Positions 1 through 64,000 of a stretch of DNA of 64,000 nucleotides are shown here, one piece after another (positions within the stretch are counted from its first letter, which is position 1; every line of letters starts with the position of its first letter). Source of the stretch: Sphingopyxis sp. TUF1 (GTDB taxonomy: Bacteria; Pseudomonadota; Alphaproteobacteria; Sphingomonadales; Sphingomonadaceae). The DNA lies in assembly GCF_036687315.1 (NCBI RefSeq), contig NZ_CP144683.1, forward strand, positions 2,302,001-2,366,000, in the 5' to 3' direction. A program made the position numbers and the translations under genes. The notes beneath the pieces are model-generated. The model was not told the origin of the DNA, searched no databases, and saw nothing but the letters and a program-made list of their open reading frames with translations.

Positions 1-519
1 GTCCGAACCATATTGCGCCGACGCGCCGTCGCGCAGCACTTCGACGCTCGACAGCGCGATCGGCGGGATCACGTTGAAATCCTGGCCCTGCGAACCCGAT
101 GTTGTCGCATGGCCGGTGCCGATCTGCACGATCGCGGCGCGGTGGCGGCGCTTGCCGTTCATCAGCAGCAGGACGTGGTCGGCGGGCGAGCCGCGCAGCG
201 TCACCGGGCGCACGAACGACGAACCGTCGTTGCCCTGAAGGCGCTGGGCATTGAAAGCGGGGACCAGCGTGCGCAGCGCGTCGTTGACGTCGGCATAGCC
301 GGTGGTGCTGATCTGTTCGGGCGAGATCACGTCGATCGCGACCGAGCTGTCGGTGATCGAGCGGTCCTTGCGCCGCGAGCCGATGACGACGATGTCGTTG
401 CCGCCCGCGTCCGATTCCGCACCGTCCGCTTCCGGCGGTGCCGACTGGGCGTGCGCCATCGGCGTGATCGTCAGCGCAAGCGCCGACGACAACAAGAGAT
501 GTGATACGAACTTCGACAT
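1..519 (-). CDS. TonB-dependent outer-membrane receptor, N-terminal part (runs off window start)
   Basis: The minus strand encodes a signal peptide (MSKFVSHLLLSSALALTITP, cleavage near AHAQ), an acidic linker, a TonB-box-like stretch (NDIVVIGSRRKDRSI) and the start of a plug domain (VAIDVISPEQI, VTLRGSPADHVLLLMNGKRR, SSVEVLRDGASAQYGSD). The last motif is typical of TonB-dependent receptor plugs. Only about 173 residues are present; the barrel lies outside the window. The start is supported by an AGGAGGG site just upstream of the ATG. It would take up a scarce nutrient or siderophore across the outer membrane; the substrate cannot be read from this part. It is divergent from the amidohydrolase gene, which may act on the same imported compound. 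Confidence 0.93.
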   Translation of the reverse strand, partial: MSKFVSHLLLSSALALTITPMAHAQSAPPEADGAESDAGGNDIVVIGSRRKDRSITDSSVAIDVISPEQISTTGYADVNDALRTLVPAFNAQRLQGNDGSSFVRPVTLRGSPADHVLLLMNGKRRHRAAIVQIGTGHATTSGSQGQDFNVIPPIALSSVEVLRDGASAQYGSD

Positions 520-636
520 TATTCCCTCCTTTTGGACCCGTTTCCCCACCGGAAATTCGTTGATTTCCGATCCATGCCTGCATTTCTAAAAATTTTCCTA
601 TCATAAAAATTATTGCTCTTCTAGCAAAAACTTCCT

Positions 637-2013
637 ATGCGAAGGGAAGGCCCCGCACCGGCGGCCTTGGGCTACGCGCCGACGGGGAGAATTTGCTTGG
701 GCGGCATCGCGACATGGACAGGGCTGGCGGTTGCAGCATCGCTATCGGGTGCGGCTGCCGCGCTTCCTGCCGGAGCTCAAGGCGAAGAGGGCCTGCTGAT
801 CTATGCCGGTTCGGTGATCGCCGTGCCCGGCGAGGCACCGCTGGGTCCAAGCACGATCGTCGTCAGGGACGGGCAGATCGCCGAAATCGCGGCGGGATAT
901 GTCGATCGCGCCGGAATGCGCGCCGTCGATCTGAAGCATCGTACGCTGCTGCCCGGCCTGATCGACACGCATGTCCATTTCAGCTTCACGCCCGACACAA
1001 AGCTGTGGTCGGCGGCGATCGACACGCCGGAAGATGTGGCGCTCCTCGCCTTTTCCAATGCGAAAAAGACGCTGGAGGCCGGCTTCACGACGGTGCGCGA
1101 CGTCGGGTCGGACGGTTATTCGATCCACGCGCTGCGCGATGCGGTCAATGAAGGCGTTGTCGTCGGCCCGCGCATCTTTTTGTCGGGGACGTCGCTGTCG
1201 ATCGTCGGTGGCCATGGCGACATGTCGGGCCTCAACCGCAAGGCGACCGAGGCGCTTTATCCTTATGACTATACGGGCGCCTGCACGGGCGGCGCCGAGT
1301 GCGCGCTGCGCGTCCGCGAGGCGGCGAAATATGGCGCCGACCTGATCAAGATTACCTCGACCGGCGGCATCATGTCGCAGCAGGCGAGGGGCCTTGGCCA
1401 GCACCTGACCGACGAGGAGCTGACCGCGATCGTCACCACGGCGCACAGCCTGGGGCTGAAGGTTGCGGCGCATGCGCATGGCGGAGCGGGCGTGACCGCG
1501 TCGGTGCGCGCGGGCGTCGATTCGATCGAGCATGGCACCTGGCTCGACGAAGCGACGGCGCGGCAGATGGCGGAGCGGGGCACCTGGCTGGTGCCGACGC
1601 TCGGCCTGCTCGATGGCCGGAAGGAGGCCGACGCCAGCCCCGAAGTACGGGCCAAGATGGCGGAGGCGCGGGCCGTCGCGGGCCGGAACATCCGGCTTGC
1701 GGTGCGGCACAAGGTCAGGATCGCTTTCGGCACCGACGCGGGGGTTTCGCCCCACGGCCAGAACGCCCGGCAATTTCGCCTGATGGTCGAGCAGGGGCCG
1801 ATGACGCCCGCGGCGGCGCTCCGTTCGGCGACGGTCGATGCCGCCGCGCTGCTGGGCCAGTCCGACCGCATCGGCACGATTGCGGCCGGGAAACGCGCCG
1901 ACCTGATCGCGGTCGACGGCGACCCCTATCGCGACGTGACGCTATTGGAGCGCGTCGCCACCGTCATCAAAGACGGGCGGGTCATCGTCCATGACGACAG
2001 CCGGCGCCCGTGA
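637..2013 (+). CDS. Exported metal-dependent amidohydrolase
   Basis: This is an amidohydrolase-superfamily protein of the group annotated as imidazolonepropionase-like or Xaa-Pro dipeptidase-like. Visible metal-site residues are the HxH pair at 112/114 (DTHVHF), a probable carboxylated Lys238 (DLIKITSTGG), His279/His281 (HAHG), His299 (EHGTW) and Asp367 (FGTDAG), so the binuclear site looks complete. A hydrophobic, alanine-rich stretch near residues 23-48 suggests export. The start is uncertain: the ATG has no clear ribosome site, while an in-frame TTG at 697 follows GGGGAGA at good spacing but would lose the basic N-terminus. The stop overlaps the region just before the ALDH gene, so the two are probably co-transcribed. 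Substrate unknown; cyclic amides, imides or peptides are typical for the group. Confidence 0.88.
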   Translation: MRREGPAPAALGYAPTGRICLGGIATWTGLAVAASLSGAAAALPAGAQGEEGLLIYAGSVIAVPGEAPLGPSTIVVRDGQIAEIAAGYVDRAGMRAVDLKHRTLLPGLIDTHVHFSFTPDTKLWSAAIDTPEDVALLAFSNAKKTLEAGFTTVRDVGSDGYSIHALRDAVNEGVVVGPRIFLSGTSLSIVGGHGDMSGLNRKATEALYPYDYTGACTGGAECALRVREAAKYGADLIKITSTGGIMSQQARGLGQHLTDEELTAIVTTAHSLGLKVAAHAHGGAGVTASVRAGVDSIEHGTWLDEATARQMAERGTWLVPTLGLLDGRKEADASPEVRAKMAEARAVAGRNIRLAVRHKVRIAFGTDAGVSPHGQNARQFRLMVEQGPMTPAAALRSATVDAAALLGQSDRIGTIAAGKRADLIAVDGDPYRDVTLLERVATVIKDGRVIVHDDSRRP

Positions 2014-2057
2014 CTATCCATCGCCATTCGATTCTCTCCCTTTCAACGGACAATGAA

Positions 2058-3629
2058 ATGAACGCTCTCGAAAAAATGACATCCGTGCAGCCACGTGATT
2101 CCGCATCGGCGGGTCTGGCCAGCACCGTGGCCGATATTTTCGCCGGGCTCGGCCTGTCGCTCGACGGGCGCCGGGGATCGGACCTCGCCATATTCTCGCC
2201 GATCGACGGGTCGCAGCTGGCGACGCTGCGCACCGACAAGGCGGCGGACATGGATGCGATGGTGGCGAACGCCCGCACCGCCTTTGCCGCGTGGAAGGCC
2301 GTACCGGCGCCGCATCGCGGCGAACTCGTCCGGCGCTTTGGCCAGCTCGTGCGCGACCATAAGGAGTCGCTGTCGCAGCTGCTGTCGATCGAGAATGGCA
2401 AGATCCTGACCGAAGCGCGCGGCGAGGTGCAGGAGGTCATCGACATCTGCGAATATGCGGTCGGCCTTTCGCGCCAGCTTTTCGGCCTGACCATCGCGTC
2501 GGAACGCGCCGAACACCGGCTGACCGAATATTGGCACCCGCTGGGCGTGCTGGGGCTGATTTCGGCGTTCAATTTCCCGGCCGCGGTCTGGGCCTGGGGC
2601 ACGACCGTCGCGCTTGTCTGCGGCGACAGCGCGATCTGGAAGCCGTCGGAAAAGACGCCGCTGACCGCGCTCGCCTTTGCCGGGCTGCTGCAGCAGGTCG
2701 CCGCCGACTATGAGCTGGCGCCGGGCCACCTCGTCCAGGTCGCGGTCGGCGACGCGGCTTGCGGCGGTATGCTGGCCGATCATCCCGACGTCGCGATCCT
2801 CAGCGCAACTGGCAGCGTCCGCATGGGGCAGGACGTCGGCGTGCGCGTGCAGCGCCGCTTCGGCCGCGCGGTGCTGGAGCTGGGCGGCAATAACGCCGCG
2901 ATCGTTACGCCCAGCGCCGACATCGGGCTCGCGTTGCGCGGCACCGTCTTTGCCGCGACCGGCACCTGCGGCCAGCGTTGCACGACGCTGCGCCGTCTGA
3001 TCGCGCATGACGATATTCGCGGCGATTTCGTCAAGCGGCTGGTCGCGGTGGTCGGCGGCCTTCGCATCGGCAGCCCGCTCGACGAGGCGACGCATGTCGG
3101 CCCGCTGATCGACAAGGCCGCGTTCGACGCGATGCAGCGCGCGCTGGAACAGGCGCGACGCGACGGCGGCACCGTCCATGGCGGCGAACGGATCGAGATG
3201 CCGGGCGCGCCCGACGCCTATTATGTCCGCCCCGCGATCGTCGAAATGCCGGCACAGACCGCCATCGTCCGCGAGGAAACCTTTGCCCCGATTCTTTATG
3301 TCCTGCCGTACAGCGACTTCGACGAGGCGATCGCGCTGCAGAACGGCGTGCCGCAAGGGCTGTCGTCGTGCGTCTTTACGAGCGACGTGCGCGAGGCGGA
3401 GAAATTCCAGTCGGCGCAGGGCAGCGACTGCGGGATCGTCAACGTCAATATCGGCACCAGCGGCGCTGAAATCGGCGGCGCGTTCGGCGGTGAAAAGGTC
3501 ACCGGCGGCGGGCGGGTGTCGGGGTCCGACAGCTGGAAGAATTACATGCGCCGCGTTACCGCGACGGTGAATTATTCGACATCGCTTCCGCTCGCGCAGG
3601 GCGTGAAGTTCGACATCGACGTGGATTGA
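2058..3629 (+). CDS. ALDH7-family aldehyde dehydrogenase (aminoadipate/piperideine-6-carboxylate semialdehyde dehydrogenase-like)
   Basis: NAD(P)-dependent aldehyde dehydrogenase of about 523 residues. Glu274 (LELGGNN) and the catalytic Cys308 (GTCGQRCTTLRRL) are present. The GGNN and GQRCTT motifs and the C-terminal segment NVNIGTSGAEIGGAFGGEK followed by SGSDSWKNYMRR are characteristic of the antiquitin/ALDH7 branch, which oxidises alpha-aminoadipate semialdehyde in lysine degradation. An upstream GTG at 2010 overlaps the amidohydrolase stop, but the ATG used here has an ACGGA site seven bases upstream and matches the usual family length. It sits between the amidohydrolase and a TPR protein, so it may oxidise an aldehyde released by the neighbouring hydrolase. 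That link is inference; a plain lysine-catabolism role is also possible. Confidence 0.92.
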   Translation: MNALEKMTSVQPRDSASAGLASTVADIFAGLGLSLDGRRGSDLAIFSPIDGSQLATLRTDKAADMDAMVANARTAFAAWKAVPAPHRGELVRRFGQLVRDHKESLSQLLSIENGKILTEARGEVQEVIDICEYAVGLSRQLFGLTIASERAEHRLTEYWHPLGVLGLISAFNFPAAVWAWGTTVALVCGDSAIWKPSEKTPLTALAFAGLLQQVAADYELAPGHLVQVAVGDAACGGMLADHPDVAILSATGSVRMGQDVGVRVQRRFGRAVLELGGNNAAIVTPSADIGLALRGTVFAATGTCGQRCTTLRRLIAHDDIRGDFVKRLVAVVGGLRIGSPLDEATHVGPLIDKAAFDAMQRALEQARRDGGTVHGGERIEMPGAPDAYYVRPAIVEMPAQTAIVREETFAPILYVLPYSDFDEAIALQNGVPQGLSSCVFTSDVREAEKFQSAQGSDCGIVNVNIGTSGAEIGGAFGGEKVTGGGRVSGSDSWKNYMRRVTATVNYSTSLPLAQGVKFDIDVD

Positions 3630-3656
3630 GACAACAGATTTGTTCGGAGAGATGAA

Positions 3657-4652
3657 ATGAACGCCAAATATCTGAAATATATCGCCTCGGCCGCCTTGCT
3701 CGCGGTCGCGACGCCGATGCCGGCGGCGCTCGCACAGGAAGGCAGCTTCCAGGGCACCTCGCTGCTCGGCCAGCCGATGTATACGGCGCCCTCGCGCACC
3801 GCGAATGTCGCGGCGACCGAAACGCTCGAGCGTGCGGCGCGCGATGCCAAGGCGGCGTTCGAGGCGAATATGACCGTCGACAGCGCGACCTGGTACGGCC
3901 GCATCCTTTTCTATCAGGGTTATACGAAGGAATCGGCGGCGGTTTACGATCAGGCGCTCAAACGATTTCCCAATTCAGGCAAGCTGCTCCGCCACCGCGC
4001 GCACCGCCATTTCTCGCTGCGCGAGTTCGACAAGTCGATCGAGCTGGGACTGAAGGCCGCGAAGCTATACGAAAACCAGCCGCTCGAGCGCGAAAAGCCG
4101 GGCCCGGACTATTTCCCGGGCGATCCCGATGTCGTGCAATATTATCTCTATTACCATCTCGGCCAGGCCTATTTCGCCAAGCATGATTTCGACAATGCCG
4201 CCAAATGGTTCGGCAAGTCGGCCGAAGCCGCTGCCTTCACCCACGACGTCGAGGCGCGGACGGCGAACACCTATTGGGAATATCTTTCGCTCGCGCGCGC
4301 CGGCAATCTTCGCGAGGCGCAGGCGTTGCTCAACGATTATGACCTGTCGCTGTTCGAAGTGCATCCGAAAGGCGGATCGGACACTTATTTCGACGGCATC
4401 CAGCTGTTCAAGGGCAACCGCGCGGCCGACAGCTTCTTCAGCGACAAGGACTCGGGTCGCGCCTTTGCCACGGCCGACGGGGTAGCGGCGTCGACGGCAT
4501 ACAGCCTCGCAAACTATTATATCCTGCGCGGCGAGCCCGAGAAGGCGAAACCCTGGCTCCAACGCTCGATCAACGTCGACAGCTGGAGCTTCTTTGCCCG
4601 GATCCAGGCCGAAGCCGACTGGCTGCTGCTGTTTCCGAACGAAAAGCCGTGA
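3657..4652 (+). CDS. Exported TPR-like protein of unknown function
   Basis: The protein has a clear Sec signal peptide (MNAKYLKYIASAALLAVATP, cleavage near ALAQ) and about 300 mature residues. Helical repeats resembling tetratricopeptide repeats are visible around residues 80-130 (AAVYDQALKRFPNSGKLLRH, then REFDKSIELGLKAAKLYEN), 155-185 (LGQAYFAKHDFDNAAKWFGK) and 285-315 (YYILRGEPEKAKPWLQRSIN). A GGAGAG site lies five bases before the ATG. It follows the ALDH gene by 27 bases and is probably the last gene of that transcription unit. It has no catalytic motif; a periplasmic scaffold or binding role is the most that can be said. The 117 bases between it and the convergent CoA-transferase gene hold nothing recognisable. 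Confidence 0.82.
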   Translation: MNAKYLKYIASAALLAVATPMPAALAQEGSFQGTSLLGQPMYTAPSRTANVAATETLERAARDAKAAFEANMTVDSATWYGRILFYQGYTKESAAVYDQALKRFPNSGKLLRHRAHRHFSLREFDKSIELGLKAAKLYENQPLEREKPGPDYFPGDPDVVQYYLYYHLGQAYFAKHDFDNAAKWFGKSAEAAAFTHDVEARTANTYWEYLSLARAGNLREAQALLNDYDLSLFEVHPKGGSDTYFDGIQLFKGNRAADSFFSDKDSGRAFATADGVAASTAYSLANYYILRGEPEKAKPWLQRSINVDSWSFFARIQAEADWLLLFPNEKP

Positions 4653-4769
4653 TGAAACACGTCGGGGCCATCGCCAGGTTCGAAGATCGGGATACAGAAG
4701 GAGGAAGATAAACCCCGAATCCTTTTACCTTTCCAATCAGCTTCTTCGAAACTCCGGGAAAGCTCGTGA

Positions 4770-6995
4770 TTACAACGGCGAACCGAGCATTTTCATGAGT
4801 TCGTCGCTGTGCTCTCCCAAGGTGGGGGCCGGGCGCGATATGGGCAGGCGTGGGCCATCGATCCGGAAGACGGGCGCGGGGGTGCAGTGGCTTCCGACAT
4901 AGCGGCGTTCGATCCGCGTCCAGGCTCCGGTTTGCTCCAGATGACGCTCGACCGGCAGATTTTCGGCCCGGTTGATCGGGGCGGCCGGAATTCCCGAAGC
5001 CTGGAGGGCATCGGCCGCCTCCGCAGCCGTCATCGATGCGATGGCCACGCAGAGGGCGGACTCGATCTCATCGCCGTGCACGTTCCGGTCCGCAATGCTG
5101 GACCACTCGGCGATCCACTGCGGTTTGCGCAGCCACCGGGCGAGCGCGGCCCATTGAACGCTATCCCGGGCGACGATTGCCACATGACCATCACTCGCTG
5201 CGACCACGCAGCGCGGCGCATGGTGTATCGAACGGCTGCCGAGGCGCTGCGGGGGGCCTTCCGTCTGGGCGCGAACGATGGCGTCAGCGCCGAGCTGAAA
5301 CAGACACTCAACCTGTCCAAGGTCGAACCAGGCGCCGCCAAGCCTGCTCCTGCCATGGAGGCCGGCAAGCGCGGCGATCGCGCCGTAAATGCCCGCGACC
5401 GGGTCTCCCAGTGCGGTGTGTTGCAGGACCGGTGGCCAGTCGGCCTGGCCGTTGACGTGGGGCATGCCGGAGGCGTGCTCCACCGTGGAGCCGTAAGCGC
5501 GGAAGAAGCTCCATGGTCCGGACGCACCGAACGCACCCATCGACACCATGACAAGACCGGAACGGAGGCCGAGCAGACGATCGGGGTCGAGGCCGAGCTT
5601 GTTCATCACTCCGGGTGCGTAATTTTCGATCACGATGTCCGACCGGCTGACAAGGGTTTCGGCAACCTCACGTCCGCGTCGGTCGGTCAGGTCGAGGCAA
5701 ATATCCTTCTTGTTCCGGTTCATGATCAGAAATGCCGGCATGAGCTCATATTTGGGTGGATCGGATTCGCCCGGCGGTTCCCAGCCGCGCCACCAGTCGT
5801 AATGGGTGTCCGACTCCACCTTGATGACGTCGGCTCCGAGATCTGCGAGCAGCCGGGTGCACATCGGTCCCGCCCATCCCATCGAGAAGTCGGCAACGCG
5901 CACGCCTTCGAGCGGGCTGGCTGGCGGGCTTTCGGGCGGCTGCTCGTCGCGGGGCTTCCCGTCCACGAAAATGCGGAATGGTAATCGGGGGGCAACTATG
6001 CCCGGGGCGCCCGGCAGGGGAATGAAACTTTCCCGCTCGCGCCAGTGTGGCGTCTCCAGAAGTTCACGATGATCGGGGACGGGCGCCAGCGGAACCCGGC
6101 GGCGCTGGCCCTCGATCAACCAATATTCGGAAGTTTCGCGGATCAGGATTGCGGCGAGCGCGGTGTCGAGGGCTTCGGCGTTTGCGACGCGCGCGAGCGA
6201 TGTCGCGAAGCGGGGATCCTCCGCCCATTCCGGGTGTCCAACCATCTCGGCAAGCGCGGACCATTGGGCGGGCGTGAGCGCGGTTACGCCGATCCATCCG
6301 TCGCTCGTTGGATAGACGGTGGTCGGGTGGTTGGTCGCGAAGCGGTTTATCCCGGTTCGGCCGGGCGCAGCCGCACCCGCTTCCGCGAGGGGCGGCGAGG
6401 GTTCGGTGAAGCACATGGCAGCTTCGAAAATATTGACGTCGACGCGTCTGGTTTGGCCGCCTCGCTTGCGCCCCCAAAGCGCGGCGAGCGCTCCCACGAC
6501 GAGGGTGGCGCCCGCAGTGATCTGCGGTCCGAAGCCCTGGGGCAGCATCGGCGGGCCGTCGGACGCCCCGAAGGACGCCGCGATGCCGATCAAACCCTGG
6601 ATCAGGGCATCGTCGCCCTGCCAGTCCCGATAGGGTCCTTCATGACCGAACCATGTGATGCCGAGGCGAAGCGCGTCAACGCCCCGCTCCGCCAAGGACC
6701 TGTCTACCGATCCGACTGTTTCTGGCGACTGTCCGACGAGAACCGCACGATGCGAGGGGGGATAGTCCGCCAGACGGGTCAGCCCTTCGTCGAACGTCCC
6801 GATGAACGATTTGCCTTCGTCGAGCCAGAGATCCACGGCGTCGGCCTGGAGCGGTACTGCACTGCGCACCCGCAATATCTGTGCGCCGAGGACGGACAAA
6901 ATCCGGCCGCAGTAACGCGCCGCGGCGTCATCCGACTTTTCGAGCACCGCAATCCCGGCAAGAGGTCCGCCTTCGGCGCTGATGTGCAATTTCAT
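4770..6995 (-). CDS. Tandem two-domain CaiB/BaiF-type CoA-transferase
   Basis: A protein of about 741 residues made of two consecutive CaiB/BaiF (class III CoA-transferase) modules. The C-terminal module starts near residue 360 with LEGVRVADFSMGWAGPMCTR and GADVIKVES, and carries the catalytic-type aspartate Asp531 in ALGDPVAGIYG. The N-terminal module (about 8-330) is divergent, and the matching position in GPQITAG is Gln158, so only the second half is expected to be catalytic. The ATG chosen lies seven bases after GGAGAGG; an upstream in-frame start would add 15 residues with no support. Family members move CoA between acyl-CoA and a free carboxylic acid. Its promoter overlaps a copy of the shared palindrome, tying it to the catabolic cluster to its right. 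Confidence 0.9.
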   Translation of the reverse strand: MKLHISAEGGPLAGIAVLEKSDDAAARYCGRILSVLGAQILRVRSAVPLQADAVDLWLDEGKSFIGTFDEGLTRLADYPPSHRAVLVGQSPETVGSVDRSLAERGVDALRLGITWFGHEGPYRDWQGDDALIQGLIGIAASFGASDGPPMLPQGFGPQITAGATLVVGALAALWGRKRGGQTRRVDVNIFEAAMCFTEPSPPLAEAGAAAPGRTGINRFATNHPTTVYPTSDGWIGVTALTPAQWSALAEMVGHPEWAEDPRFATSLARVANAEALDTALAAILIRETSEYWLIEGQRRRVPLAPVPDHRELLETPHWRERESFIPLPGAPGIVAPRLPFRIFVDGKPRDEQPPESPPASPLEGVRVADFSMGWAGPMCTRLLADLGADVIKVESDTHYDWWRGWEPPGESDPPKYELMPAFLIMNRNKKDICLDLTDRRGREVAETLVSRSDIVIENYAPGVMNKLGLDPDRLLGLRSGLVMVSMGAFGASGPWSFFRAYGSTVEHASGMPHVNGQADWPPVLQHTALGDPVAGIYGAIAALAGLHGRSRLGGAWFDLGQVECLFQLGADAIVRAQTEGPPQRLGSRSIHHAPRCVVAASDGHVAIVARDSVQWAALARWLRKPQWIAEWSSIADRNVHGDEIESALCVAIASMTAAEAADALQASGIPAAPINRAENLPVERHLEQTGAWTRIERRYVGSHCTPAPVFRIDGPRLPISRPAPTLGEHSDELMKMLGSPL

Positions 6996-7060
6996 CGACT
7001 TGCCTCTCCATCGATCATGTCCCGTTCGTGCCCGAGACAAGAGTGCATTCGTTTTGCTTT

Positions 7061-7088
7061 ATGATAACGTGTTACCAGATGGAGGCAA
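7061..7088 (-). promoter_or_regulatory. Operator copy 1 overlapping the CoA-transferase promoter
   Basis: The core at 7063-7076 reads GATAACGTGTTACC, one mismatch from the palindrome GGTAACnnGTTACC found at three other promoters of the cluster. On the minus strand a plausible promoter surrounds it: TTGCCT (7083-7088), a 16-base spacer, then TATCAT (7061-7066). The operator therefore covers the spacer and -10 element, the expected place for a repressor. Promoter elements are read by eye. Confidence 0.6.
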
Positions 7089-7232
7089 GATCGCCATGGA
7101 TTCGCAGGGGTGACGGACCGGATTTCGACTGGAAAATCCCGCGGAGATCACGATTGTCGATAATAATATAGCTTAAAAACAATAGTTTAATTCGGGGTTC
7201 TTTGACTGGAAGCCTGTCCGTCGGAAAGCCTG

Positions 7233-7280
7233 TTGACACTCGGTCCGGATCAACGATAACCAGTGGTATCGCGTTACCAA
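7233..7280 (+). promoter_or_regulatory. Promoter and operator copy 2 for the TonB receptor operon
   Basis: A perfect -35 TTGACA (7233-7238) is followed after 16 bases by GATAAC (7255-7260). The palindrome GGTATCGCGTTACC (7265-7278, flanked by T and A) then lies over the predicted transcription start. It differs by one base from GGTAACnnGTTACC. The leader to the ATG is about 120 bases and contains no gene. Within the 390-base gap between the divergent CoA-transferase and receptor genes, operators 1 and 2 are the only structures recognised. Confidence 0.6.
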
Positions 7281-7385
7281 GGCGATTTGACGGACATGCC
7301 AAGCCGACAGGTTTCTTGGACGCGTAAAAAGATAATCAGCAGCGACCAGCCATAGGGAGGCGCTGTGACATAAAGAGGAGAGGGC

Positions 7386-9827
7386 ATGTTCAAGAGGCTC
7401 CTGTTGTCGTCCGCGGTGTTGCCGCTGACACTGTTTCACGTCGCCCATGCAGCGGCTCAGGAAACCGCCCCGCCTGAAAGCGCCGATGAGGAGGCAAGCC
7501 GTCAAGGCTTCACCGACATCATCGTTACCGCGCGGCGAGTGGAGGAGAATCTGCAACGCGTGCCGACCTCTGTCACCGCAGTAAGCGGAGATATGCTGCG
7601 CACGGAAAGCGTGATCGCAGTCAAGGATCTGCCGAAGCTCGCGCCATCGCTTAGCGTCGTGTCCTATTTCAACGACATGAATGCCCGCTTCTCGGTGCGC
7701 GGCCTGTCCGCTGGCGTCACCACCTATTTCGCCGAGGCTCCATGCTGCGGCGGTATCGCAAGCGCGCCGTTCCTGGACATTGCATCGGTCCAGGTGCTGA
7801 ATGGACCGCAGGGTACATTGTTCGGACGGTCGAGCGCGGCTGGCGCCGTGCTGATCACTCCGCAAAAGCCCGAATTCAACGACTGGGGCGGCCTGGTCGA
7901 CATGACGGTCGGCACTTATGGTCGGGCTCAGTTCACCGGGGTCGTCAACATTCCCGTGGTCGACGATCGTCTCGCCGTCCGCCTTGCCGTAAACGCCAAT
8001 CGCGTCGGCGGTTACACCAAGCAGTTCGGCACGAGCAAGCGTGTCGATGATGTTAACAACCAGCAGTATCGCCTCGGCATCGCGTTCAAGTCCGGGGGGC
8101 TCGAGAACACGCTTTTCGCGTCCTATGAAAATATCGATCAGTCTGCGACGGGTTCGGTCCTTGCCGGTTACAAGCCGACCCATCCCAACCTGAGCCCCGC
8201 GTTTCTTGCGGTGCTCGAAGCCGAAACGGCTCGTCTGGAACAGGGCGGAAAGAAGGCCGCGCGCATTACGGCTCCGCCCTATGACGGGCAGGCGCAGTTG
8301 ACGCAGATGAAGCATGCCAGCGTCGTCAACAACACGCAGATCGAGGTGATCGATTCTGGTGCGACACGCGTTCGCCTCAAGAACATCTTTTCGTTCGACT
8401 CCTTCACCTCGAACAGCGCCGGATCCTATGACGGGGTCGGCGGCATCTTGCAGGAAGGGGCATTCGCTTCGGCGAACTACAGCAATTTCGGTTCGAACAA
8501 CCAGGTCGGGACGAGGCTGACCGCCAAGCTCGGTCCCGCGCTCCACACCTATACCAACGAGCTTCAGCTACAGGCTGAACTGTGGGACGGCTTGCTCAAG
8601 GCCAATATAGGCGGCTTCTATCAGCACCAGCGGGCGCCCCAGAACCTGGAAGGCACCACCAACGTCTACAAGCTGTATAGCAATCCCAATGGCTATTTGA
8701 ACGCGGTAGGCTTCATCAAGCGTTCGGTAGCAAAGGAAAAGGCGGTTTTCGGCCAGGCCACGCTCGATCTTTCCTATGCCGGTATCGAGGGGCTCAGCAT
8801 CACCGGCGGTTATCGCTACAGCTGGTCCGATTCCGAACTGACGACGATCGCGCCGGTCCGCAATCCGGTTACCGGTCGCTTCGAACCGGGGACGAACGAG
8901 ACGAACTCGGCCACGAAGAGCAAGGGCTATAACTACACGCTTTCGATCCAGCAGCAGTTCACGCCCGACATCATGGCCTATGCTTCGGCGACGCGCGCCT
9001 ATGTACCCGGCGGCGTGAATGCGATCAGCCCGCCTCCCGGCGCCAATCTCCCGGGTTACAAGCCCGTTTATGATGCCGCGACAGTGAACACCCAGGAAAT
9101 CGGCCTCAAGACCCAATTTTATCTGGGCGACGTGGCGGTCCGGCTCAACACCGCAGCCTATAACACCGACTACAAGAATATCGCCCAGACGTTGCTCGGC
9201 CTCGTCAATGGCGTATCGTATCGCTACCTCGCCAATATCGCGGCAATCCAGCTGCGCGGTGTCGAAGCCGCGGGTACAGTGGTATTCAATCCGAGCTTCA
9301 GCGTAAACTTCGGCTATTCCTACAATCATGCGAAGTACAAGACATGGACGGGCGTTGATCCGTACAATATTGCGCGTCCGGGCGATGCCATTTGCGTACC
9401 TGAATCCCCGGCGGGCGTCTGCTTCCTCGATCTCAGCAATAACCCTTTGCCTTACATGCCGAAGCATTCGGGGAATGTGACGCTCCAGTACACGGCGCCG
9501 CTCGGTGACGACGTCGGCGAACTCGGGCTGTCGGCATCGTTCTTTACGCAAAGCCGGGTCTATTATGTCGCGGCTGCAGCGCGCGATCTCCAGCTTTATC
9601 CGGGCGGTCTCGATGCCATTTCGCAAGCTCCCTACAGCACCATCAATTTGCGGGCGGAACTGCGCGACGTGGCGGGATCGGGCTGGAATGGCGCGGTCTT
9701 CGTGAACAACCTGACCGACAAGCTTTATGCGACGGGCAAGGTCGCGCAGCTTCATACGCTCGGTTTCGCGGCGGCAAACTATGCGCCGCCGCGGATGTTC
9801 GGGCTTCAGGTCTGGAAGAAATTCTAG
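7386..9827 (+). CDS. TonB-dependent outer-membrane receptor of the catabolic cluster
   Basis: Complete receptor of 813 residues. It has a signal peptide (MFKRLLLSSAVLPLTLFHVA, cleavage near AHAAAQ), a TonB-box region (FTDIIVTARRVEENLQRVP), a plug domain to about residue 160 (FSVRGLSAGV, VQVLNGPQGTLFGRSSAAGA) and a long beta-barrel ending in PPRMFGLQVWKKF with the terminal aromatic residue usual for outer-membrane barrels. The motif LFGRSSAAG is common in sphingomonad receptors for catabolic substrates. A GAGGAGAGGG site precedes the ATG. It leads a probable operon with the dioxygenase and ligase genes and sits behind a promoter with an operator, so it is the likely import step for the cluster's substrate. 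The ligand cannot be deduced. Confidence 0.95.
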   Translation: MFKRLLLSSAVLPLTLFHVAHAAAQETAPPESADEEASRQGFTDIIVTARRVEENLQRVPTSVTAVSGDMLRTESVIAVKDLPKLAPSLSVVSYFNDMNARFSVRGLSAGVTTYFAEAPCCGGIASAPFLDIASVQVLNGPQGTLFGRSSAAGAVLITPQKPEFNDWGGLVDMTVGTYGRAQFTGVVNIPVVDDRLAVRLAVNANRVGGYTKQFGTSKRVDDVNNQQYRLGIAFKSGGLENTLFASYENIDQSATGSVLAGYKPTHPNLSPAFLAVLEAETARLEQGGKKAARITAPPYDGQAQLTQMKHASVVNNTQIEVIDSGATRVRLKNIFSFDSFTSNSAGSYDGVGGILQEGAFASANYSNFGSNNQVGTRLTAKLGPALHTYTNELQLQAELWDGLLKANIGGFYQHQRAPQNLEGTTNVYKLYSNPNGYLNAVGFIKRSVAKEKAVFGQATLDLSYAGIEGLSITGGYRYSWSDSELTTIAPVRNPVTGRFEPGTNETNSATKSKGYNYTLSIQQQFTPDIMAYASATRAYVPGGVNAISPPPGANLPGYKPVYDAATVNTQEIGLKTQFYLGDVAVRLNTAAYNTDYKNIAQTLLGLVNGVSYRYLANIAAIQLRGVEAAGTVVFNPSFSVNFGYSYNHAKYKTWTGVDPYNIARPGDAICVPESPAGVCFLDLSNNPLPYMPKHSGNVTLQYTAPLGDDVGELGLSASFFTQSRVYYVAAAARDLQLYPGGLDAISQAPYSTINLRAELRDVAGSGWNGAVFVNNLTDKLYATGKVAQLHTLGFAAANYAPPRMFGLQVWKKF

Positions 9828-9853
9828 GACGCAAACGCCAGGGAGGCGCAAAT

Positions 9854-10702
9854 ATGGCAACGCAACCAATCCGCCAGGAAGTGGACGGTATCTCGCCGGA
9901 ATTGAGCGCGCGGCTCGACGAACTGAAATTGTGGGACAATGTGCGCGACCTGGTCGAGGATGGCTATACGATCATCCAGGACCCCGCTGCGCACGCAATC
10001 ACCGACGAATTGCGCGAGGCGATCCTGCGGCTTTCGCAGACATCGGAAGGGGAAAACAGAGGGCGGCGCGCGGGTTTGTTGCTCGGCCGCGATCCGGTCT
10101 TCGCAAAAGCGGTCACCGTCCCGCGGCTGCTGGCGCTCGCGGAATTCCTGCTCGGCCGCGGTATGCTGCTGAGCCAGCTCCTCGGAACGATACGGGGACC
10201 GGGCGGAGGCAGTCTTGGGCTGCACGCCGACAATAGCTGGTTTCCCGAGCCGTTTCCCGCATGGGAAATCATGTGCACCGCCTGCTGGGTCACCGACGAG
10301 TTTACCGAAGAGCATGGCGCAACGATGATCATACCGGGGACGCACAAGCAAAAGCGTCACCCCCCGAAAGACGTCCGCAAGTCGCTGGAGGGTGCGCAGG
10401 CGATCGTTGCACCGAAGGGATCGATCTGCCTGTGGGACGGATCGGTGTGGCACGGCAATTACGCCCGCAAGACGCCCGGTGAGCGGGTCGTGCTTCATAC
10501 CACCTACACGCGGCTCGGCATGCAACCGATCGATGATTATAGCCACTTCGGCGATGAATGGTTGGAACAGAACTCCTCCGAACTGCGCGGCCTTCTCGGC
10601 CGCGACCTTTTCTTCCATTCGACCACCGAAACCAGCGGGCAGACGGACCAGGAAAAATTGCGCCATACCTACCGTATGGTCCACGGTCCGCAGGGATATT
10701 GA
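9854..10702 (+). CDS. Phytanoyl-CoA dioxygenase (PhyH) family protein, copy 1
   Basis: An Fe(II)/2-oxoglutarate dioxygenase of 282 residues. The metal triad is visible as His124-x-Asp126 (GLHADNSWF) and His200 (GSVWHGNY), with Arg211 (PGERVVLH) positioned to bind 2-oxoglutarate. PhyH proteins hydroxylate substrates next to a carboxyl or CoA-thioester group, among other roles. An AGGGAGG site precedes the ATG, and the gene starts 27 bases after the TonB receptor, so they are probably co-transcribed. It is closely related to the second copy at 18391-19212: long identical blocks include WEIMCTAC, VTDEFTEE and CLWDGSVWHGNY. Two copies in one cluster suggest either two successive hydroxylations or two substrates. 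Confidence 0.9.
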   Translation: MATQPIRQEVDGISPELSARLDELKLWDNVRDLVEDGYTIIQDPAAHAITDELREAILRLSQTSEGENRGRRAGLLLGRDPVFAKAVTVPRLLALAEFLLGRGMLLSQLLGTIRGPGGGSLGLHADNSWFPEPFPAWEIMCTACWVTDEFTEEHGATMIIPGTHKQKRHPPKDVRKSLEGAQAIVAPKGSICLWDGSVWHGNYARKTPGERVVLHTTYTRLGMQPIDDYSHFGDEWLEQNSSELRGLLGRDLFFHSTTETSGQTDQEKLRHTYRMVHGPQGY

Positions 10703-10727
10703 CCGGCAACGCCGCACAGGAGACGAC

Positions 10728-12302
10728 ATGAGCGATATCTGGACGGGCAGCGCTATTCCGGTCGCGGAGGCTTGCGTGACGGGACCGCTGCTCGAACGCT
10801 ATGCGCGCGAAACCCCCGACAAGGTCTTCGCTCTCTTTGAGGATGGGAGCAACTGGACTTACGCGGAAACGCTCGCGATCGTTCAGAAAATGGCCGGCGG
10901 TCTCCGTTCGCTCGGCGTCGCTCAGGGCGACTATGTCAATGTGTGGTTGCCGAATGGCCGGGAAACGATCGCGGTCTGGCTGGCGATCAACTGGCTCGGC
11001 GCGATCTATGTTCCGATCAATCTGGCCTACCGCGGGAATATTCTCGAACATGTCGTCGCGAACGGACGGGCGCGACTGATGATCGCGCAGTCGGACCTTG
11101 CCGAACGGCTGCGCACGATCGACCACGCATGTCTGACCGACATCGTCACGCTGGGCGATACGCCCGAAGCGATGGGCAATATCCGCTTCCATACGTGGGA
11201 GAGTCTCGACGGGGCGCAAGTCGCGGAGCCGGCCAGGGTCATGCCCTGGGACGTGCAGATGGTGATCTACACATCGGGGACGACCGGCCCGTCGAAGGGC
11301 GTCCTCGTCACCTATTGCCACAGCTATACGTCGGTCAGCGCCGCGTTCGGATATGTCGGTCCCGACGATCGCTATCTCGTCGCCTTGCCGCTGTTCCATA
11401 TTTCGGGAACCGGGGGCGTGCTCCTCGCACTCTACAACGGCGCATCCTTTGCGCTGATCTCGCAATTTTCGACCTCCAATTTCTGGCGCGTCGTGCGCGA
11501 GACGGGGACCACTTGCCTTGTCCTTCTCGGGGTGATGGCCGCCTTCCTCGCCAAGGAGCCGCCGCGGGACGACGATCGCGATCATCCGCTGCGATCCGTC
11601 ATGATGGTTCCCTACACCGAGGATGCCGCCATTTTCGAAAGCCGGTTCGGCTGCGAGGTGCGAACCTGCTTCAACATGACCGAGATATCGACCCCGCTGG
11701 TGGCCGAGCCCGGCGGCAATTTCCCGGTATCGAGCTGCGGCACGGTCCGCGCCGGGGTGGAAGCGCGGCTCGTCGATGCCCATGACGTCGACGTCGCCGA
11801 CGGCGAGATCGGCGAGCTCATTTTGCGTTGCGATCGTCCCTGGTCGATGACGACCGGCTATCTCAACAATCCCGAAGCCACCGCGGCCGCGTGGCGTAAC
11901 GGGTGGTTCCATACCGGCGATGCGTTCCGACGGGACGAGGCGGGGAATTATTTCTTCGTCGACCGGATCAAGGATGCGATCCGTCGCCGCGGCGAAAATA
12001 TCTCGTCCTTCGAGGTCGAGAGTGACGTCTGCTCGCATGTGTCGATCCGTGAGGCCGCGGCGATCGGCGTGCCAAGCCCCTTCGGCGAGGAGGAGGTGAT
12101 GGTCGTCGTTGCGCCCGCGCCGGGTGAGAAGGTCGATCCGAAAAAGCTCATCGAATTTCTGGAGCCGCGCATGGCCGGCTTCATGCTGCCGCGTTATATT
12201 CGCACGATGGACAATCTGCCCAAGACACCAACGCAGAAGGTGCAGAAGCATCTTCTGCGCGCAGAGGGGATCACGGCCGACACGTTCGACCGGCTCGCCT
12301 GA
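10728..12302 (+). CDS. AMP-dependent acyl-CoA ligase (carnitine/crotonobetaine-CoA ligase-like)
   Basis: ANL-superfamily adenylating enzyme of 524 residues. The AMP-binding P-loop YTSGTTGPSKGV lies near residues 183-194, followed by NMTEIS, the hinge DRIKDAIRRRGENIS around 410-425 and the catalytic lysine region PTQKVQKHLL at the C-terminus, so all core motifs are present. The length and the RRRGENISSFEVE motif fit the CaiC-like subgroup. An open frame runs upstream into the dioxygenase gene, but the ATG after CAGGAGA starts a normal N-terminus. It activates a carboxylic acid to its CoA thioester and would feed the carboxylase or the dioxygenases of this cluster. It is the last plus-strand gene of the receptor operon. 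Confidence 0.92.
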   Translation: MSDIWTGSAIPVAEACVTGPLLERYARETPDKVFALFEDGSNWTYAETLAIVQKMAGGLRSLGVAQGDYVNVWLPNGRETIAVWLAINWLGAIYVPINLAYRGNILEHVVANGRARLMIAQSDLAERLRTIDHACLTDIVTLGDTPEAMGNIRFHTWESLDGAQVAEPARVMPWDVQMVIYTSGTTGPSKGVLVTYCHSYTSVSAAFGYVGPDDRYLVALPLFHISGTGGVLLALYNGASFALISQFSTSNFWRVVRETGTTCLVLLGVMAAFLAKEPPRDDDRDHPLRSVMMVPYTEDAAIFESRFGCEVRTCFNMTEISTPLVAEPGGNFPVSSCGTVRAGVEARLVDAHDVDVADGEIGELILRCDRPWSMTTGYLNNPEATAAAWRNGWFHTGDAFRRDEAGNYFFVDRIKDAIRRRGENISSFEVESDVCSHVSIREAAAIGVPSPFGEEEVMVVVAPAPGEKVDPKKLIEFLEPRMAGFMLPRYIRTMDNLPKTPTQKVQKHLLRAEGITADTFDRLA

Positions 12303-12312
12303 TCGTAGCGCA

Positions 12313-12352
12313 GGTGATGGGGCGCCCCGACGGCGCTCCAGCCGGCATCACC
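12313..12352. terminator. Imperfect hairpin between convergent ligase and carboxylase genes
   Basis: The arms GGTGATG and CATCACC bracket an inner GGGGCGCC/GGCGCT pairing in the short gap between two converging genes. It lacks a T-run, so a role as a bidirectional terminator is only suggested by its position. Confidence 0.3.
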
Positions 12353-15300
12353 AGCTATCGATGAACGGGCGCTTCTTCTTGCCCGCCCGGATGGGGGCAG
12401 GAATGCTTTCAAGACCTGCGACGATGTGCGCCCGCGTTTCGGCGGGATCGATCACTTCGTCAAAGTCGAATCCCATCGCAGTGTTGATAGCCTTGCCATT
12501 CTCATAGGATTCCGCGACGCGCTGTTCATACCAGCGCTGTCGCTCGTCGAGATCGGCGATGGCTTCCATCTCTTTGCGGTAACCCAGCTTGACGGCGCCC
12601 TCCAGCCCCATGCCGCCGAATTCGCCTGTCGGCCAGGAGAGCGTAAAGAAGGGGGCCTGGCTGTGGCCGCCCACCATCGCCATCACACCGAGGCCATAGC
12701 CTTTGCGCAGGACAATCGAGAAGAGCGGCACCGTCAGGTTCGGACCGGTGATGAACATTCGGCAGCAATGTCGGATCAGCCCCGTCTTTTCGGCTTCCGG
12801 GCCCACCATGTTGCCCGGCGTGTCGGCAAGGACGACAATCGGGATGTCGAACGCGTCGCAAAGCTGCATGAAGCGCGAACATTTGTCCGCGGCATCGGCA
12901 TCGACCGCTCCCCCCAGATAGGCCGAATTGTTCGCGATGACGCCGACCGCGCGGCCCTCGATCCGGGCCAGCGCGGTGATCGCGGCTCGGCCGAATGCTT
13001 CGCGAAGCTCCAGCACCGATCCCGTATCGCACAATGTCTCGATGATCCGGCGGACATCGTAGGCGCGCAGGCGGTTTTCGGGGACCATGCCGCGCAAAAG
13101 CCGTTGGTCGGCCACATCCCATGCGGGCAGGCGCCCCTGAAAGTAGGAAAGATATTTCTGCGCAATGCGCACGGCGTCGGCTTCATCCTCTGCCAGGATG
13201 TCGATGACCCCGCCCGCCGCCTGCACCTCGGCGGGCCCGACTTCCTCCGGCGTGTAGACGCCGAGGCCGCCGCCTTCGATCAGCGCCGGGCCGCCGACGC
13301 CCATCGTCGTGTCTCTCGTCGCGATCACGACGTCGCAGCATCCCAGCAACACGGCGGCGCCGGCGAAACAGCGACCATTTGCAATCGCAATCTGGGGAAC
13401 GAGCGCACTCAGACGGCCTTGCAGAGCAAAGGCGCGCGTATTGAATATGCCGCCGCCGGCAGGCCGGTCGGTGTCGCCCGGACGCCCCCCGCCGCTTTCG
13501 GCAAACAGGATGACGGGCAGGCGCCAGCGCTCGGCCAATTCCAGCATCCGGTCCGTTTTTTCGTGATTTTTCAAGCCCTGCGTTCCAGCCTGAACGGTAT
13601 AGTCATAGGACATCACGACGCAGCGCGACGCATCGGCGCCGAATATGTCGCCGTTCACGCGCCCGATCCCGGTGACCATGCCATCGGCCGGCGTCGTGCG
13701 AATGAGATGATCGACCGGATGGCGCAGTCGCTGGCCCGCGATGACCAGCGAGCCATATTCGATGAAGCTGCCGTCGTCGACGATATCGTCGACATTTTCC
13801 CGGGCCGTGCGATATCCGCGGGCACGCCGCTTGGCGACGGCATCCGGACGTGCGGCATCGAGCGTCAACGCGCGGCGTGCCTGCAATTCGGCAAGATCGG
13901 CGCGAATATGGTCGGGGTCGAAGTCGGCGCTGGTCTCGATCGCCGACAGGCCCACATCGGCTTCCTCGAAGAACAGGATCGGATCGCCCTCCGAGATCAC
14001 GGCGCCTACATCGCTCGGTGACAGCCGGACATAACCTGCGGTCGGTGCGGTGATGACATGTTCGAGCTTCATCGCTTCCATGATCGCGACGGGCTGTCCT
14101 GCTGCGACCGCTTGATCCGTCTCCGCCAACAATGCGATCAGCGAGCCGGTCATCGGTGCCGCGATCGCAATCGTTCCGGCCGGCGCCGCCATCGCGCGAT
14201 CGGGTGATTGCGCGTCGTCGGCGGTGCTGGGCGACGGCTCGGACCTCAACTGGGCAGCACGTTCGAGAAGGACGCTGAGATTGCGCTCGATGAAAAGCGT
14301 GTCGAATGCGCCGCGCGCGATCTCGGGATGCTGCAGCAATGCACGCAGAAAGGGGAGGTTGGTGTCGATGCCTTCGATGGCAAACTCACCGAGCGCGCGA
14401 TCGGCCAGACGGGCCGCGTTCGCGAAACCGCCGGTCGGCGCGGTCGCGATGACCTTGGCGAGCAGGCTGTCGAAGCGGGGGTTGGGCTGATATCCCTGGC
14501 TTGCGCAGTCGTCGACGCGCACCCCGGGGCCGGCCGGCACTTCGTAACGGCGGATGCGACCACCGGACGGCCGCGGCATTCCGTCCGCAGCGATCGTTTC
14601 TGCATTCACGCGCGCCTGAATGGCGATGCCGCGCGGGGCAGGGATGCAATCCTGCCGAAGATCGAGATCTTTCAGCGATGCTCCGCTTGCCAGCGCCAAC
14701 TGGATGTCGACAAGGTCGAGCCCCGTCACGGCTTCGGTCACCGTATGCTCGACCTGCAGCCGCGCATTCGCCTCGATGAAGTAAAAGCTGCCGGTATCGA
14801 GATCGACGAGAAACTCCACCGTCCCGACGCCGCGATAATCCACCGCCTTGCCGATCGCGACAGCGGCATCGAACAGTCGGTGCCGCAGCGCGGTATCCAG
14901 ACCATGTGCGGGAGCAATTTCGACGATTTTCTGCCGCTGGCGTTGCAAGCTGCATTCGCGGTCCCACAGATGGACGATCTCGCCCGTGCCGTCGCCGATG
15001 ATCTGAACCTCGACGTGACGCGCCCGGCCGACGAGCTTTTCGCAATAGACGGCGTCCGACTTAAATCCGGCGAGCGCTTCCGAACTGCAGCGCTGATGCG
15101 CGTCGGCAACAGCCTCGCGATCGGTGACCGGCCGCATTCCGCGACCGCCCCCGCCGGCCACTGCCTTGATCATCATCGCGCCGTGGCGATCGAAAAAAGC
15201 GAGGGCCTGTTCGACGTTGACCGGGCCTTCGCTTCCGGGCGGAACGGGGACACTGGCCGCCAGCGCAATCGCGCGTGCCCTGGCCTTGTCGCCCAGCGCC

Positions 15301-15626
15301 GCCAGCGTCGCTGCGGCAGGGCCGACGAAAACCAGACCGGCCTCTTCGCAGTGCCGGGCAAATTCGGCGGTTTCGCTCAGAAAGCCGTACCCTGGATGGA
15401 TGGCATCACAGCCCGCCTCGCATGCTGCGCCGACGATGGCCCCGACATTGAGATAGGCGGCGGGGCCACTGCCCGGCAGGGCGATCGCCTCGTCGGTCCT
15501 CCGAATGTGCAAGGCGTCGCCGTCGTCGGCGGAATAGATGCCGACAGACCGGATTTCGCGAACGGCGGCGGCGCGAGCGACGCGAATGGCGATCTCGCCG
15601 CGATTGGCGATCAACAATTTCTGCAT
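12348..15626 (-). CDS. Single-chain biotin-dependent acyl-CoA carboxylase (BC-BCCP-CT fusion)
   Basis: A 1092-residue protein that joins all three parts of an acyl-CoA carboxylase. Residues 1-445 are biotin carboxylase (MQKLLIANRGEIAIRVARA, ATP-grasp glycine loop AVAGGGGRGMRPV, FIEANARLQVEHTVTE). Residues about 490-565 are the biotin carrier domain with the biotinylated Lys520 in MEAMKLEH. Residues about 590-1092 are the carboxyltransferase. Most bacterial enzymes of this type use separate subunits; single-chain forms are known for some long-chain acyl-CoA carboxylases. It would carboxylate an acyl-CoA with bicarbonate and ATP. It starts just after the SCP2-like gene's stop and is probably translated with it. 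The natural acyl-CoA is unknown. Confidence 0.93.
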   Translation of the reverse strand: MQKLLIANRGEIAIRVARAAAVREIRSVGIYSADDGDALHIRRTDEAIALPGSGPAAYLNVGAIVGAACEAGCDAIHPGYGFLSETAEFARHCEEAGLVFVGPAAATLAALGDKARARAIALAASVPVPPGSEGPVNVEQALAFFDRHGAMMIKAVAGGGGRGMRPVTDREAVADAHQRCSSEALAGFKSDAVYCEKLVGRARHVEVQIIGDGTGEIVHLWDRECSLQRQRQKIVEIAPAHGLDTALRHRLFDAAVAIGKAVDYRGVGTVEFLVDLDTGSFYFIEANARLQVEHTVTEAVTGLDLVDIQLALASGASLKDLDLRQDCIPAPRGIAIQARVNAETIAADGMPRPSGGRIRRYEVPAGPGVRVDDCASQGYQPNPRFDSLLAKVIATAPTGGFANAARLADRALGEFAIEGIDTNLPFLRALLQHPEIARGAFDTLFIERNLSVLLERAAQLRSEPSPSTADDAQSPDRAMAAPAGTIAIAAPMTGSLIALLAETDQAVAAGQPVAIMEAMKLEHVITAPTAGYVRLSPSDVGAVISEGDPILFFEEADVGLSAIETSADFDPDHIRADLAELQARRALTLDAARPDAVAKRRARGYRTARENVDDIVDDGSFIEYGSLVIAGQRLRHPVDHLIRTTPADGMVTGIGRVNGDIFGADASRCVVMSYDYTVQAGTQGLKNHEKTDRMLELAERWRLPVILFAESGGGRPGDTDRPAGGGIFNTRAFALQGRLSALVPQIAIANGRCFAGAAVLLGCCDVVIATRDTTMGVGGPALIEGGGLGVYTPEEVGPAEVQAAGGVIDILAEDEADAVRIAQKYLSYFQGRLPAWDVADQRLLRGMVPENRLRAYDVRRIIETLCDTGSVLELREAFGRAAITALARIEGRAVGVIANNSAYLGGAVDADAADKCSRFMQLCDAFDIPIVVLADTPGNMVGPEAEKTGLIRHCCRMFITGPNLTVPLFSIVLRKGYGLGVMAMVGGHSQAPFFTLSWPTGEFGGMGLEGAVKLGYRKEMEAIADLDERQRWYEQRVAESYENGKAINTAMGFDFDEVIDPAETRAHIVAGLESIPAPIRAGKKKRPFIDSW

Positions 15627-15629
15627 GAT

Positions 15630-16064
15630 CTATGCCGCCGTTTCGTGTGCGATACGATCGTGCAGCTGGCGCAAGACCGCCATCACCGGCTTCGACGCCT
15701 TATGGTTTCCGACGTGGATCGTCATGCGGCCCTCGGCAATCATGGCGCGCCGGTGATCATCGATGGCGTCCAGCATCTCTTTCGTCGCCCCGTCATAGAT
15801 CAGCATCGCCCCGGGCAGCGCCGCCGCTTGCTCGGCAACCAGCGCAAAATCGGCGTCGGGGTTCGGTGCATCGCCGAACCGGACGTCTCCCCCTTCGATC
15901 TCAGCAGCCCAGAATCCGGTTCCGCCATCGGGCGGAACGGACGTGAAAGTCTCCGACAGCGAGAAATGATGACCTGCCAGGCGATCGGCGTTCTCGGTCA
16001 CCAGTTGCACGAGCAGTTCCTTGATACGTTCGATCCACTGCGGGCTGGCAAAAATCATCGTCAT
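15630..16064 (-). CDS. SCP2-like (sterol carrier protein type) small protein
   Basis: A 144-residue soluble protein. The C-terminal pattern GRMTIHVGNHKASKPVMAVL and the preceding ADFALVAEQ block resemble the SCP2 sterol-binding fold, which holds hydrophobic acyl-CoAs or lipids. The ATG overlaps the stop of the transporter gene as ATGA, and the TAG stop lies three bases before the carboxylase start. The three genes therefore look translationally coupled. The context suggests it presents a hydrophobic acyl-CoA to the carboxylase, but this is inference and the fold call is moderate. Confidence 0.65.
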   Translation of the reverse strand: MTMIFASPQWIERIKELLVQLVTENADRLAGHHFSLSETFTSVPPDGGTGFWAAEIEGGDVRFGDAPNPDADFALVAEQAAALPGAMLIYDGATKEMLDAIDDHRRAMIAEGRMTIHVGNHKASKPVMAVLRQLHDRIAHETAA

Positions 16065-17569
16065 TCTTTCGATTCCAGTTCGTGCAGGATGCGGGCATGC
16101 TTGTCGCGGTCGAGGTCGTAGAACCACATGATCGACATCGCGATTGTGGTGAAAACGAGCATCATCGGGCCATATAGAAGTGCCAGATGGACGGTGGCTT
16201 CGCGCGGAACGGCTTCGACCGCGACACCTTGCGGGAAGCGGATCAGGTCGAGCGCTATCCCGGCCAGCGCGCCGCCAATTCCCAGCGACGCCTTGCGCGT
16301 GAACGCGCTGACGCCGAACAGAAAGCCCTCGCTCCGGCTCTTGAACCGCAGCTCATAGGCATCGGCGATATCCGCGAGCATGGCGCCGGCGATCACCATT
16401 GCCGGGCCGCCGGCAAGCGACGCGAAGAAAGCTGCCGCGGCCAGCAGGGCGGTCAGGGCTTCTGCGCTATCGGGAGGCGTGAGTATGCCCGCTTCTCGCA
16501 GACCTATCGGCGCCACGTTGAGCGCGACGGACAACACCACCGACGCGACATAGGCCGTGCGTTTGTCGAACCGGTCGGCAAGCGCGCGCGCGAAAAGCGA
16601 CCCCAGCATGAAACCCAATGCCGCGCCCAGAAATACCCATTGGATGCCCCATGTGGGCAGCTTCCAGTAGAAGGTGTTGACGTGCACCGCGAGCGCTGCC
16701 TGGACGCCCCCTAGAACATAGGAAATCAGGATCGCGACGAAAAAGATCGCGAAGGTCCGGAGCCGGAACGCGTTGACGAGGTTGCTCAGCATGGGTTCGT
16801 GGACCTGCCCCCGGCCTTGCGACTGCATCCGGGAATAATATTGCAGCGCACGGCTCTGCGTCGTAGCGGCGGACGCCAGGATCGCAATCAGCGCAATCGC
16901 GCCGCAGGTCAGCGCGAGCGGGGGATAGGCGGCGGCGTTCAACTGTCCCTGCGGATATTCTGGGGTCGCGTGAAAAAATATGCTGAAAGCAATTCCGAGG
17001 ACGAGCAACCGCCCCGCGAAGGCGAAGATATTTCTGTAGCCCGAGACCGAAATCCGTTCTTTGAAGTCCGTCGAAAGCTCGGCGCCGAGGGCCATATGGG
17101 GGATGAAGTAAAAGGACTGCATCAGCCGGCAGAAGGCGGTGAAACCGAGCAACCAGAAAAACGTCCCCCATTGCCCGAGGCCGGCAGGCGGATCGAAGAG
17201 CATGTAGAGCGCGAAAGCGAGCGGTATGGGAGCGAGATAGAGATAGGGATGCCTGCGACCCAGCCGCGTGTTCGTTCGGTCGGACAACTGCCCGATCAGC
17301 GGGTCGGAAATACCGTCGAAAAGCAACGCGATCAGAAGCGCGAGGCCGACGAGCGAGCCTTGTAGCCCGATGACCTGGACATAATAGAAAAAGAGGAAGG
17401 TCTCGAGCGTCGCCGTCTTTACGCCCTCGGCCATTTCGCCGAGGCCATATCCCAATTTGGTGCCGATCGAGAGACGCGCCTTGCTCCTGGTCTCGGCAAG
17501 GGCGTCTTCGAGGACGGGCGAAGGCGCATAGGTGACCGCCGGGGGATGTCCCGGAACTGCTTCCCTCAT
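16061..17569 (-). CDS. GPH/MFS_2-family cation symporter
   Basis: An integral membrane protein of about 502 residues with roughly 12 hydrophobic segments. The N-terminal block KLGYGLGEMAEGVK, then DGISDPLIGQLSDRTNTRLG and RRHPYLY, is the signature of the glycoside-pentoside-hexuronide:cation symporter family. The ATG used here follows GGAGAG; an upstream in-frame start would add six residues. The family is named for sugars, but sphingomonad members often sit in catabolic clusters for other organic acids. It is the first gene of the transporter-SCP2-carboxylase unit and has an operator copy just upstream, so it is the likely inner-membrane step for the cluster substrate. Confidence 0.9.
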   Translation of the reverse strand: MREAVPGHPPAVTYAPSPVLEDALAETRSKARLSIGTKLGYGLGEMAEGVKTATLETFLFFYYVQVIGLQGSLVGLALLIALLFDGISDPLIGQLSDRTNTRLGRRHPYLYLAPIPLAFALYMLFDPPAGLGQWGTFFWLLGFTAFCRLMQSFYFIPHMALGAELSTDFKERISVSGYRNIFAFAGRLLVLGIAFSIFFHATPEYPQGQLNAAAYPPLALTCGAIALIAILASAATTQSRALQYYSRMQSQGRGQVHEPMLSNLVNAFRLRTFAIFFVAILISYVLGGVQAALAVHVNTFYWKLPTWGIQWVFLGAALGFMLGSLFARALADRFDKRTAYVASVVLSVALNVAPIGLREAGILTPPDSAEALTALLAAAAFFASLAGGPAMVIAGAMLADIADAYELRFKSRSEGFLFGVSAFTRKASLGIGGALAGIALDLIRFPQGVAVEAVPREATVHLALLYGPMMLVFTTIAMSIMWFYDLDRDKHARILHELESKE

Positions 17570-17610
17570 CCTTCTCTCCGTTCTCACGGCGTATAGCGAC
17601 GCTCGCGAAT

Positions 17611-17636
17611 CTCATTGGTAATGTGTTACCAATGAG
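17611..17636. promoter_or_regulatory. Operator copy 3 between transporter and tetR genes
   Basis: This is the longest of the four copies, a 26-bp near-perfect palindrome. Its core is GGTAATGTGTTACC (17617-17630), and its arms extend outward as CTCATT and AATGAG. It lies in the divergent gap between the transporter operon and the regulator gene, so it could control both, including autoregulation. A possible tetR promoter downstream reads TTGCAG, a 16-base spacer and TATAGC (17694-17699), which would favour the internal ATG at 17748 as the tetR start. Confidence 0.65.
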
Positions 17637-17708
17637 ATGCCACTGCGGAACCTGCTAGTCAATGTCGTGGGTTGCAGGCTGTGAGACACGCGATATAGCG
17701 GCGTTGCT

Positions 17709-18398
17709 ATGACGAATGTCGAAGACGCGACGGGGCGGGGCGGCCATATGTCCGGGAAGGCTGCGACCTTGCTGCAGGCGGCGCAGGCAATTGTTCGCGA
17801 GACGGGCAATTTCGATCTTCCGATGCGGATGCTCGCGGCGCGGGCGCAGGTCAGTTTGCGCACGCCCTATGAGCTGTTCGGGTCAAAGAACGGGATCATC
17901 CGCGCGTTGCTTGTTTCGGAACAGGATGAGTTTCGGGAGATCGTCAGAAATTATCGCTCGATCGACCGGCTCGAGATGTTTTTCGACCGGACGCTGCTCG
18001 GCATGGATTTTTACGCGCGCGAGCAGCCCTTCTACAGGGCTTTGTTTCGGGCGACGCAGGCCTTCTCGGGCGGGGATGAAACCGAACCCGCCCGCGAGAT
18101 GCTGCTTGTCTACGCGAACATGGTCCGCCGGGCGATCGATGAGGGCTTCTTGCGCGACGATCTCAACATAATGAACATCGCCGAGACGCTCACCGATCTG
18201 TTCGCGGCGAACCTGCGCAACTGGGCATCGAGCGATTTCGACATCTGGCTCGCCGGACAGAAAATCTGCTTCGGATTCTCGCTCGCGCTCGCCGGCGTGG
18301 CCGCGCCGCAGTGGGTGGAGCGGCTGCACCGGAGCGCCCGGAATTACGACAAGGCTATCCAGGACTATCTCGAAGGTGGCGAAATCGCTGTCAGGTAA
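17709..18398 (+). CDS. TetR-family transcriptional regulator
   Basis: About 229 residues. The N-terminal helix-turn-helix is visible as ATLLQAAQAIVRETGNF, then MRMLAARAQVSLRTPYELFG and SKNGIIRALL, in the usual TetR order. The C-terminal part is a helical ligand-binding and dimer domain without a recognisable signature. An internal ATG at 17748 preceded by GGGGCGGGG would shorten it to 216 residues and fits the possible promoter better. It is the only regulator in the cluster, is divergent from the transporter operon, and the shared palindrome lies in the gap between them. It is therefore the prime candidate to bind all four operators, with an acyl-CoA or the substrate as inducer. Its end overlaps the convergent dioxygenase gene by 8 bases. 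Confidence 0.88.
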   Translation: MTNVEDATGRGGHMSGKAATLLQAAQAIVRETGNFDLPMRMLAARAQVSLRTPYELFGSKNGIIRALLVSEQDEFREIVRNYRSIDRLEMFFDRTLLGMDFYAREQPFYRALFRATQAFSGGDETEPAREMLLVYANMVRRAIDEGFLRDDLNIMNIAETLTDLFAANLRNWASSDFDIWLAGQKICFGFSLALAGVAAPQWVERLHRSARNYDKAIQDYLEGGEIAVR

Positions 18399-19212
18399 TT
18401 CCGCGCTTTTGCCAGAATTCCGATCCGTGAACCTGGTCATAGGTTTTTCGGAGCAACTCCCGGTCATTCTGTTTGAACGTCGGACTGCGACCCAGAAAGA
18501 CTTCGCGGCCCAATAGCCGGGGCAGTTCGGGGTCCTTGCCGTCGAACCACGCCTCGCCCAAATGGTCGTAATTCTCGATCGGCTGCATGCCGATGCGCGT
18601 GTAGGTCATGTGAAGCACGACGCGTTCTCCGGGGATCTGGCGGGGATAATTGCCGTGCCAGACCGACCCGTCCCACAGGCATATCGCACCCTTGGACGCG
18701 ACTATCGGCCGCGCGCCTTCCGGTTTCGCGCGCTCGTCGGGCGAGGGATGGCGCTTCAGCTTGTGCGAACCGGGCACGACCAGGGTCGCACCGGTTTCCT
18801 CGGTAAACTCGTCCGTGACCAAACAGGCCGTGCACATGATCTCCCATTCCGGGAAGGGAGCGGGAAACCAGCTATTGTCGGCATGCAGACCGAGAGAACC
18901 CTTCCCCTGCCGACGCCGAGAGCCGGATAATTGCGAAAAGAGCGCGCCTCGCCCGAGAAGATATTCGACCATCGTCAAAAGCTTGGGTGCTGATATCGCA
19001 TCGGCGAAAATCGGATCTTCGCCCAATATGGTGAACCGCGTTGGCGCTTTTTCTTCGTCGCCTGCTGGCACGACACGAATGATGGCTTCTCGAACTTCGT
19101 CGACAATGCGGTCGGTCCGCTCATCATGGAAAACCGTGTAACCCCAGCGATCGAGCTCGGCGACATTTTCCTCAAGCCCTTGTTCGCGAATGCGATCTTG
19201 CAGTTGCTGCAT
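18391..19212 (-). CDS. Phytanoyl-CoA dioxygenase (PhyH) family protein, copy 2
   Basis: A 273-residue paralogue of the dioxygenase at 9854-10702. The Fe(II) ligands His110-x-Asp112 (GLHADNSWF) and the distal histidine (GSVWHGNY) are present, as is the arginine in PGERVVLH, so it should be active. Differences lie mainly at the N-terminus, before HAD, and in the last 50 residues, the parts that often shape substrate choice. Ribosome-site candidates GAGGAG and AAGGG precede the ATG. It is transcribed alone from a promoter that contains the best operator copy, at the far end of the cluster from its paralogue. Confidence 0.9.
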   Translation of the reverse strand: MQQLQDRIREQGLEENVAELDRWGYTVFHDERTDRIVDEVREAIIRVVPAGDEEKAPTRFTILGEDPIFADAISAPKLLTMVEYLLGRGALFSQLSGSRRRQGKGSLGLHADNSWFPAPFPEWEIMCTACLVTDEFTEETGATLVVPGSHKLKRHPSPDERAKPEGARPIVASKGAICLWDGSVWHGNYPRQIPGERVVLHMTYTRIGMQPIENYDHLGEAWFDGKDPELPRLLGREVFLGRSPTFKQNDRELLRKTYDQVHGSEFWQKRGIT

Positions 19213-19238
19213 ATCCCTTTATCTCCTCTAATCGATAA

Positions 19239-19264
19239 GGTAACACGTTACCGATGGGATGCAA
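19239..19264 (-). promoter_or_regulatory. Operator copy 4 in the promoter of the second dioxygenase
   Basis: The core GGTAACACGTTACC (19239-19252) is a perfect match to the shared palindrome. On the minus strand TTGCAT (19259-19264) could be the -35 element, with the palindrome in the spacer before an AT-rich -10 region (CCTTAT). The arrangement again suits repression. Confidence 0.65.
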
Positions 19265-19330
19265 TCTAAACCTTACGGCGAAGTCCGAAGCAGGCGAAAA
19301 ACCTGATCGCAAAGCAGCAACTCGGAATAG

Positions 19331-19555
19331 GCATCGGCCAATCGCCAATCGGCGCCGGTCTCGTCGTTTCTCACGCCATATATCCAGAATATAATCCAAG
19401 CTCGCATCGGCTCCAGCTATTTCGCCGACTTCACGAGCGCGCTTGCAGGCGCGGAGGTGACGACCCGATCCGCGAGAAAACTGCGCTATTATGCCGATAC
19501 GAATTTCACGGCGCGCCGCCTCGACCCGCCAGGCAGCAAGCCCCGAAATTCATAA
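19331..19555 (+). pseudogene. Possible 3' remnant of an unidentified gene
   Basis: An open frame without a start codon runs for 74 codons to a TAA ten bases before the tRNA end. It reads like real protein in its second half (IGSSYFADFTSALAGAEV, then RKLRYYADTNFTARRLDP), with a C-terminal tail like those of ordinary proteins. No family was recognised. It may be the tail of a gene cut when neighbouring DNA was inserted, or chance. The rest of the 353-base gap between the dioxygenase and the tRNA holds only operator copy 4. Confidence 0.3.
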
Positions 19556-19565
19556 AAGTGAGAAG

Positions 19566-19640
19566 TGGCTCCCCGGGTAGGATTCGAACCTACGACCGAT
19601 CGATTAACAGTCGATTGCTCTACCGCTGAGCTACCGAGGA
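19566..19640 (-). tRNA. tRNA-Asn (anticodon GTT)
   Basis: The minus strand folds as a standard tRNA. The acceptor stem is TCCTCGG paired with CCGGGGA, the D-arm is GCTCAGCGGTAGAGC, the anticodon loop is CTGTTAA with anticodon GTT, and the T-arm is TAGGTTCGAATCCTA. A CCA end is encoded. Its 3' end points toward the catabolic cluster, the side on which elements that integrate into tRNA genes would lie. Confidence 0.96.
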
Positions 19641-19723
19641 ACACGCCGCCGATGCGGGCAAGGCGGCCCCTTTGCCGCCAACCGGGACAATTATCAAGGG
19701 GGTTTTGCCGTATTTCGTGTCAC

Positions 19724-20494
19724 TCAGACGATAAATTGTTCCATCGCGATGCGTTCGTCCAACCCCTGGTCGGGGTCGAACAGCAAGGTCAGCGGCCGAC
19801 TGCGATCGGTGGTGACTAGGACAGTCTTCACGTCGCGGATTTCGCGCTGGTCCGCGACCGCGCTGACAGGGCGTTTGGCCGCCTCGCGGACGTTGAAGCG
19901 GATGCTCGTCGATTCGGGGACGAGCGCGCCGCGCCAGCGCCGCGGGCGAAACGGGCTGATCGGGGTGAGCGCCAGCATCGCCGAATCGAGCGGCAGGATC
20001 GGGCCGTTCGCGCTGAGGTTGTACGCGGTCGATCCGGCGGGCGTCGATACGAGCACGCCGTCGCAGGCCAGTTCCTCCAGCATCGTCCGCTCGTTGATCA
20101 TCACCTCCAGCTTCGCGGCTTGACGCGTCTCGCGCAGCAGCGAAATCTCGTTGATCGCGGGCAGGATATGGCGCTCGCCGCTGACCGTGGTGATGTCGCC
20201 CGCCAGCGGGTGAATCAGATAGGGGCGCGCCGCGGCGATGCGGTCGAGCAGACCCTCGACGCGAAATTCGTTCATCAGAAAGCCGATCGTGCCGCGGTTC
20301 ATCCCGAACACGGGCAGGCTGCGGCGCTGGTCGAGCAGCTGGTGGAGCATGTGCAGCAGAAATCCGTCGCCGCCGAGCGCGATCAGCAGATCGGCCTCGC
20401 CAATGTCGACAAAGTCGTAGAGCGGGCGCAGTTCGGCTTCGGCCTCCATGGCCGCGGGCGCGTTCGATGCGACGAGCGCGATCTTGCGAAACAT
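19724..20494 (-). CDS. nadK: NAD kinase
   Basis: A 256-residue enzyme that phosphorylates NAD to NADP with ATP. The signature GGDG is in LLIALGGDGFLLHMLH, followed by VFGMNRGTIGFLMNEF and the second core motif GVLVSTPAGSTAYNLSANGP. The N-terminus MFRKIALVASNAPAAMEAEA is typical of alphaproteobacterial NadK. A GAGGGGG stretch lies upstream of the ATG; an open frame extends 16 codons further into the moaA end without support. It follows moaA by 31 bases and is probably co-transcribed with it. Confidence 0.95.
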   Translation of the reverse strand: MFRKIALVASNAPAAMEAEAELRPLYDFVDIGEADLLIALGGDGFLLHMLHQLLDQRRSLPVFGMNRGTIGFLMNEFRVEGLLDRIAAARPYLIHPLAGDITTVSGERHILPAINEISLLRETRQAAKLEVMINERTMLEELACDGVLVSTPAGSTAYNLSANGPILPLDSAMLALTPISPFRPRRWRGALVPESTSIRFNVREAAKRPVSAVADQREIRDVKTVLVTTDRSRPLTLLFDPDQGLDERIAMEQFIV

Positions 20495-20525
20495 GTGGTC
20501 CGGTTCCCCCTCGCGGTTCGGCGTA

Positions 20526-21542
20526 TCAGCCGCCCGTTGCACTCATATGGCGTGCGACCGCCGGCCTGGATTCGCGTTCAATCTGAAAGTCGTGCGCGCG
20601 GGGTTTGCCAGCGAGCGCACGGTCGATCAACCCGTCGACGTTGCCGCCCTCGCGCAGCGCAGTGCGCAGATCGACATGATCGTCCTGGCCGAGGCACATA
20701 TAGACGCGTCCCTCGACGGTCAGGCGGATGCGGTTGCACGTCGCGCAGAAATTGTCGCTGAGCGGGGTGATGAGGCCCAGCGTGACGGGGCTGTCCTCGA
20801 CCGCGAAATAGCGGGCCGGACCGCCGGTGCGCTTGTCGATGGGGTAGATGGCGTGCGCGGCGCGCAGCGGGGCGATGAACTGGTGCAACGGGATATAATG
20901 ATCGCTGCGATCCTCCTCGACCTCGCCGAGCGGCATCGTTTCGATGAGCGTGAGGTCGCAGCCATTGTTGGCGCACCAGCCGAGCATCGGCAGCAGCTGA
21001 TCCTCGTTCAGCCCGGCGAGCGCGACCATGTTGATCTTGACCGCGAGCCCGGCTTGCTGGGCGGCGGCGATGCCGGCGAGCGCCACGGCAAGGTCGCCAA
21101 CGCGTGTGATGTGGCGAAAAGCGTCGGGATCGAGCGTATCGAGGCTGACATTGATGCGCCGCACCCCTGCCGCCGCGAGCATCGGCGCATGGTCGGCGAG
21201 GCGCATCGCGTTGGTGGTGAGCGTCAGCTCGTCGAGGCCATTGCCGATTAGCGCGCCGAGCCGCATCGCCAGCGTGTCGATTCCGCGCCGCACCAGCGGC
21301 TCGCCGCCGGTCAGGCGGATGCGGTGGACGCCGCGCGCGACGAATCGCTCGGCGAGCTCGGCCATTTCCTCGATGCTGAGCACCGCCGATTTGGGCAGGA
21401 ACTGCATATCCTCGGCCATGCAATAGCGGCAGCGCAGATCACAGCGATCGGTCACCGACAGCCGTAAATAGCTGATCCGGCGGCCATGACCGTCGATCAG
21501 CGGCGCCGCCGCAGCGGCAGGTTGGGGCGATGTAGCAGCCAC
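20526..21542 (-). CDS. moaA: GTP 3',8-cyclase MoaA (molybdenum cofactor synthesis)
   Basis: A radical-SAM enzyme of about 338 residues that starts molybdopterin synthesis from GTP. The N-terminal cluster motif CDLRCRYC, LTGGEPLVRR, the C-terminal cysteine region CATCNRIRLT and the terminal Gly-Gly (SATGG) needed for MoaA function are all visible. No ATG fits; the start is taken as the GTG preceded by AAGG, which gives the normal family length and the usual short alanine-rich lead. A longer open frame upstream reads back across the EAL gene and is antisense to it. It is divergent from the EAL gene, with a gap of about 60 bases, and upstream of nadK. Confidence 0.94.
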   Translation of the reverse strand: MAATSPQPAAAAAPLIDGHGRRISYLRLSVTDRCDLRCRYCMAEDMQFLPKSAVLSIEEMAELAERFVARGVHRIRLTGGEPLVRRGIDTLAMRLGALIGNGLDELTLTTNAMRLADHAPMLAAAGVRRINVSLDTLDPDAFRHITRVGDLAVALAGIAAAQQAGLAVKINMVALAGLNEDQLLPMLGWCANNGCDLTLIETMPLGEVEEDRSDHYIPLHQFIAPLRAAHAIYPIDKRTGGPARYFAVEDSPVTLGLITPLSDNFCATCNRIRLTVEGRVYMCLGQDDHVDLRTALREGGNVDGLIDRALAGKPRAHDFQIERESRPAVARHMSATGG

Positions 21543-21602
21543 GCGCGCCTTGTGATGCAAAAGGCAAGCGTTTGGCAAGCAAAGCCTGTTAAAGGGGCCA
21601 AC

Positions 21603-22799
21603 ATGAATCGCCTGTCCGAAACCCTTGCCGCCTGCGCCCGGAAAATCGAAGCCCAGCACCTCCAGCATGACTGCGACGCAGGGGTCCTGCTGGTCCAGAT
21701 CGACCAGATGGCGCGCATCAACAACAGCGCGGGGACCGCGGCAGGCGATGCTGTGCTCGACGAAATCGGAAGGCGGCTCGAAAATTTTGCCAGCGACGAG
21801 TTCGGGCCGGGGTCGGGCGTCGAGCGGCTCGACGGGCCGCGCTTCCTGATCGTCCCCGCGACGCCGCTTGCGCTGGGCGCGCTTCGTGCGCAGGAACGCG
21901 CGCTGCACGTCGCGCTTGCCGAGCCGATCGTCGGTGATCCGAACGGCCGCCTGTCGATCCGCATTGCCGCCGCGCTGATCGTGCGCGACGAGCCGGTTGC
22001 CGACCAGCTGTTGCAGGCGTGCGACCAGCTCGCACGGCCGGCGTCGGCGCGCGACGGAGTGATGGTCCATGCGGCGCTGTCGCGCAACGAGGTCGTGATC
22101 CATTACCAGCCGCAATATGACGTCGCGACCGGCGCGATGACGGGGGTCGAGGCGCTGCTGCGCTGGCAGCATCCCGAACTCGGCCTGCTCGGTGCGGGCC
22201 CGTTGGTCACCGCGGCGCGGGCGGCGCGGCTCGAGTGCGAACTGACCGAACATGCGCACCGCGTCGCACTTGCCGAAATGGCGCGCTGGCCGCGGCAGCT
22301 CGATCGGCTGCGCGTATCGCTCAATATCACCGCCGCCGATCTGGGGGACCCCGAATTCGCTGCGCGGTTCGCGGCGATGGCCAAGGATGCGAAGGTCGAT
22401 CCCGATCGCTTGACGCTGGAACTCACCGAACAGGCGATGCTGAGCGACCCCGCGAGCGCCGCCGAACAGCTGGCGCAGCTTCGCGCGCTCGGCGCGGCGA
22501 TCGCGATCGACGATTTCGGCACCGGCTATTCCAGCCTGTCGCTGCTCGCGCGGCTGCCGATCGATTATCTCAAGATTGACAGCGGCTTTACCCGCACGAT
22601 CGACGGCAGCGACCGCGACCGCATCGTCGTGCGCGCGATCGTCGATCTGGCGCGCGCGCTGGGGCTGCTCGTCGTCGCCGAGGGGATCGAGAATGAGCGC
22701 CAGTTGGCGCGGCTGTCCGAAATCGGCGTGGCGACGTGGCAGGGGTTCCTGAAATCGGGGCCGGTGCCGGGGGATCAGTTGGTCGGGCTGATGGAATAG
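21603..22799 (+). CDS. EAL-domain cyclic-di-GMP phosphodiesterase with degenerate GGDEF
   Basis: About 398 residues. Residues 1-150 resemble a GGDEF domain (VLLVQIDQMARINNSAGTAA, GDAVLDEIGRRL), but the active-site motif reads RLDGPRF, so cyclase activity is not expected. Residues 160-395 form an EAL domain with intact VEALLRW, NIT, ELTE, DDFGTGYSS, YLKID and VAEGIE motifs, so it should hydrolyse cyclic-di-GMP. The ATG follows AAAGGGG. No sensor or membrane segment is visible, so it is probably cytoplasmic. A long stem-loop repeat follows its stop and separates it from the convergent mfd gene. A PilZ receptor for the same messenger is encoded 6 kb away. Confidence 0.92.
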   Translation: MNRLSETLAACARKIEAQHLQHDCDAGVLLVQIDQMARINNSAGTAAGDAVLDEIGRRLENFASDEFGPGSGVERLDGPRFLIVPATPLALGALRAQERALHVALAEPIVGDPNGRLSIRIAAALIVRDEPVADQLLQACDQLARPASARDGVMVHAALSRNEVVIHYQPQYDVATGAMTGVEALLRWQHPELGLLGAGPLVTAARAARLECELTEHAHRVALAEMARWPRQLDRLRVSLNITAADLGDPEFAARFAAMAKDAKVDPDRLTLELTEQAMLSDPASAAEQLAQLRALGAAIAIDDFGTGYSSLSLLARLPIDYLKIDSGFTRTIDGSDRDRIVVRAIVDLARALGLLVVAEGIENERQLARLSEIGVATWQGFLKSGPVPGDQLVGLME

Positions 22800-22803
22800 G
22801 CTT

Positions 22804-22898
22804 CGTCATTGCGAGGAGCGTAGCGACAAAGCAATCTCCAGCTATCGGCTTGGCGCGAACCCATAGCTGGAGATTACTTCGCTCCGCTCGCAATGACG
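22804..22898. repeat. Palindromic repeat (CGTCATTGCGAGG family)
   Basis: Two inverted arms (22804-22845 and 22863-22898) can pair over more than 30 bases around an 18-base loop. This type of element is scattered in many sphingomonad genomes. Here it lies between two converging genes and may also act as a terminator. A partial relative is at 63482-63525. Confidence 0.8.
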
Positions 22899-22904
22899 AT
22901 CCCG

Positions 22905-25900
22905 CTATGCCGCCTGCCGCGCCAATTTCCCCAATCCTTTTGACAGCTGCAAAGCGCCATTCAACCGCGCCCCCGTGCTGCCCCAGTCGCCGCTGACCGA
23001 TAGCTTGTTGTCGGGCCGCAGCCGCGCGCGGCCTTTCAACCGTTCGACATAGGCGATCAGGCCGGGGACGTTGGCGAACTCGTCGCCGTGGAAGCTGACG
23101 AGCGCGCCTTTGGTCCCGACGTCGAGCTTGGCGATGCCCGCGAGTTTCGCGTTCGCCTTGATCTCCATCAGCTGCACGAGGTTCGCGGTTTCGGGCGGCA
23201 GCGGGCCGAAACGGTCGATCATCTCGGCGGCAAAGGCGTCGAGCGCGGCGCGGTCCTCGGCATCATTCAGGCGGCGGTAAAGCGCCATGCGGAGCGGCAG
23301 GTCGGGGACATAGTCTTCAGGGATAAGGATCGGCGCGTCGACGGTGATCGTCGGCGACAGGGCTTCACGCGGCGGCAGCTTGCCCGCACCTTCGGCCTTG
23401 GCCATCAGGATCGCCTCTTCCAGCATCGATTGATAGAGTTCGAACCCGACCTCGCGAATATGTCCCGACTGCTCGTCGCCGACGAGATTGCCCGCGCCGC
23501 GAATGTCGAGGTCATGGCTCGCGAGCTGGAAGCCCGCACCCAGGGTGTCGAGGTCGCCGAGCAGCTTGAGCCGCTTTTCGGCGGTGTCGGTGATCGCGCC
23601 CTGTTCGGGCGTAGTGAGATACGCATAAGCGCGGGTCTTCGACCGCCCGACGCGGCCGCGCAGCTGATAGAGCTGGGCGAGGCCGAAGCGGTCGGCGCGG
23701 TGGATGATCAGCGTGTTGGCGCTGGGGATGTCGAGGCCCGATTCGACGATCGTCGTGGAGACGAGCACGTCATATTTGCGGTCGTAAAAGGCGCCCATCC
23801 GCTCCTCGACTTCGGTCGGCGTCATCTGGCCGTGCGCGACGACATATTTCACTTCGGGAACGCGGGTGCGTAGATATTCCTCGATGTCGGGTAGGTCCTT
23901 GATTCGCGGGGTAACGAAGAAGCTCTGCCCGCCGCGATCATGCTCGCGCAGCAATGCCTCGCGGATCACGACGGGATCCCAGGGCGCGACATAGGTGCGC
24001 ACGGCGAGGCGATCGACCGGGGGGGTCTGGATCACGCTGAGCTCGCGCAGCCCCGACATCGCCATTTGCAAGGTGCGCGGGATCGGTGTCGCGGTGAGGG
24101 TGAGGACGTGGACGTCGGCCTTTAATTGCTTCAGCCGTTCCTTGTGGACGACCCCGAAACGTTGTTCTTCATCGACGATGACGAGGCCGAGATTCTTGAA
24201 CTCGACCGATTTGGCGATCACTGCGTGCGTGCCAACGACGATGTCGATCTGTCCGCTCGCCAGCCCGTCGCGCGTTCGCTGCGCCTCGGCGGCGGGGACG
24301 AGGCGTGAGAGGCGGCCGATCTGGATCGGGAAGCCCTTGAAGCGTTCGGTAAAGTTGGTGAAATGCTGGCGCGCGAGCAAGGTGGTCGGCACGACGACCG
24401 CGACCTGCACCCCCGCCATCGCCGCGACAAAGGCGGCGCGCAGCGCGACCTCGGTCTTGCCGAAACCGACGTCGCCGCACACCAGCCGGTCCATCGGGCG
24501 GCCCGACGCCATGTCGGCGAGCACGTCGCCGATCGCGCGGTCCTGATCGTCGGTTTCCTGATAGGGGAAGCGGTCGGCGAAGGCCGGATAAGCTGCGTCG
24601 GCGGCGAGCAATTCGCCCGAGCGAAGCGCGCGCTGTGCCGCGGTCGCGAGAAGCTCGCCCGCGATCTCGCGGATGCGTTCCTTCATCCGCGCCTTGCGCC
24701 GCTGCCACGCCTCGCCGCCCAATTTGTCGAGCGCGACGCCGTCGCTCTCGCCGCCATAGCGCGAGAGGACATCGAGATTCTCGACGGGAACGTAGAGCTT
24801 GTCGCCGCCCGCGTAGGTCAGCGCGACGCAGTCGTGCGGGCTGTTCCCTACGGGGATCGAGGTCAGGCCTTCGTAACGCCCGATGCCATGGTCGAGATGG
24901 ACCACCAAATCGCCGACGCTGAGCGTCGCAAGCTCGGCGAGGAAGGCGTCGGCGCTCTTGCGGCGCTTCTGCCGCCGGACGAGGCGTTCGCCCAATATGT
25001 CCTGTTCGGTGAGCAAGCTGATCGCGTCGGAGGCGAAGCCGTGGTCGAGGGGGAGGACGACCATTGCCACCGTGCCCGGTCCCGCCACACCCTTATTCCC
25101 GTTCGTGTCGAGCGAAGTCGAGACACCCGTCGGGGTAGCGCTTTCCTGCGGGGTGTCTCGACTTCGCTCGACACGAACGGAACTTGAACCCAGCGCCTCT
25201 TGCCACGTATCAACCTGCACCAGCGAGGTCACGCCATGATCGCGGAGCAGCCCGGACAGGCGTTCGCGCGCGCCGCCCGAATAGCTGGCGATGATCGTCT
25301 TGCGTCCCTTGCGGCGCTCGTCCGACAGATGGTCGGCGACCTTGTGATAGACGTTGAGGTCGACGGCACGTTCGGGGGTGAAATCGCGCGCGGCAAAGGT
25401 TTCGAGATCGACGACCGTTGCCGATGGCGGGACGTCGAACGGCGTGACGACATGGATCGGGCGGTCCGACGTGGCGGAGCCCCACTCGGCCTCGGTCAGG
25501 TACAGTGCGTCGGGCGCGAGCGGGCGGTAGCTGCCCGGCGATTCGCGTTCGGCGGCGACGCGGTTCGCATGATAGTCGGCGATCGCAGCGAAGCGCGTCT
25601 CGGCGGTCGCGTCGGTGCGGTGGCCGCGCAGCACCGGCGTTGCGGGGTCGACATGGTCGAACAAAGTCGCCAGTCGTTCCTCGAACAGCGGCAACCAATG
25701 GTCCATGCCCGCCTGGCGCCGCCCGTCGCTGACCGCCTGATACAGCGGATCGCCGGTTGCCTGCGCCCCGAACAATTCGCGATAGGCCGAGCGAAACCGC
25801 TTGATCGTCGCCTCGTCGAGCAGCGTTTCGGACGCGGGGAGCAGCTGCAAGGCCTTGGCGGGGCCAAGACTGCGCTGGTCGGCGGGGTCAAAGCGGCGGA

Positions 25901-26489
25901 TGCTTTCGATTTCGTCGCCGAAAAAATCGACGCGCAGCCCGGTCTCCTCGCCCGCGGGAAACAGGTCGAGCAGGCCGCCGCGCACCGCAAATTCGCCCTG
26001 ATCGGCAACGGTATCGACCCGGCTGAAGCCGTTGGCGACGAGCAATTCGGCGAGCGCGTCGCGGTCGATCCGCTGGCCGGGCGCCAGCGTTGTCGCGAGC
26101 TGGCGGATGCGGAAAGGGGTCAGCGTGCGCTGGGTGATCGCGGCGACGGTGGTCAGGATCAGCTCGCCGCGCTTGGGCGCCGCTTGCAAGGCCGAGAGCG
26201 TCGCGAGCCGGTCGGCACTAACGCGCATCGACGGGCCCGCGCGATCATAAGGAAGGCAGTCCCACGCCGGAAAGCGATGGATGGTGAGGTCGGGGGCAAA
26301 GAAAGGCGCGGCGTCGGCAATCGCCTGCATCGCGGCGTCGTCGGTCGCGACATAGACCAGCCTCTTGTCGCTCGCGCGCGCGAGATCGGCGAGCAGCAGC
26401 GGCAGGAAGCCGTCGGCGGCGCGCGCCAGCGTCAGCGGCGTCGCTGCCGATCCGATGGCGGCGAAGATGTCGGCGGCGGGGATGGTCAT
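22905..26489 (-). CDS. mfd: Transcription-repair coupling factor Mfd, with a translated repeat insertion
   Basis: A 1194-residue ATP-dependent translocase that removes stalled RNA polymerase and recruits UvrA. It has the UvrB-like N-terminal region, the polymerase-interaction region near 500-560 (GDLVVHLDHGIGRYEG), the translocase domain with Walker A GDVGFGKTEVALRAAF and DEEQRFG, and a TRCF C-terminal domain. It is slightly longer than the usual 1150 or so because about 28 residues near 437-464 are encoded by a palindromic repeat (reading VRVERSRDTP, then GVSTSLDTNG). The frame is unbroken across it, and normal Mfd sequence (VVLPLDHGF) resumes directly. The start overlaps the sdhE stop by four bases, so the pair is translationally coupled. 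Confidence 0.97.
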   Translation of the reverse strand: MTIPAADIFAAIGSAATPLTLARAADGFLPLLLADLARASDKRLVYVATDDAAMQAIADAAPFFAPDLTIHRFPAWDCLPYDRAGPSMRVSADRLATLSALQAAPKRGELILTTVAAITQRTLTPFRIRQLATTLAPGQRIDRDALAELLVANGFSRVDTVADQGEFAVRGGLLDLFPAGEETGLRVDFFGDEIESIRRFDPADQRSLGPAKALQLLPASETLLDEATIKRFRSAYRELFGAQATGDPLYQAVSDGRRQAGMDHWLPLFEERLATLFDHVDPATPVLRGHRTDATAETRFAAIADYHANRVAAERESPGSYRPLAPDALYLTEAEWGSATSDRPIHVVTPFDVPPSATVVDLETFAARDFTPERAVDLNVYHKVADHLSDERRKGRKTIIASYSGGARERLSGLLRDHGVTSLVQVDTWQEALGSSSVRVERSRDTPQESATPTGVSTSLDTNGNKGVAGPGTVAMVVLPLDHGFASDAISLLTEQDILGERLVRRQKRRKSADAFLAELATLSVGDLVVHLDHGIGRYEGLTSIPVGNSPHDCVALTYAGGDKLYVPVENLDVLSRYGGESDGVALDKLGGEAWQRRKARMKERIREIAGELLATAAQRALRSGELLAADAAYPAFADRFPYQETDDQDRAIGDVLADMASGRPMDRLVCGDVGFGKTEVALRAAFVAAMAGVQVAVVVPTTLLARQHFTNFTERFKGFPIQIGRLSRLVPAAEAQRTRDGLASGQIDIVVGTHAVIAKSVEFKNLGLVIVDEEQRFGVVHKERLKQLKADVHVLTLTATPIPRTLQMAMSGLRELSVIQTPPVDRLAVRTYVAPWDPVVIREALLREHDRGGQSFFVTPRIKDLPDIEEYLRTRVPEVKYVVAHGQMTPTEVEERMGAFYDRKYDVLVSTTIVESGLDIPSANTLIIHRADRFGLAQLYQLRGRVGRSKTRAYAYLTTPEQGAITDTAEKRLKLLGDLDTLGAGFQLASHDLDIRGAGNLVGDEQSGHIREVGFELYQSMLEEAILMAKAEGAGKLPPREALSPTITVDAPILIPEDYVPDLPLRMALYRRLNDAEDRAALDAFAAEMIDRFGPLPPETANLVQLMEIKANAKLAGIAKLDVGTKGALVSFHGDEFANVPGLIAYVERLKGRARLRPDNKLSVSGDWGSTGARLNGALQLSKGLGKLARQAA
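25098..25180. repeat. Palindromic repeat family A inside mfd
   Basis: Arms 25098-25128 (CCGTTCGTGTCGAGCGAAGT and onward) and 25151-25180 are near-perfect inverted copies around a 22-base loop. The same element occurs at 35115-35194 (non-coding) and 52806-52880 (inside sufS). It keeps the mfd frame open and is translated. Confidence 0.9.
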
Positions 26490-26746
26490 GGCAGCGGAAT
26501 ATAGTCCAGCCGGCGCATCGCCGCGATCAGCTCGGGCTTGTCGAGATGCGCGGGCGGTGCGGCGGTGCCGAGCGCCCATGCCATGATGTCGACGTCATCC
26601 TCCTCGACCACCAGCTCGAACCATGCGAGTTCGGTTTCGCCCCATGCAGGCGAATAGCGGTCGAAAAAGCCGCCGATCATATAATCGGCCTCGCGCGTGC
26701 CGCGGTGCCAGGCGCGGAATTTCAGGCGTTTGAGGCGGTCGGTCAT
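26486..26746 (-). CDS. sdhE: FAD assembly factor SdhE (succinate dehydrogenase maturation)
   Basis: A small soluble protein of 86 residues. The conserved RGxxEAD motif appears as HRGTREADYMIGGFF, followed by WFELVVEEDDVDIMAWALG, typical of SdhE (formerly YgfY/DUF339). The family promotes covalent attachment of FAD to the succinate dehydrogenase flavoprotein. The stop overlaps the mfd start as ATGA. It is divergent from recG, with a palindromic repeat region between them. Confidence 0.93.
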   Translation of the reverse strand: MTDRLKRLKFRAWHRGTREADYMIGGFFDRYSPAWGETELAWFELVVEEDDVDIMAWALGTAAPPAHLDKPELIAAMRRLDYIPLP

Positions 26747-26756
26747 CTATTTCTCT

Positions 26757-26942
26757 TTCCCTTCTCCCTTGACGGGAGAAGGACACGAAGCCTTGGCGCG
26801 AAGCGCCTAGGCGAAGTTGGATGAGGGTGAGCGCTCGCATGGCGAGCGCGCGCTTGCTTTGCAAGCGCATACCCCTCACCGCTGCGACTAACGAGCAAGC
26901 TCGTAAGTCTCGCTGCCCTCTCCCGCAAGGGGAGAGGGGAGG
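26757..26942. repeat. Complex palindromic repeat family D, copy 1
   Basis: About 185 bases with CTTCTCCCTTGACGGGAGAA at one end and CCCTCTCCCGCAAGGGGAGA at the other, plus inner inverted segments (GCGCGCTTGC, TAACGAGCAAGCTCGT). A related copy lies at 51003-51188. It fills most of the gap between the divergent sdhE and recG genes. Confidence 0.75.
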
Positions 26943-26980
26943 TGCAAGTTGGCAAAGCTCGCGCTAAACACCGATCACCG

Positions 26981-29047
26981 ATGCGACCCGAAATCCTCAA
27001 TCCACTCTTTGCTGCGCTCACCGACCTGAAAGGCGTGGGACCGCAGCTGGCGAAGCCGCTGACGCGGCTGGGGCTGGAGCGCGTCGTCGATGTGCTGTTC
27101 CATCTGCCGACGGGGCTCATCTCGCGAATCCCCGTCGATCGGCTCGATCAGGCGCAGGCCGGGCAGACGATCATCGTCGATCTGACCGCGCAGGATTATC
27201 GCCCCGGCCGTTCGCCGCGCGCGCCGTTCGGCGTCGAGGCGTTCGACAGCGCGGGCGACCATGTGCGGCTTGTCTATTTCGGGCGGACATCGGGGCTGGC
27301 GCGCAAGCTGTTCCCGCTGGGCGAGACGCGCCGCGTGTCGGGACGGCTCGACCTGTATGGCGAGATGCGCCAGATCGTCCATCCCGACCATGTGGCCGAA
27401 CCCGGCGACGAAGGCGGGATTGCCGAGCATGAGCCCGTCTATCCGCTGACCGAAGGGCTGACCAACGCGCGGCTGTCGCAGCTTGCCGCGATCGCGCTCG
27501 AGCGGCGGCCCGAGCTGGCCGAGTGGATCGATGCGCCGCTGCTCGCCAGCCGCAACTGGCCCGCCTGGCGCGAGGCGATCGCGCGCGCGCACGCCAGTCC
27601 ACGCGACGAGGCGGCGCGCGACCGGCTCGCCTATGACGAGATATTTGCAAACCAGGTGGCGTTGATGCTGATCCGGCAGGGGCTGCGCAACCGAAAGGGG
27701 CGGGCGATCGTGGGCGACGGCCGCCTGACCGATGCACTGCGGCTGCCGTTCGGGCTGACGGGGGCGCAGGAGCGCGTGGGGCGCGAGATTGCGGGCGACA
27801 TGGCGCAGGACACGCCGATGCTGCGGATGCTGCAGGGCGACGTCGGATCGGGCAAGACGCTGGTGGCGCTGCGCGCGATGCTGACCGCGGTCGAGGCGGG
27901 GACGCAGGCGGCGCTCCTCGCGCCGACCGAAATCCTTGCGCGCCAGCATTTTGCGACCTTGCAGGCGATGCTCGCCGGCCTGCCGGTGAACCTCGCCATA
28001 TTGACCGGGCGCGACAAGGGGCGGGTGCGCGAATCGACGCTGATGGGCCTCGCCGACGGCAGCATCGACATATTGATCGGCACCCACGCGATCTTTCAGC
28101 AGGCGGTGACCTATAAGGATCTCGCGCTCGTCGTCGTCGACGAACAGCATCGCTTCGGCGTCGCACAGCGGCTGATGCTCACCCAGAAAGCAGCGCGACC
28201 GCCACACCTCCTCGTGATGACCGCAACACCGATTCCGCGCACGCTGCTGCTCGCCAACCATGGCGAGATGGACGTGTCGCGGATCGACGAGATGCCGCCT
28301 GGGCGCACGCCGGTCGACACCCGCGTCGTCTCGGTCGAACGGCTGGACGAGGTGGTCGCCTCGCTCGAACGCCATCTTGCGACGGGTGCGCAGGCCTATT
28401 GGGTATGCCCGCTTGTTGCCGAGAGCGAGGCGAGCGAGCTGGCCGCGGCAGAGGCGCGCGCGGCGCTCCTCGCCGAGCGGCTGGGTGCGACGCGCGTCGG
28501 GCTCGTCCACGGGCGGATGAAAGGACCCGACAAGGATGACGTCATGGCGCGCTTCCAGGCGGGGGAAATCGGCGTGCTCGTCGCGACGACGGTGATCGAG
28601 GTCGGCGTCGATGTTCCCGCCGCCAGCCTGATGGTCGTCGAACATGCCGAGCATTTCGGGCTTGCCCAGCTGCATCAGCTGCGCGGCCGCGTCGGGCGCG
28701 GGTCGGCGAAATCGGTCTGCCTGCTGCTACGCTCGCAAAATCTTTCCGAGACCGCGCGCGAGCGACTGGCGCTGATGCGCGAGACGAACGATGGGTTCGT
28801 GATTGCGGAAAAGGATCTGGAACTGCGCGGCGGCGGCGAGCTGTTGGGTCTCAAGCAGTCGGGCGAGGCCGATTATCGGCTTGCGACCCCCGAGCAATTG
28901 GTCCGCCTTCTCCCCGTCGCGCATGACGATGCGCGGTTGTTCGTCGAACGCGACGGCGGGATGGAAGGCGCGCGCGGCGAGGCGGTACGGCACTGCCTCT
29001 ATCTGTTCGAGCGCGATGCGGCGGTGCCGCTGCTCAGGAGCGGTTAG
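26981..29047 (+). CDS. recG: ATP-dependent DNA helicase RecG
   Basis: A 688-residue superfamily-2 helicase that remodels stalled forks and branched DNA. The N-terminal wedge/OB part starts with LTDLKGVGPQLAKPLTRLGL. Walker A is in LQGDVGSGKTLVALRAM, motif II is the family variant DEQHRFG, motif III is TATPIPRT, and VGRGSAKSVCLLL and GGGELLGLKQSG lie near the C-terminus. The length is normal. An upstream in-frame start would add 13 residues from repeat-derived sequence, so the ATG before RPEILNPLF is preferred. Its stop overlaps the convergent PilZ gene by four bases. Confidence 0.97.
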   Translation: MRPEILNPLFAALTDLKGVGPQLAKPLTRLGLERVVDVLFHLPTGLISRIPVDRLDQAQAGQTIIVDLTAQDYRPGRSPRAPFGVEAFDSAGDHVRLVYFGRTSGLARKLFPLGETRRVSGRLDLYGEMRQIVHPDHVAEPGDEGGIAEHEPVYPLTEGLTNARLSQLAAIALERRPELAEWIDAPLLASRNWPAWREAIARAHASPRDEAARDRLAYDEIFANQVALMLIRQGLRNRKGRAIVGDGRLTDALRLPFGLTGAQERVGREIAGDMAQDTPMLRMLQGDVGSGKTLVALRAMLTAVEAGTQAALLAPTEILARQHFATLQAMLAGLPVNLAILTGRDKGRVRESTLMGLADGSIDILIGTHAIFQQAVTYKDLALVVVDEQHRFGVAQRLMLTQKAARPPHLLVMTATPIPRTLLLANHGEMDVSRIDEMPPGRTPVDTRVVSVERLDEVVASLERHLATGAQAYWVCPLVAESEASELAAAEARAALLAERLGATRVGLVHGRMKGPDKDDVMARFQAGEIGVLVATTVIEVGVDVPAASLMVVEHAEHFGLAQLHQLRGRVGRGSAKSVCLLLRSQNLSETARERLALMRETNDGFVIAEKDLELRGGGELLGLKQSGEADYRLATPEQLVRLLPVAHDDARLFVERDGGMEGARGEAVRHCLYLFERDAAVPLLRSG

Positions 29048-29412
29048 TTTACGTCGCCGCGCGCGCCCATCGCGCGGATCATCGGCAGATAATCTTCGAC
29101 CGTGATCGATTTTTCGAACTGCACGCCGGTCTTGCCGCCGAGCGACCAGACCACTTTTGCCGCGGCGCGACCAATGATCGGCATCCGGAACACGACGAGA
29201 TCGCCGGGTTCCAAACCGCGTTCGAAGCGCATCAGCAGACCGTCGGCGCTGATGTTGACGCAGGTGCACATTTCCTGCCGTCCGTCGGGCATGACGAAGG
29301 GCAGACGGCAATAGACGTCGCTACGCGGTGCAATCCGCTGGTCGAGACCGACATAATGGGCCTTGCTCGTGTCAATCTTGCGCATTTTCGTGGACCTTGT
29401 TGATTTGGGCAT
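29044..29412 (-). CDS. PilZ-domain cyclic-di-GMP receptor protein
   Basis: A 122-residue single-domain protein. Both cyclic-di-GMP binding motifs are visible: RxxxR as RIAPR near residue 26-30, and the [D/N]xSxxG motif as NISADG near residue 54-59, followed by the beta-barrel pattern LEPGDLVVFRMP and KTGVQFE. An alternative start at an internal ATG (MRKIDTSK) would remove nine residues. It has no partner domain, so it is an adaptor-type receptor. The cyclic-di-GMP phosphodiesterase upstream at 21603-22799 could lower its ligand. Confidence 0.88.
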   Translation of the reverse strand: MPKSTRSTKMRKIDTSKAHYVGLDQRIAPRSDVYCRLPFVMPDGRQEMCTCVNISADGLLMRFERGLEPGDLVVFRMPIIGRAAAKVVWSLGGKTGVQFEKSITVEDYLPMIRAMGARGDVN

Positions 29413-29459
29413 GACGATCCACCGGAATGCTGAAAAAGTGGTAAACGCTGTTTTGCGCT

Positions 29460-30686
29460 TTACCGGGTTACGAGGCCATGTTTTTTGGCGCCGAGGCTGA
29501 TCGGAACGTCGCCGTCGGTCGGCGTGATGCGATAGGCGGGGTCGCGAACAACGCTGCCGCCGACCTTGACCGCGCCCTCGTCGAGCTTGCGGCGCGCTTC
29601 CTTGTTCGAGGCCGCAAAGCCGAGTTCGCGCAAGGCGTCGACGATGCCAATCCCTTCGGCGGACGCCGTCACATGAGGAAGGTCGCCGCCAATCTGGCCT
29701 TTTTCAAAGGTTTGCGCGGCGGTCTCGGAAGCGGTCTTCGCCGCATCGACGCCGCGGCACATCGCGGTCGCCTCGTTCGCGAGGATCTTCTTCGCCTCAT
29801 TGATCTCGGCGCCTTCGAGCGCTTCGAGCCGTGCGATCTCGGCGAGCGGCAGGTCGGTGAAGAGCTTCAGGAACCGCCCGACGTCGCGGTCGTCGCAGTT
29901 GCGCCAATATTGCCAATAGTCAAAATGGGACAGTTGTTCGGGATTAAGCCAGACCGCGCCGGCGGCCGTTTTGCCCATTTTGGCGCCCGCGGCGGTGGTG
30001 AGCAGCGGAGTCGTGAGGCCATAAAGCTCGGCGCCGTCCATGCGGCGGCCCAGCTCCATGCCGTTGACGATATTGCCCCACTGGTCCGACCCGCCCATCT
30101 GGAGGCGCACGCCCATTTCGCGCGACAGATGGCGGAAATCATAGCCCTGGAGGATCATGTAATTGAACTCGAGGAAGGTCATCGGCTGTTCGCGTTCGAG
30201 CCGCAGCTTGACCGAATCGAAGGTCATCATGCGGTTGATCGTGAAATGCGTGCCGACTTCCTGGAGCAGCTCGATATAGCCGAGCTTGCCGAGCCAGTCC
30301 TGATTGTCGACCATCAACGCGTCGGTCGGCCCGTCGCCGAACGTCAGGAACTGCTGAAAGATGCTGAAGATCGACGCGATGTTGCTCGCGATCGTCTCGT
30401 CCGACAGCATCTTGCGGCTCTCGTCGCGTCCCGTGGGATCGCCGATCCGCGTCGTCCCGCCGCCCATCAGCACGATCGGCTTGTGCCCCGTCTGTTGCAG
30501 GCGGCGCAGCATCATGATCTGGACGAGGCTGCCGACGTGCAGGCTGGGCGCGGTTGCGTCGAAACCGATATATCCGGGGACGACCTGCCCGGCGGCGAGC
30601 GCATCAAGCCCTTCCGCGTCGGTCATCTGATGGATATAGCCTCGCTCGTCGAGAAGGCGCAGCAGGTCGGATTTATAGTTGGTCAT
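29460..30686 (-). CDS. tyrS: Tyrosyl-tRNA synthetase
   Basis: A class I aminoacyl-tRNA synthetase of 408 residues. The HIGH-type motif appears as [13 protein letters not shown], with [18 protein letters not shown] after it. The KMSKS-type motif is [13 protein letters not shown], and a C-terminal S4-like RNA-binding segment ends the protein ([16 protein letters not shown]). The ATG before [15 protein letters not shown] gives the usual start; the open frame continues upstream through a palindromic repeat and is not part of the gene. The 99-base gap to the divergent GIY-YIG gene contains that repeat. Confidence 0.97.
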
Positions 30687-30737
30687 AGCGCGCGGGCGCT
30701 TAGCATGGGGCCTGCAACAAAGAAACAACCCTGACCC

Positions 30738-30778
30738 GTTTGCCCTGAGCTTGTCGAAGGGCCGTTCTTCCTTCAACA
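30738..30778. repeat. Palindromic repeat family B, left arm before GIY-YIG gene
   Basis: The segment CCCTGAGCTTGTCGAAGGGC with flanking CCGTTCTTCCTTCAA matches one arm of the complete element at 32897-32981. The matching opposite arm is found 275 bases away at 31054-31092, at the other end of the nuclease gene. Confidence 0.8.
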
Positions 30779-30785
30779 CACGCGC

Positions 30786-31103
30786 ATGAGTTTCTGGGCC
30801 TATATGCTGCATTGCCGAGGCGGGGCTTTCTACACCGGCCATACGGATAATCTGGCTTATCGGGTGGCGCAGCACGAGGCGGGCGCTATTCGGGGCTTTA
30901 CCTCGGATAAGCTCCCCGTAACCCTGGTGTGGAGTCAGGAGTTCGGAACGCGTATCGAAGCTCTCGAAGCCGAACGACGAATTAAGGGGTGGAGCCGCGC
31001 CAAAAAAATGGCATTGATCCGCGGCGATTGGGACAGCATTTCCAGCTTGGCAAAAGGAAAGAACGGTCCTTCGACAGGCTCAGGACGAACGGAGAGGGAC
31101 TGA
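30786..31103 (+). CDS. Small GIY-YIG family nuclease
   Basis: A 105-residue protein made of one GIY-YIG domain of the UvrC-like small endonuclease group. The core reads [20 protein letters not shown], with AY-x-L and FYTGH in place of the GIY and YIG strands, then RVAQHEAG and the glutamate helix [12 protein letters not shown]. The role of these proteins is unclear; DNA cleavage is expected. Residues from about 90 on ([16 protein letters not shown]) are encoded by a family B repeat arm. The opposite arm lies just before the start, so the gene is bracketed by inverted repeats. The stop touches the next gene's ATG. Confidence 0.9.
31054..31092. repeat. Palindromic repeat family B, right arm inside GIY-YIG gene end
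   Basis: AAGGAAAGAACGGTCCTTCG and the following ACAGGCTCAGGACGAACGG match the right arm at 32943-32981 with few changes. It codes for the last residues of the nuclease. Confidence 0.8.
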
Positions 31104-31670
31104 ATGTCGGCTCATTCCAGCGAACGACGTCAACTCGTCTGTCACCCCGGCACGCCCGCGCGGGCCGTGCGGTCGGTTGCGGTCGAGGTCAGCCTGTCGT
31201 TCGACGATGGCTTTGCGCTGCGTTTCCTGATCGACGGGGCGATCGCCGATCTGGTGCTGCCCGACGGCGAGGGCGAGCTGGTCATCGCCGACAGCGCGAC
31301 CGATGGCCTGTGGGAAAGCACCTGTTTCGAGGCCTTCCTGACCGAAGAGGCGCAGACCGACTATACCGAATTCAACTATGCGCCCGATGGGCGCTGGGCC
31401 TGTTACCAGTTCGACGATTATCGCTCGCTCCTGCGGTCCGACGATCTGGCGCCGTGGGAAATCGTGGCCGAGCGCGGCGAGCAAAACTATGCGCTGCGCG
31501 TCGAACCCGGCATCTTTCCCGATGTCGGCGCCAAGCTCGGCCTGTCCGCGGTGATCGAGGAACTCGACGGCACCAAAAGCTATTGGGCGCTTGCGCATCC
31601 GCCGGGGCAGCCCGATTTCCATCATCCCGATTGCTTTGCCCTGACGCTTGAGGCACGCGGTCGGGCATGA
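31104..31670 (+). CDS. DOMON-like domain protein
   Basis: A 188-residue protein with the beta-rich pattern of the DOMON/CBM9-like fold seen in sphingomonads (LWESTCFEAFLTEEAQTDYT, EFNYAPDGRWACYQFDDYRS, YWALAHPPGQPDFHHPDCFA). No signal peptide is visible, so it appears cytoplasmic. The ATG follows the nuclease stop directly, and the end overlaps the namZ start as ATGA, so it is coupled to namZ. Function is unknown; sugar or haem binding is known for distant relatives. Pairing with a muramidase suggests a link to cell-wall sugar handling, which is inference. Confidence 0.78.
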   Translation: MSAHSSERRQLVCHPGTPARAVRSVAVEVSLSFDDGFALRFLIDGAIADLVLPDGEGELVIADSATDGLWESTCFEAFLTEEAQTDYTEFNYAPDGRWACYQFDDYRSLLRSDDLAPWEIVAERGEQNYALRVEPGIFPDVGAKLGLSAVIEELDGTKSYWALAHPPGQPDFHHPDCFALTLEARGRA

Positions 31671-32875
31671 CCATTTCCTTCGGTATCGACCGCCTGCTCG
31701 CCGACCCGGCGCTCCTGAAAACGCTCGAAGGCAGGCGCGTCGCGCTGCTCGCGCATCCTGCATCGGTCACCGCCGCTCTCACGCACAGCCTCGACGCGCT
31801 CGTTGCCGCCGGCGTGAATGTCAGCGCGGTGTTCGGACCGCAGCACGGGGTGCGCGGCGACCTTCAGGATAATATGATGGAATCGCCCGATTTCACCGAT
31901 CCGGTGTATGGGGTTCCGTGTTTCAGTCTTTATGGCGACGTGCGCCGTCCGACCGGCCAGTCGATGCACACCTTCGACGTGATGCTGGTCGATTTGCAGG
32001 ACCTCGGCTGCCGCATCTACACCTATGTCACGACGCTGCTCTACGTGCTCGAGGCTGCGGCGGAGCATGGCAAGGCGGTGTGGGTGCTCGACCGGCCCAA
32101 TCCCGCGGGCCGCCCCGTCGAAGGCACGCGCCTGCGCCCAGGTTGGGAAAGCTTCGTCGGCGCGGGGCCGATGGTGATGCGCCACGGGCTGACGATGGGC
32201 GAGATGGGGCATTGGTTTATCCGCCACTTCGGTCTCGACGTCGATTACCGCGTGATCGAGATGGAAGGCTGGGAGCCGGGCGGCCCCGGCTTCGGCTGGC
32301 CAACGACCCGCGTGTGGATCAACCCCAGCCCCAATGCCGCGAACGTCAACATGGCGCGCGCCTATGCCGGGACGGTGATGGTCGAGGGTGCGACCCTCAG
32401 CGAGGGCAGGGGGACGACGCGCCCGCTCGAACTCTTCGGCGCGTCCGACATCGACGCCAAGGCGGTGATCGCTGAAATGTACCGCCTCGCGCCCGAATGG
32501 CTTGGCGGATGCAAGCTGCGCGACATCTGGTTCCAGCCGACCTTTCACAAACATGTCGGCCAGCTCAATAACGGCGTCCATATCCATGCCGAGGGTGCGT
32601 GGTACGATCATAGCGCGTTCCGCCCCTGGCGCGTGCAGGCGCTGGGCTTCAAGGCGATCCGCTCGCTTTACCCCGACTATCCAATCTGGCGCGGGCTCGA
32701 TTTCAAATATGAATATACCGACGATGTGCTGGCGATCGATGTCATCAACGGCGGGCCGGGCTTGCGCGAGTGGGTCGACGATGCGGGCACCGTTGCGGGC
32801 GACCTGGATGCCTTGGCGCTGCCTGACGAGGCGGGATGGCGCGAGGAAGTGGAAGAGCTTTTGCTTTATCGCTAG
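31667..32875 (+). CDS. namZ: Exo-beta-N-acetylmuramidase NamZ family (DUF1343)
   Basis: A 402-residue protein matching the DUF1343/NamZ family (glycoside hydrolase family 171). Recognisable blocks are LAHPASVTAALTHSLDAL, VFGPQHGVRGDLQDNM, MLVDLQDLGCRIYTYVTTL, LDRPNPAGR, EGRGTTRPLELFGA and FQPTFHKHVGQLNNGVHIH. NamZ releases terminal N-acetylmuramic acid from peptidoglycan fragments. No signal peptide is evident, unlike the secreted Bacillus enzyme, which suggests a role in recycling inside the cell. It overlaps the DOMON-like gene by four bases. A palindromic repeat separates it from the M24 peptidase gene. Confidence 0.88.
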   Translation: MTISFGIDRLLADPALLKTLEGRRVALLAHPASVTAALTHSLDALVAAGVNVSAVFGPQHGVRGDLQDNMMESPDFTDPVYGVPCFSLYGDVRRPTGQSMHTFDVMLVDLQDLGCRIYTYVTTLLYVLEAAAEHGKAVWVLDRPNPAGRPVEGTRLRPGWESFVGAGPMVMRHGLTMGEMGHWFIRHFGLDVDYRVIEMEGWEPGGPGFGWPTTRVWINPSPNAANVNMARAYAGTVMVEGATLSEGRGTTRPLELFGASDIDAKAVIAEMYRLAPEWLGGCKLRDIWFQPTFHKHVGQLNNGVHIHAEGAWYDHSAFRPWRVQALGFKAIRSLYPDYPIWRGLDFKYEYTDDVLAIDVINGGPGLREWVDDAGTVAGDLDALALPDEAGWREEVEELLLYR

Positions 32876-32896
32876 ACGATTTTCACGAATATCAAA

Positions 32897-32981
32897 TCCG
32901 TTCGTGCTGAGCTTGTCGAAGCACCGTTCTTCTTTGACGCTGAAGGAAAGAACGGCCCTTCGACAAGCTCAGGGCGAACGG
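32897..32981. repeat. Palindromic repeat family B, complete element
   Basis: Inverted arms 32897-32940 and 32943-32981 (CCGTTCGTGCTGAGCTTGTC; CTTCGACAAGCTCAGGGCGA) almost touch. This compact form is the reference for the split copy that brackets the GIY-YIG gene. Confidence 0.88.
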
Positions 32982-32998
32982 GAACAGGAGAGAGCGTT

Positions 32999-34246
32999 GT
33001 GATGCACCGGCGGCAATTCATGGGGACTGTGGCGCTGACCGGACTCGCAGTAACAGGATCGGTATCGGTGCTGGCCGCCGACACCGCGGAGCTCCCCAAC
33101 CTCGCCGCCGCCGCGATTCCGATCAGCGCCGCCGAGCGTATGGCGCGCATTGCCAAGGCCACAGAATTGATGGCCGCGAACGACATCGGCGCGCTGCTGA
33201 TCGAGCCGGGCTCGAGCCTCATTTATTTCACCGGGGTGCACTGGTCGCGGAGCGAGCGGCTGACGGCCGCGGTGCTGACACGCGAGGGCGAGGTCGCGGT
33301 CGTCACGCCCTTCTTTGAGGAACCCTCGGTGCGCGAAAGCCTGGGTATCGAGGCCGAGGTGCTGACGTGGAACGAGGATGAGGACCCGCTCGCTGCGGTT
33401 GCCGCATGGCTTGGCAAGCGCGGTCTGGCGAAGGGCAAGATCGGCGTCGAGGAAACGGTGCGGTACTTCGCGGTCGACTGGCTGGAGAAAGCCATGCCCG
33501 CCGCCACTGTCGTCAATGGTGCCCCCATCGTGCGCGGCTGCCGGATGCACAAGTCTCCGGCCGAAATCGCGCTGATGCAGGTCGCGAACGACATCACGAT
33601 CGCCGCCTATCGCCACACCGCGCCGCGGATCGAGGCCGGTATGACGCCCGCCGAGATCGGCGCGATCATGCGCGCCGCGACCGTGGCGCTTGGCGGCAAC
33701 AGCGAGTTTGAGCTGATCCTGCTCGGCGAGGCGAGCGCCTATCCGCACGGGTCGGGCAAGCCGCAGGCGGTGAAGGCGGGCGAAGTGGTGCTGATGGACT
33801 GCGGCGCCTCGGTCCACGGCTATCAGTCCGATATTTCGCGCAGCTTCGTTTACGGCAAGGCCAGCCCGCGCCAGCGGCAAGTATGGGACCAGATGCGCAA
33901 GGGGCAGGACGTCGCCTTTGCCGCGGCAAAGCTTGGCACGCCCGCGGGCAAGGTCGACGATGCCGTGCGCGCCTATTATGAAAGCCTCGGCTGGGGGCCG
34001 GGATACAAGCTGCCCGGTACCTCGCATCGCACCGGCCACGGCATCGGTCTCGACGGGCACGAGCCGGTCAATCTGGTGCGCGGCGAGACGGCGAAGCTGG
34101 CGCCCGGCATGTGCTTCTCGAACGAGCCGGGCATCTATATCCCGGGCGAATTCGGCATCCGGCTCGAAGATTGTTTTTATATGACCGACAGCGGCCCAAA
34201 GTGGTTCAGCGAGCCACCGCCGTCGATTGCCGACCCGTTCGGCTAA
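32999..34246 (+). CDS. Tat-exported M24-family aminopeptidase (Xaa-Pro aminopeptidase-like)
   Basis: About 415 residues. The N-terminus HRRQFMGTVALTGLAVTGSV is a twin-arginine signal, so the folded enzyme is exported. The M24 (pita-bread) domain begins near residue 170, and its five metal ligands are visible in VLMDCGASVHGYQSDISRSF (two Asp), RTGHGIGLDGHEP (His), FSNEPGIYIPG (Glu) and FGIRLEDCF (Glu). It would remove N-terminal residues, often before proline, from peptides in the periplasm. Start choice is GTG or the next codon ATG; GGAGAG precedes both. It stands alone, convergent with the amj gene. Confidence 0.9.
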   Translation: MMHRRQFMGTVALTGLAVTGSVSVLAADTAELPNLAAAAIPISAAERMARIAKATELMAANDIGALLIEPGSSLIYFTGVHWSRSERLTAAVLTREGEVAVVTPFFEEPSVRESLGIEAEVLTWNEDEDPLAAVAAWLGKRGLAKGKIGVEETVRYFAVDWLEKAMPAATVVNGAPIVRGCRMHKSPAEIALMQVANDITIAAYRHTAPRIEAGMTPAEIGAIMRAATVALGGNSEFELILLGEASAYPHGSGKPQAVKAGEVVLMDCGASVHGYQSDISRSFVYGKASPRQRQVWDQMRKGQDVAFAAAKLGTPAGKVDDAVRAYYESLGWGPGYKLPGTSHRTGHGIGLDGHEPVNLVRGETAKLAPGMCFSNEPGIYIPGEFGIRLEDCFYMTDSGPKWFSEPPPSIADPFG

Positions 34247-34281
34247 TCCGGCGCCTTCGGTCGCTGTATGCCCGGCCGGGC

Positions 34282-35088
34282 TCAGACGTGCACGGCGACC
34301 CACGCGATCAGCAGCGCCGCGGGCAGTAGCAGCGCTTGCGCGAGGATCGTGCCCGCGAGCCGGCTGAGCGAGATGAAAGTAATCGCGCGGCGGAAATCAC
34401 CCTCGTCGACCTTCCCCTCGACCGCGTCGTCGGTCATCACCGAAAGTTGCGGGTCGATGAAGGCGAAAAGCAGGATCGTCGCAAAACCGTTGATGAGCGC
34501 CGAAAGCTGCGACGCGGTGACGCGGAATTCGGGGGCGAGATAACCGGCATAGAGCGACGCGACGACGCCGACGGCGAGCAGCGACTGCGCAAGGCAGTTG
34601 GCGATCAACACGCCCCAGCCGATCCCCTTGGGCATGTGCCAGCCCTTGAGATGCGCGAGGCTGGGGAATTTAAGCGACTGGCGCAGCGTACGCAGCCCGG
34701 CGGGGCTAACCGCCTTGAGCGCCAGCCGGGTCGTCGAGCGATTGTCCTGATACCAGCCGATTGCCGCGGCGAACATGCGCTGCCCCGTCGGTACCAGCAA
34801 TATGCCGACGAGCGTCGCGACGCTCGCCGCGGCCAGCACGAGCTGCATGTCGATGAACAGCGACGCGCCGCTGCCGTCGTGGATGCGCGTCTCGATCCGC
34901 TTGGCAAGGAAAGGCCCCAGAAAGCTGTTCGACGTGCGCGAGAAGAGCACGAGAATGTTGAATAGCGCGAACGACATCGCGATGCGCCGGGTGCGAACGC
35001 CGGCGATGCGGGCGGCATAGGCGAGCGCGCCGATCAGGTTGATGAAACCAGTGAGCAACAGGATGGTGACGAGGGGGAGGTCGATCAT
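34282..35088 (-). CDS. amj: Amj-type lipid II flippase
   Basis: A 268-residue membrane protein. The N-terminal block GFINLIGALAYAARIAGVRT, then RRIAMSFALFNILVLFSRTS and NSFLGPFLAKRIE, matches the Amj (DUF2837) family, an alternative to MurJ for moving the peptidoglycan precursor lipid II across the membrane. About seven hydrophobic segments are seen. An open frame extends 18 codons upstream into a palindromic repeat; the ATG before IDLPLVTILL is the natural start. Its neighbours in this stretch include NamZ, another peptidoglycan gene. Whether murJ is also present elsewhere cannot be seen. Confidence 0.85.
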   Translation of the reverse strand: MIDLPLVTILLLTGFINLIGALAYAARIAGVRTRRIAMSFALFNILVLFSRTSNSFLGPFLAKRIETRIHDGSGASLFIDMQLVLAAASVATLVGILLVPTGQRMFAAAIGWYQDNRSTTRLALKAVSPAGLRTLRQSLKFPSLAHLKGWHMPKGIGWGVLIANCLAQSLLAVGVVASLYAGYLAPEFRVTASQLSALINGFATILLFAFIDPQLSVMTDDAVEGKVDEGDFRRAITFISLSRLAGTILAQALLLPAALLIAWVAVHV

Positions 35089-35114
35089 TCGGGGCCTAGC
35101 GGAGCTTCTGAAAT

Positions 35115-35194
35115 CCGTTCGTGTCGAGCGAAGTCGAGACACCTCGATGCCGCGCGCTACCGATGGGTGTCTCGACTACGCTCGACACGAACGG
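35115..35194. repeat. Palindromic repeat family A, intergenic copy
   Basis: Arms 35115-35143 and 35165-35194 are inverted copies of the same sequence as in mfd and sufS. This copy is upstream of amj and not translated. Confidence 0.9.
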
Positions 35195-35232
35195 GATTAG
35201 GGCATCGGTTCAAGATTGCTATCAAAGAAATC

Positions 35233-35258
35233 GTCATCCCGGCCTTCGCCGGGATGAC
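35233..35258. terminator. Strong hairpin after VWA-protein gene
   Basis: GTCATCCC and GGGATGAC pair around GGCCTTCGCC with an inner GGC/GCC stem. It follows the VWA gene's stop. It belongs to a common short repeat type and could end transcription there; no T-run is visible. Confidence 0.45.
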
Positions 35259-35270
35259 GGATGGCGGACA

Positions 35271-36449
35271 TCAATGCTTTCGCGTCAGCTCGCGCATCGC
35301 GTCGTCGAGGCCAGCGAGGGTAAGCGGATACATGCGATCGTTCATCAGCTGTTTGATGAGCTTCACCGACTGGGTGTAGCCCCAATGCGCCTCGGGCACC
35401 GGGTTCAGCCACACCGCGGCGGGATAGACATGGGTGATCCGCTGGAGCCAGACCGCGCCCGATTCTTCGTTGAAATGTTCAACACTGCCGCCCGGATGGG
35501 TGATTTCATAGGCGCTCATCGATGCGTCGCCGACGAAGATCACTTTGTAATCATGGCCATATTTGTGGAGGATATCCCACATCTGATGGCGCTCTGACCA
35601 GCGGCGCTTGTTGTCCTTCCACACGCCTTCGTACGGGCAATTGTGGAAATAGAAGAACTCGAGATTCTTGAATTCGCTCGTCGCGGCGCTGAACAATTCC
35701 TCGCATAGCTTGATGAACGGGTCCATCGACCCGCCGACGTCGAGGAAGAGCAGCAGCTTGACCGCGTTGCGCCGCTCGGGGCGCATCTTGATGTCGAGCC
35801 AGCCCTGGCGCGCAGTGCCGTCGATCGTGCCCGGAATGTCGAGTTCGTCGGCCGCGCCCTCGCGCGCGAATTTGCGCAGGCGGCGGAGCGCGATCTTGAT
35901 GTTGCGGGTGCCGAGTTCCTTGGTGTTGTCGAGATTCTGGAACTCGCGCTTTTCCCAGACTTTCAGCGCGCGCTTGTGCTTGCTTTCGCCGCCGATCCGC
36001 ACACCCTCGGGATTATAGCCCGAATTGCCGAAGGGCGAGGTGCCGCCGGTGCCGATCCACTTGCTGCCGCCCTCATGGCGCTTTTGCTGTTCCTCGAGCC
36101 GCTCTTTCAGCGTCTCCATGATCTTGTCCCAGTCGCCGAGCGATTCGATCGCCGCCATTTCCTCGGGCGTCAGGAATTTCTCGGCGACGGCTTTCAGCCA
36201 GTCGGCGGGGACGTCGACCGGGTTCTGGCCGTAATCGGAGATGATGCCCTTGAAGACCTTGTTGAACACCTGGTCAAAGCGGTCGAGCAGGCCTTCGTCC
36301 TTCACGTAAATCGCGCGGGAGAGGTAATAGAATTGCTCGGGGCTGCGGTCGATCACCTCGCGGTCGAGTGCCTCCAGCAGCATCAGATGCTCTTTCAGGC
36401 TGGCGGGAATACCCGCGGCGCGAAGCTCGTCGAGAAAACCGAAAAACAT
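35271..36449 (-). CDS. CoxE-like von Willebrand factor A domain protein
   Basis: A 392-residue protein. The C-terminal half has a VWA domain with a MIDAS-type motif DVGGSMDP (a DxGxS variant), followed by FFYFHNCPYEGVW and VIFVGDASMSAYEI, the pattern of the CoxE-like family. The N-terminal half is charged and helical (EEMAAIESLGDWDKIMETLK, ERLEEQQKRHEGG). Relatives usually work with a MoxR-type AAA ATPase as chaperones for metalloenzyme assembly, but no such ATPase is next to it here. The ATG lacks a good ribosome site. Function otherwise unknown. Confidence 0.85.
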   Translation of the reverse strand: MFFGFLDELRAAGIPASLKEHLMLLEALDREVIDRSPEQFYYLSRAIYVKDEGLLDRFDQVFNKVFKGIISDYGQNPVDVPADWLKAVAEKFLTPEEMAAIESLGDWDKIMETLKERLEEQQKRHEGGSKWIGTGGTSPFGNSGYNPEGVRIGGESKHKRALKVWEKREFQNLDNTKELGTRNIKIALRRLRKFAREGAADELDIPGTIDGTARQGWLDIKMRPERRNAVKLLLFLDVGGSMDPFIKLCEELFSAATSEFKNLEFFYFHNCPYEGVWKDNKRRWSERHQMWDILHKYGHDYKVIFVGDASMSAYEITHPGGSVEHFNEESGAVWLQRITHVYPAAVWLNPVPEAHWGYTQSVKLIKQLMNDRMYPLTLAGLDDAMRELTRKH

Positions 36450-36539
36450 GGGGAAGGGGTAACCCGTCGAGGCGGCGGGCGCAATCACTTTACGTTTACG
36501 GAAAGGGAGGGGTGAGGCGATGGAATTGTTGCCATTGAT

Positions 36540-36671
36540 CCTCCCTGTGGCGAAGCCATGGGGAGGGGGACCGCCGCGAAGCGGTGGTGGAGGGGCGGCG
36601 ACGTTAGCGCCATTGCCCCTCCGTCAGCGCTCGGCGCTGCCACCTCCCCATCGCTGCGCGAGAGGGAGGTT
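36540..36671. repeat. Repeat family C, copy 1
   Basis: About 132 bases with ends CCTCCCTGTGGCGAAGCCAT and GCGCGAGAGGGAGG as inverted termini and inner palindromes (GGGGACCGCCGCGAAGCGGT; GCCCCTCCGTCAGCGCT). Matching copies are at 49718-49853 and 61593-61728. Confidence 0.85.
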
Positions 36672-36720
36672 CAATGGCAACTCTCCACTTCACGCGGCCC
36701 CCCCGCTTTGAAATTGCCAC

Positions 36721-37542
36721 CTACAGCAGGAAATCGCCGACCAGCGTCGTAACGCACGTCCCCGTCAGTTCGACCATGTTGCCGTCGATGCGGCAGCCGA
36801 CGTGGCCGCCGCGCGCGCTCGCCTGATAGGCGGCAAAGGCATCGCGGCCCAGTCGCGCGGTCCAATAGGGGGTGAGGACGCTGTGCGCCGATCCGGTGAC
36901 GGGATCTTCGTCGATCCCGGCGCCGGGCGCAAAGGCGCGGCTGACGACATCGGCGCCCGACGGGTCGCCCGCGCCCGGCGCGGTGGCGATATACAGGGTG
37001 TCGCCGCCTTTGCTCAACGCGCGCAGGTCGGGCGTCAGCGCGCGGACGCTCGCCGCGTCGGGATAGACAATCAGCGCATAACCGCCCTCGTGCCTTAGCG
37101 TTTCGACCGGATCGCCCCCCAGCGTGCGGACGACGTCTGGCATCGCGTGGGGCACAGGGGGATAGGCGGGCAGCGCCATCCGGTAGCCTTCGTCCTCGCC
37201 GTTGCGGGCGACGCGCAAGATTCCCGCCTTGCGCGTGCGAAAGCGCATGTCGCCGCGCCACTGCGCCGCCGACAGCAGCACATGCCCGCTCGCCAGCGTC
37301 GCATGGCCGCAGAGCGCAACCTCGACCGTCGGGGTGAACCAGCGCAGTTCATAATCGGCCTCGCCGCTCTCGTCGGGGACCAGAAAGGCCGTTTCGGCGA
37401 GGTTGTTTTCCGCCGCAATGGCTTGCAGCGTCGCATCGTCGAGCCATTCGTCGAGCGGCATCACCGCCGCGGGATTGCCCGTGAAGGGCCGGTCGGCAAA
37501 GGCATCGACCTGGCTGATCGGAAGACGGCGTGCAGCGCTCAC
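36721..37542 (-). CDS. PhzF-family isomerase/epimerase-like protein
   Basis: A 273-residue protein with the family N-terminus [19 protein letters not shown] and the catalytic-type glutamate in [11 protein letters not shown], then [20 protein letters not shown] and, near the C-terminus, [17 protein letters not shown]. These are the hallmarks of the PhzF/diaminopimelate-epimerase fold. PhzF itself acts in phenazine synthesis, but most family members are of unknown substrate, and no phenazine genes are present. The ATG overlaps the pdxH stop as ATGA, so it is translated with pdxH. Confidence 0.92.
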
Positions 37543-38129
37543 GGGAACAGATATCCTTTCGTCCAGCCGTCGCCTGCGCGCTCGAACAAAGTGCGTTCGT
37601 GCAGCCTATGGGCGCGGTCCTGCCAGAATTCGATGCGTTCGGGTGTCACGCGCCAGCCCGACCAGCGCGGCGGCCGCGGCACGTCCTGCCCCTCAAAACG
37701 CGCCTGCATCTCCGCAAAGCGTGCCTCGAAGGTCGCGCGGCTGTCGAGCGGGCGCGACTGGTCGCTCGCCCAGGCGCCGAGCTGGCTGTCGCGGCTGCGC
37801 GTCGCGAAATAGGCGTCGGCGGTGGCGTCGTCGACCGGTGCGACACCGCCCTCGATCCGGATCTGGCGGCGCAGCGATTTCCAGTGGAACAGCAGCGCGA
37901 CATGCGGGTTCGCCGCGAGCTCGCCGCCCTTGCGGCTGTCGAGGTTGGTGTAAAAGACGAAACCGTCCGGCCCATGGCCTTTCAGCAGCACCATGCGCAG
38001 CGAAGGGTGCCCGTCGGGTGTGGCCGTTGCGAGCGCCATGGCGTTGGAATCATTTGGCTCGCTGATACGCGCTTCGGTGAACCAGCTGTCGAACAGGGCC
38101 AGGGGATCGTCGCTCATGCGCGCGGTCAT
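37539..38129 (-). CDS. pdxH: Pyridoxamine 5'-phosphate oxidase
   Basis: An FMN-dependent oxidase of about 196 residues that makes pyridoxal phosphate from the pyridoxine and pyridoxamine phosphates. The blocks [58 protein letters not shown] and the C-terminal [10 protein letters not shown] match the family. Two ATGs four codons apart (MTARMSDD) could start it; neither has a clear ribosome site. It is divergent from the DnaJ-like gene and coupled to phzF. Confidence 0.95.
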
Positions 38130-38249
38130 AATGCGCTTGATGCGCGTGGTCGAGCGACATGTGTGGAACTTGATCGTGCCCACCCCCATTCCCACATCGC
38201 CGCGCAATGGGCCTTCACGGCCAGTCATTAATCAGGCTACAGGAGCAAA

Positions 38250-39179
38250 ATGGCCGATCCCTATTCCACCCTGGGTGTTGCGAAGAGCGCGAGCGAAGCG
38301 GAGATCAAGTCCGCCTACCGTAAACTCGCCAAGGAACTTCACCCCGACAAGAACAAGGACAATCCGAAGGCGTCGGAACGCTTTTCCGACGTCACAAAGG
38401 CTTATGACCTGCTTTCGGACAAGACCAAGCGTGCGCAATTCGACCGCGGCGAGATCGACGCCGAGGGCAATCCGGCCATGCCGTTCGGCTATGGCGGCGG
38501 GGGCGGCTTTCGCGGCGATCAGCGCACCGGCCCCGGCGGTTTCAGCGGTTTCGGCAACGAAAGCGCCGATTTCGGCGATATTTTCGAAGGCCTGTTCGGC
38601 GGTCGCGGCGCTGGCGGCGGGCCGTTCGGTGGCTTCGGCGGGCGCAGCGCCCCGCCGCCGAAGGGGGCCAATGTCTCCTATCGATTGCTCGTATCTTTCG
38701 CGGATGCAGCGACGCAGGCGCCGCAGCGGATCACGCTGTCCGACGGCAGCACGATCGATCTCAAACTGCCTGCCGGGGTCGAAACCGGAACGCAGATGCG
38801 CCTTGCCGGAAAGGGGCAGCCGGGACCGGGCGGCAATGGCGACGGCATTGTGACGATCGCGATCAAGGATCACCCCTTTTTTGTCCGCGACGGCGCGAAT
38901 ATCCGGCTCGACTTGCCGGTGACGCTCGCCGAGGCAGTGAAGGGTGCAAAAGTTAAAGTGCCGACCGTCGACGGCCCGGTGATGCTGTCGATCCCCGCCG
39001 GCTCCTCGTCGGGCAAGGTCATGCGCCTCAAGGGCAAGGGCTTCAGCCAGAAAAGCGGTGGCCGCGGGGATCAGCTCGTCCGGCTGATGGTCGATCTGCC
39101 GACCGACGATGCGGCGCTGGTGAAATTGCTGAGCGAGTGGAACGATCCGCGCGAAGTGCGGGCGGATCTCGGCGTGTGA
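38250..39179 (+). CDS. DnaJ-family co-chaperone without zinc finger (CbpA-like)
   Basis: A 309-residue protein with an N-terminal J domain (YSTLGVAKSASEAEIKSAYR, HPD motif in KELHPDKNKD), a glycine/phenylalanine-rich linker (about 85-145) and two C-terminal peptide-binding domains (GANVSYRLLVSFADAATQAP, GSSSGKVMRLKGKGF). The cysteine zinc-finger repeats of true DnaJ are absent, as in CbpA. It stimulates DnaK ATPase. An AGGAG site precedes the ATG. The next gene begins three bases after its stop, so they are probably co-transcribed. Confidence 0.94.
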   Translation: MADPYSTLGVAKSASEAEIKSAYRKLAKELHPDKNKDNPKASERFSDVTKAYDLLSDKTKRAQFDRGEIDAEGNPAMPFGYGGGGGFRGDQRTGPGGFSGFGNESADFGDIFEGLFGGRGAGGGPFGGFGGRSAPPPKGANVSYRLLVSFADAATQAPQRITLSDGSTIDLKLPAGVETGTQMRLAGKGQPGPGGNGDGIVTIAIKDHPFFVRDGANIRLDLPVTLAEAVKGAKVKVPTVDGPVMLSIPAGSSSGKVMRLKGKGFSQKSGGRGDQLVRLMVDLPTDDAALVKLLSEWNDPREVRADLGV

Positions 39180-39182
39180 TGC

Positions 39183-40256
39183 GTGGTTGAATCGCGCTCT
39201 GAAGAAAATGGACGCGTTGCCGCGCTGGAGCGCGAGGTGGCCGACGAGGTCGGCAAGGAATTTCTGGCCGAGGGGCATTCGCCCGAATCGCCCGAGGCGC
39301 GCGCCGAACAGGCCAAGCGGGTGCATCTGCGCGCGCGGGCACAGGGCGTCATCGAGCGCGGACGCGAACAGCTCGGCCCCGGCACGCGCGCTTATCAGGT
39401 CGTGCGCCGCGTTGTCGTCGGCACCTATACCGACGGCTTTATCCACGCGGGCAATCTTGCCTATCTCGCGCTGATCGCGCTCTTTCCCTTTTTCATCCTG
39501 CTCGCCGCGGCGCTGTCGCTGCTCGGCGGCAGCGTCGGCGGCGAACGCGCGGTCGAAGCCGTATTCTCGACGATGCCGCCGACCGTTGCCAAGGCGCTTT
39601 CGGGGCCGATCCGCGAGGTGATGAGCGCACGGACGGGCATCTTCCTCTGGCTCGGCGCGCTCGTCGCGCTGTGGACCGTGGGCAGCCTTATCGAAACGGT
39701 GCGCGACATCTTGCGGCGCGCCTATGGCACGCATTTCAGCAAGGGGTTTTTCCATTATCGCCTGCTGTCGATCGGCATCATCACCGGTGCCGTCGTGCTG
39801 ATGCTCCTGTCCTTCTCGATGCAGGTGCTGATCGTCGGGGTCGAACAATTCGTCACCCGCTTTCTGCCCGAACGATATCAGGATTGGGGCGTCGTGCTGA
39901 TTTCACGCGCCGTGTCGGGCCTCGGGCTGTTCGTTGCGATCTATCTGTTGTTCTACAGCCTGACGCCGTCGAAATACCGGCGGCTCAAGCAGTGCCCGAA
40001 ATGGCCCGGCGCGCTGTTCACGACCCTGTGGTGGATTGGCGTCACGCTTGCGTTGCCGCCCTTGCTCGCCGGCCTGCTCAGCTATGACGCGACCTATGGC
40101 AGCCTCGCCGGGGTGATGGTCGCGCTGTTCTTTTTCTACCTCGTCGGATTGGGTATGGTAATGGGTGCCGAACTCAACGCCGCGCTCGTCGAGGTTGAGC
40201 ATTTGGGCCACGACGCTATTGGGCGCGTGGACGACGTGACAGTCGAAGATAAATAA
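39183..40256 (+). CDS. YihY/BrkB-family inner-membrane protein
   Basis: A 357-residue membrane protein. A charged N-terminal region of about 85 residues precedes six hydrophobic segments; the block FIHAGNLAYLALIALFPFFI and the later FFFYLVGLGMVMGAELNAAL are typical of the YihY (BrkB, once called RNase BN) family. Its function is not settled. The start is taken as the GTG shortly after the chaperone gene's stop; no in-frame ATG lies close by. The C-terminus is short and charged. It is upstream of fabI by 17 bases. Confidence 0.9.
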   Translation: MVESRSEENGRVAALEREVADEVGKEFLAEGHSPESPEARAEQAKRVHLRARAQGVIERGREQLGPGTRAYQVVRRVVVGTYTDGFIHAGNLAYLALIALFPFFILLAAALSLLGGSVGGERAVEAVFSTMPPTVAKALSGPIREVMSARTGIFLWLGALVALWTVGSLIETVRDILRRAYGTHFSKGFFHYRLLSIGIITGAVVLMLLSFSMQVLIVGVEQFVTRFLPERYQDWGVVLISRAVSGLGLFVAIYLLFYSLTPSKYRRLKQCPKWPGALFTTLWWIGVTLALPPLLAGLLSYDATYGSLAGVMVALFFFYLVGLGMVMGAELNAALVEVEHLGHDAIGRVDDVTVEDK

Positions 40257-40273
40257 GGCCGGAGAAAACGGAA

Positions 40274-41101
40274 ATGACGGGTCTGATGAAGGGCAAACGC
40301 GGGCTGATCATGGGGCTTGCGAACGACAAGTCGCTCGCCTGGGGCATTGCGAAGGCCCTGCACGCGCATGGGGCCGAACTCGCGATCTCCTATCAGGGCG
40401 ACGTGATGTTGAAGCGCGTCAAGCCGCTCGCCGACGAACTGGGCTGCGATTTCCTGATCGATTGCGACGTATCCGACATGGGCAATCTCGACGCCGCATT
40501 CGCCGCGCTCGCGGCGCGCTGGCCGACGATCGACTTTGTTGTCCACGCGATCGGCTATACCAACAAGGAAGCGCTGCGCGGCCATTATGCCGACGTGACG
40601 CTCGACGATTTCCTGATGACGATGAACATCAGCGTCTACAGCTTCACCGCGGTCGCGAAGCGCGCGGCGGCGATGATGACGCCGTTCGACCCCGAAACGG
40701 GCAAGGGCGGCGGCTCGCTGCTCACGCTCAGCTATTATGGCGCCGAAAAGGTCATCCCGCACTACAACGTCATGGGCGTCGCCAAGTCGGCGCTCGAAAC
40801 CAGCGTCAAATATCTCGCCAACGATTATGGCCCGCAGGGGGTGCGTGTGAACGCGATCTCGGCGGGGCCGATCAAGACGCTTGCGGCCTCCGGCATCGGC
40901 GACTTCCGCCTCATCCTCAAATGGAACGAATTTAACGCCCCGCTGCGCCGCAACGTCACGATCGACGACGTAGGCGGGTCGGCGCTTTATCTGCTCAGCG
41001 ATCTGGCGAGCGGGGTGACGGGCGAGACGCACCATGTCGACGCGGGGTACCACACCATCGGCATGAAACAGGAAGACGCGCCGGACATCGCGCTTGCATG
41101 A
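40274..41101 (+). CDS. fabI: Enoyl-[acyl-carrier-protein] reductase (NADH) FabI
   Basis: A 275-residue short-chain-dehydrogenase-type enzyme for the last step of each fatty-acid elongation cycle. The nucleotide-binding start KRGLIMGLANDKSLAWGIAK, the catalytic pair in HYNVMGVAKSALE (Tyr-x6-Lys) and the typical VRVNAISAGPIKTLAASGI are all present. It belongs to the triclosan-sensitive FabI group by sequence type. A CGGAGAAAACGGAA stretch precedes the ATG. The following GNAT gene starts inside its last codons. Confidence 0.97.
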   Translation: MTGLMKGKRGLIMGLANDKSLAWGIAKALHAHGAELAISYQGDVMLKRVKPLADELGCDFLIDCDVSDMGNLDAAFAALAARWPTIDFVVHAIGYTNKEALRGHYADVTLDDFLMTMNISVYSFTAVAKRAAAMMTPFDPETGKGGGSLLTLSYYGAEKVIPHYNVMGVAKSALETSVKYLANDYGPQGVRVNAISAGPIKTLAASGIGDFRLILKWNEFNAPLRRNVTIDDVGGSALYLLSDLASGVTGETHHVDAGYHTIGMKQEDAPDIALA

Positions 41102-41621
41102 CGATATAGTCTGCCCCGCCCGCGCGGAGCACGCTGACGCGATCGATGCCATAATTCGTGCCGCCTTTGTCGGTACCGAATTCGGCTACCAAGGCGAGGC
41201 AGAACTAGTCCGCGCTCTCGAGGCAGATGGCGACGCTCTTGTATCGATCGTCACCTATCGGGAAGGACAGATTTTAGGGCATCTTTTATTCAGCCGGATG
41301 GATGTCGAGGCAGACGGACGGCTGCTTTCGGCAGCAGCGCTCGGCCCCGTTTCGGTCCTGCCTGAATTTCAGGGGCAGGGCATAGGAACGGGATTGATCC
41401 GCATCGGCATCATGATCCTGCAGGAAATGGACGTCGCGATGAGCTTCGTCCTCGGCCACGAAACCTATTACCCGCGCTTCGGCTATTCACCCGAACTTGC
41501 TGCACGCTTCGTTTCGCCCTTTTCAGGCCCGCATTTCATGGCGATGATGCTGGACAGCGCCGCCGAATGGCCGCAAGGCGGCCGGGCGGACTATGCACCA
41601 GCATTCAACGGGTTGGGGTAA
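41094..41621 (+). CDS. GNAT-family N-acetyltransferase
   Basis: About 175 residues. The acetyl-CoA binding motif A is visible as LGPVSVLPEFQGQGIGTGLI, and the C-terminal part contains LGHETYYPRFGYSPELA, the pattern of the YhbS-like GNAT group. The start is taken as a TTG that overlaps the last eight bases of fabI; the nearby ATG is in another frame and no in-frame ATG is close, so rare-codon initiation with translational coupling is likely. The substrate is unknown. aroC follows after three bases. Confidence 0.85.
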   Translation: MHDDIVCPARAEHADAIDAIIRAAFVGTEFGYQGEAELVRALEADGDALVSIVTYREGQILGHLLFSRMDVEADGRLLSAAALGPVSVLPEFQGQGIGTGLIRIGIMILQEMDVAMSFVLGHETYYPRFGYSPELAARFVSPFSGPHFMAMMLDSAAEWPQGGRADYAPAFNGLG

Positions 41622-41624
41622 GCA

Positions 41625-42701
41625 ATGAGTTTCAACAGCTTCGGGCGCGTTCTTCGCTTCACGACGTGGGGGGAAAGCCACGGCCCCGCGCTTGGCGCGG
41701 TCGTCGATGGCTGCCCGCCGCGGCTGTCGCTGTCCGAAGCCGACATCCAGCCCTTCCTCGACAAGCGCCGCCCTGGCCAGTCGCGCCACACGACGCAGCG
41801 GCAGGAACCCGATCAGGTGCGCATCCTGTCGGGGGTTTTCGAGGGCAAGACGACGGGCACGCCGATCAGCCTGATGATCGAGAATGTCGACCAGCGATCG
41901 AAGGATTATGGCGAAATCGCGCAGGCCTATCGTCCCGGTCACGCCGATTATGCCTATGACGCCAAATATGGCATCCGCGATTATCGCGGCGGCGGCCGGT
42001 CGAGCGCGCGCGAGACCGCGGCGCGCGTTGCCGCGGGCGGCGTCGCGCGGCTGGTGATCCCCGAGGTTCAAATCCACGCCTGGGTCGCCGAAATTGGCGG
42101 TGACGCGATCGATCCCGCAAATTTCGATCTCGAGGAAATCGGCCGGAATGCCTTTTTCTGCCCCGATCCTGCCGCGGCGCGGCGCTGGGAAGGCCTGATG
42201 GACGCCGCGCGCAAGGCGGGCAGTTCGCTCGGCGCGGTGATCGAATGCGCCGCGAGCGGCGTTCCCGCGGGTTGGGGTGCCCCCATCTATGCCAAGCTCG
42301 ACAGCGATCTCGCCGCCGCGATGATGGGCATCAACGCGGTGAAGGGGGTTGAGATCGGTGCCGGCTTCAATGCGGCTCGGCTTCGCGGCGAGGAGAATGC
42401 CGACCCGATGCGGCCCGCCACCGACGGCAGCAACCGCCCCGATTTCCTGTCGAACAATGCCGGCGGCATCGCGGGCGGTATTTCGACCGGCCAACCCGTC
42501 GTCGTACGCGTCGCGTTCAAGCCGACCAGTTCGATCCTGACCCCCGTCCCGACGGTGAACAAGGCGGGCGACGCGACCGACATCGTCACCAAGGGCCGCC
42601 ACGACCCCTGCGTCGGTATCCGCGGCGCGCCGGTGGTCGAGGCAATGATGGCGCTCGTGCTCGCCGATCATAAATTGCTCCATCGCGCGCAGAACGGCTG
42701 A
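41625..42701 (+). CDS. aroC: Chorismate synthase
   Basis: A 358-residue FMN-dependent enzyme that makes chorismate from EPSP in the shikimate pathway. The conserved blocks [57 protein letters not shown] and [18 protein letters not shown] are present. It lies in a tight run with fabI and the GNAT gene, and the next gene starts one base after its stop. Confidence 0.98.
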
Positions 42702-42702
42702 T

Positions 42703-44487
42703 ATGATCGACGCGATACGGACGTTTATCGAAACCCATCAGGCCGTTCTGTCGCTGATCATCCTCGCCGCGATGTTCGTCGGCTTCCTGATGGAGCGGTT
42801 GCCTGCGACGGTCATCGCGATCCTTGGCGCCTGTACCTATCTTGCGCTCGGCATCCTCGATGCAAAGGGCATGTATTCAGTCTTTTCCAATTCGGCGCCG
42901 ATCGTCATCGGTGCAATGTTCGTTCTGTCGGGCGCGCTGATCCGTACCGGCGTCATCCAGCGCGTCGCCGATGCGATCATGAAACGCGCGGAAAAGCATC
43001 CGCGCCTTGCGATCGTCGAGGTGCTCGTCGGCGCGCTCTTCGCCTCGGCCTTCCTCAACAACACGCCAGTCGTCGTTGTGCTGTTGCCGATCATGATGAA
43101 GCTGGCCGAGGTGACGGGGGTCAGCGCTAAAAAACTGCTGATGCCCCTGTCGATCGCCGCTGTGCTCGGCGGGACCCTGACTTTGATCGGTACGTCGACC
43201 AATCTCGTGGTCGACGGTATTGTCCGGCAAGCGGGCATGGAGCGTTTCGGCATTTTCGAAATCACGCCCATCGGCCTCGTCACCGCTGCGTCGGGCATGA
43301 TCGGCCTCGCGCTGATGTGGTGGCTGCTGCCGTCGGACAAGCCGGTCAGGGGACCGGCGGGCACGCACGACGCGCATAAATATCTGACCGAGCTGGTGCT
43401 CGGCGACAATGACGATCTGGTCGGAATGACGACAGAGGCGTTTCGCGACCTGCCGCGTTCGGGCCGCATCGTCGGCGTACGACGCGGTTCCGCGGTGGTT
43501 CACGGCGGCGATCTCGAACATTGGACGCTTGCCGCGGGCGACCGTGTGATCCTGCGGGTCGACGGCGCGACGCTGATGACCTGGCGCGAGCAGGGGCGCT
43601 TTGGCCTTGGCATTGGCAGTGGCGAGCCCGCCGAGGGCGATATGGTCGTCGAAACGATGATTGCGTCGAACCACCCGGCGATCGGCCAGCGGCTGATCGA
43701 TATTCCGTTCCTGCAAAAGATCCGCGCGCGCATCATCGGGCTCGACCGCCCGGCGCACGAACCCGGCCCCGACCTCGCCAGCGTCCGTATCCGTCCTGCC
43801 GACCGCCTACTGGTCGCAGGCGGCCCGCGCGAGGTCGAGGCGCTTCGCGACAATCCGCACCTGATCGGCGCCGACCTTGCCAAGGTACGCGCCTTTCGCC
43901 GGGGCAAGGCGTGGATCGCAATCCTCTGCATGGTCGCGGTCGTCACGCTCGCGGCGTTCGATATCATGTCGATCGGCGTCGCGGCGATCATCGCGATCGG
44001 GGTGATCCTCGTGACACGCTGCATCGACAGCGAGGAGGCGTGGGGAACGATCGACGGCGACGTTCTGATCCTCATTTTCGCAATGCTCGCAGTCGGCCTC
44101 GCGCTCGAACAGAGCGGCGCCGTCGCAATGATGGTCGGCTGGGTTGAACCGTCGCTCGTGGGTCAGCCGGCATGGGTGCTGATTTTCGGTATCTATTTCT
44201 TCGCGCTCATTCTCTCCGAACTGCTCAGCAATAATGCGGTCGCGGCGCTGATGACGCCGGTGACGCTGGCCATCGCGTCCGAGCTTGGCGTCGATCCGCG
44301 TCCGCTTGTGATCGCGCTGATGATCGGCGCGTCGGCGTGCTTCGCGACGCCGATCGGTTATCAGACGAACACGATCGTTTATGCAGCGGGCGATTACCGC
44401 TTTATCGATTTCGTTAAGATCGGCGTTCCGCTCAATATCATCACCGGCGTATCGACCTGCTTTGCGATCGTCTTCTTTATGACCTGA
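42703..44487 (+). CDS. SLC13/DASS-type anion permease with TrkA-C domains
   Basis: A 594-residue membrane protein. Hydrophobic segments at 15-200 and 400-594 contain the SLC13-type pairs FLNNTPVVVVLLPIMMKLAE with LIGTSTNLVVDG, and SELLSNNAVAALMTPVTLAI. Between them (about 220-390) are two soluble TrkA-C-like regulatory domains (VVHGGDLEHWTLAAGDRVIL; VRIRPADRLLVAGG). Such proteins carry dicarboxylates, sulfate or arsenite-like anions. It starts one base after aroC but serves transport, so it may be read through from that operon. Confidence 0.92.
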   Translation: MIDAIRTFIETHQAVLSLIILAAMFVGFLMERLPATVIAILGACTYLALGILDAKGMYSVFSNSAPIVIGAMFVLSGALIRTGVIQRVADAIMKRAEKHPRLAIVEVLVGALFASAFLNNTPVVVVLLPIMMKLAEVTGVSAKKLLMPLSIAAVLGGTLTLIGTSTNLVVDGIVRQAGMERFGIFEITPIGLVTAASGMIGLALMWWLLPSDKPVRGPAGTHDAHKYLTELVLGDNDDLVGMTTEAFRDLPRSGRIVGVRRGSAVVHGGDLEHWTLAAGDRVILRVDGATLMTWREQGRFGLGIGSGEPAEGDMVVETMIASNHPAIGQRLIDIPFLQKIRARIIGLDRPAHEPGPDLASVRIRPADRLLVAGGPREVEALRDNPHLIGADLAKVRAFRRGKAWIAILCMVAVVTLAAFDIMSIGVAAIIAIGVILVTRCIDSEEAWGTIDGDVLILIFAMLAVGLALEQSGAVAMMVGWVEPSLVGQPAWVLIFGIYFFALILSELLSNNAVAALMTPVTLAIASELGVDPRPLVIALMIGASACFATPIGYQTNTIVYAAGDYRFIDFVKIGVPLNIITGVSTCFAIVFFMT

Positions 44488-44515
44488 TGCCGCGGCGATT
44501 GCCCGCGGCGCATCA
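44485..44515. terminator. Hairpin after the SLC13-type gene
   Basis: TGATGCCGCGG and CCGCGGCGCATCA form an 11-pair stem with a small bulge at the gene's stop. No T-run follows, so its terminator role is uncertain. Confidence 0.4.
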
Positions 44516-44570
44516 CCCTGTTACCTCCGCCCGCATAACGATCCGCCCCGCGCGGAACAGGGAGTGATTT

Positions 44571-45923
44571 ATGGGCCATCGCCTGACTTTATATATTCTG
44601 ATCGGGATGATCCTCGGCGTCATCACCGGCTATCTCGTGCGGGTCTATGTCCCCGCCGACAGCGAAGCCTTCACCTATTGGCTGCGCAGCTTCAGCACGC
44701 TTTCGACGATCTTCCTCAACCTGATCAAACTCGTCGTCGCGCCGCTGATCCTCGGGACGCTTGTCGCGGGCATTGCGCATATGGGCGACAGCTCGGCGCT
44801 CGGCCGCATCGGCACGCGTGCGATCGCCTGGTTCATTATTGCCAGCCTCATTTCGATCAGCCTCGGGCTGATCATGGTCAATTTCTTTGAACCTGGCGCC
44901 GGGCTCAACCTCACCGTCGGCGCGCATTCGATCGCCGAGGTCGGCGAGGTCAAGAAACTCGACCTGTTCGAGTTCATCGAGCACGTCTTCCCGAAGAATA
45001 TCTTTCAGGCGATGGCGGACAACAACGTCCTCCAGATCCTCGTTTTCGCGCTGTTCGCGGGCGTCGGCCTGACGGCGATCGGCGAAAAGGGCAAGCCGCT
45101 GGTTCGCGGGGCCGAGGCACTTGCCGAACTGATGCTCCAGATCACCGGCTATGTGATGCGCCTCGCGCCGATCGCGGTGTTCGGCGCGCTCGCTGGGGTC
45201 GTGGCGAAATATGGTCTTGGCATCCTCGGCACTTATGCGGAGCTCGTCACCGAATTCTATCTCTCGCTCGTCGTGCTGTGGGTCATCCTGCTCGGTGCGG
45301 GCGCGATCTTCCTCGGTCGCCGGATTTTCTCGCTGGTCCGCTATATCCGCCAGCCGCTGCTGATCGCATTCTCGACCGCCTCGTCGGAGGCCGCGATGCC
45401 CAAGCTGTTCGAACAGCTCGACCGCTTCGGCGTGCCGCGCCGCATCTCGGGCTTCGTGCTCCCCTTGGGCTACAGCTTCAACCTCGATGGTTCGATGATG
45501 TACGCAAGCTTCGCGACGCTCTTCATCGCTCAGGCTTACGGGATCGAGCTTTCGCTCACGCAGCAGATACTGATCCTGCTGACCCTGATGGTGTCGTCGA
45601 AGGGCATCGCCGCGGTGCCCCGCGCCAGCCTGGTGGTGATCACCGCGACGCTCGCGATGTTCGATCTTCCGATCGAGGGTGTCGCGCTGATTTTCGCGAT
45701 CGACCAGTTCCTCGACATGGGCCGCACCGCAACCAATGTCGTCGGCAATGCGGTCGCGACGTCGGTCATCACGAAGTGGGAAGGCATGCTGGAAGTGCCC
45801 GAGCCCGCCGACGCCGAACGACCGCACGCGCCATCGCATACGCCGCATCATGGAACCCGCGGGCTCGATATTCGTGATAGTGATGACTCAGGGGAGAATA
45901 AGCCAGCGGCCGACAACGCGTAA
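44571..45923 (+). CDS. Dicarboxylate/amino acid:cation symporter (DAACS), copy 1
   Basis: A 450-residue member of the GltP/DctA family. Recognisable parts are LNLIKLVVAPLILGTLVAGI, the hairpin serine motif AFSTASSEAAMPKLFEQL, YSFNLDGSMMYASFATLFIA and SSKGIAAVPRASLVVITATL. The C-terminal tail (about 415-450) is histidine-rich and polar, unlike the transport core. It imports dicarboxylates or acidic amino acids with cations. A second family member follows 47 bases later. Confidence 0.93.
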   Translation: MGHRLTLYILIGMILGVITGYLVRVYVPADSEAFTYWLRSFSTLSTIFLNLIKLVVAPLILGTLVAGIAHMGDSSALGRIGTRAIAWFIIASLISISLGLIMVNFFEPGAGLNLTVGAHSIAEVGEVKKLDLFEFIEHVFPKNIFQAMADNNVLQILVFALFAGVGLTAIGEKGKPLVRGAEALAELMLQITGYVMRLAPIAVFGALAGVVAKYGLGILGTYAELVTEFYLSLVVLWVILLGAGAIFLGRRIFSLVRYIRQPLLIAFSTASSEAAMPKLFEQLDRFGVPRRISGFVLPLGYSFNLDGSMMYASFATLFIAQAYGIELSLTQQILILLTLMVSSKGIAAVPRASLVVITATLAMFDLPIEGVALIFAIDQFLDMGRTATNVVGNAVATSVITKWEGMLEVPEPADAERPHAPSHTPHHGTRGLDIRDSDDSGENKPAADNA

Positions 45924-45970
45924 CACATGCGCTTCGGGCCGCCCACATCGCGGCGAGCAAGGAGCTCAAC

Positions 45971-47296
45971 ATGGCCGAAACGGCGGCAATCGATCGGGCG
46001 GCGCGCGATGAAGCGCGCGCCCGGCGGCTGCGCTGGCGGATGCTTGCCGGCTTTCTCGCGGGCCTCGTCATCGGACTTGGCGTCCACTATGGCGCGCCGG
46101 GCGCGGCGTGGGTCGAAACCGTCACCACCTATGTGACGGGGCCGCTGGGGCAGATATTCCTGCGCCTGCTCTTCATGCTCGTGATCCCGCTGCTCGTATC
46201 GGCGCTGATCGTCGGCGTCGCCGAAATGGGCGAGATGCACGCGCTGAAGGCCGTCGGCGGGCGCACGCTCGTCTATACGGTCGCGGTGTCGGCGATCTCG
46301 GTTGTCATCAGCCTCGCCGTCGTCAACCTGCTTCGTCCGGGCGGAGGCGTCGATCCTGCGCTCGCGCGTTCGTTGATGGCGGAGGGTGCAGCGGGGGCGC
46401 AGGCGATCGCCGACCGCGCGGGCGAGGCGAAGACCGGTATGGAGGCGGTCGTCGCGATCGTCCCCGACAATCTCTTCGCCGCGATGGGCCAGAATGATGT
46501 GCTCGCGGTCATGTTCTTCGCGCTCTTCTTCGGCATCGGGCTCATGCTCGTGCGTACGCCGCGCACCGAGACGCTCAAGACCGCGATCGAGGGGGTGTTC
46601 GAGGTCATGATGAAGCTCATCGGGCTTGTCATCCAATTCGCACCGATCGCCGTCTTCTGTTTCATGTTCAACCTCGGCGCGCAGTTCGGGCTCGATCTGA
46701 TCGTGCGCCTGTCGGCCTTTGTCGGGGTCGTGCTGCTCGCGCTCGGGCTTCAGATGTTCGTCGTCTTCCCGATCCTGCTCAAGACATTGGCGGGGAAATC
46801 GCCGATCGCCTTTTTCCGCGAGACGCAGGAAGCGGCGGTCATGGCGTTCTCGACCGCTTCGTCGAACGCGACCCTGCCGACCGCGCTGCGCGTTGCGCGC
46901 GACCGGTTGCACCTGCCCGACCGGGTGGCGCGTTTTGTGCTCACCATCGGCGCGACCGCGAACCAGAACGGCACCGCGATGTTCGAAGGCGTGACGGTGA
47001 TATTCCTCGCGCAGTTTTTCGGCATCGACCTGACGTTGCAGCAGCAGATCATGGTGATGGCCGTGTGCATCCTCGGCGGCATCGGGACGGCGGGCGTACC
47101 GGCAGGATCGCTGCCGGTGATTGCACTCATCCTCGCGATGGTCGGCGTCCCGCCGGCGGGCATCGGACTGGTGCTCGGCGTCGACCGTTTCCTCGACATG
47201 TGCCGTACCACGCTGAACGTTATCGGCGACCTTGTGGCTGCGACGGTCGTGTCGGCGGGCATCGATGACCGGGCGGGGAAGCCGGCCGCGGCCTAA
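45971..47296 (+). CDS. Dicarboxylate/amino acid:cation symporter (DAACS), copy 2
   Basis: A 441-residue second DAACS transporter. The core blocks are FLRLLFMLVIPLLVSALIVG, AFSTASSNATLPTALRVARD, TIGATANQNGTAMFEGVTVI and GGIGTAGVPAGSLPVIALIL. It keeps the NQNGT motif that copy 1 has as FNLDGS, so the two probably differ in substrate or ion use. It is in line behind copy 1 and converges with the lipoprotein gene. Confidence 0.93.
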   Translation: MAETAAIDRAARDEARARRLRWRMLAGFLAGLVIGLGVHYGAPGAAWVETVTTYVTGPLGQIFLRLLFMLVIPLLVSALIVGVAEMGEMHALKAVGGRTLVYTVAVSAISVVISLAVVNLLRPGGGVDPALARSLMAEGAAGAQAIADRAGEAKTGMEAVVAIVPDNLFAAMGQNDVLAVMFFALFFGIGLMLVRTPRTETLKTAIEGVFEVMMKLIGLVIQFAPIAVFCFMFNLGAQFGLDLIVRLSAFVGVVLLALGLQMFVVFPILLKTLAGKSPIAFFRETQEAAVMAFSTASSNATLPTALRVARDRLHLPDRVARFVLTIGATANQNGTAMFEGVTVIFLAQFFGIDLTLQQQIMVMAVCILGGIGTAGVPAGSLPVIALILAMVGVPPAGIGLVLGVDRFLDMCRTTLNVIGDLVAATVVSAGIDDRAGKPAAA

Positions 47297-47303
47297 GCGA
47301 TAT

Positions 47304-48122
47304 CTATCTTTCCCGAACTCCCGCCCGGTCGACCCGGCCCGGCCGTTCGCGCGCGGGCCGCGTTGCCGGAGGGCGGGCTGCGGGCGGCGGCGCCGGGCGC
47401 GCAGCGGGACGCGGCGCTGGCGAAGCGGCGGGCGCAGGCCGGCCCACCGGTGCGGCAGCGGGCGGCGCGGCGGGCCGTTGCCACTGCGGACGCTGCCGGG
47501 GCGGCGAAGCGGCGTCACCGCCGCGCCGCGGTCGGGAACGGATCTCGCCCGGATTCGCAGAGGGCAGGGGGCGGATTGCGCCAGGGGTGCCGGTTGCGCC
47601 TTCGACGGCGCGGCGCGGGCGGGTCCCGCGCGGGCCATCATCATTGCGATCGGTGCGATTCCAGCCCGGACGGCCGTCGCCGTGCCCGCGATCGTCGTCA
47701 CGATCACGGTGCCAGCCGGGGCGGTCAGGTCTCCCGTCGCCGCGCTTGCCATGATATTTCCACCAAGCCCGGCGGCCGCCCCAATAGTTCAGATATTGGC
47801 CGTTCAGCGGGTATCGGTTGCGATAGCTGTCGAACATCCACAGACCGTGGCCGGGATAATAATAATTGTCGTACCAGCCGCCGCCGAAGCCGATCTGGAC
47901 GAACCCGCTACCATAATCCGACGCATCGTAGCAGTCATAGCCATAGCCATCGGCATAGGCATAGCCGTCATAATTGTACCAGCCGTCGCCATAGCGCGCG
48001 GCGCAGTCGCCGCGTGAGGCATAGCTGGCGCCGTAGACACCAGCATCGTAGCAGCCGCTGAGCATCGTCGTCGCGAGGGCGCCGAACGCAATGGCAAGGG
48101 GGCGCGTAAAACGCTTTAGCAT
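47304..48122 (-). CDS. Lipoprotein with Tyr/Gly/Asp-rich and Pro/Arg-rich regions
   Basis: A 272-residue exported lipoprotein of unknown function. The signal MLKRFTRPLAIAFGALATTM ends in the lipobox LSGC. Residues 25-110 are rich in Tyr, Gly and Asp (DGWYNYDGYAYADGYGYDCY; GFGGGWYDNYYYPGHGLWMF). Residues 110-272 are of low complexity, first Arg/Asp/Gly, then Pro/Ala/Arg. An AAGGA site precedes the ATG. It is divergent from the cytochrome P450 gene. The composition suggests an unstructured envelope or surface protein; no enzyme motif is present. Confidence 0.78.
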   Translation of the reverse strand: MLKRFTRPLAIAFGALATTMLSGCYDAGVYGASYASRGDCAARYGDGWYNYDGYAYADGYGYDCYDASDYGSGFVQIGFGGGWYDNYYYPGHGLWMFDSYRNRYPLNGQYLNYWGGRRAWWKYHGKRGDGRPDRPGWHRDRDDDRGHGDGRPGWNRTDRNDDGPRGTRPRRAVEGATGTPGAIRPLPSANPGEIRSRPRRGGDAASPPRQRPQWQRPAAPPAAAPVGRPAPAASPAPRPAARPAPPPAARPPATRPARERPGRVDRAGVRER

Positions 48123-48292
48123 GTTTTGGTCCTTTGACCGTCGAACAGGTTGCGACCCCTGACAGAAGCTTGCGCGAGTCGAGTTGAATTTGCGGTGAAT
48201 GGTGATCGTCGCCCTGCGAAGCCTTACTTGCACCATTGTCAGTAGTGCGATACCCATCGGCACAACGACAGTATGGATGAGGATTCGACCCG

Positions 48293-49699
48293 ATGAATGC
48301 GCCGACGCAGATCCACCCCGCCAGCAGTGCATGGTCCGCCGAACGCTTTGGCCCCGATACGCGGCACTGGCTGCCGCGCAATCCTGACAGCGCGATCGAC
48401 CATATTCCGGGCGAGGACGGGATGCCCGTCATCGGCAACACGCTCGAACAGCTGCGCGACTATCCTGCCTTTGCGCGTCGCATGGTCGCCAAATATGGCC
48501 GCGTCTATCGCAACAACAGCTTCGGCGGGCGCAGCGTCGCGCTTTATGGGCCCGAGGCGAACGAGCTGGTCATGTTCGACCGCGACAAGATTTTCTCGTC
48601 CGAACAGGGTTGGGGTCCGGTGCTCAATCTCCTCTTCCCGCGCGGGTTGATGCTGATGGATTTCGAAAAGCATCGTGCCGACCGCAAACTCTTGTCGGTC
48701 GCGTTCAAGCCCGAACCGATGCGCCATTATGCCGAAGCGCTCAACGAGGGGATCAAACATCGGATCGCCAACTGGAGCGGCAAGAGTTTCAAATTTTATC
48801 CCGCGATCAAGGAACTGACGCTCGACCTCGCCGCAACCAGCTTCCTCGGCATCCCCTGGGGCCCCGAGGCCGACAAAGTCAACAAGGCGTTCGTGGACAT
48901 GGTTCAGGCGTCGATCGGCATCGTGCGCCGTCCGCTGCCCTTCACCGCGATGGGGCGCGGCGCCAAGGGTCGCGCCTTCCTCGTCGATTATTTTGGCCGC
49001 ATGGTCCCCGAACGCCGCGAGGGCACGGGCGAGGACATGTTCAGCCAGATCTGCCGCACCCGCGACGACAATGGCAATTATATGCCGGTCGACGCCATCG
49101 TCGATCATATGAATTTCCTGATGATGGCGGCGCACGACACGATCACCAGTTCGATCACCACGCTCGTCTGGGAACTCGCGCGCCATCCCGAATGGCAGGA
49201 CAAACTCCGCGAGGAAATGCTGCGCGTCGCGCCAGCGGGTGAGGGGGTCGGGCACAACAGCCTCGGCGAGCTCGAACTCACCGAATGGGCGTTCAAGGAA
49301 GCGCTGCGGCTGGTGCCCCCGGTGCCGAGCTTCCCGCGCCGCGCGCTCAAGGATTTCGAATTCGGCGGTTATCATATTCCCGCGGGCACTTCGGTCGGGG
49401 TCAGCCCTGCCTTCACGCATATGATGGAGGAACATTGGCCCGAACCGGAGAAGTTCGACCCGATGCGTTTCTCGCCCGAAGTCGCGCGCGAACGGCATAA
49501 ATATGCATGGGTGCCCTTCGGCGGCGGCGCGCACATGTGCCTGGGACTGCACTTTGCATATATGCAGGCGAAGATCTTTTTCCATCATGTCGTCACGACG
49601 CACCGGATCACCGTCGCCCCCGGCTATGCGCCCGAATGGCAGATGTTGCCGATCCCACGGCCGAAGGACGGGCTGATGGTAACGTTCGAGCCGCTGTAG
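48293..49699 (+). CDS. Cytochrome P450
   Basis: A 468-residue soluble P450. The I-helix motif is MMAAHDTITSSITTL, the K-helix ExxR is in FKEALRLVPPVPSF, and the haem-binding loop is WVPFGGGAHMCLGLHFA with the cysteine ligand. It has no membrane anchor, so it relies on external redox partners, and none are encoded nearby. Overall it looks like the bacterial group annotated with sterol or retinoid-type P450s rather than camphor-type ones, though the substrate cannot be told. It begins 170 bases from the divergent lipoprotein gene. Confidence 0.95.
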   Translation: MNAPTQIHPASSAWSAERFGPDTRHWLPRNPDSAIDHIPGEDGMPVIGNTLEQLRDYPAFARRMVAKYGRVYRNNSFGGRSVALYGPEANELVMFDRDKIFSSEQGWGPVLNLLFPRGLMLMDFEKHRADRKLLSVAFKPEPMRHYAEALNEGIKHRIANWSGKSFKFYPAIKELTLDLAATSFLGIPWGPEADKVNKAFVDMVQASIGIVRRPLPFTAMGRGAKGRAFLVDYFGRMVPERREGTGEDMFSQICRTRDDNGNYMPVDAIVDHMNFLMMAAHDTITSSITTLVWELARHPEWQDKLREEMLRVAPAGEGVGHNSLGELELTEWAFKEALRLVPPVPSFPRRALKDFEFGGYHIPAGTSVGVSPAFTHMMEEHWPEPEKFDPMRFSPEVARERHKYAWVPFGGGAHMCLGLHFAYMQAKIFFHHVVTTHRITVAPGYAPEWQMLPIPRPKDGLMVTFEPL

Positions 49700-49717
49700 C
49701 GGTCGGTGCCCGAAAAA

Positions 49718-49853
49718 TCCTCCCTGTCGCGAAGCGATGGGGAGGGGGACCGCGCCCGTAGGGCGTGGTGGAGGGGCCGCGACGCGGCGTTATCGCCCCT
49801 CCGTCAGCGGCTTGCGCCGCTGCCACCTCCCCATGGCTTCGCCACAGGGAGGA
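49718..49853. repeat. Repeat family C, copy 2
   Basis: Copy between the P450 and extensin-like genes. Its left end is CCTCCCTGTCGCGAAGCGAT and its right end CCATGGCTTCGCCACAGGGA, with the inner blocks GGGGGACCGCGCCCGTAGGG and GCCCCTCCGTCAGCGGCTTG shared with the other copies. Confidence 0.85.
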
Positions 49854-49928
49854 TTCTTGCCTCCGCTTCGGCCGCTAGCCGCAAAGCGCTTTTCACCGGC
49901 GGCAATTTGCTGCACGGACAAATGGAAA

Positions 49929-50645
49929 ATGAAGTCTCTTCGCCCCTATCTCCTGTGGTTCGCCGCCGCGCTCCTGATCACTATTGGCGCCATTCTCGGT
50001 ATGCAATGGGTGCGCGATCATCCCGAACATCTACCCGGCGCGCGCTTCGAACTCGCGCATTTGCAGGGGTGGGCGACGCATCGCAAGCTGGTCGCGCTTG
50101 CCGCCGACGATGCCACCTGCTTCGCCGCTTTCGACCGCTCGGGCGCTGGCTATCTCCGGCGGCCGGTGGTGGGCGAGGGGGTGTGCCGCGCCAGCCAGCG
50201 GATGATCCTGACCGGCAACAGCCTGGTCCCGACGATGCGCCCCGCTCGCGCCGCGCCCGGATGCGCCGTCACCGCGGCGATGGCGCTGTGGACGCGCGAC
50301 GTCGTGCAGCCGGCGGCCGAGCGATATTTCGGGCAAGCCGTCGTCGAGCTGGAAAATCTCGGCAGCTACAACTGCCGCAAGATTGCCGATGGCGAAACAC
50401 AGAGCCAGCATTCGACCGCCAATGCGATCGACATCTCGGCCTTTATCCTTGCCGACGGCACGCGGATCGCGCTCATCAACGACTGGGAACCCGGCGACCG
50501 GCGCAGCGAGTTTCTGCACGCGGTGCGCGACGGGTCGTGCGGCCTGTTCTCGACGGTCTTGTCACCCGACTATAATGCTGCGCACGCCGATCATTTCCAC
50601 TTCGACATGGCGGCGCGAACCGCGGGCTGGACCGTCTGCCGCTGA
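49929..50645 (+). CDS. Extensin-like family protein with membrane anchor
   Basis: A 238-residue protein with one N-terminal hydrophobic segment (LRPYLLWFAAALLITIGAIL) and an extensin-like C-terminal domain (PF06904 type). The motifs SQHSTANAIDISAF and HADHFHFDM supply the His/Asp set shared with LAS-type D-Ala-D-Ala peptidases, so a peptidoglycan role is plausible. The open frame continues upstream through a family C repeat, but the ATG before KSLRPYLLW is the natural start. It converges with sufA, with no gap. Confidence 0.86.
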   Translation: MKSLRPYLLWFAAALLITIGAILGMQWVRDHPEHLPGARFELAHLQGWATHRKLVALAADDATCFAAFDRSGAGYLRRPVVGEGVCRASQRMILTGNSLVPTMRPARAAPGCAVTAAMALWTRDVVQPAAERYFGQAVVELENLGSYNCRKIADGETQSQHSTANAIDISAFILADGTRIALINDWEPGDRRSEFLHAVRDGSCGLFSTVLSPDYNAAHADHFHFDMAARTAGWTVCR

Positions 50646-50996
50646 TTAGACGGTAAAGCTCTCGCCGCAGCCGCACGCGCCCTTGGCGTTCGGGTTATTG
50701 AACACGAAGCCCGCGGCGAAATCATCCTCGACCCAGTCCATTGTGCTGCCAATCAGATAGAGCACCGATGCGCCGTCGATGTAGAAGGTGCCGCCGGGCG
50801 TTTCGATCTTCTCGTCGAATTTTTCTTCCTCGGTCACATAATCGACCGAATAGGCGAGCCCCGAACAGCCACGGCGCGGCGTCGATAGCTTGACGCCGAT
50901 CGCGCCTTCGGGCGCGGCCGCCATCAGCGCGGCGATGCGCGCTTCGGCATTGGGGGTCAGCGTCACCGCGGCGGGGCGGGTTTTCAACGTCGTCAT
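50646..50996 (-). CDS. sufA: HesB/IscA-type iron-sulfur scaffold protein, SufA-like
   Basis: A 116-residue A-type carrier for iron-sulfur clusters. The three conserved cysteines are in RRGCSGLAYSV and, near the end, KGACGCGESF. It is the last gene of the suf run, separated from sufT by a 186-base repeat. The ATG follows AAGGAG at good spacing; the open frame extends through that repeat upstream but is not needed. ErpA-like function is also possible; the neighbourhood favours SufA. Confidence 0.93.
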   Translation of the reverse strand: MTTLKTRPAAVTLTPNAEARIAALMAAAPEGAIGVKLSTPRRGCSGLAYSVDYVTEEEKFDEKIETPGGTFYIDGASVLYLIGSTMDWVEDDFAAGFVFNNPNAKGACGCGESFTV

Positions 50997-51002
50997 CTCA
51001 CA

Positions 51003-51188
51003 CTCCTTTCCCTCTCCCCTTGCGGGAGAGGGATGTGAAGACTTGCGAGCTTGCTCGCTAGTCGAAGCTGGGTGAGGGGTATGCGGTCGGAGACCGCGCG
51101 AGCCTGCGGCTCGCAGACCCCTCATCCAACTGCGCCCAGTCACTTCGTGACAAGGCTTCGTATCCTTCTCCCGCAAGGGGAGAAGGAG
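51003..51188. repeat. Complex palindromic repeat family D, copy 2
   Basis: Ends CCTCTCCCCTTGCGGGAGAG and CTCCCGCAAGGGGAGAAGGA flank inner inverted stretches (TGCGAGCTTGCTCGC). It resembles 26757-26942 in plan and sequence. It splits sufT from sufA. Confidence 0.75.
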
Positions 51189-51192
51189 GCTA

Positions 51193-51663
51193 TTATAGCA
51201 TCCCCAACTCCAGCCGCGCCTCGTCGCTCATATTCTGCGGCGACCACGGCGGATCCCATACCAGATTGACCTCGGCATCGCCGACCCCCGGCACCGCGCC
51301 GACGCGCAGCTCGACCTCGGCGGGCATCGATTCGGCGACGGGGCAGTGCGGCGTCGTCAGCGTCATCGTCACCATCACATGCCCCTCGTCGATCTCGACA
51401 TTGTAGATCAGGCCAAGGTCATAGATGTTCACCGGAATTTCGGGGTCGTAAATATCCTTGAGCGCGGCGATCACCGCTTCATACAGGTCGCCGCCGACCG
51501 CCGCCGGATCGGTCGCCGCGGGCTTGGCGGCGAGGAAGCCTTCCAGATAGTCGCGCTTGCGTTCCAGCTTCTCGGGTGCGCTTTCGGCATCGTCGACGCG
51601 CGCCTTGGGCGGCGCCTCGACGCTCGTCACCTCTTCGACCTTGATACTGCCGTTGTCGCTCAT
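51193..51663 (-). CDS. sufT: SUF-associated iron-sulfur assembly protein SufT (DUF59)
   Basis: A 156-residue protein with a C-terminal DUF59/MIP18 domain (LKDIYDPEIPVNIYDLGLIY; LTTPHCPVAESMPAEVELRV, with the family cysteine). The first 55 residues are an acidic, flexible lead. SufT-type proteins help maturation of iron-sulfur enzymes. Its ATG overlaps the sufS stop by four bases, which fits coupled translation. Confidence 0.93.
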   Translation of the reverse strand: MSDNGSIKVEEVTSVEAPPKARVDDAESAPEKLERKRDYLEGFLAAKPAATDPAAVGGDLYEAVIAALKDIYDPEIPVNIYDLGLIYNVEIDEGHVMVTMTLTTPHCPVAESMPAEVELRVGAVPGVGDAEVNLVWDPPWSPQNMSDEARLELGML

Positions 51664-52898
51664 CCGAAAATCCTCTCGACTCGGGCGAGGCCGTCGATCA
51701 GCGCTGCCACATCGTCGTCATTGCTGTACAAACCGAAACTCGCGCGCGCGGTCGCTGGCACGCCCAGATGCTCCATCAGCGGCTGCGCGCAATGGTGCCC
51801 GGCGCGGATCGCGACCCCGCTTTCGTCCAAGATAGTGCCGATGTCGTGCGGATGAACCCCCGCCATCGCAAAGCTGACGATTCCAGCACTGTTTTCAGGA
51901 CCATAGAGTGTGACGCTGTTGCGCAACGCCAGCGCCTCGCGCAAGCTGCCGACCAGCGCGCATTCGTGCGCATGGATCGCCGCAACCCCGATCGCCTCGA
52001 CATAATCGACCGCCGCCGCCAGCCCCAGCGCCTCAATGATCGCCGGGGTTCCCGCCTCGAAGCGGGTAGGGGCGGGGGCGTAAGTAGTTTTGGCGAAGGT
52101 CACGCGGTCGATCATCGACCCGCCGCCCTGCCACGGCGGCAGCGCATCGAGCTTCTCGCTCCACAGCACGCCGACGCCGGTCGGCCCGTAAAGCTTGTGC
52201 CCCGAAAAGACGTAATAGTCGCAGCCAAGCGCGGCGACATCGACGGGCAGCCGCGGCACCGCCTGGCACCCGTCGACCAGCAACTCGGCGCCCACCCTGT
52301 GCGCCAGCTCCGCCGCGCGCGTGACATCGAGCGGACTGCCCAGAACGTTCGAGACATGCGCAAAGGCGACCATCGTGTGTTCGCTCGTCAGCAGCTTTTC
52401 GGCCGCGTCGAGGTCGATGCAGCCATCCGCCGTGAGCGGGCAGACATCGACCTGCCACCCCGCAAGCTGCCACGGCACGATATTGCTGTGATGTTCGAGC
52501 GTGGACAGCAGCACGCGGCCCTTCTTCGGGTGCGAATAAGCGACAAGATTGATCGCCTCGGTCGCGCCGCGCACGAACGCGATCTGATCGTCCTTCGCGC
52601 CGATAAACGCCGCGATTCGCCGCCGCGCCGCTTCGTAAGCGAGCGTCATATCGGCGGAGCGTGCATAGACGCCACGGTGAACGGTCGCATAGTCGCGGCC
52701 CATCGCGGCCACGGTGGCGTCGATCACGGCCTGCGGCTTCTGCGCGGTGGCGGCGGTGTCGAGATAGTGCCAGCCGGGCGTGAGGCCCGGGAACTGATCC
52801 CTGATCCCGTTTGTGTCGAGCGTAGTCGAGACACGTTGGCGCCCGACTTCACGTCCCTCGACTTCGCTCGGGACGAACGGAGAAGTGAGGCCGCTCAC
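51660..52898 (-). CDS. sufS: Cysteine desulfurase SufS with repeat-derived N-terminal extension
   Basis: A 412-residue PLP enzyme that releases sulfur from cysteine for cluster assembly. The PLP lysine is Lys235 (FSGHKLYGPTGVGVLW) and the active-site cysteine is Cys370 (AGHHCAQPLMEHLGV). After four codons, residues 5-31 are encoded by palindromic repeat family A (PSEVEGREVG, then RVSTTLDTNG), after which normal SufS sequence starts (IRDQFPGLTPGWHYLDTAAT). No ATG, GTG or TTG lies between the repeat and the domain, so the repeat must be translated. The ATG overlaps the sufD stop. No sufE is seen near it. Confidence 0.96.
   Translation of the reverse strand: MSGLTSPFVPSEVEGREVGRQRVSTTLDTNGIRDQFPGLTPGWHYLDTAATAQKPQAVIDATVAAMGRDYATVHRGVYARSADMTLAYEAARRRIAAFIGAKDDQIAFVRGATEAINLVAYSHPKKGRVLLSTLEHHSNIVPWQLAGWQVDVCPLTADGCIDLDAAEKLLTSEHTMVAFAHVSNVLGSPLDVTRAAELAHRVGAELLVDGCQAVPRLPVDVAALGCDYYVFSGHKLYGPTGVGVLWSEKLDALPPWQGGGSMIDRVTFAKTTYAPAPTRFEAGTPAIIEALGLAAAVDYVEAIGVAAIHAHECALVGSLREALALRNSVTLYGPENSAGIVSFAMAGVHPHDIGTILDESGVAIRAGHHCAQPLMEHLGVPATARASFGLYSNDDDVAALIDGLARVERIFG
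52806..52880. repeat. Palindromic repeat family A inside sufS
   Basis: Arms 52806-52834 and 52853-52880 (CCGTTTGTGTCGAGCGTAGT; CTTCGCTCGGGACGAACGG) match the mfd copy. It codes for the N-terminal extension of SufS. Confidence 0.9.
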
Positions 52899-53620
52899 AC
52901 CAATTCCCCCAGCTTAGCGAGCGCCAGTTCCTGCAACCGCGCCTCATCCTCGGCGCCGTCGAACACGCCTGCAACGAATGCCTGCAACATCAGCTTCTTC
53001 GCCTCGCCGGGCGGCAGCCCGCGCGACTGGAGGTAATAAAGCCCCATGGGATCGAGCTCGCCGATCGCGCAGCCGTGCGCGCATTTCACATCGTCGGCGA
53101 AGATTTCGAGTTCGGGCTTGGCGTTGGCGGTCGCGCTGCGATTGAGCAGCATCGCCTTCACATCCTGCTCACTGTCGGTCTGTTGCGCATCGCGCGCGAC
53201 GGCGACCTTGCCGAGATAGGTGCCGGTGGCGGTGCCGCCGAGCACCGATCGCACGACCTGCCGCGAGGTCGCGCCGGGTTCGGCGTGGGTGACCGTGGTA
53301 ACGATCTCCAGATTCTGCTCGCCCCCGCCGATCTGCGCCGCGCCGAGCGTGAAGGCGGCGCCTTCGTGGAGCGTCACTGCGAGTTCGATACGGCCATAGG
53401 CGCCGCCGATGTTGAGGATGTGCAGCGATGCGGTCGCGCCTTTGCCGATGCTCATTTCGATCTGATGGATCGCCCCCGCATCCTGGACGATCGCGCGCGC
53501 GAACTGGCCGCCCGCGGGCACGATGATGCTCTCGGGCGCGGGCAGGGGCCATGCCGCGGCGACGGCGTCGATGTCGGAATAACGCCAGGCTTCGTCGCGC
53601 CGCGAGGGGAGGGGGGTCAT
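52895..53620 (-). CDS. sufD: Fe-S cluster scaffold complex subunit SufD
   Basis: A 241-residue protein homologous to SufD, the partner of SufB in the SufBCD scaffold. The C-terminal core IFADDVKCAHGCAIGELDPM and YYLQSRGLPPGEAKKLMLQA is diagnostic. It is shorter than the 420-residue E. coli protein because the N-terminal part is reduced, as in other sphingomonads. Its stop overlaps the sufS start by four bases. A hairpin repeat lies between it and sufC. Confidence 0.94.
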   Translation of the reverse strand: MTPLPSRRDEAWRYSDIDAVAAAWPLPAPESIIVPAGGQFARAIVQDAGAIHQIEMSIGKGATASLHILNIGGAYGRIELAVTLHEGAAFTLGAAQIGGGEQNLEIVTTVTHAEPGATSRQVVRSVLGGTATGTYLGKVAVARDAQQTDSEQDVKAMLLNRSATANAKPELEIFADDVKCAHGCAIGELDPMGLYYLQSRGLPPGEAKKLMLQAFVAGVFDGAEDEARLQELALAKLGELV

Positions 53621-53636
53621 GCGATCCTCCCCTTTT

Positions 53637-53713
53637 CGTCACCCCGGACTTGATCCGGGGTCCCGCTTCCTTCGCCGCCGGAAAAGCGGGATGCCGGAGC
53701 AAGTCCGGCATGA
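53637..53713. repeat. Double hairpin repeat between sufC and sufD
   Basis: CCCCGGACTTGATCCGGGG and GCCGGAGCAAGTCCGGC are two short hairpins, joined by AAGCGGGA and TCCCGCTT pairing. The type is common between genes in sphingomonads. It could weaken read-through from sufC to sufD. Confidence 0.7.
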
Positions 53714-53741
53714 TGAGGAAAGGGAAGGCGTGCGGGAATGA

Positions 53742-54471
<730 letters not shown>

Positions 54472-54485
<14 letters not shown>

Positions 54486-54965
54486 TGTTGTTTCCCGTGA
54501 TCTGTGCCGTCGCTGCTTTGAGCGTTGTTATCAGTTTCGCCCGCTGCTCTGGGCTTGCAGCTGACCTGTACGCGAAAATGACTCCGCCCATTTCTCGGCT
54601 TTCTTCCCGCAACCGTTCGCGATTTTTGTCGTCGCCGTAGCGCACCTGTTTCGCCAACAGAGCGTCCATCCCACGATCGGCTGCAAGACGTTGCATCTTA
54701 CATGCGGTTTGTGACTGTTCCAGCGCGGCAATTGCCGCGCTACCAACCGACGTTCCGAAGTCAGAATGCCTACTGAAATGTTGCCAATGGCACGTCCAGT
54801 AATCACGATATATGGTCGCTAATGCCTCCCGATCCTGCGCGAATAGGTTTTGCTCAGGCGGTCCGGAATAGACGCCCGCCTTGCAGTCATATTGTGGCGT
54901 ATCGACGCATTCGAATACGGACGGCTCAAGCGTTGCGCCCAACAAAAGCACTGAAAATACAAAGC

Positions 54966-54969
<4 letters not shown>
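54472..54969 (-). CDS. Unidentified small exported protein inside the suf operon
   Basis: A 165-residue protein of no recognised family. The N-terminus ([20 protein letters not shown]) resembles a short signal peptide. Four cysteines ([20 protein letters not shown]) suggest disulfides, so it is probably periplasmic. The rest is helical and charged ([16 protein letters not shown]). It overlaps sufB by four bases and sufC by 14, so it is embedded in the operon between two genes whose products form one complex. It seems more AT-rich than its neighbours by eye, which hints at later arrival. No link to iron-sulfur assembly is visible in the protein. Confidence 0.72.
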
Positions 54970-56453
<1,484 letters not shown>

Positions 56454-56457
56454 ATAC

Positions 56458-56946
56458 CTAACTCGTCGCCCCCGCGAAGGCGGGGGCCGTTGAATGATTG
56501 GGGCCTGCGCCGTCGTGCAAATCGACCGTGCCCCTTGCGGGGGTAACGGCAAGGCTCGCCAAACTGATCTCGGCCAGCGCCCCGCGGACCGCGCCGTTCA
56601 CGACGCCCCAGTGCGGCTGCACCTTGCAGCTCCCTTCGAGCGCGCAATCGTGGCGGCCGTCCTCGACGCAGCTGGTCAGCGCGATCGGCCCTTCGACCGC
56701 CTCGATGATGTCGGCGACACTGATCGCCGCCGCGGGCCGCGCAAGCCGTACGCCGCCGCCACTGCCGCGCGACGCGACGAGCAAACCGGCGCGCGCCAGG
56801 CTGCTCACCAGCTTCTGCGCGGTCGGCCCGGGAATACCCGTCTGTTCGGCCAGCATAGCCGCGTGAATCGGCACCGATCCGCACTGGCGCGCGGCGGCGC
56901 TCATCAGCACCACGGCATAATCGGCAAGGTTCGACAGGCGCATCAT
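56458..56946 (-). CDS. Rrf2-family regulator of the suf operon
   Basis: A 162-residue winged-helix regulator of the Rrf2 group (IscR/SufR relatives). The HTH region is [19 protein letters not shown] to [20 protein letters not shown] and [11 protein letters not shown]. Three cysteines spaced C-x7-C-x5-C ([17 protein letters not shown]) probably hold a cluster that senses iron-sulfur status. The final residues ([12 protein letters not shown]) are encoded by a repeat, as the stop lies inside it. The start is either of two adjacent ATGs after GGAAAAG. A perfect palindrome lies just upstream, which suggests it controls its own operon. Confidence 0.93.
56464..56491. repeat. Short hairpin repeat family F at the end of the Rrf2 gene
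   Basis: GCCCCCGCGAAGGCGGGGGC is a tight hairpin in the last codons of the regulator gene, between it and sufB. Related copies lie at 57117-57208. It could reduce sufB expression relative to the regulator. Confidence 0.75.
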
Positions 56947-56978
56947 CTTTTCCGTCGCAATTGCGAGCGATTCTTAAC

Positions 56979-56995
56979 TGGAGTAAATTACTCCA
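56979..56995. promoter_or_regulatory. Palindromic operator upstream of the suf operon
   Basis: TGGAGTAAATTACTCCA is a perfect 17-bp palindrome 33 bases upstream of the Rrf2 ATG, at the position of the operon promoter. Rrf2 regulators bind palindromes of about this length, so autoregulation is likely. Binding is not shown. Confidence 0.6.
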
Positions 56996-57116
56996 CTTAT
57001 ATAGACGAGCGGTTTGCGCGGTGCAAGCAAGCCGTGATTTGGCGGGGTAAAGATGCGGACGGCGTCGGCTGGCGGGATGACGGAACGGCTGAGGGCGGAT
57101 TTAGACCGGACGTTGC

Positions 57117-57208
57117 CGTCGCCCCCGCGAAGGCGGGGTCCGCGGTCCGTTTACACAGCGACGCAGGAGAAGGTCGACGGCGGCCCCCCGCCTTCGCGGG
57201 GGCGACGG
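57117..57208. repeat. Inverted repeat family F in a gene-free stretch
   Basis: Arms 57117-57142 and 57182-57208 (CGTCGCCCCCGCGAAGGCGG; CGCCTTCGCGGGGGCGACGG) enclose about 40 bases. The gap from 56997 to 57638 holds no gene I can support; short open frames on both strands there have no recognisable content. Confidence 0.75.
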
Positions 57209-57638
57209 TCAATTGGGACGCTCACCACCCCGGAGCGGATATTCAAAAAAACGCTGTCCTACACGCACCGACTGTGCCAGCCTTCATCCAGCTCTTTCAA
57301 TATGTCGACAAACGCGATCGCCGCCTCTCGGATGTGCGTGCGCGAGAGGCGTGCGCGCATGGCGGACAGGCAAGGTCAACCGGTGCCTGCGCAAGGCTGA
57401 CCTTTACTGACTTTTGGACGGATTGCGCCGACGGCGCACCACCAAGCATCGCGCGATACGCAAAAAAAGGCACCCATCCGGCCGGGGCCAAATGAGTGCC
57501 AAGATGAAGGTCTCAAGTCCTCGCAAGGAGGGTGAGCTCTTCTGGGTCGCACGGGCCGATTATGCCGGGCGGTCGATTCGCGATTGTATGGAAACGCCAA
57601 ATCGACCGGACGCGCAATTTTTGTTGGTTAACGGCCGA

Positions 57639-58526
57639 TTATGTCTCGGATACGATCGGGGCGACCTTGCCGGCCAGCTGCTTGCGGCCCTTGGTCGTCG
57701 CCTGCGTGTACAGCGTCGGATTGCCGAGCTGTCCCGGCGTCGCGCCGGCAAAGCGCTTGATCTCGCGGATCAGGTGCGACTGATCGTAAAAGGCGTCGCC
57801 CAACTGCGCCAATTCCAGTCCCTCGCCGCGCGCAAGCGCCGACGCTGCGCGCACTGCGCGATATTTGCGCGCGAGCATTCGCGGCGACAGGCCGTAATAA
57901 TATTTGGTCATCCGCTCCACCGACCGGATCGACATGCCCGTTGCCTCGACCAGCGCGGGAACCTGCGGCGATGGCGTCGCAGTGAGCCATTCGTCGACGG
58001 TGCGGATGAACCACATCGGCGCCGCCTCGCCGCGCGTCAGCACTTCGCGTGCGAAATTATTGCCGACGACCAGCCGCTCTTCGTCGCTTGCCGCCCGTTC
58101 GAGCGCCGCCGCGACATCGTCGATCCACGGGCCGAACAGGTCGGCGGCGTCGATCGCGCGATCGGTCAGCTTGTGGGCATCGTCGCCCATCAGCGCGGCC
58201 CAGCCGGCCGGCAACATGCCGAAACCGAACATCGCCGTCGGGCAGTTGGCGATGGCGCGCACGCGGCCGCTGGTCGGGCCGACGATATTGGCGCGGCACG
58301 CGGGCGAGCGACTGCCATCGGCAAAGATATATTCGCCGTCGGGAACGCTCATGAAACGAAATTGCGGACGGTCGGCGCGCTCATATTCGTCGAATCGCGG
58401 CATGTTGAGCCGCGCGACATAGAAACTCGACACCATGTCCGCCAGATCGGGATCGGGCGGAAAATAATAGAGTTCGAACGGCGTGCTGCCGTCCACGCCC
58501 GCTGGCGAGGAAGAAGTTTGCGACAT
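57639..58526 (-). CDS. AraC-family transcriptional regulator
   Basis: A 295-residue protein. The C-terminal AraC DNA-binding domain is visible as VPALVEATGMSIRSVERMTK, YYGLSPRMLARKYRAVRAAS and DQSHLIREIKRFAGATPGQL. The N-terminal 180 residues, with no clear family signature, presumably sense a ligand. The ATG before SQTSSSPAGVD was chosen; the open frame extends upstream by 30 codons with little support. It is followed only by the gene-free stretch before the suf operon, so its targets are not obvious; the DUF885 gene just upstream is on the same strand. Confidence 0.9.
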   Translation of the reverse strand: MSQTSSSPAGVDGSTPFELYYFPPDPDLADMVSSFYVARLNMPRFDEYERADRPQFRFMSVPDGEYIFADGSRSPACRANIVGPTSGRVRAIANCPTAMFGFGMLPAGWAALMGDDAHKLTDRAIDAADLFGPWIDDVAAALERAASDEERLVVGNNFAREVLTRGEAAPMWFIRTVDEWLTATPSPQVPALVEATGMSIRSVERMTKYYYGLSPRMLARKYRAVRAASALARGEGLELAQLGDAFYDQSHLIREIKRFAGATPGQLGNPTLYTQATTKGRKQLAGKVAPIVSET

Positions 58527-58628
58527 GACAGACCCAGACCCCGACGGCCTTTCCCCCGGCCGTCTCTTTATCTGAGTCAAATCATTTGCTCTTCCGCTCC
58601 GTGCGTCAAGCGGCAATTGCCAATTTTG

Positions 58629-60449
58629 TTAACCTCGCTCTTCCGCGATCCAGGCATCGACGCGCCGTTCGAGGATGTCGAGCGGCACCGGACCCGATTC
58701 GAGCACGACATCGTGGAAGCGGCGGAAATCGAAACGTTCGCCGAGCGCCGTTTGCGCTCGCCCGCGCAACTCCATGATCTTGAGCTTGCCGATCAGATAG
58801 GCGGTCGCCTGGCCCGGATAGACGATATAGCGTTCGATCGCCTTTTCGATGTCGCCGTCGGGGTTGGGCGTGTTGTCCTTCAGATATTGCATCGCCTGCT
58901 CACGGCTCCAGCGCTTGTCGTGGATGCCGGTGTCGACGACAAGGCGGCACGCGCGCCAAAGCTCCATCCCCAGCCGTCCGAAATCGCTGTAGGGGTCGGT
59001 ATAAAAGCCCATGTCCTTCGCGAGCTCCTCGCTATACAGACCCCAGCCCTCGGTATAGGCGGTGACGCCGCCGAAGCGGCGGAAGGGCGGCAGGCCGGTC
59101 AGTTCGGTCTGCACCGCGCGCTGGAGGTGGTGGCCCGGCACGCCCTCATGATAAGCGAGCGCCTCCAGCTCGGTCTTCGACATGTCGCGCAGGTCATAGA
59201 GGTTGACATAATAAGTCCCCGGCCGCGACCCGTCGGGCGAGGGCGACTGGTAAAAGGCCTTGCCCGCCGATTTTTCGCGGAATGCCTCGACAGCCTTCAC
59301 CTGCAACGCCGCCTTCGGCAGCGTGTTGAAAAAGGCGGGAAGGCGCGCTTCCATGGTTTTCACATATTTGTCGACATCGGCCAGATACGCCTCGCGCGAG
59401 GTGTGGAAATATTGCGGGCTGGTGCGCAGGTGGGCGAAAAACTCCTGCAAGCTGCCCTTGAAGCCGACCTTCGCCATGATCGTCCGCATCTCGCCGTGAA
59501 TTCGCGCGACTTCGGCAAGGCCAAGGTCGTGGATCTGGGCCGCGGTCATGTCGGTCGTCGTATAATTGGCGAGCAGCGCTTCATAATAGGCCTTGCCGTC
59601 GGGCAGGCGCCACACGCCGTCGGCGGTCGGCGCGCTCGCCTGCTGGCGCTTCATCTCCGCGAGCAGGCGGCCATAGGCCGGGGCCGCGCTTTCGGCCCAT
59701 GCCGTCTTCGCCGCCGCGATCAGCCGCGCCTTTTCGCTGTCGCTGGCGTCGAGCTTGCCGACCTTGGCGCTGATGTCCTCGATCACTGCATTGTCGGGGC
59801 GAAGCAGGTTGTCGATGTCGGAGATCAGATAGGCATAAACCCATTTCGGCGGCTGGATACCGCGCGCCGCGCGTTCGGCCGATTGCGCCGACAGCGCGTC
59901 GAGCAGGGGGCCGATCCCGCGGATGCGCGCAACATAGGCGTCGGCTTCGGCGACATTGGCGACGCGGTGGATATTGATGAGGAAAGCCGGCAGCTGGCTC
60001 TGCGCGCCATTCATCTGATCGAAGATATAGCCGTGGTTACGGTAAGGGAACAGCCGTTCGGCGCGCGCCGCCGACGCGTTGAACAGCTCGAACGACAGCG
60101 CATCGTCGGCGGAGAGCGCCGCGGGATCAAAACTGCTGCGCATCGCCGCCGCAGTCGCCTGCTGCAATTTATGGCTCGCGACCGCGGCCTCGTCGCTGAC
60201 GTCGTTCCAGCGGCCATAGTCGGCATCGCGGATGCCGCGATACGCTTTGCCCTGCGGGCTGAGCGACAGCTGCGCGGCGTCGTAATTTTCAAAGAATTGG
60301 GCGAGGTTGGCGCCGGCCGGGACAGCTTCGGCAGTCACAGGCGGCGCGGCGGTTGCGGGCGCATCCAGCACCGCGACCGGCGCACATCCTGCGACGGCAA
60401 GCAGGGCAACGCCGGCGGACAGGCAAGCAAGGGTGCGAAGGTGCGACAC
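58629..60449 (-). CDS. DUF885-family lipoprotein (putative metallopeptidase)
   Basis: A 606-residue exported lipoprotein. The signal SHLRTLACLSAGVALLAVAG ends in a lipobox AGC. The DUF885 core has the motif LAYHEGVPGHHLQRAV, a histidine-rich variant that suggests zinc, with GLPPFRRFGGVTAYTEGWGL and YLIGKLKIMELRGRAQTALG. The family is widespread in sphingomonads; peptidase activity is suspected but unproven. It is divergent from pyrD and lies upstream of the AraC gene on the same strand. Confidence 0.9.
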   Translation of the reverse strand: MSHLRTLACLSAGVALLAVAGCAPVAVLDAPATAAPPVTAEAVPAGANLAQFFENYDAAQLSLSPQGKAYRGIRDADYGRWNDVSDEAAVASHKLQQATAAAMRSSFDPAALSADDALSFELFNASAARAERLFPYRNHGYIFDQMNGAQSQLPAFLINIHRVANVAEADAYVARIRGIGPLLDALSAQSAERAARGIQPPKWVYAYLISDIDNLLRPDNAVIEDISAKVGKLDASDSEKARLIAAAKTAWAESAAPAYGRLLAEMKRQQASAPTADGVWRLPDGKAYYEALLANYTTTDMTAAQIHDLGLAEVARIHGEMRTIMAKVGFKGSLQEFFAHLRTSPQYFHTSREAYLADVDKYVKTMEARLPAFFNTLPKAALQVKAVEAFREKSAGKAFYQSPSPDGSRPGTYYVNLYDLRDMSKTELEALAYHEGVPGHHLQRAVQTELTGLPPFRRFGGVTAYTEGWGLYSEELAKDMGFYTDPYSDFGRLGMELWRACRLVVDTGIHDKRWSREQAMQYLKDNTPNPDGDIEKAIERYIVYPGQATAYLIGKLKIMELRGRAQTALGERFDFRRFHDVVLESGPVPLDILERRVDAWIAEERG

Positions 60450-60520
60450 GATTTTCTCCCGGTTTATGCGGATATGGCGGGGGGCTTGCCATAGCGCCGC
60501 CGCGCGCGCAATGGCGGGCC

Positions 60521-61591
60521 ATGTCGCTTTTTGCTTCGCTGACCGACGCCGCCTACGCGCTCGCCCGCCCGCTCGTTCACGCCACCGATGGCGAGGCGGC
60601 GCATAATCTGACGCTCGCCGCGCTCCAGCCGCTGCCGCGCGCGCGTCATGCGCTGACCAGCCCGGCGCTGGCGACCGAGCTTGCCGGACTGCGTTTCCCC
60701 AATCCGGTAGGGCTGGCCCCCGGGTTCGACAAGGATGCGCGCGTCGCCCATGCGATACCGCATTTCGGCTTCGGCTTTGTGGAGGTCGGCACGCTCACCC
60801 CGCTGCCGCAGGACGGCAACTCGCGGCCGCGGCTGTTCCGGCTGGTCGAGGATCGCGCGATTATCAACCGCATGGGCTTCAATAATGGCGGCCAGGCGGC
60901 GGCGGCCGAACGCATCATCTGCCTGCGCGGCCACGGCCTGCCGGTGCCGCTCGGCATCAATATCGGGGCGAACAAGGACAGCGCCGACCGCATCGCCGAC
61001 TATGCCAAAGGCACCACTGCGATGGCGCCGCTCGCCGATTATCTGACCGTCAATATCAGCTCGCCGAACACGCCGGGGCTGCGCGCGTTGCAGGACCGGG
61101 GCGCGCTCGAAGCGCTGCTCGACGGTGTCGCGGCGGCGCAGCCCACGAACGCCGCCAAACCCGTGTTCCTGAAGGTCGCGCCCGACCTCGAACCCGCCGA
61201 CATCGACGACATTGTGGCGGTCGCGCTCGACAAGGGGCTCGCAGCAGTGATCGTGTCGAACACGACCATCACGCGGCCGACGCTGGCATCGCGCCATGCC
61301 GACGAAGCGGGCGGCCTGTCGGGCGCGCCGCTGGCCGAACTCGCGCTCCAGCGCGTCCGCGATTTCCGTAGCGCAAGCGGCGGCAAGCTGCCGCTGATCG
61401 CCGCAGGCGGCATCGCTTCGGCAAGCGAGGCGTGGGAACGCATCCGTGCCGGGGCCAGTCTGATCCAGCTCTATTCAGCGATGGTTTACGAAGGGCCGGG
61501 CCTTGCGGGCCGCATCGCGCGGGGGCTGGAGACGCTGGTTGCGCGCGATGGATTCGCGCGGGTTAGCGATGCGGTGGGAGTGGACAAGTAA
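60521..61591 (+). CDS. pyrD: Dihydroorotate dehydrogenase (quinone)
   Basis: A 356-residue FMN enzyme of pyrimidine synthesis, class 2 (membrane-linked, quinone-using). The blocks RFPNPVGLAPGFDKDA, GFVEVGTLTPLPQDGNSRPR, RLVEDRAIINRMGFNNGG, NISSPNTPGLRALQ and KVAPDLEPADIDDIVAVAL are typical. The N-terminal helices (SLFASLTDAAYALARPLVHA) serve membrane contact. The start is the ATG before SLFASLTD; the long open frame before it overlaps the divergent DUF885 gene and is not used. Confidence 0.97.
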   Translation: MSLFASLTDAAYALARPLVHATDGEAAHNLTLAALQPLPRARHALTSPALATELAGLRFPNPVGLAPGFDKDARVAHAIPHFGFGFVEVGTLTPLPQDGNSRPRLFRLVEDRAIINRMGFNNGGQAAAAERIICLRGHGLPVPLGINIGANKDSADRIADYAKGTTAMAPLADYLTVNISSPNTPGLRALQDRGALEALLDGVAAAQPTNAAKPVFLKVAPDLEPADIDDIVAVALDKGLAAVIVSNTTITRPTLASRHADEAGGLSGAPLAELALQRVRDFRSASGGKLPLIAAGGIASASEAWERIRAGASLIQLYSAMVYEGPGLAGRIARGLETLVARDGFARVSDAVGVDK

Positions 61592-61592
61592 A

Positions 61593-61728
61593 TCCTCCCT
61601 GTGGCCGAAGGCCATGGGGAGGGGGACCGCGCCCGCAGGGCGTGGTGGAGGGGCCGCGACGGTAGCGCCAAAGCCCCTCCGTCAGCGCTTCGCGCTGCCA
61701 CCCCCCAATGGCTTCGCCACAGGGAGGA
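61593..61728. repeat. Repeat family C, copy 3
   Basis: Copy between pyrD and the transpeptidase gene, starting two bases after the pyrD stop. Ends TCCTCCCTGTGGCCGAAGGC and TGGCTTCGCCACAGGGAGGA are inverted; the inner blocks match the copies at 36540 and 49718. Confidence 0.88.
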
Positions 61729-61774
61729 CGGGTTACACTTGCACTCGCCTCAAGCCCGCGCCAATGTCGCGCCT

Positions 61775-63466
61775 ATGCTGAACCGTCTTCTCGCGCTCGT
61801 CGCATTCGTCGCCCTCGCTTGTCCCACCCTCGCTGCCGCGCAAGGCGTCACCTCCTCCGCCGATCCGCGCGCGACCGAGGCGGGGCGCGCGATTCTGCAT
61901 CAGGGCGGCAGCGCCGCCGACGCCGCTGTCGCGATGGTTGCGGTGCTGACGCTGGTCGAACCGCAGTCGAGCGGTATCGGTGGCGGCGGCTTCATGCTCC
62001 ATCACAGCGCGAGCGACGGCAGCATATCGACGATCGATGGGCGCGAAAAGGCGCCGGCGTCGGCGAAACCCGATCGCTTTCTTGGCGCCGACGGCAAGCC
62101 CCGCGACTATTCGGACGCCATTCCTGGCGGGCTGTCGGTTGGCGTGCCCGGAAATATGCGCCTGATGGAAATGGCGCACAAGAAATGGGGCAAACTGGAA
62201 TGGGCGGCATTGTTTCAGCCCGCGATCAAACTGGCCGAGGATGGTTTTGAGGTTACGCCGGTCCTCCACAACTGGTTGACGCGGTTCGAGTCCGTCTGGA
62301 AGGATTTTCCCGATGCGCGCGCGATCTATTATGTCGACGGCAAGCCTGCGCCGGTCGGCACGCGAATCCGGAATCCGGCCTATGCCGCGCTGCTCCGCGA
62401 AATCGCCGCGCGCGGGCCCGATGCCTTTTACAGCGGCGCGAATGCGCGCGCGATAAGCGATGCGGTGGCAAGGTCGGCGCGCAATCCCGCGACGCTGACG
62501 CCGAGGGATATCGCATCCTATCAGGCAAAGGAACGCCCTGCGGTCTGCACGACCTATCGCATTTACAAGGTTTGCGGCATGGGACCGCCCTCGTCGGGGG
62601 CGACCACGGTTTTTGGCATCCTGGGGATGCTCGAAGGCTGGGATATGAAGGCGATGGGCAAGGACAATCCGATGAGCTGGCACTTGCTCGCGGAAGCAAT
62701 GCAGTTGTCCTACGCCGATCGCGCCGCCTATCTGGGCGATGGTGATTTCGTCGATGTGCCGGTCGCGGGCCTGCTCGACAAAAACTATCTCGCCGAACGC
62801 CGTGACCTGATCTCGCCCTATGGCGCCGCGGGACGCTACGAACCCGGCACCCCGCCCGGTGCGAAGCCACGCGCCGCCGCGCCGCCGGTCGCCGAACAGG
62901 GGACGACGCATTTCGTCGCGTCCGACGCCGCGGGTAATCTCGTCTCGATGACCTCCACCATTGAAAGCATCTTCGGCAGTCACCTGATCGCCAATGGCTA
63001 TTTCCTCAATAACGAGCTCACCGATTTCGATCTCGCGCCGACGCAGGACGGCGTGCCCACGGCAAACCGCGTCCAGGCGGGCAAGCGGCCGCTGTCGTCG
63101 ATGTCGCCAACGATCGTCTATGGCCCCGACGGCAAGGTCGTGCTCGCGGTCGGCTCGGCGGGGGGCAAGCGGATCATCATGCATGTGACGAAGACGCTGA
63201 TCGGTGTGCTCGACTGGGGGCTCGACGCGAAGGAAGCGATCGCGCTCCCCAACCTCTTTTTCGGCCGCGAGGGTGTGTTGATCGAGAATAACGAAGCGGG
63301 GAAAGCGATCGCCGCAAAAATGCAGCCCTTCGGTTACAGCTTCACCCCCACCGACCTCGGCTCGAAACTCAATGCGATCGAACGCACGGCGGAGGGAATG
63401 CGCGGCGCCGCCGATCCGCGTGGCCCCGGTAGCTCGGCGGTCGATGGTGCGCCGCCGCAGGGGTGA
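61775..63466 (+). CDS. ggt: Gamma-glutamyltranspeptidase
   Basis: A 563-residue Ntn-hydrolase that cleaves gamma-glutamyl bonds such as in glutathione. The signal peptide MLNRLLALVAFVALACPTLA points to the periplasm. The precursor is cut before the nucleophile Thr377 in EQGTTHFVAS, giving two subunits. Other marks are SSGIGGGGFMLHH, PSSGATTVFGIL and the glycine pair in AVGSAGGKRIIMH. The ATG before LNRLLALV was chosen; the frame upstream is made of repeat-derived sequence. Confidence 0.96.
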   Translation: MLNRLLALVAFVALACPTLAAAQGVTSSADPRATEAGRAILHQGGSAADAAVAMVAVLTLVEPQSSGIGGGGFMLHHSASDGSISTIDGREKAPASAKPDRFLGADGKPRDYSDAIPGGLSVGVPGNMRLMEMAHKKWGKLEWAALFQPAIKLAEDGFEVTPVLHNWLTRFESVWKDFPDARAIYYVDGKPAPVGTRIRNPAYAALLREIAARGPDAFYSGANARAISDAVARSARNPATLTPRDIASYQAKERPAVCTTYRIYKVCGMGPPSSGATTVFGILGMLEGWDMKAMGKDNPMSWHLLAEAMQLSYADRAAYLGDGDFVDVPVAGLLDKNYLAERRDLISPYGAAGRYEPGTPPGAKPRAAAPPVAEQGTTHFVASDAAGNLVSMTSTIESIFGSHLIANGYFLNNELTDFDLAPTQDGVPTANRVQAGKRPLSSMSPTIVYGPDGKVVLAVGSAGGKRIIMHVTKTLIGVLDWGLDAKEAIALPNLFFGREGVLIENNEAGKAIAAKMQPFGYSFTPTDLGSKLNAIERTAEGMRGAADPRGPGSSAVDGAPPQG

Positions 63467-63481
63467 ATGCGCTGATCTTTC

Positions 63482-63525
63482 TATCTCGTCATTGCTAGGG
63501 CCGAAGGCCCGTGGCAATCCAGAGC
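63482..63525. repeat. Partial short repeat (CGTCATTGC family)
   Basis: CGTCATTGCTAGGGCCGAAG and CCGTGGCAATCCAGAGCGG resemble one arm of the element at 22804-22898. The gap to the next gene is about 130 bases and holds nothing else recognised. Confidence 0.5.
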
Positions 63526-63594
63526 GGGCAAGGCCGCGCTGAATTTAATTGATAGATCAGAACAGAAAAAGCTTCCCCGGGAGAGAGAGGTAGA

Positions 63595-64000
63595 ATGAAG
63601 CTGGAAAACCCCCATCTCGACCATTTTCCCAGCCTGGTCGCGATGTTCTTCGATCGCGCGGCGCGGGGCGGCGACGATCCCTTTCTATGGCGCAAGGCCG
63701 ACCGCGCCTGGCAGGCGCTCAGCTGGCGCGAGGTCGCCGAGCAGGTTTCCGCGCTCGCGCACAATCTGCGCGAGCTCGGGCTGAAAGAGGGCGACCGGGT
63801 GGTGCTGGTGAGCGAAAACCGCCCCGAATGGTGCATCGCCGACCTCGGCATCATGGCGGCAGGGTGCATCACCGTTCCGACTTATACGACCAACACCGAA
63901 CGCGACCATCAGCACATCCTCGACAACAGCGGGGCCAAGGCGGTGATCGTCTCGACCGCCAAGCTCGCGCGCGCGTTGATGCCCGCGGTGATGCGCTCCG
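63595..64000 (+). CDS. AMP-dependent long-chain acyl-CoA synthetase, N-terminal part (runs off window end)
   Basis: The first 135 residues of an ANL-superfamily enzyme. The opening MKLENPHLDHFPSLVAMFFD, FLWRKADRAWQALSWREVAE and GDRVVLVSENRPEWCIADLG, then GIMAAGCITVPTYTTNTERD, match the N-terminal region of bacterial FAA1-type long-chain acyl-CoA synthetases. The catalytic P-loop lies beyond the window. A GGGAGAGAGAGG site precedes the ATG. It would activate fatty acids to CoA thioesters. Confidence 0.9.
   Translation, partial: MKLENPHLDHFPSLVAMFFDRAARGGDDPFLWRKADRAWQALSWREVAEQVSALAHNLRELGLKEGDRVVLVSENRPEWCIADLGIMAAGCITVPTYTTNTERDHQHILDNSGAKAVIVSTAKLARALMPAVMRS

Follow-up and report, generated by a model that had tools for sequence, protein, structure and literature searches.

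The gene cluster under study lies at 4770–19212 of the window (the whole 64-kb stretch of DNA analysed here) and comprises eight non-regulatory genes and a gene for a TetR-type regulator (Table 1). The CoA-transferase is of double length and contains two CoA_transf_3 stretches, and is therefore probably a fused pair. The carboxylase carries three domains in one chain, and its residues 3–1069 match residues 4–1070 of a solved long-chain acyl-CoA carboxylase (4rcn; 1059 bits), indicating that it is a full-length enzyme of the long-chain acyl-CoA carboxylase type. The two phytanoyl-CoA dioxygenase family proteins are related paralogues, each matching the orthologues of the other at ~55%; a solved-structure search with PhyH2 gives weak matches (best, 4.9e-09). 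No significant family or solved-structure match is obtained for the small protein. The overlap of the transporter stop codon and the small-protein ATG at 16061–16064 suggests that the two are translationally coupled.

Table 1 Genes, promoters and predicted operators of the cluster, in window positions.
Feature	Position	Strand	Remarks
CoA-transferase family III (CaiB-like), 741 aa	4770–6995	−	Two matched stretches; start is the ATG preceded by GGAGAGG
O1 promoter	TTGCCT 7088–7083, spacer 16, TATCAT 7066–7061	−	O1 inside promoter; O1 conserved in 3/3 aligned genomes
O1 operator (predicted)	7063–7076	−	GGTAACACGTTATC on minus strand (GATAACGTGTTACC forward), 1 mismatch; for CoA-transferase gene
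TonB receptor promoter	TTGACA 7233, spacer 16, GATAAC 7255–7260	+	By eye; absent from strict scan
O2 operator (predicted)	7265–7278	+	GGTATCGCGTTACC, 1 mismatch; for TonB receptor gene
TonB-dependent outer-membrane receptor	7386–9827	+	Family matches
PhyH1, phytanoyl-CoA dioxygenase family	9854–10702	+	Family match
Acyl-CoA ligase (AMP-forming), 524 aa from internal ATG	10728–12302	+	Family match on whole ORF 10392–12302
Single-chain biotin-dependent acyl-CoA carboxylase	12348–15626	−	Biotin carboxylase, carrier and carboxyltransferase domains
Small protein	15630–16064	−	ATG overlaps transporter stop
GPH-type (MFS_2) transporter	16061–17569	−	Family matches
O3 operator (predicted)	17617–17630	−	GGTAACACATTACC on minus strand (GGTAATGTGTTACC forward), 1 mismatch; between transporter gene and tetR
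Likely tetR promoter	17672–17699	+	TTGCAG-16-TATAGC; conserved in 4/4 aligned loci; absent from strict scan
TetR-type regulator, 229 aa	17709–18398	+	Recognition stretch QVSLRTPY
PhyH2, second phytanoyl-CoA dioxygenase family protein	18391–19212	−	Family match
O4 operator (predicted)	19239–19252	−	GGTAACGTGTTACC on minus strand (GGTAACACGTTACC forward), 0 mismatches; before second PhyH gene

The TonB receptor, PhyH1 and ligase genes lie on one strand, separated by gaps of 26 and 25 bases. From spacing of this kind, we infer four transcripts, each with one of the palindromes O1–O4 described below: CoA-transferase (O1), TonB receptor–PhyH1–acyl-CoA ligase (O2), transporter–small protein–carboxylase (O3), and PhyH2 (O4). 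Together, these transcripts would cover all eight non-regulatory genes. The genes present suggest that a hydrophobic acid is taken up, activated with CoA, dioxygenated, and carboxylated; a hydrophobic carboxylic acid is our guess at the substrate. Among the open-access papers listed in literature searches, none deals with the cluster or its substrate. Carriage on a plasmid gains no support, as a search of a plasmid collection gave no match.

The regulator matches no Pfam family at 0.001 and gives weak NCBIfam matches to ScbR and KstR. Its AlphaFold2 model adopts a TetR fold, with the N-terminal helix-turn-helix and the all-helical C-terminal domain of the TetR/AcrR family. Structure comparison with the model returns TetR-type proteins including FadR and KstR (also DNA-bound KstR), tied with the drug-sensing QacR; therefore, the ligand class does not follow from the fold. 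Palindrome binding of the TetR/AcrR type would fit the sites and their conservation. This protein is the sole regulator recognised in our scans of the cluster proteins, in agreement with the initial annotation.

The four 14-bp palindromes had been picked out in the initial annotation as a single operator with at most one mismatch per copy, every copy in a promoter region of the cluster. Both statements hold: O1, O2, and O3 have one mismatch each and O4 is perfect, and the copies precede the CoA-transferase (ATG 6995), TonB receptor (ATG 7386), and PhyH2 (ATG 19212) genes or, for O3, lie between the transporter ATG (17569) and the tetR ATG (17709). With two mismatches allowed, the window yields no further match, and four sites are reached in 0/100 shuffled windows (mean 0.70; largest, 3). 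The copy beside tetR, described as the longest, keeps its 14-bp core in 4/4 aligned loci, but its extra-long arms are not conserved in relatives. A search of the window's first 26 kb finds no tandem repeats.

In the whole genome (3,470,982 bases), no site other than the four cluster copies matches at up to one mismatch, so the palindrome is neither common nor randomly placed; 22 further places match with two mismatches. A larger, genome-wide regulon is unsupported at this threshold. A reversed control pattern also has four genome matches at up to one mismatch, indicating that it is the placement of the sites, not their number, that is unusual. The four share a span of 12.2 kb, and each is in a promoter region. 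Across 77 genomes of the genus that lack the TetR, 68 such sites occur in ~310 Mb (rounded sizes and counts), a background of 0.22 per Mb, at which ~0.003 sites would be expected in 12.2 kb. To lessen post-hoc bias in the motif, we scored all 4,096 possible 6-2-6 palindromes on the three promoter regions of the cluster, allowing one mismatch. GGTAAC-NN-GTTACC matches four times; five other palindromes match once each, three of which (GATAAC, GGTAAT, and GGTATC) are one-letter variants of GGTAAC, and the remaining 4,090 do not match. Shuffled half-sites gave no hit in 4,970 draws.

In promoter-region alignments, the operators stand out as conserved islands. O4 is conserved in 4/4 loci amid otherwise diverged DNA, where the PhyH2 region keeps little besides the ribosome-binding site and the operator. 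A strict consensus promoter scan places a single promoter over an operator, that of O1 (TTGCCT-16-TATCAT). It finds none over O3 and O4, and one hit in the O4 region falls elsewhere; the remaining promoter assignments thus rest on conservation and inspection by eye. The TonB receptor promoter and O2 are conserved in 3/3 aligned genomes, and O2 is positioned just 3′ of the −10 element, not over it. O3 has a −35-like TGGCAT, at an offset shared with O1 and O4, and a weak −10; O4 has a −35-like TTGCAT (19264–19259) and a weak −10, TACCTT. The claim that three copies overlap a readable −35/−10 pair is accordingly borne out for O1, whereas O2 lies downstream of its −10 and the −10 elements at O3 and O4 are weak.

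A broader count bears on the arrangement at O1. Among 34 unique operators from 13 loci (the window being represented by its first 26 kb), a TTG begins exactly 12 bases upstream in 15, including O1 and O4; at any other offset, TTG occurs in at most 7 of the 68 strands scanned. Many of these operators are closely related and hence not independent, and both genera that carry them (see below) are represented. With TTG at this offset and a 16-base spacer, the first base of the −10 hexamer (TATCAT in O1) is the second T of the right half-site, and repressor and polymerase would therefore compete for the same bases.

The likely tetR promoter lies 41 bases downstream of O3, which makes autoregulation of tetR doubtful. 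It ends nine bases before the tetR ATG (17672–17711), a distance that points to an mRNA with little or no leader. At the TonB receptor promoter, the −10 element GATAAC is itself the sequence of a left half-site, and O2 starts four bases further on; the stretch 7255–7278 is kept in 3/3 genomes except for one base. A second, overlapping binding mode there is conceivable.

We searched for the TetR in 298 genomes of the family, 80 of the genus, 385 of the class, 296 of the order, and 101 of the Phenylobacterium group (the samples overlap), taking as strong orthologues proteins at least 86% identical or scoring above 300 bits to the profile. Strong orthologues come from two genera alone, and other profile matches score 158 bits or less. 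They are present in 3/80 genus genomes, counting the window's own, in 4/101 Phenylobacterium-group genomes (profile, >300 bits), and on one short contig of a metagenome-assembled genome (L046). The family, class, and order samples contain none at this level besides the window's own. No relative was confirmed by scanning genome contigs with the single protein, and five loci came from the scan with the profile. In all, 118 TetR homologues were detected.

In 7/7 other orthologue loci, three of Sphingopyxis type and four of Phenylobacterium, the palindrome stands before cluster genes (8/8 with the window), and in each of the eight a site adjoins tetR. The Phenylobacterium TetR proteins are 45–50% identical to that of the window over the aligned part. 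Their loci were found by the protein profile alone, and their operators therefore constitute an independent test; they also show that A is allowed as the second base, giving the refined consensus GRTAACNNGTTAYC. The eight orthologue-bearing genomes contain 18 exact copies of this consensus, 18/18 of them in the tetR cluster. At up to one mismatch, 34 of 54 sites are in the cluster and 20 are elsewhere, as the background would give.

The operator also co-occurs with the regulator across genomes. Within the two genera, 7/7 bearers hold two to four exact sites; of 174 non-bearers, 168 hold none, 6 hold one, and none holds two or more (Fisher p ~1e-12 for at least two exact copies, with relatedness ignored). 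One of the six lone matches is from the Sphingopyxis genus (G347) and five are from the Phenylobacterium group. The match in G347 sits inside an open reading frame, and within the surrounding 18 kb only a 67-residue amidohydrolase stretch matches any of 14 window proteins. In the L046 genome, five one-mismatch sites lie on other contigs, and the stretches examined around them have no match to the same 14 proteins.

The recognition stretch QVSLRTPY is identical in 8/8 orthologues with operators and shows little or no variation across an alignment of 44 rows. Searches of 44 paralogue loci yielded a match in 41 (23–38% identity; one gene appears twice, as L019 and L110), and 0/41 rows has a site at up to one mismatch between −330 and +60 of the start; eight larger paralogue loci (L072–L079) likewise contain no such site. 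The residue after the tyrosine of the recognition stretch is N in 39/41 paralogue rows and E or V in the orthologues. R51 of the recognition helix was considered as a mark of specificity, but 4/41 paralogue rows carry it and lack the operator, indicating that R51 alone does not set specificity. A palindrome with the AACnnGTT core lies near the start in just 4/41 paralogue rows, and we accordingly claim no family-wide operator rule. One paralogue locus (L075, 9343–9356) has a perfect palindrome with this core, CTAAACATGTTTAG, ~100 bases before the match to a distant TetR paralogue; a sister regulator may use it as its operator.

We consider it highly likely that the protein encoded at 17709 is a dedicated repressor that shuts the four cluster transcripts by promoter occlusion through GRTAACNNGTTAYC. 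A TetR dimer would bind the four copies of the palindrome. At O1, and probably at O3 and O4, the operator would fill the −35/−10 spacer, with the right half-site serving as the −10 element; at O2, it would cover the likely start site. In either layout, bound TetR would keep RNA polymerase out. On entry of the substrate, a pathway compound, most likely a CoA thioester made by the ligase, would bind the C-terminal domain and release the TetR, so that uptake and catabolism come on together. Judged from sequence comparison, one repressor thus very probably switches the whole cluster on and off. Several points weigh against this reading: 20 of the 54 sites at up to one mismatch are outside the cluster, the strict scan backs only the O1 promoter, autoregulation through O3 is doubtful, the 34 operators include many close relatives, gene content differs between loci, and R51 also occurs in paralogues that lack the operator. 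The single operator and regulon under TetR proposed in the initial annotation are supported by the co-occurrence of orthologue and operator and by the retention of the operator across two genera beside an identical recognition stretch.

The palindromes could instead be operators of another regulator encoded elsewhere, with the neighbouring TetR a bystander. The pairing of TetR with the sites is a prediction, which leaves some room for this reading. It is nevertheless improbable: sites and TetR orthologue occur together in 7/7 genomes and at least two exact copies apart from the TetR in 0/174, a site adjoins tetR in 8/8 loci, and the cluster proteins scanned include no other regulator.

It is similarly unlikely that the TetR binds but acts in part as an activator, or that not all four sites function, the receptor promoter at O2 being under different control. 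O2 does differ in layout from the other three and has the most divergent left half-site (GGTATC), and O3 lies upstream of the likely tetR promoter. The divergent half-site is nonetheless kept in 3/3 genomes, and a position on the −10 element or immediately beyond it suits repression.

That four chance palindromes were singled out after the sequence had been read has next to nothing to commend it: the motif was indeed defined post hoc and the reversed pattern is equally frequent in the genome, but we reject chance on the genome-wide placement, the scan of 4,096 palindromes, the empty half-site draws, the 18/18 exact copies in the cluster, the co-occurrence with the TetR, and the conservation at loci found by protein alone, of which those of Phenylobacterium exclude it in effect.

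The repressor reading can be set beside known systems. The nearest operator found is that of KstR (TnnAACnnGTTnnA), the TetR repressor of mycobacterial cholesterol catabolism (PMC1995591). KstR, likewise of TetR fold, works in a similar way: its operator partly overlaps a −10 element, and it controls CoA-dependent lipid catabolism across a genome-wide regulon (PMC1995591). The two operators have in common the 6-2-6 spacing and the AACnnGTT core, but the outer T and A of the KstR operator are replaced by G and C here, and the window TetR would rule a single cluster. The window TetR is not KstR itself: its score with the NCBIfam KstR model is 22.2 bits, where 280 is required.

EdcR, an estrogen-dependent TetR repressor of Caenibius tardaugens, is similar in organisation: it belongs to a related bacterial group and specifically represses one catabolic cluster, with one palindrome over the −10 box at several cluster promoters (PMC8700777). 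Its proposed operator, TnnCnnTACnAnTnGTAnnGnnA, compared as the printed motif, is unlike the four sites. The TetR repressors of FadR type that control fatty-acid degradation (Bacillus, Thermus) have the same fold, catabolic targets and, by the titles of their structure entries, acyl-CoA sensing; in the fold comparison, drug-sensing TetRs such as QacR rank equal with them. Literal motif strings retrieved from the open-access literature, among the matches listed, one paper alone, on AdcR. The AdcR box of streptococci, TTAACNNGTTAA, has the core TAACNNGTTA in common with the window operator (PMC11580457); AdcR is a zinc regulator of the MarR family, not of TetR fold, the outer bases of the box differ, and the likeness is one of letters only. 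No open-access paper on such a cluster or regulon is among the matches listed, and within that scope the regulon appears undescribed, if an ordinary kind of gene switch.

More tentatively, with the balance of probability somewhat against it, the TetR, a promoter-built operator (TTGNNN-N6-GRTAACNNGTTAYC, right half-site as −10), and a CoA-dependent hydrophobic-acid cluster may have moved between Sphingopyxis and Phenylobacterium as one package, the operator staying almost unchanged as the protein diverged to 45–50% identity. The TetR would then sense a CoA thioester and represent an independently evolved counterpart of KstR in proteobacteria.

The operator motif offers a testable candidate operator for the TetR subfamily to which the detected homologues belong. 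The compound that releases the repressor would point to the pathway and thereby provide a route to the substrate of this CoA/PhyH/TonB cluster, and the arrangement with the operator inside the promoter could be used as a switch for work in sphingomonads. Knowledge of TetR repressor mechanism is unchanged by this regulon, which is well supported and useful rather than surprising.

The orthologue loci vary in gene content. PhyH genes are numerous in the 20 kb of L050, which also contain two receptors and two transporters and no match to the CoA-transferase or carboxylase, and the receptor and ligase of L047–L049 are just 33–42% identical to those of the window. The Phenylobacterium loci have further PhyH genes, and L047 and L049 a second CoA-transferase. 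In Phenylobacterium, additional operator copies separate the ligase gene from the receptor gene (L047, 2432–2468) and precede the transporter gene (L094, 9263–9456), where G752 has two, 180 bases apart.
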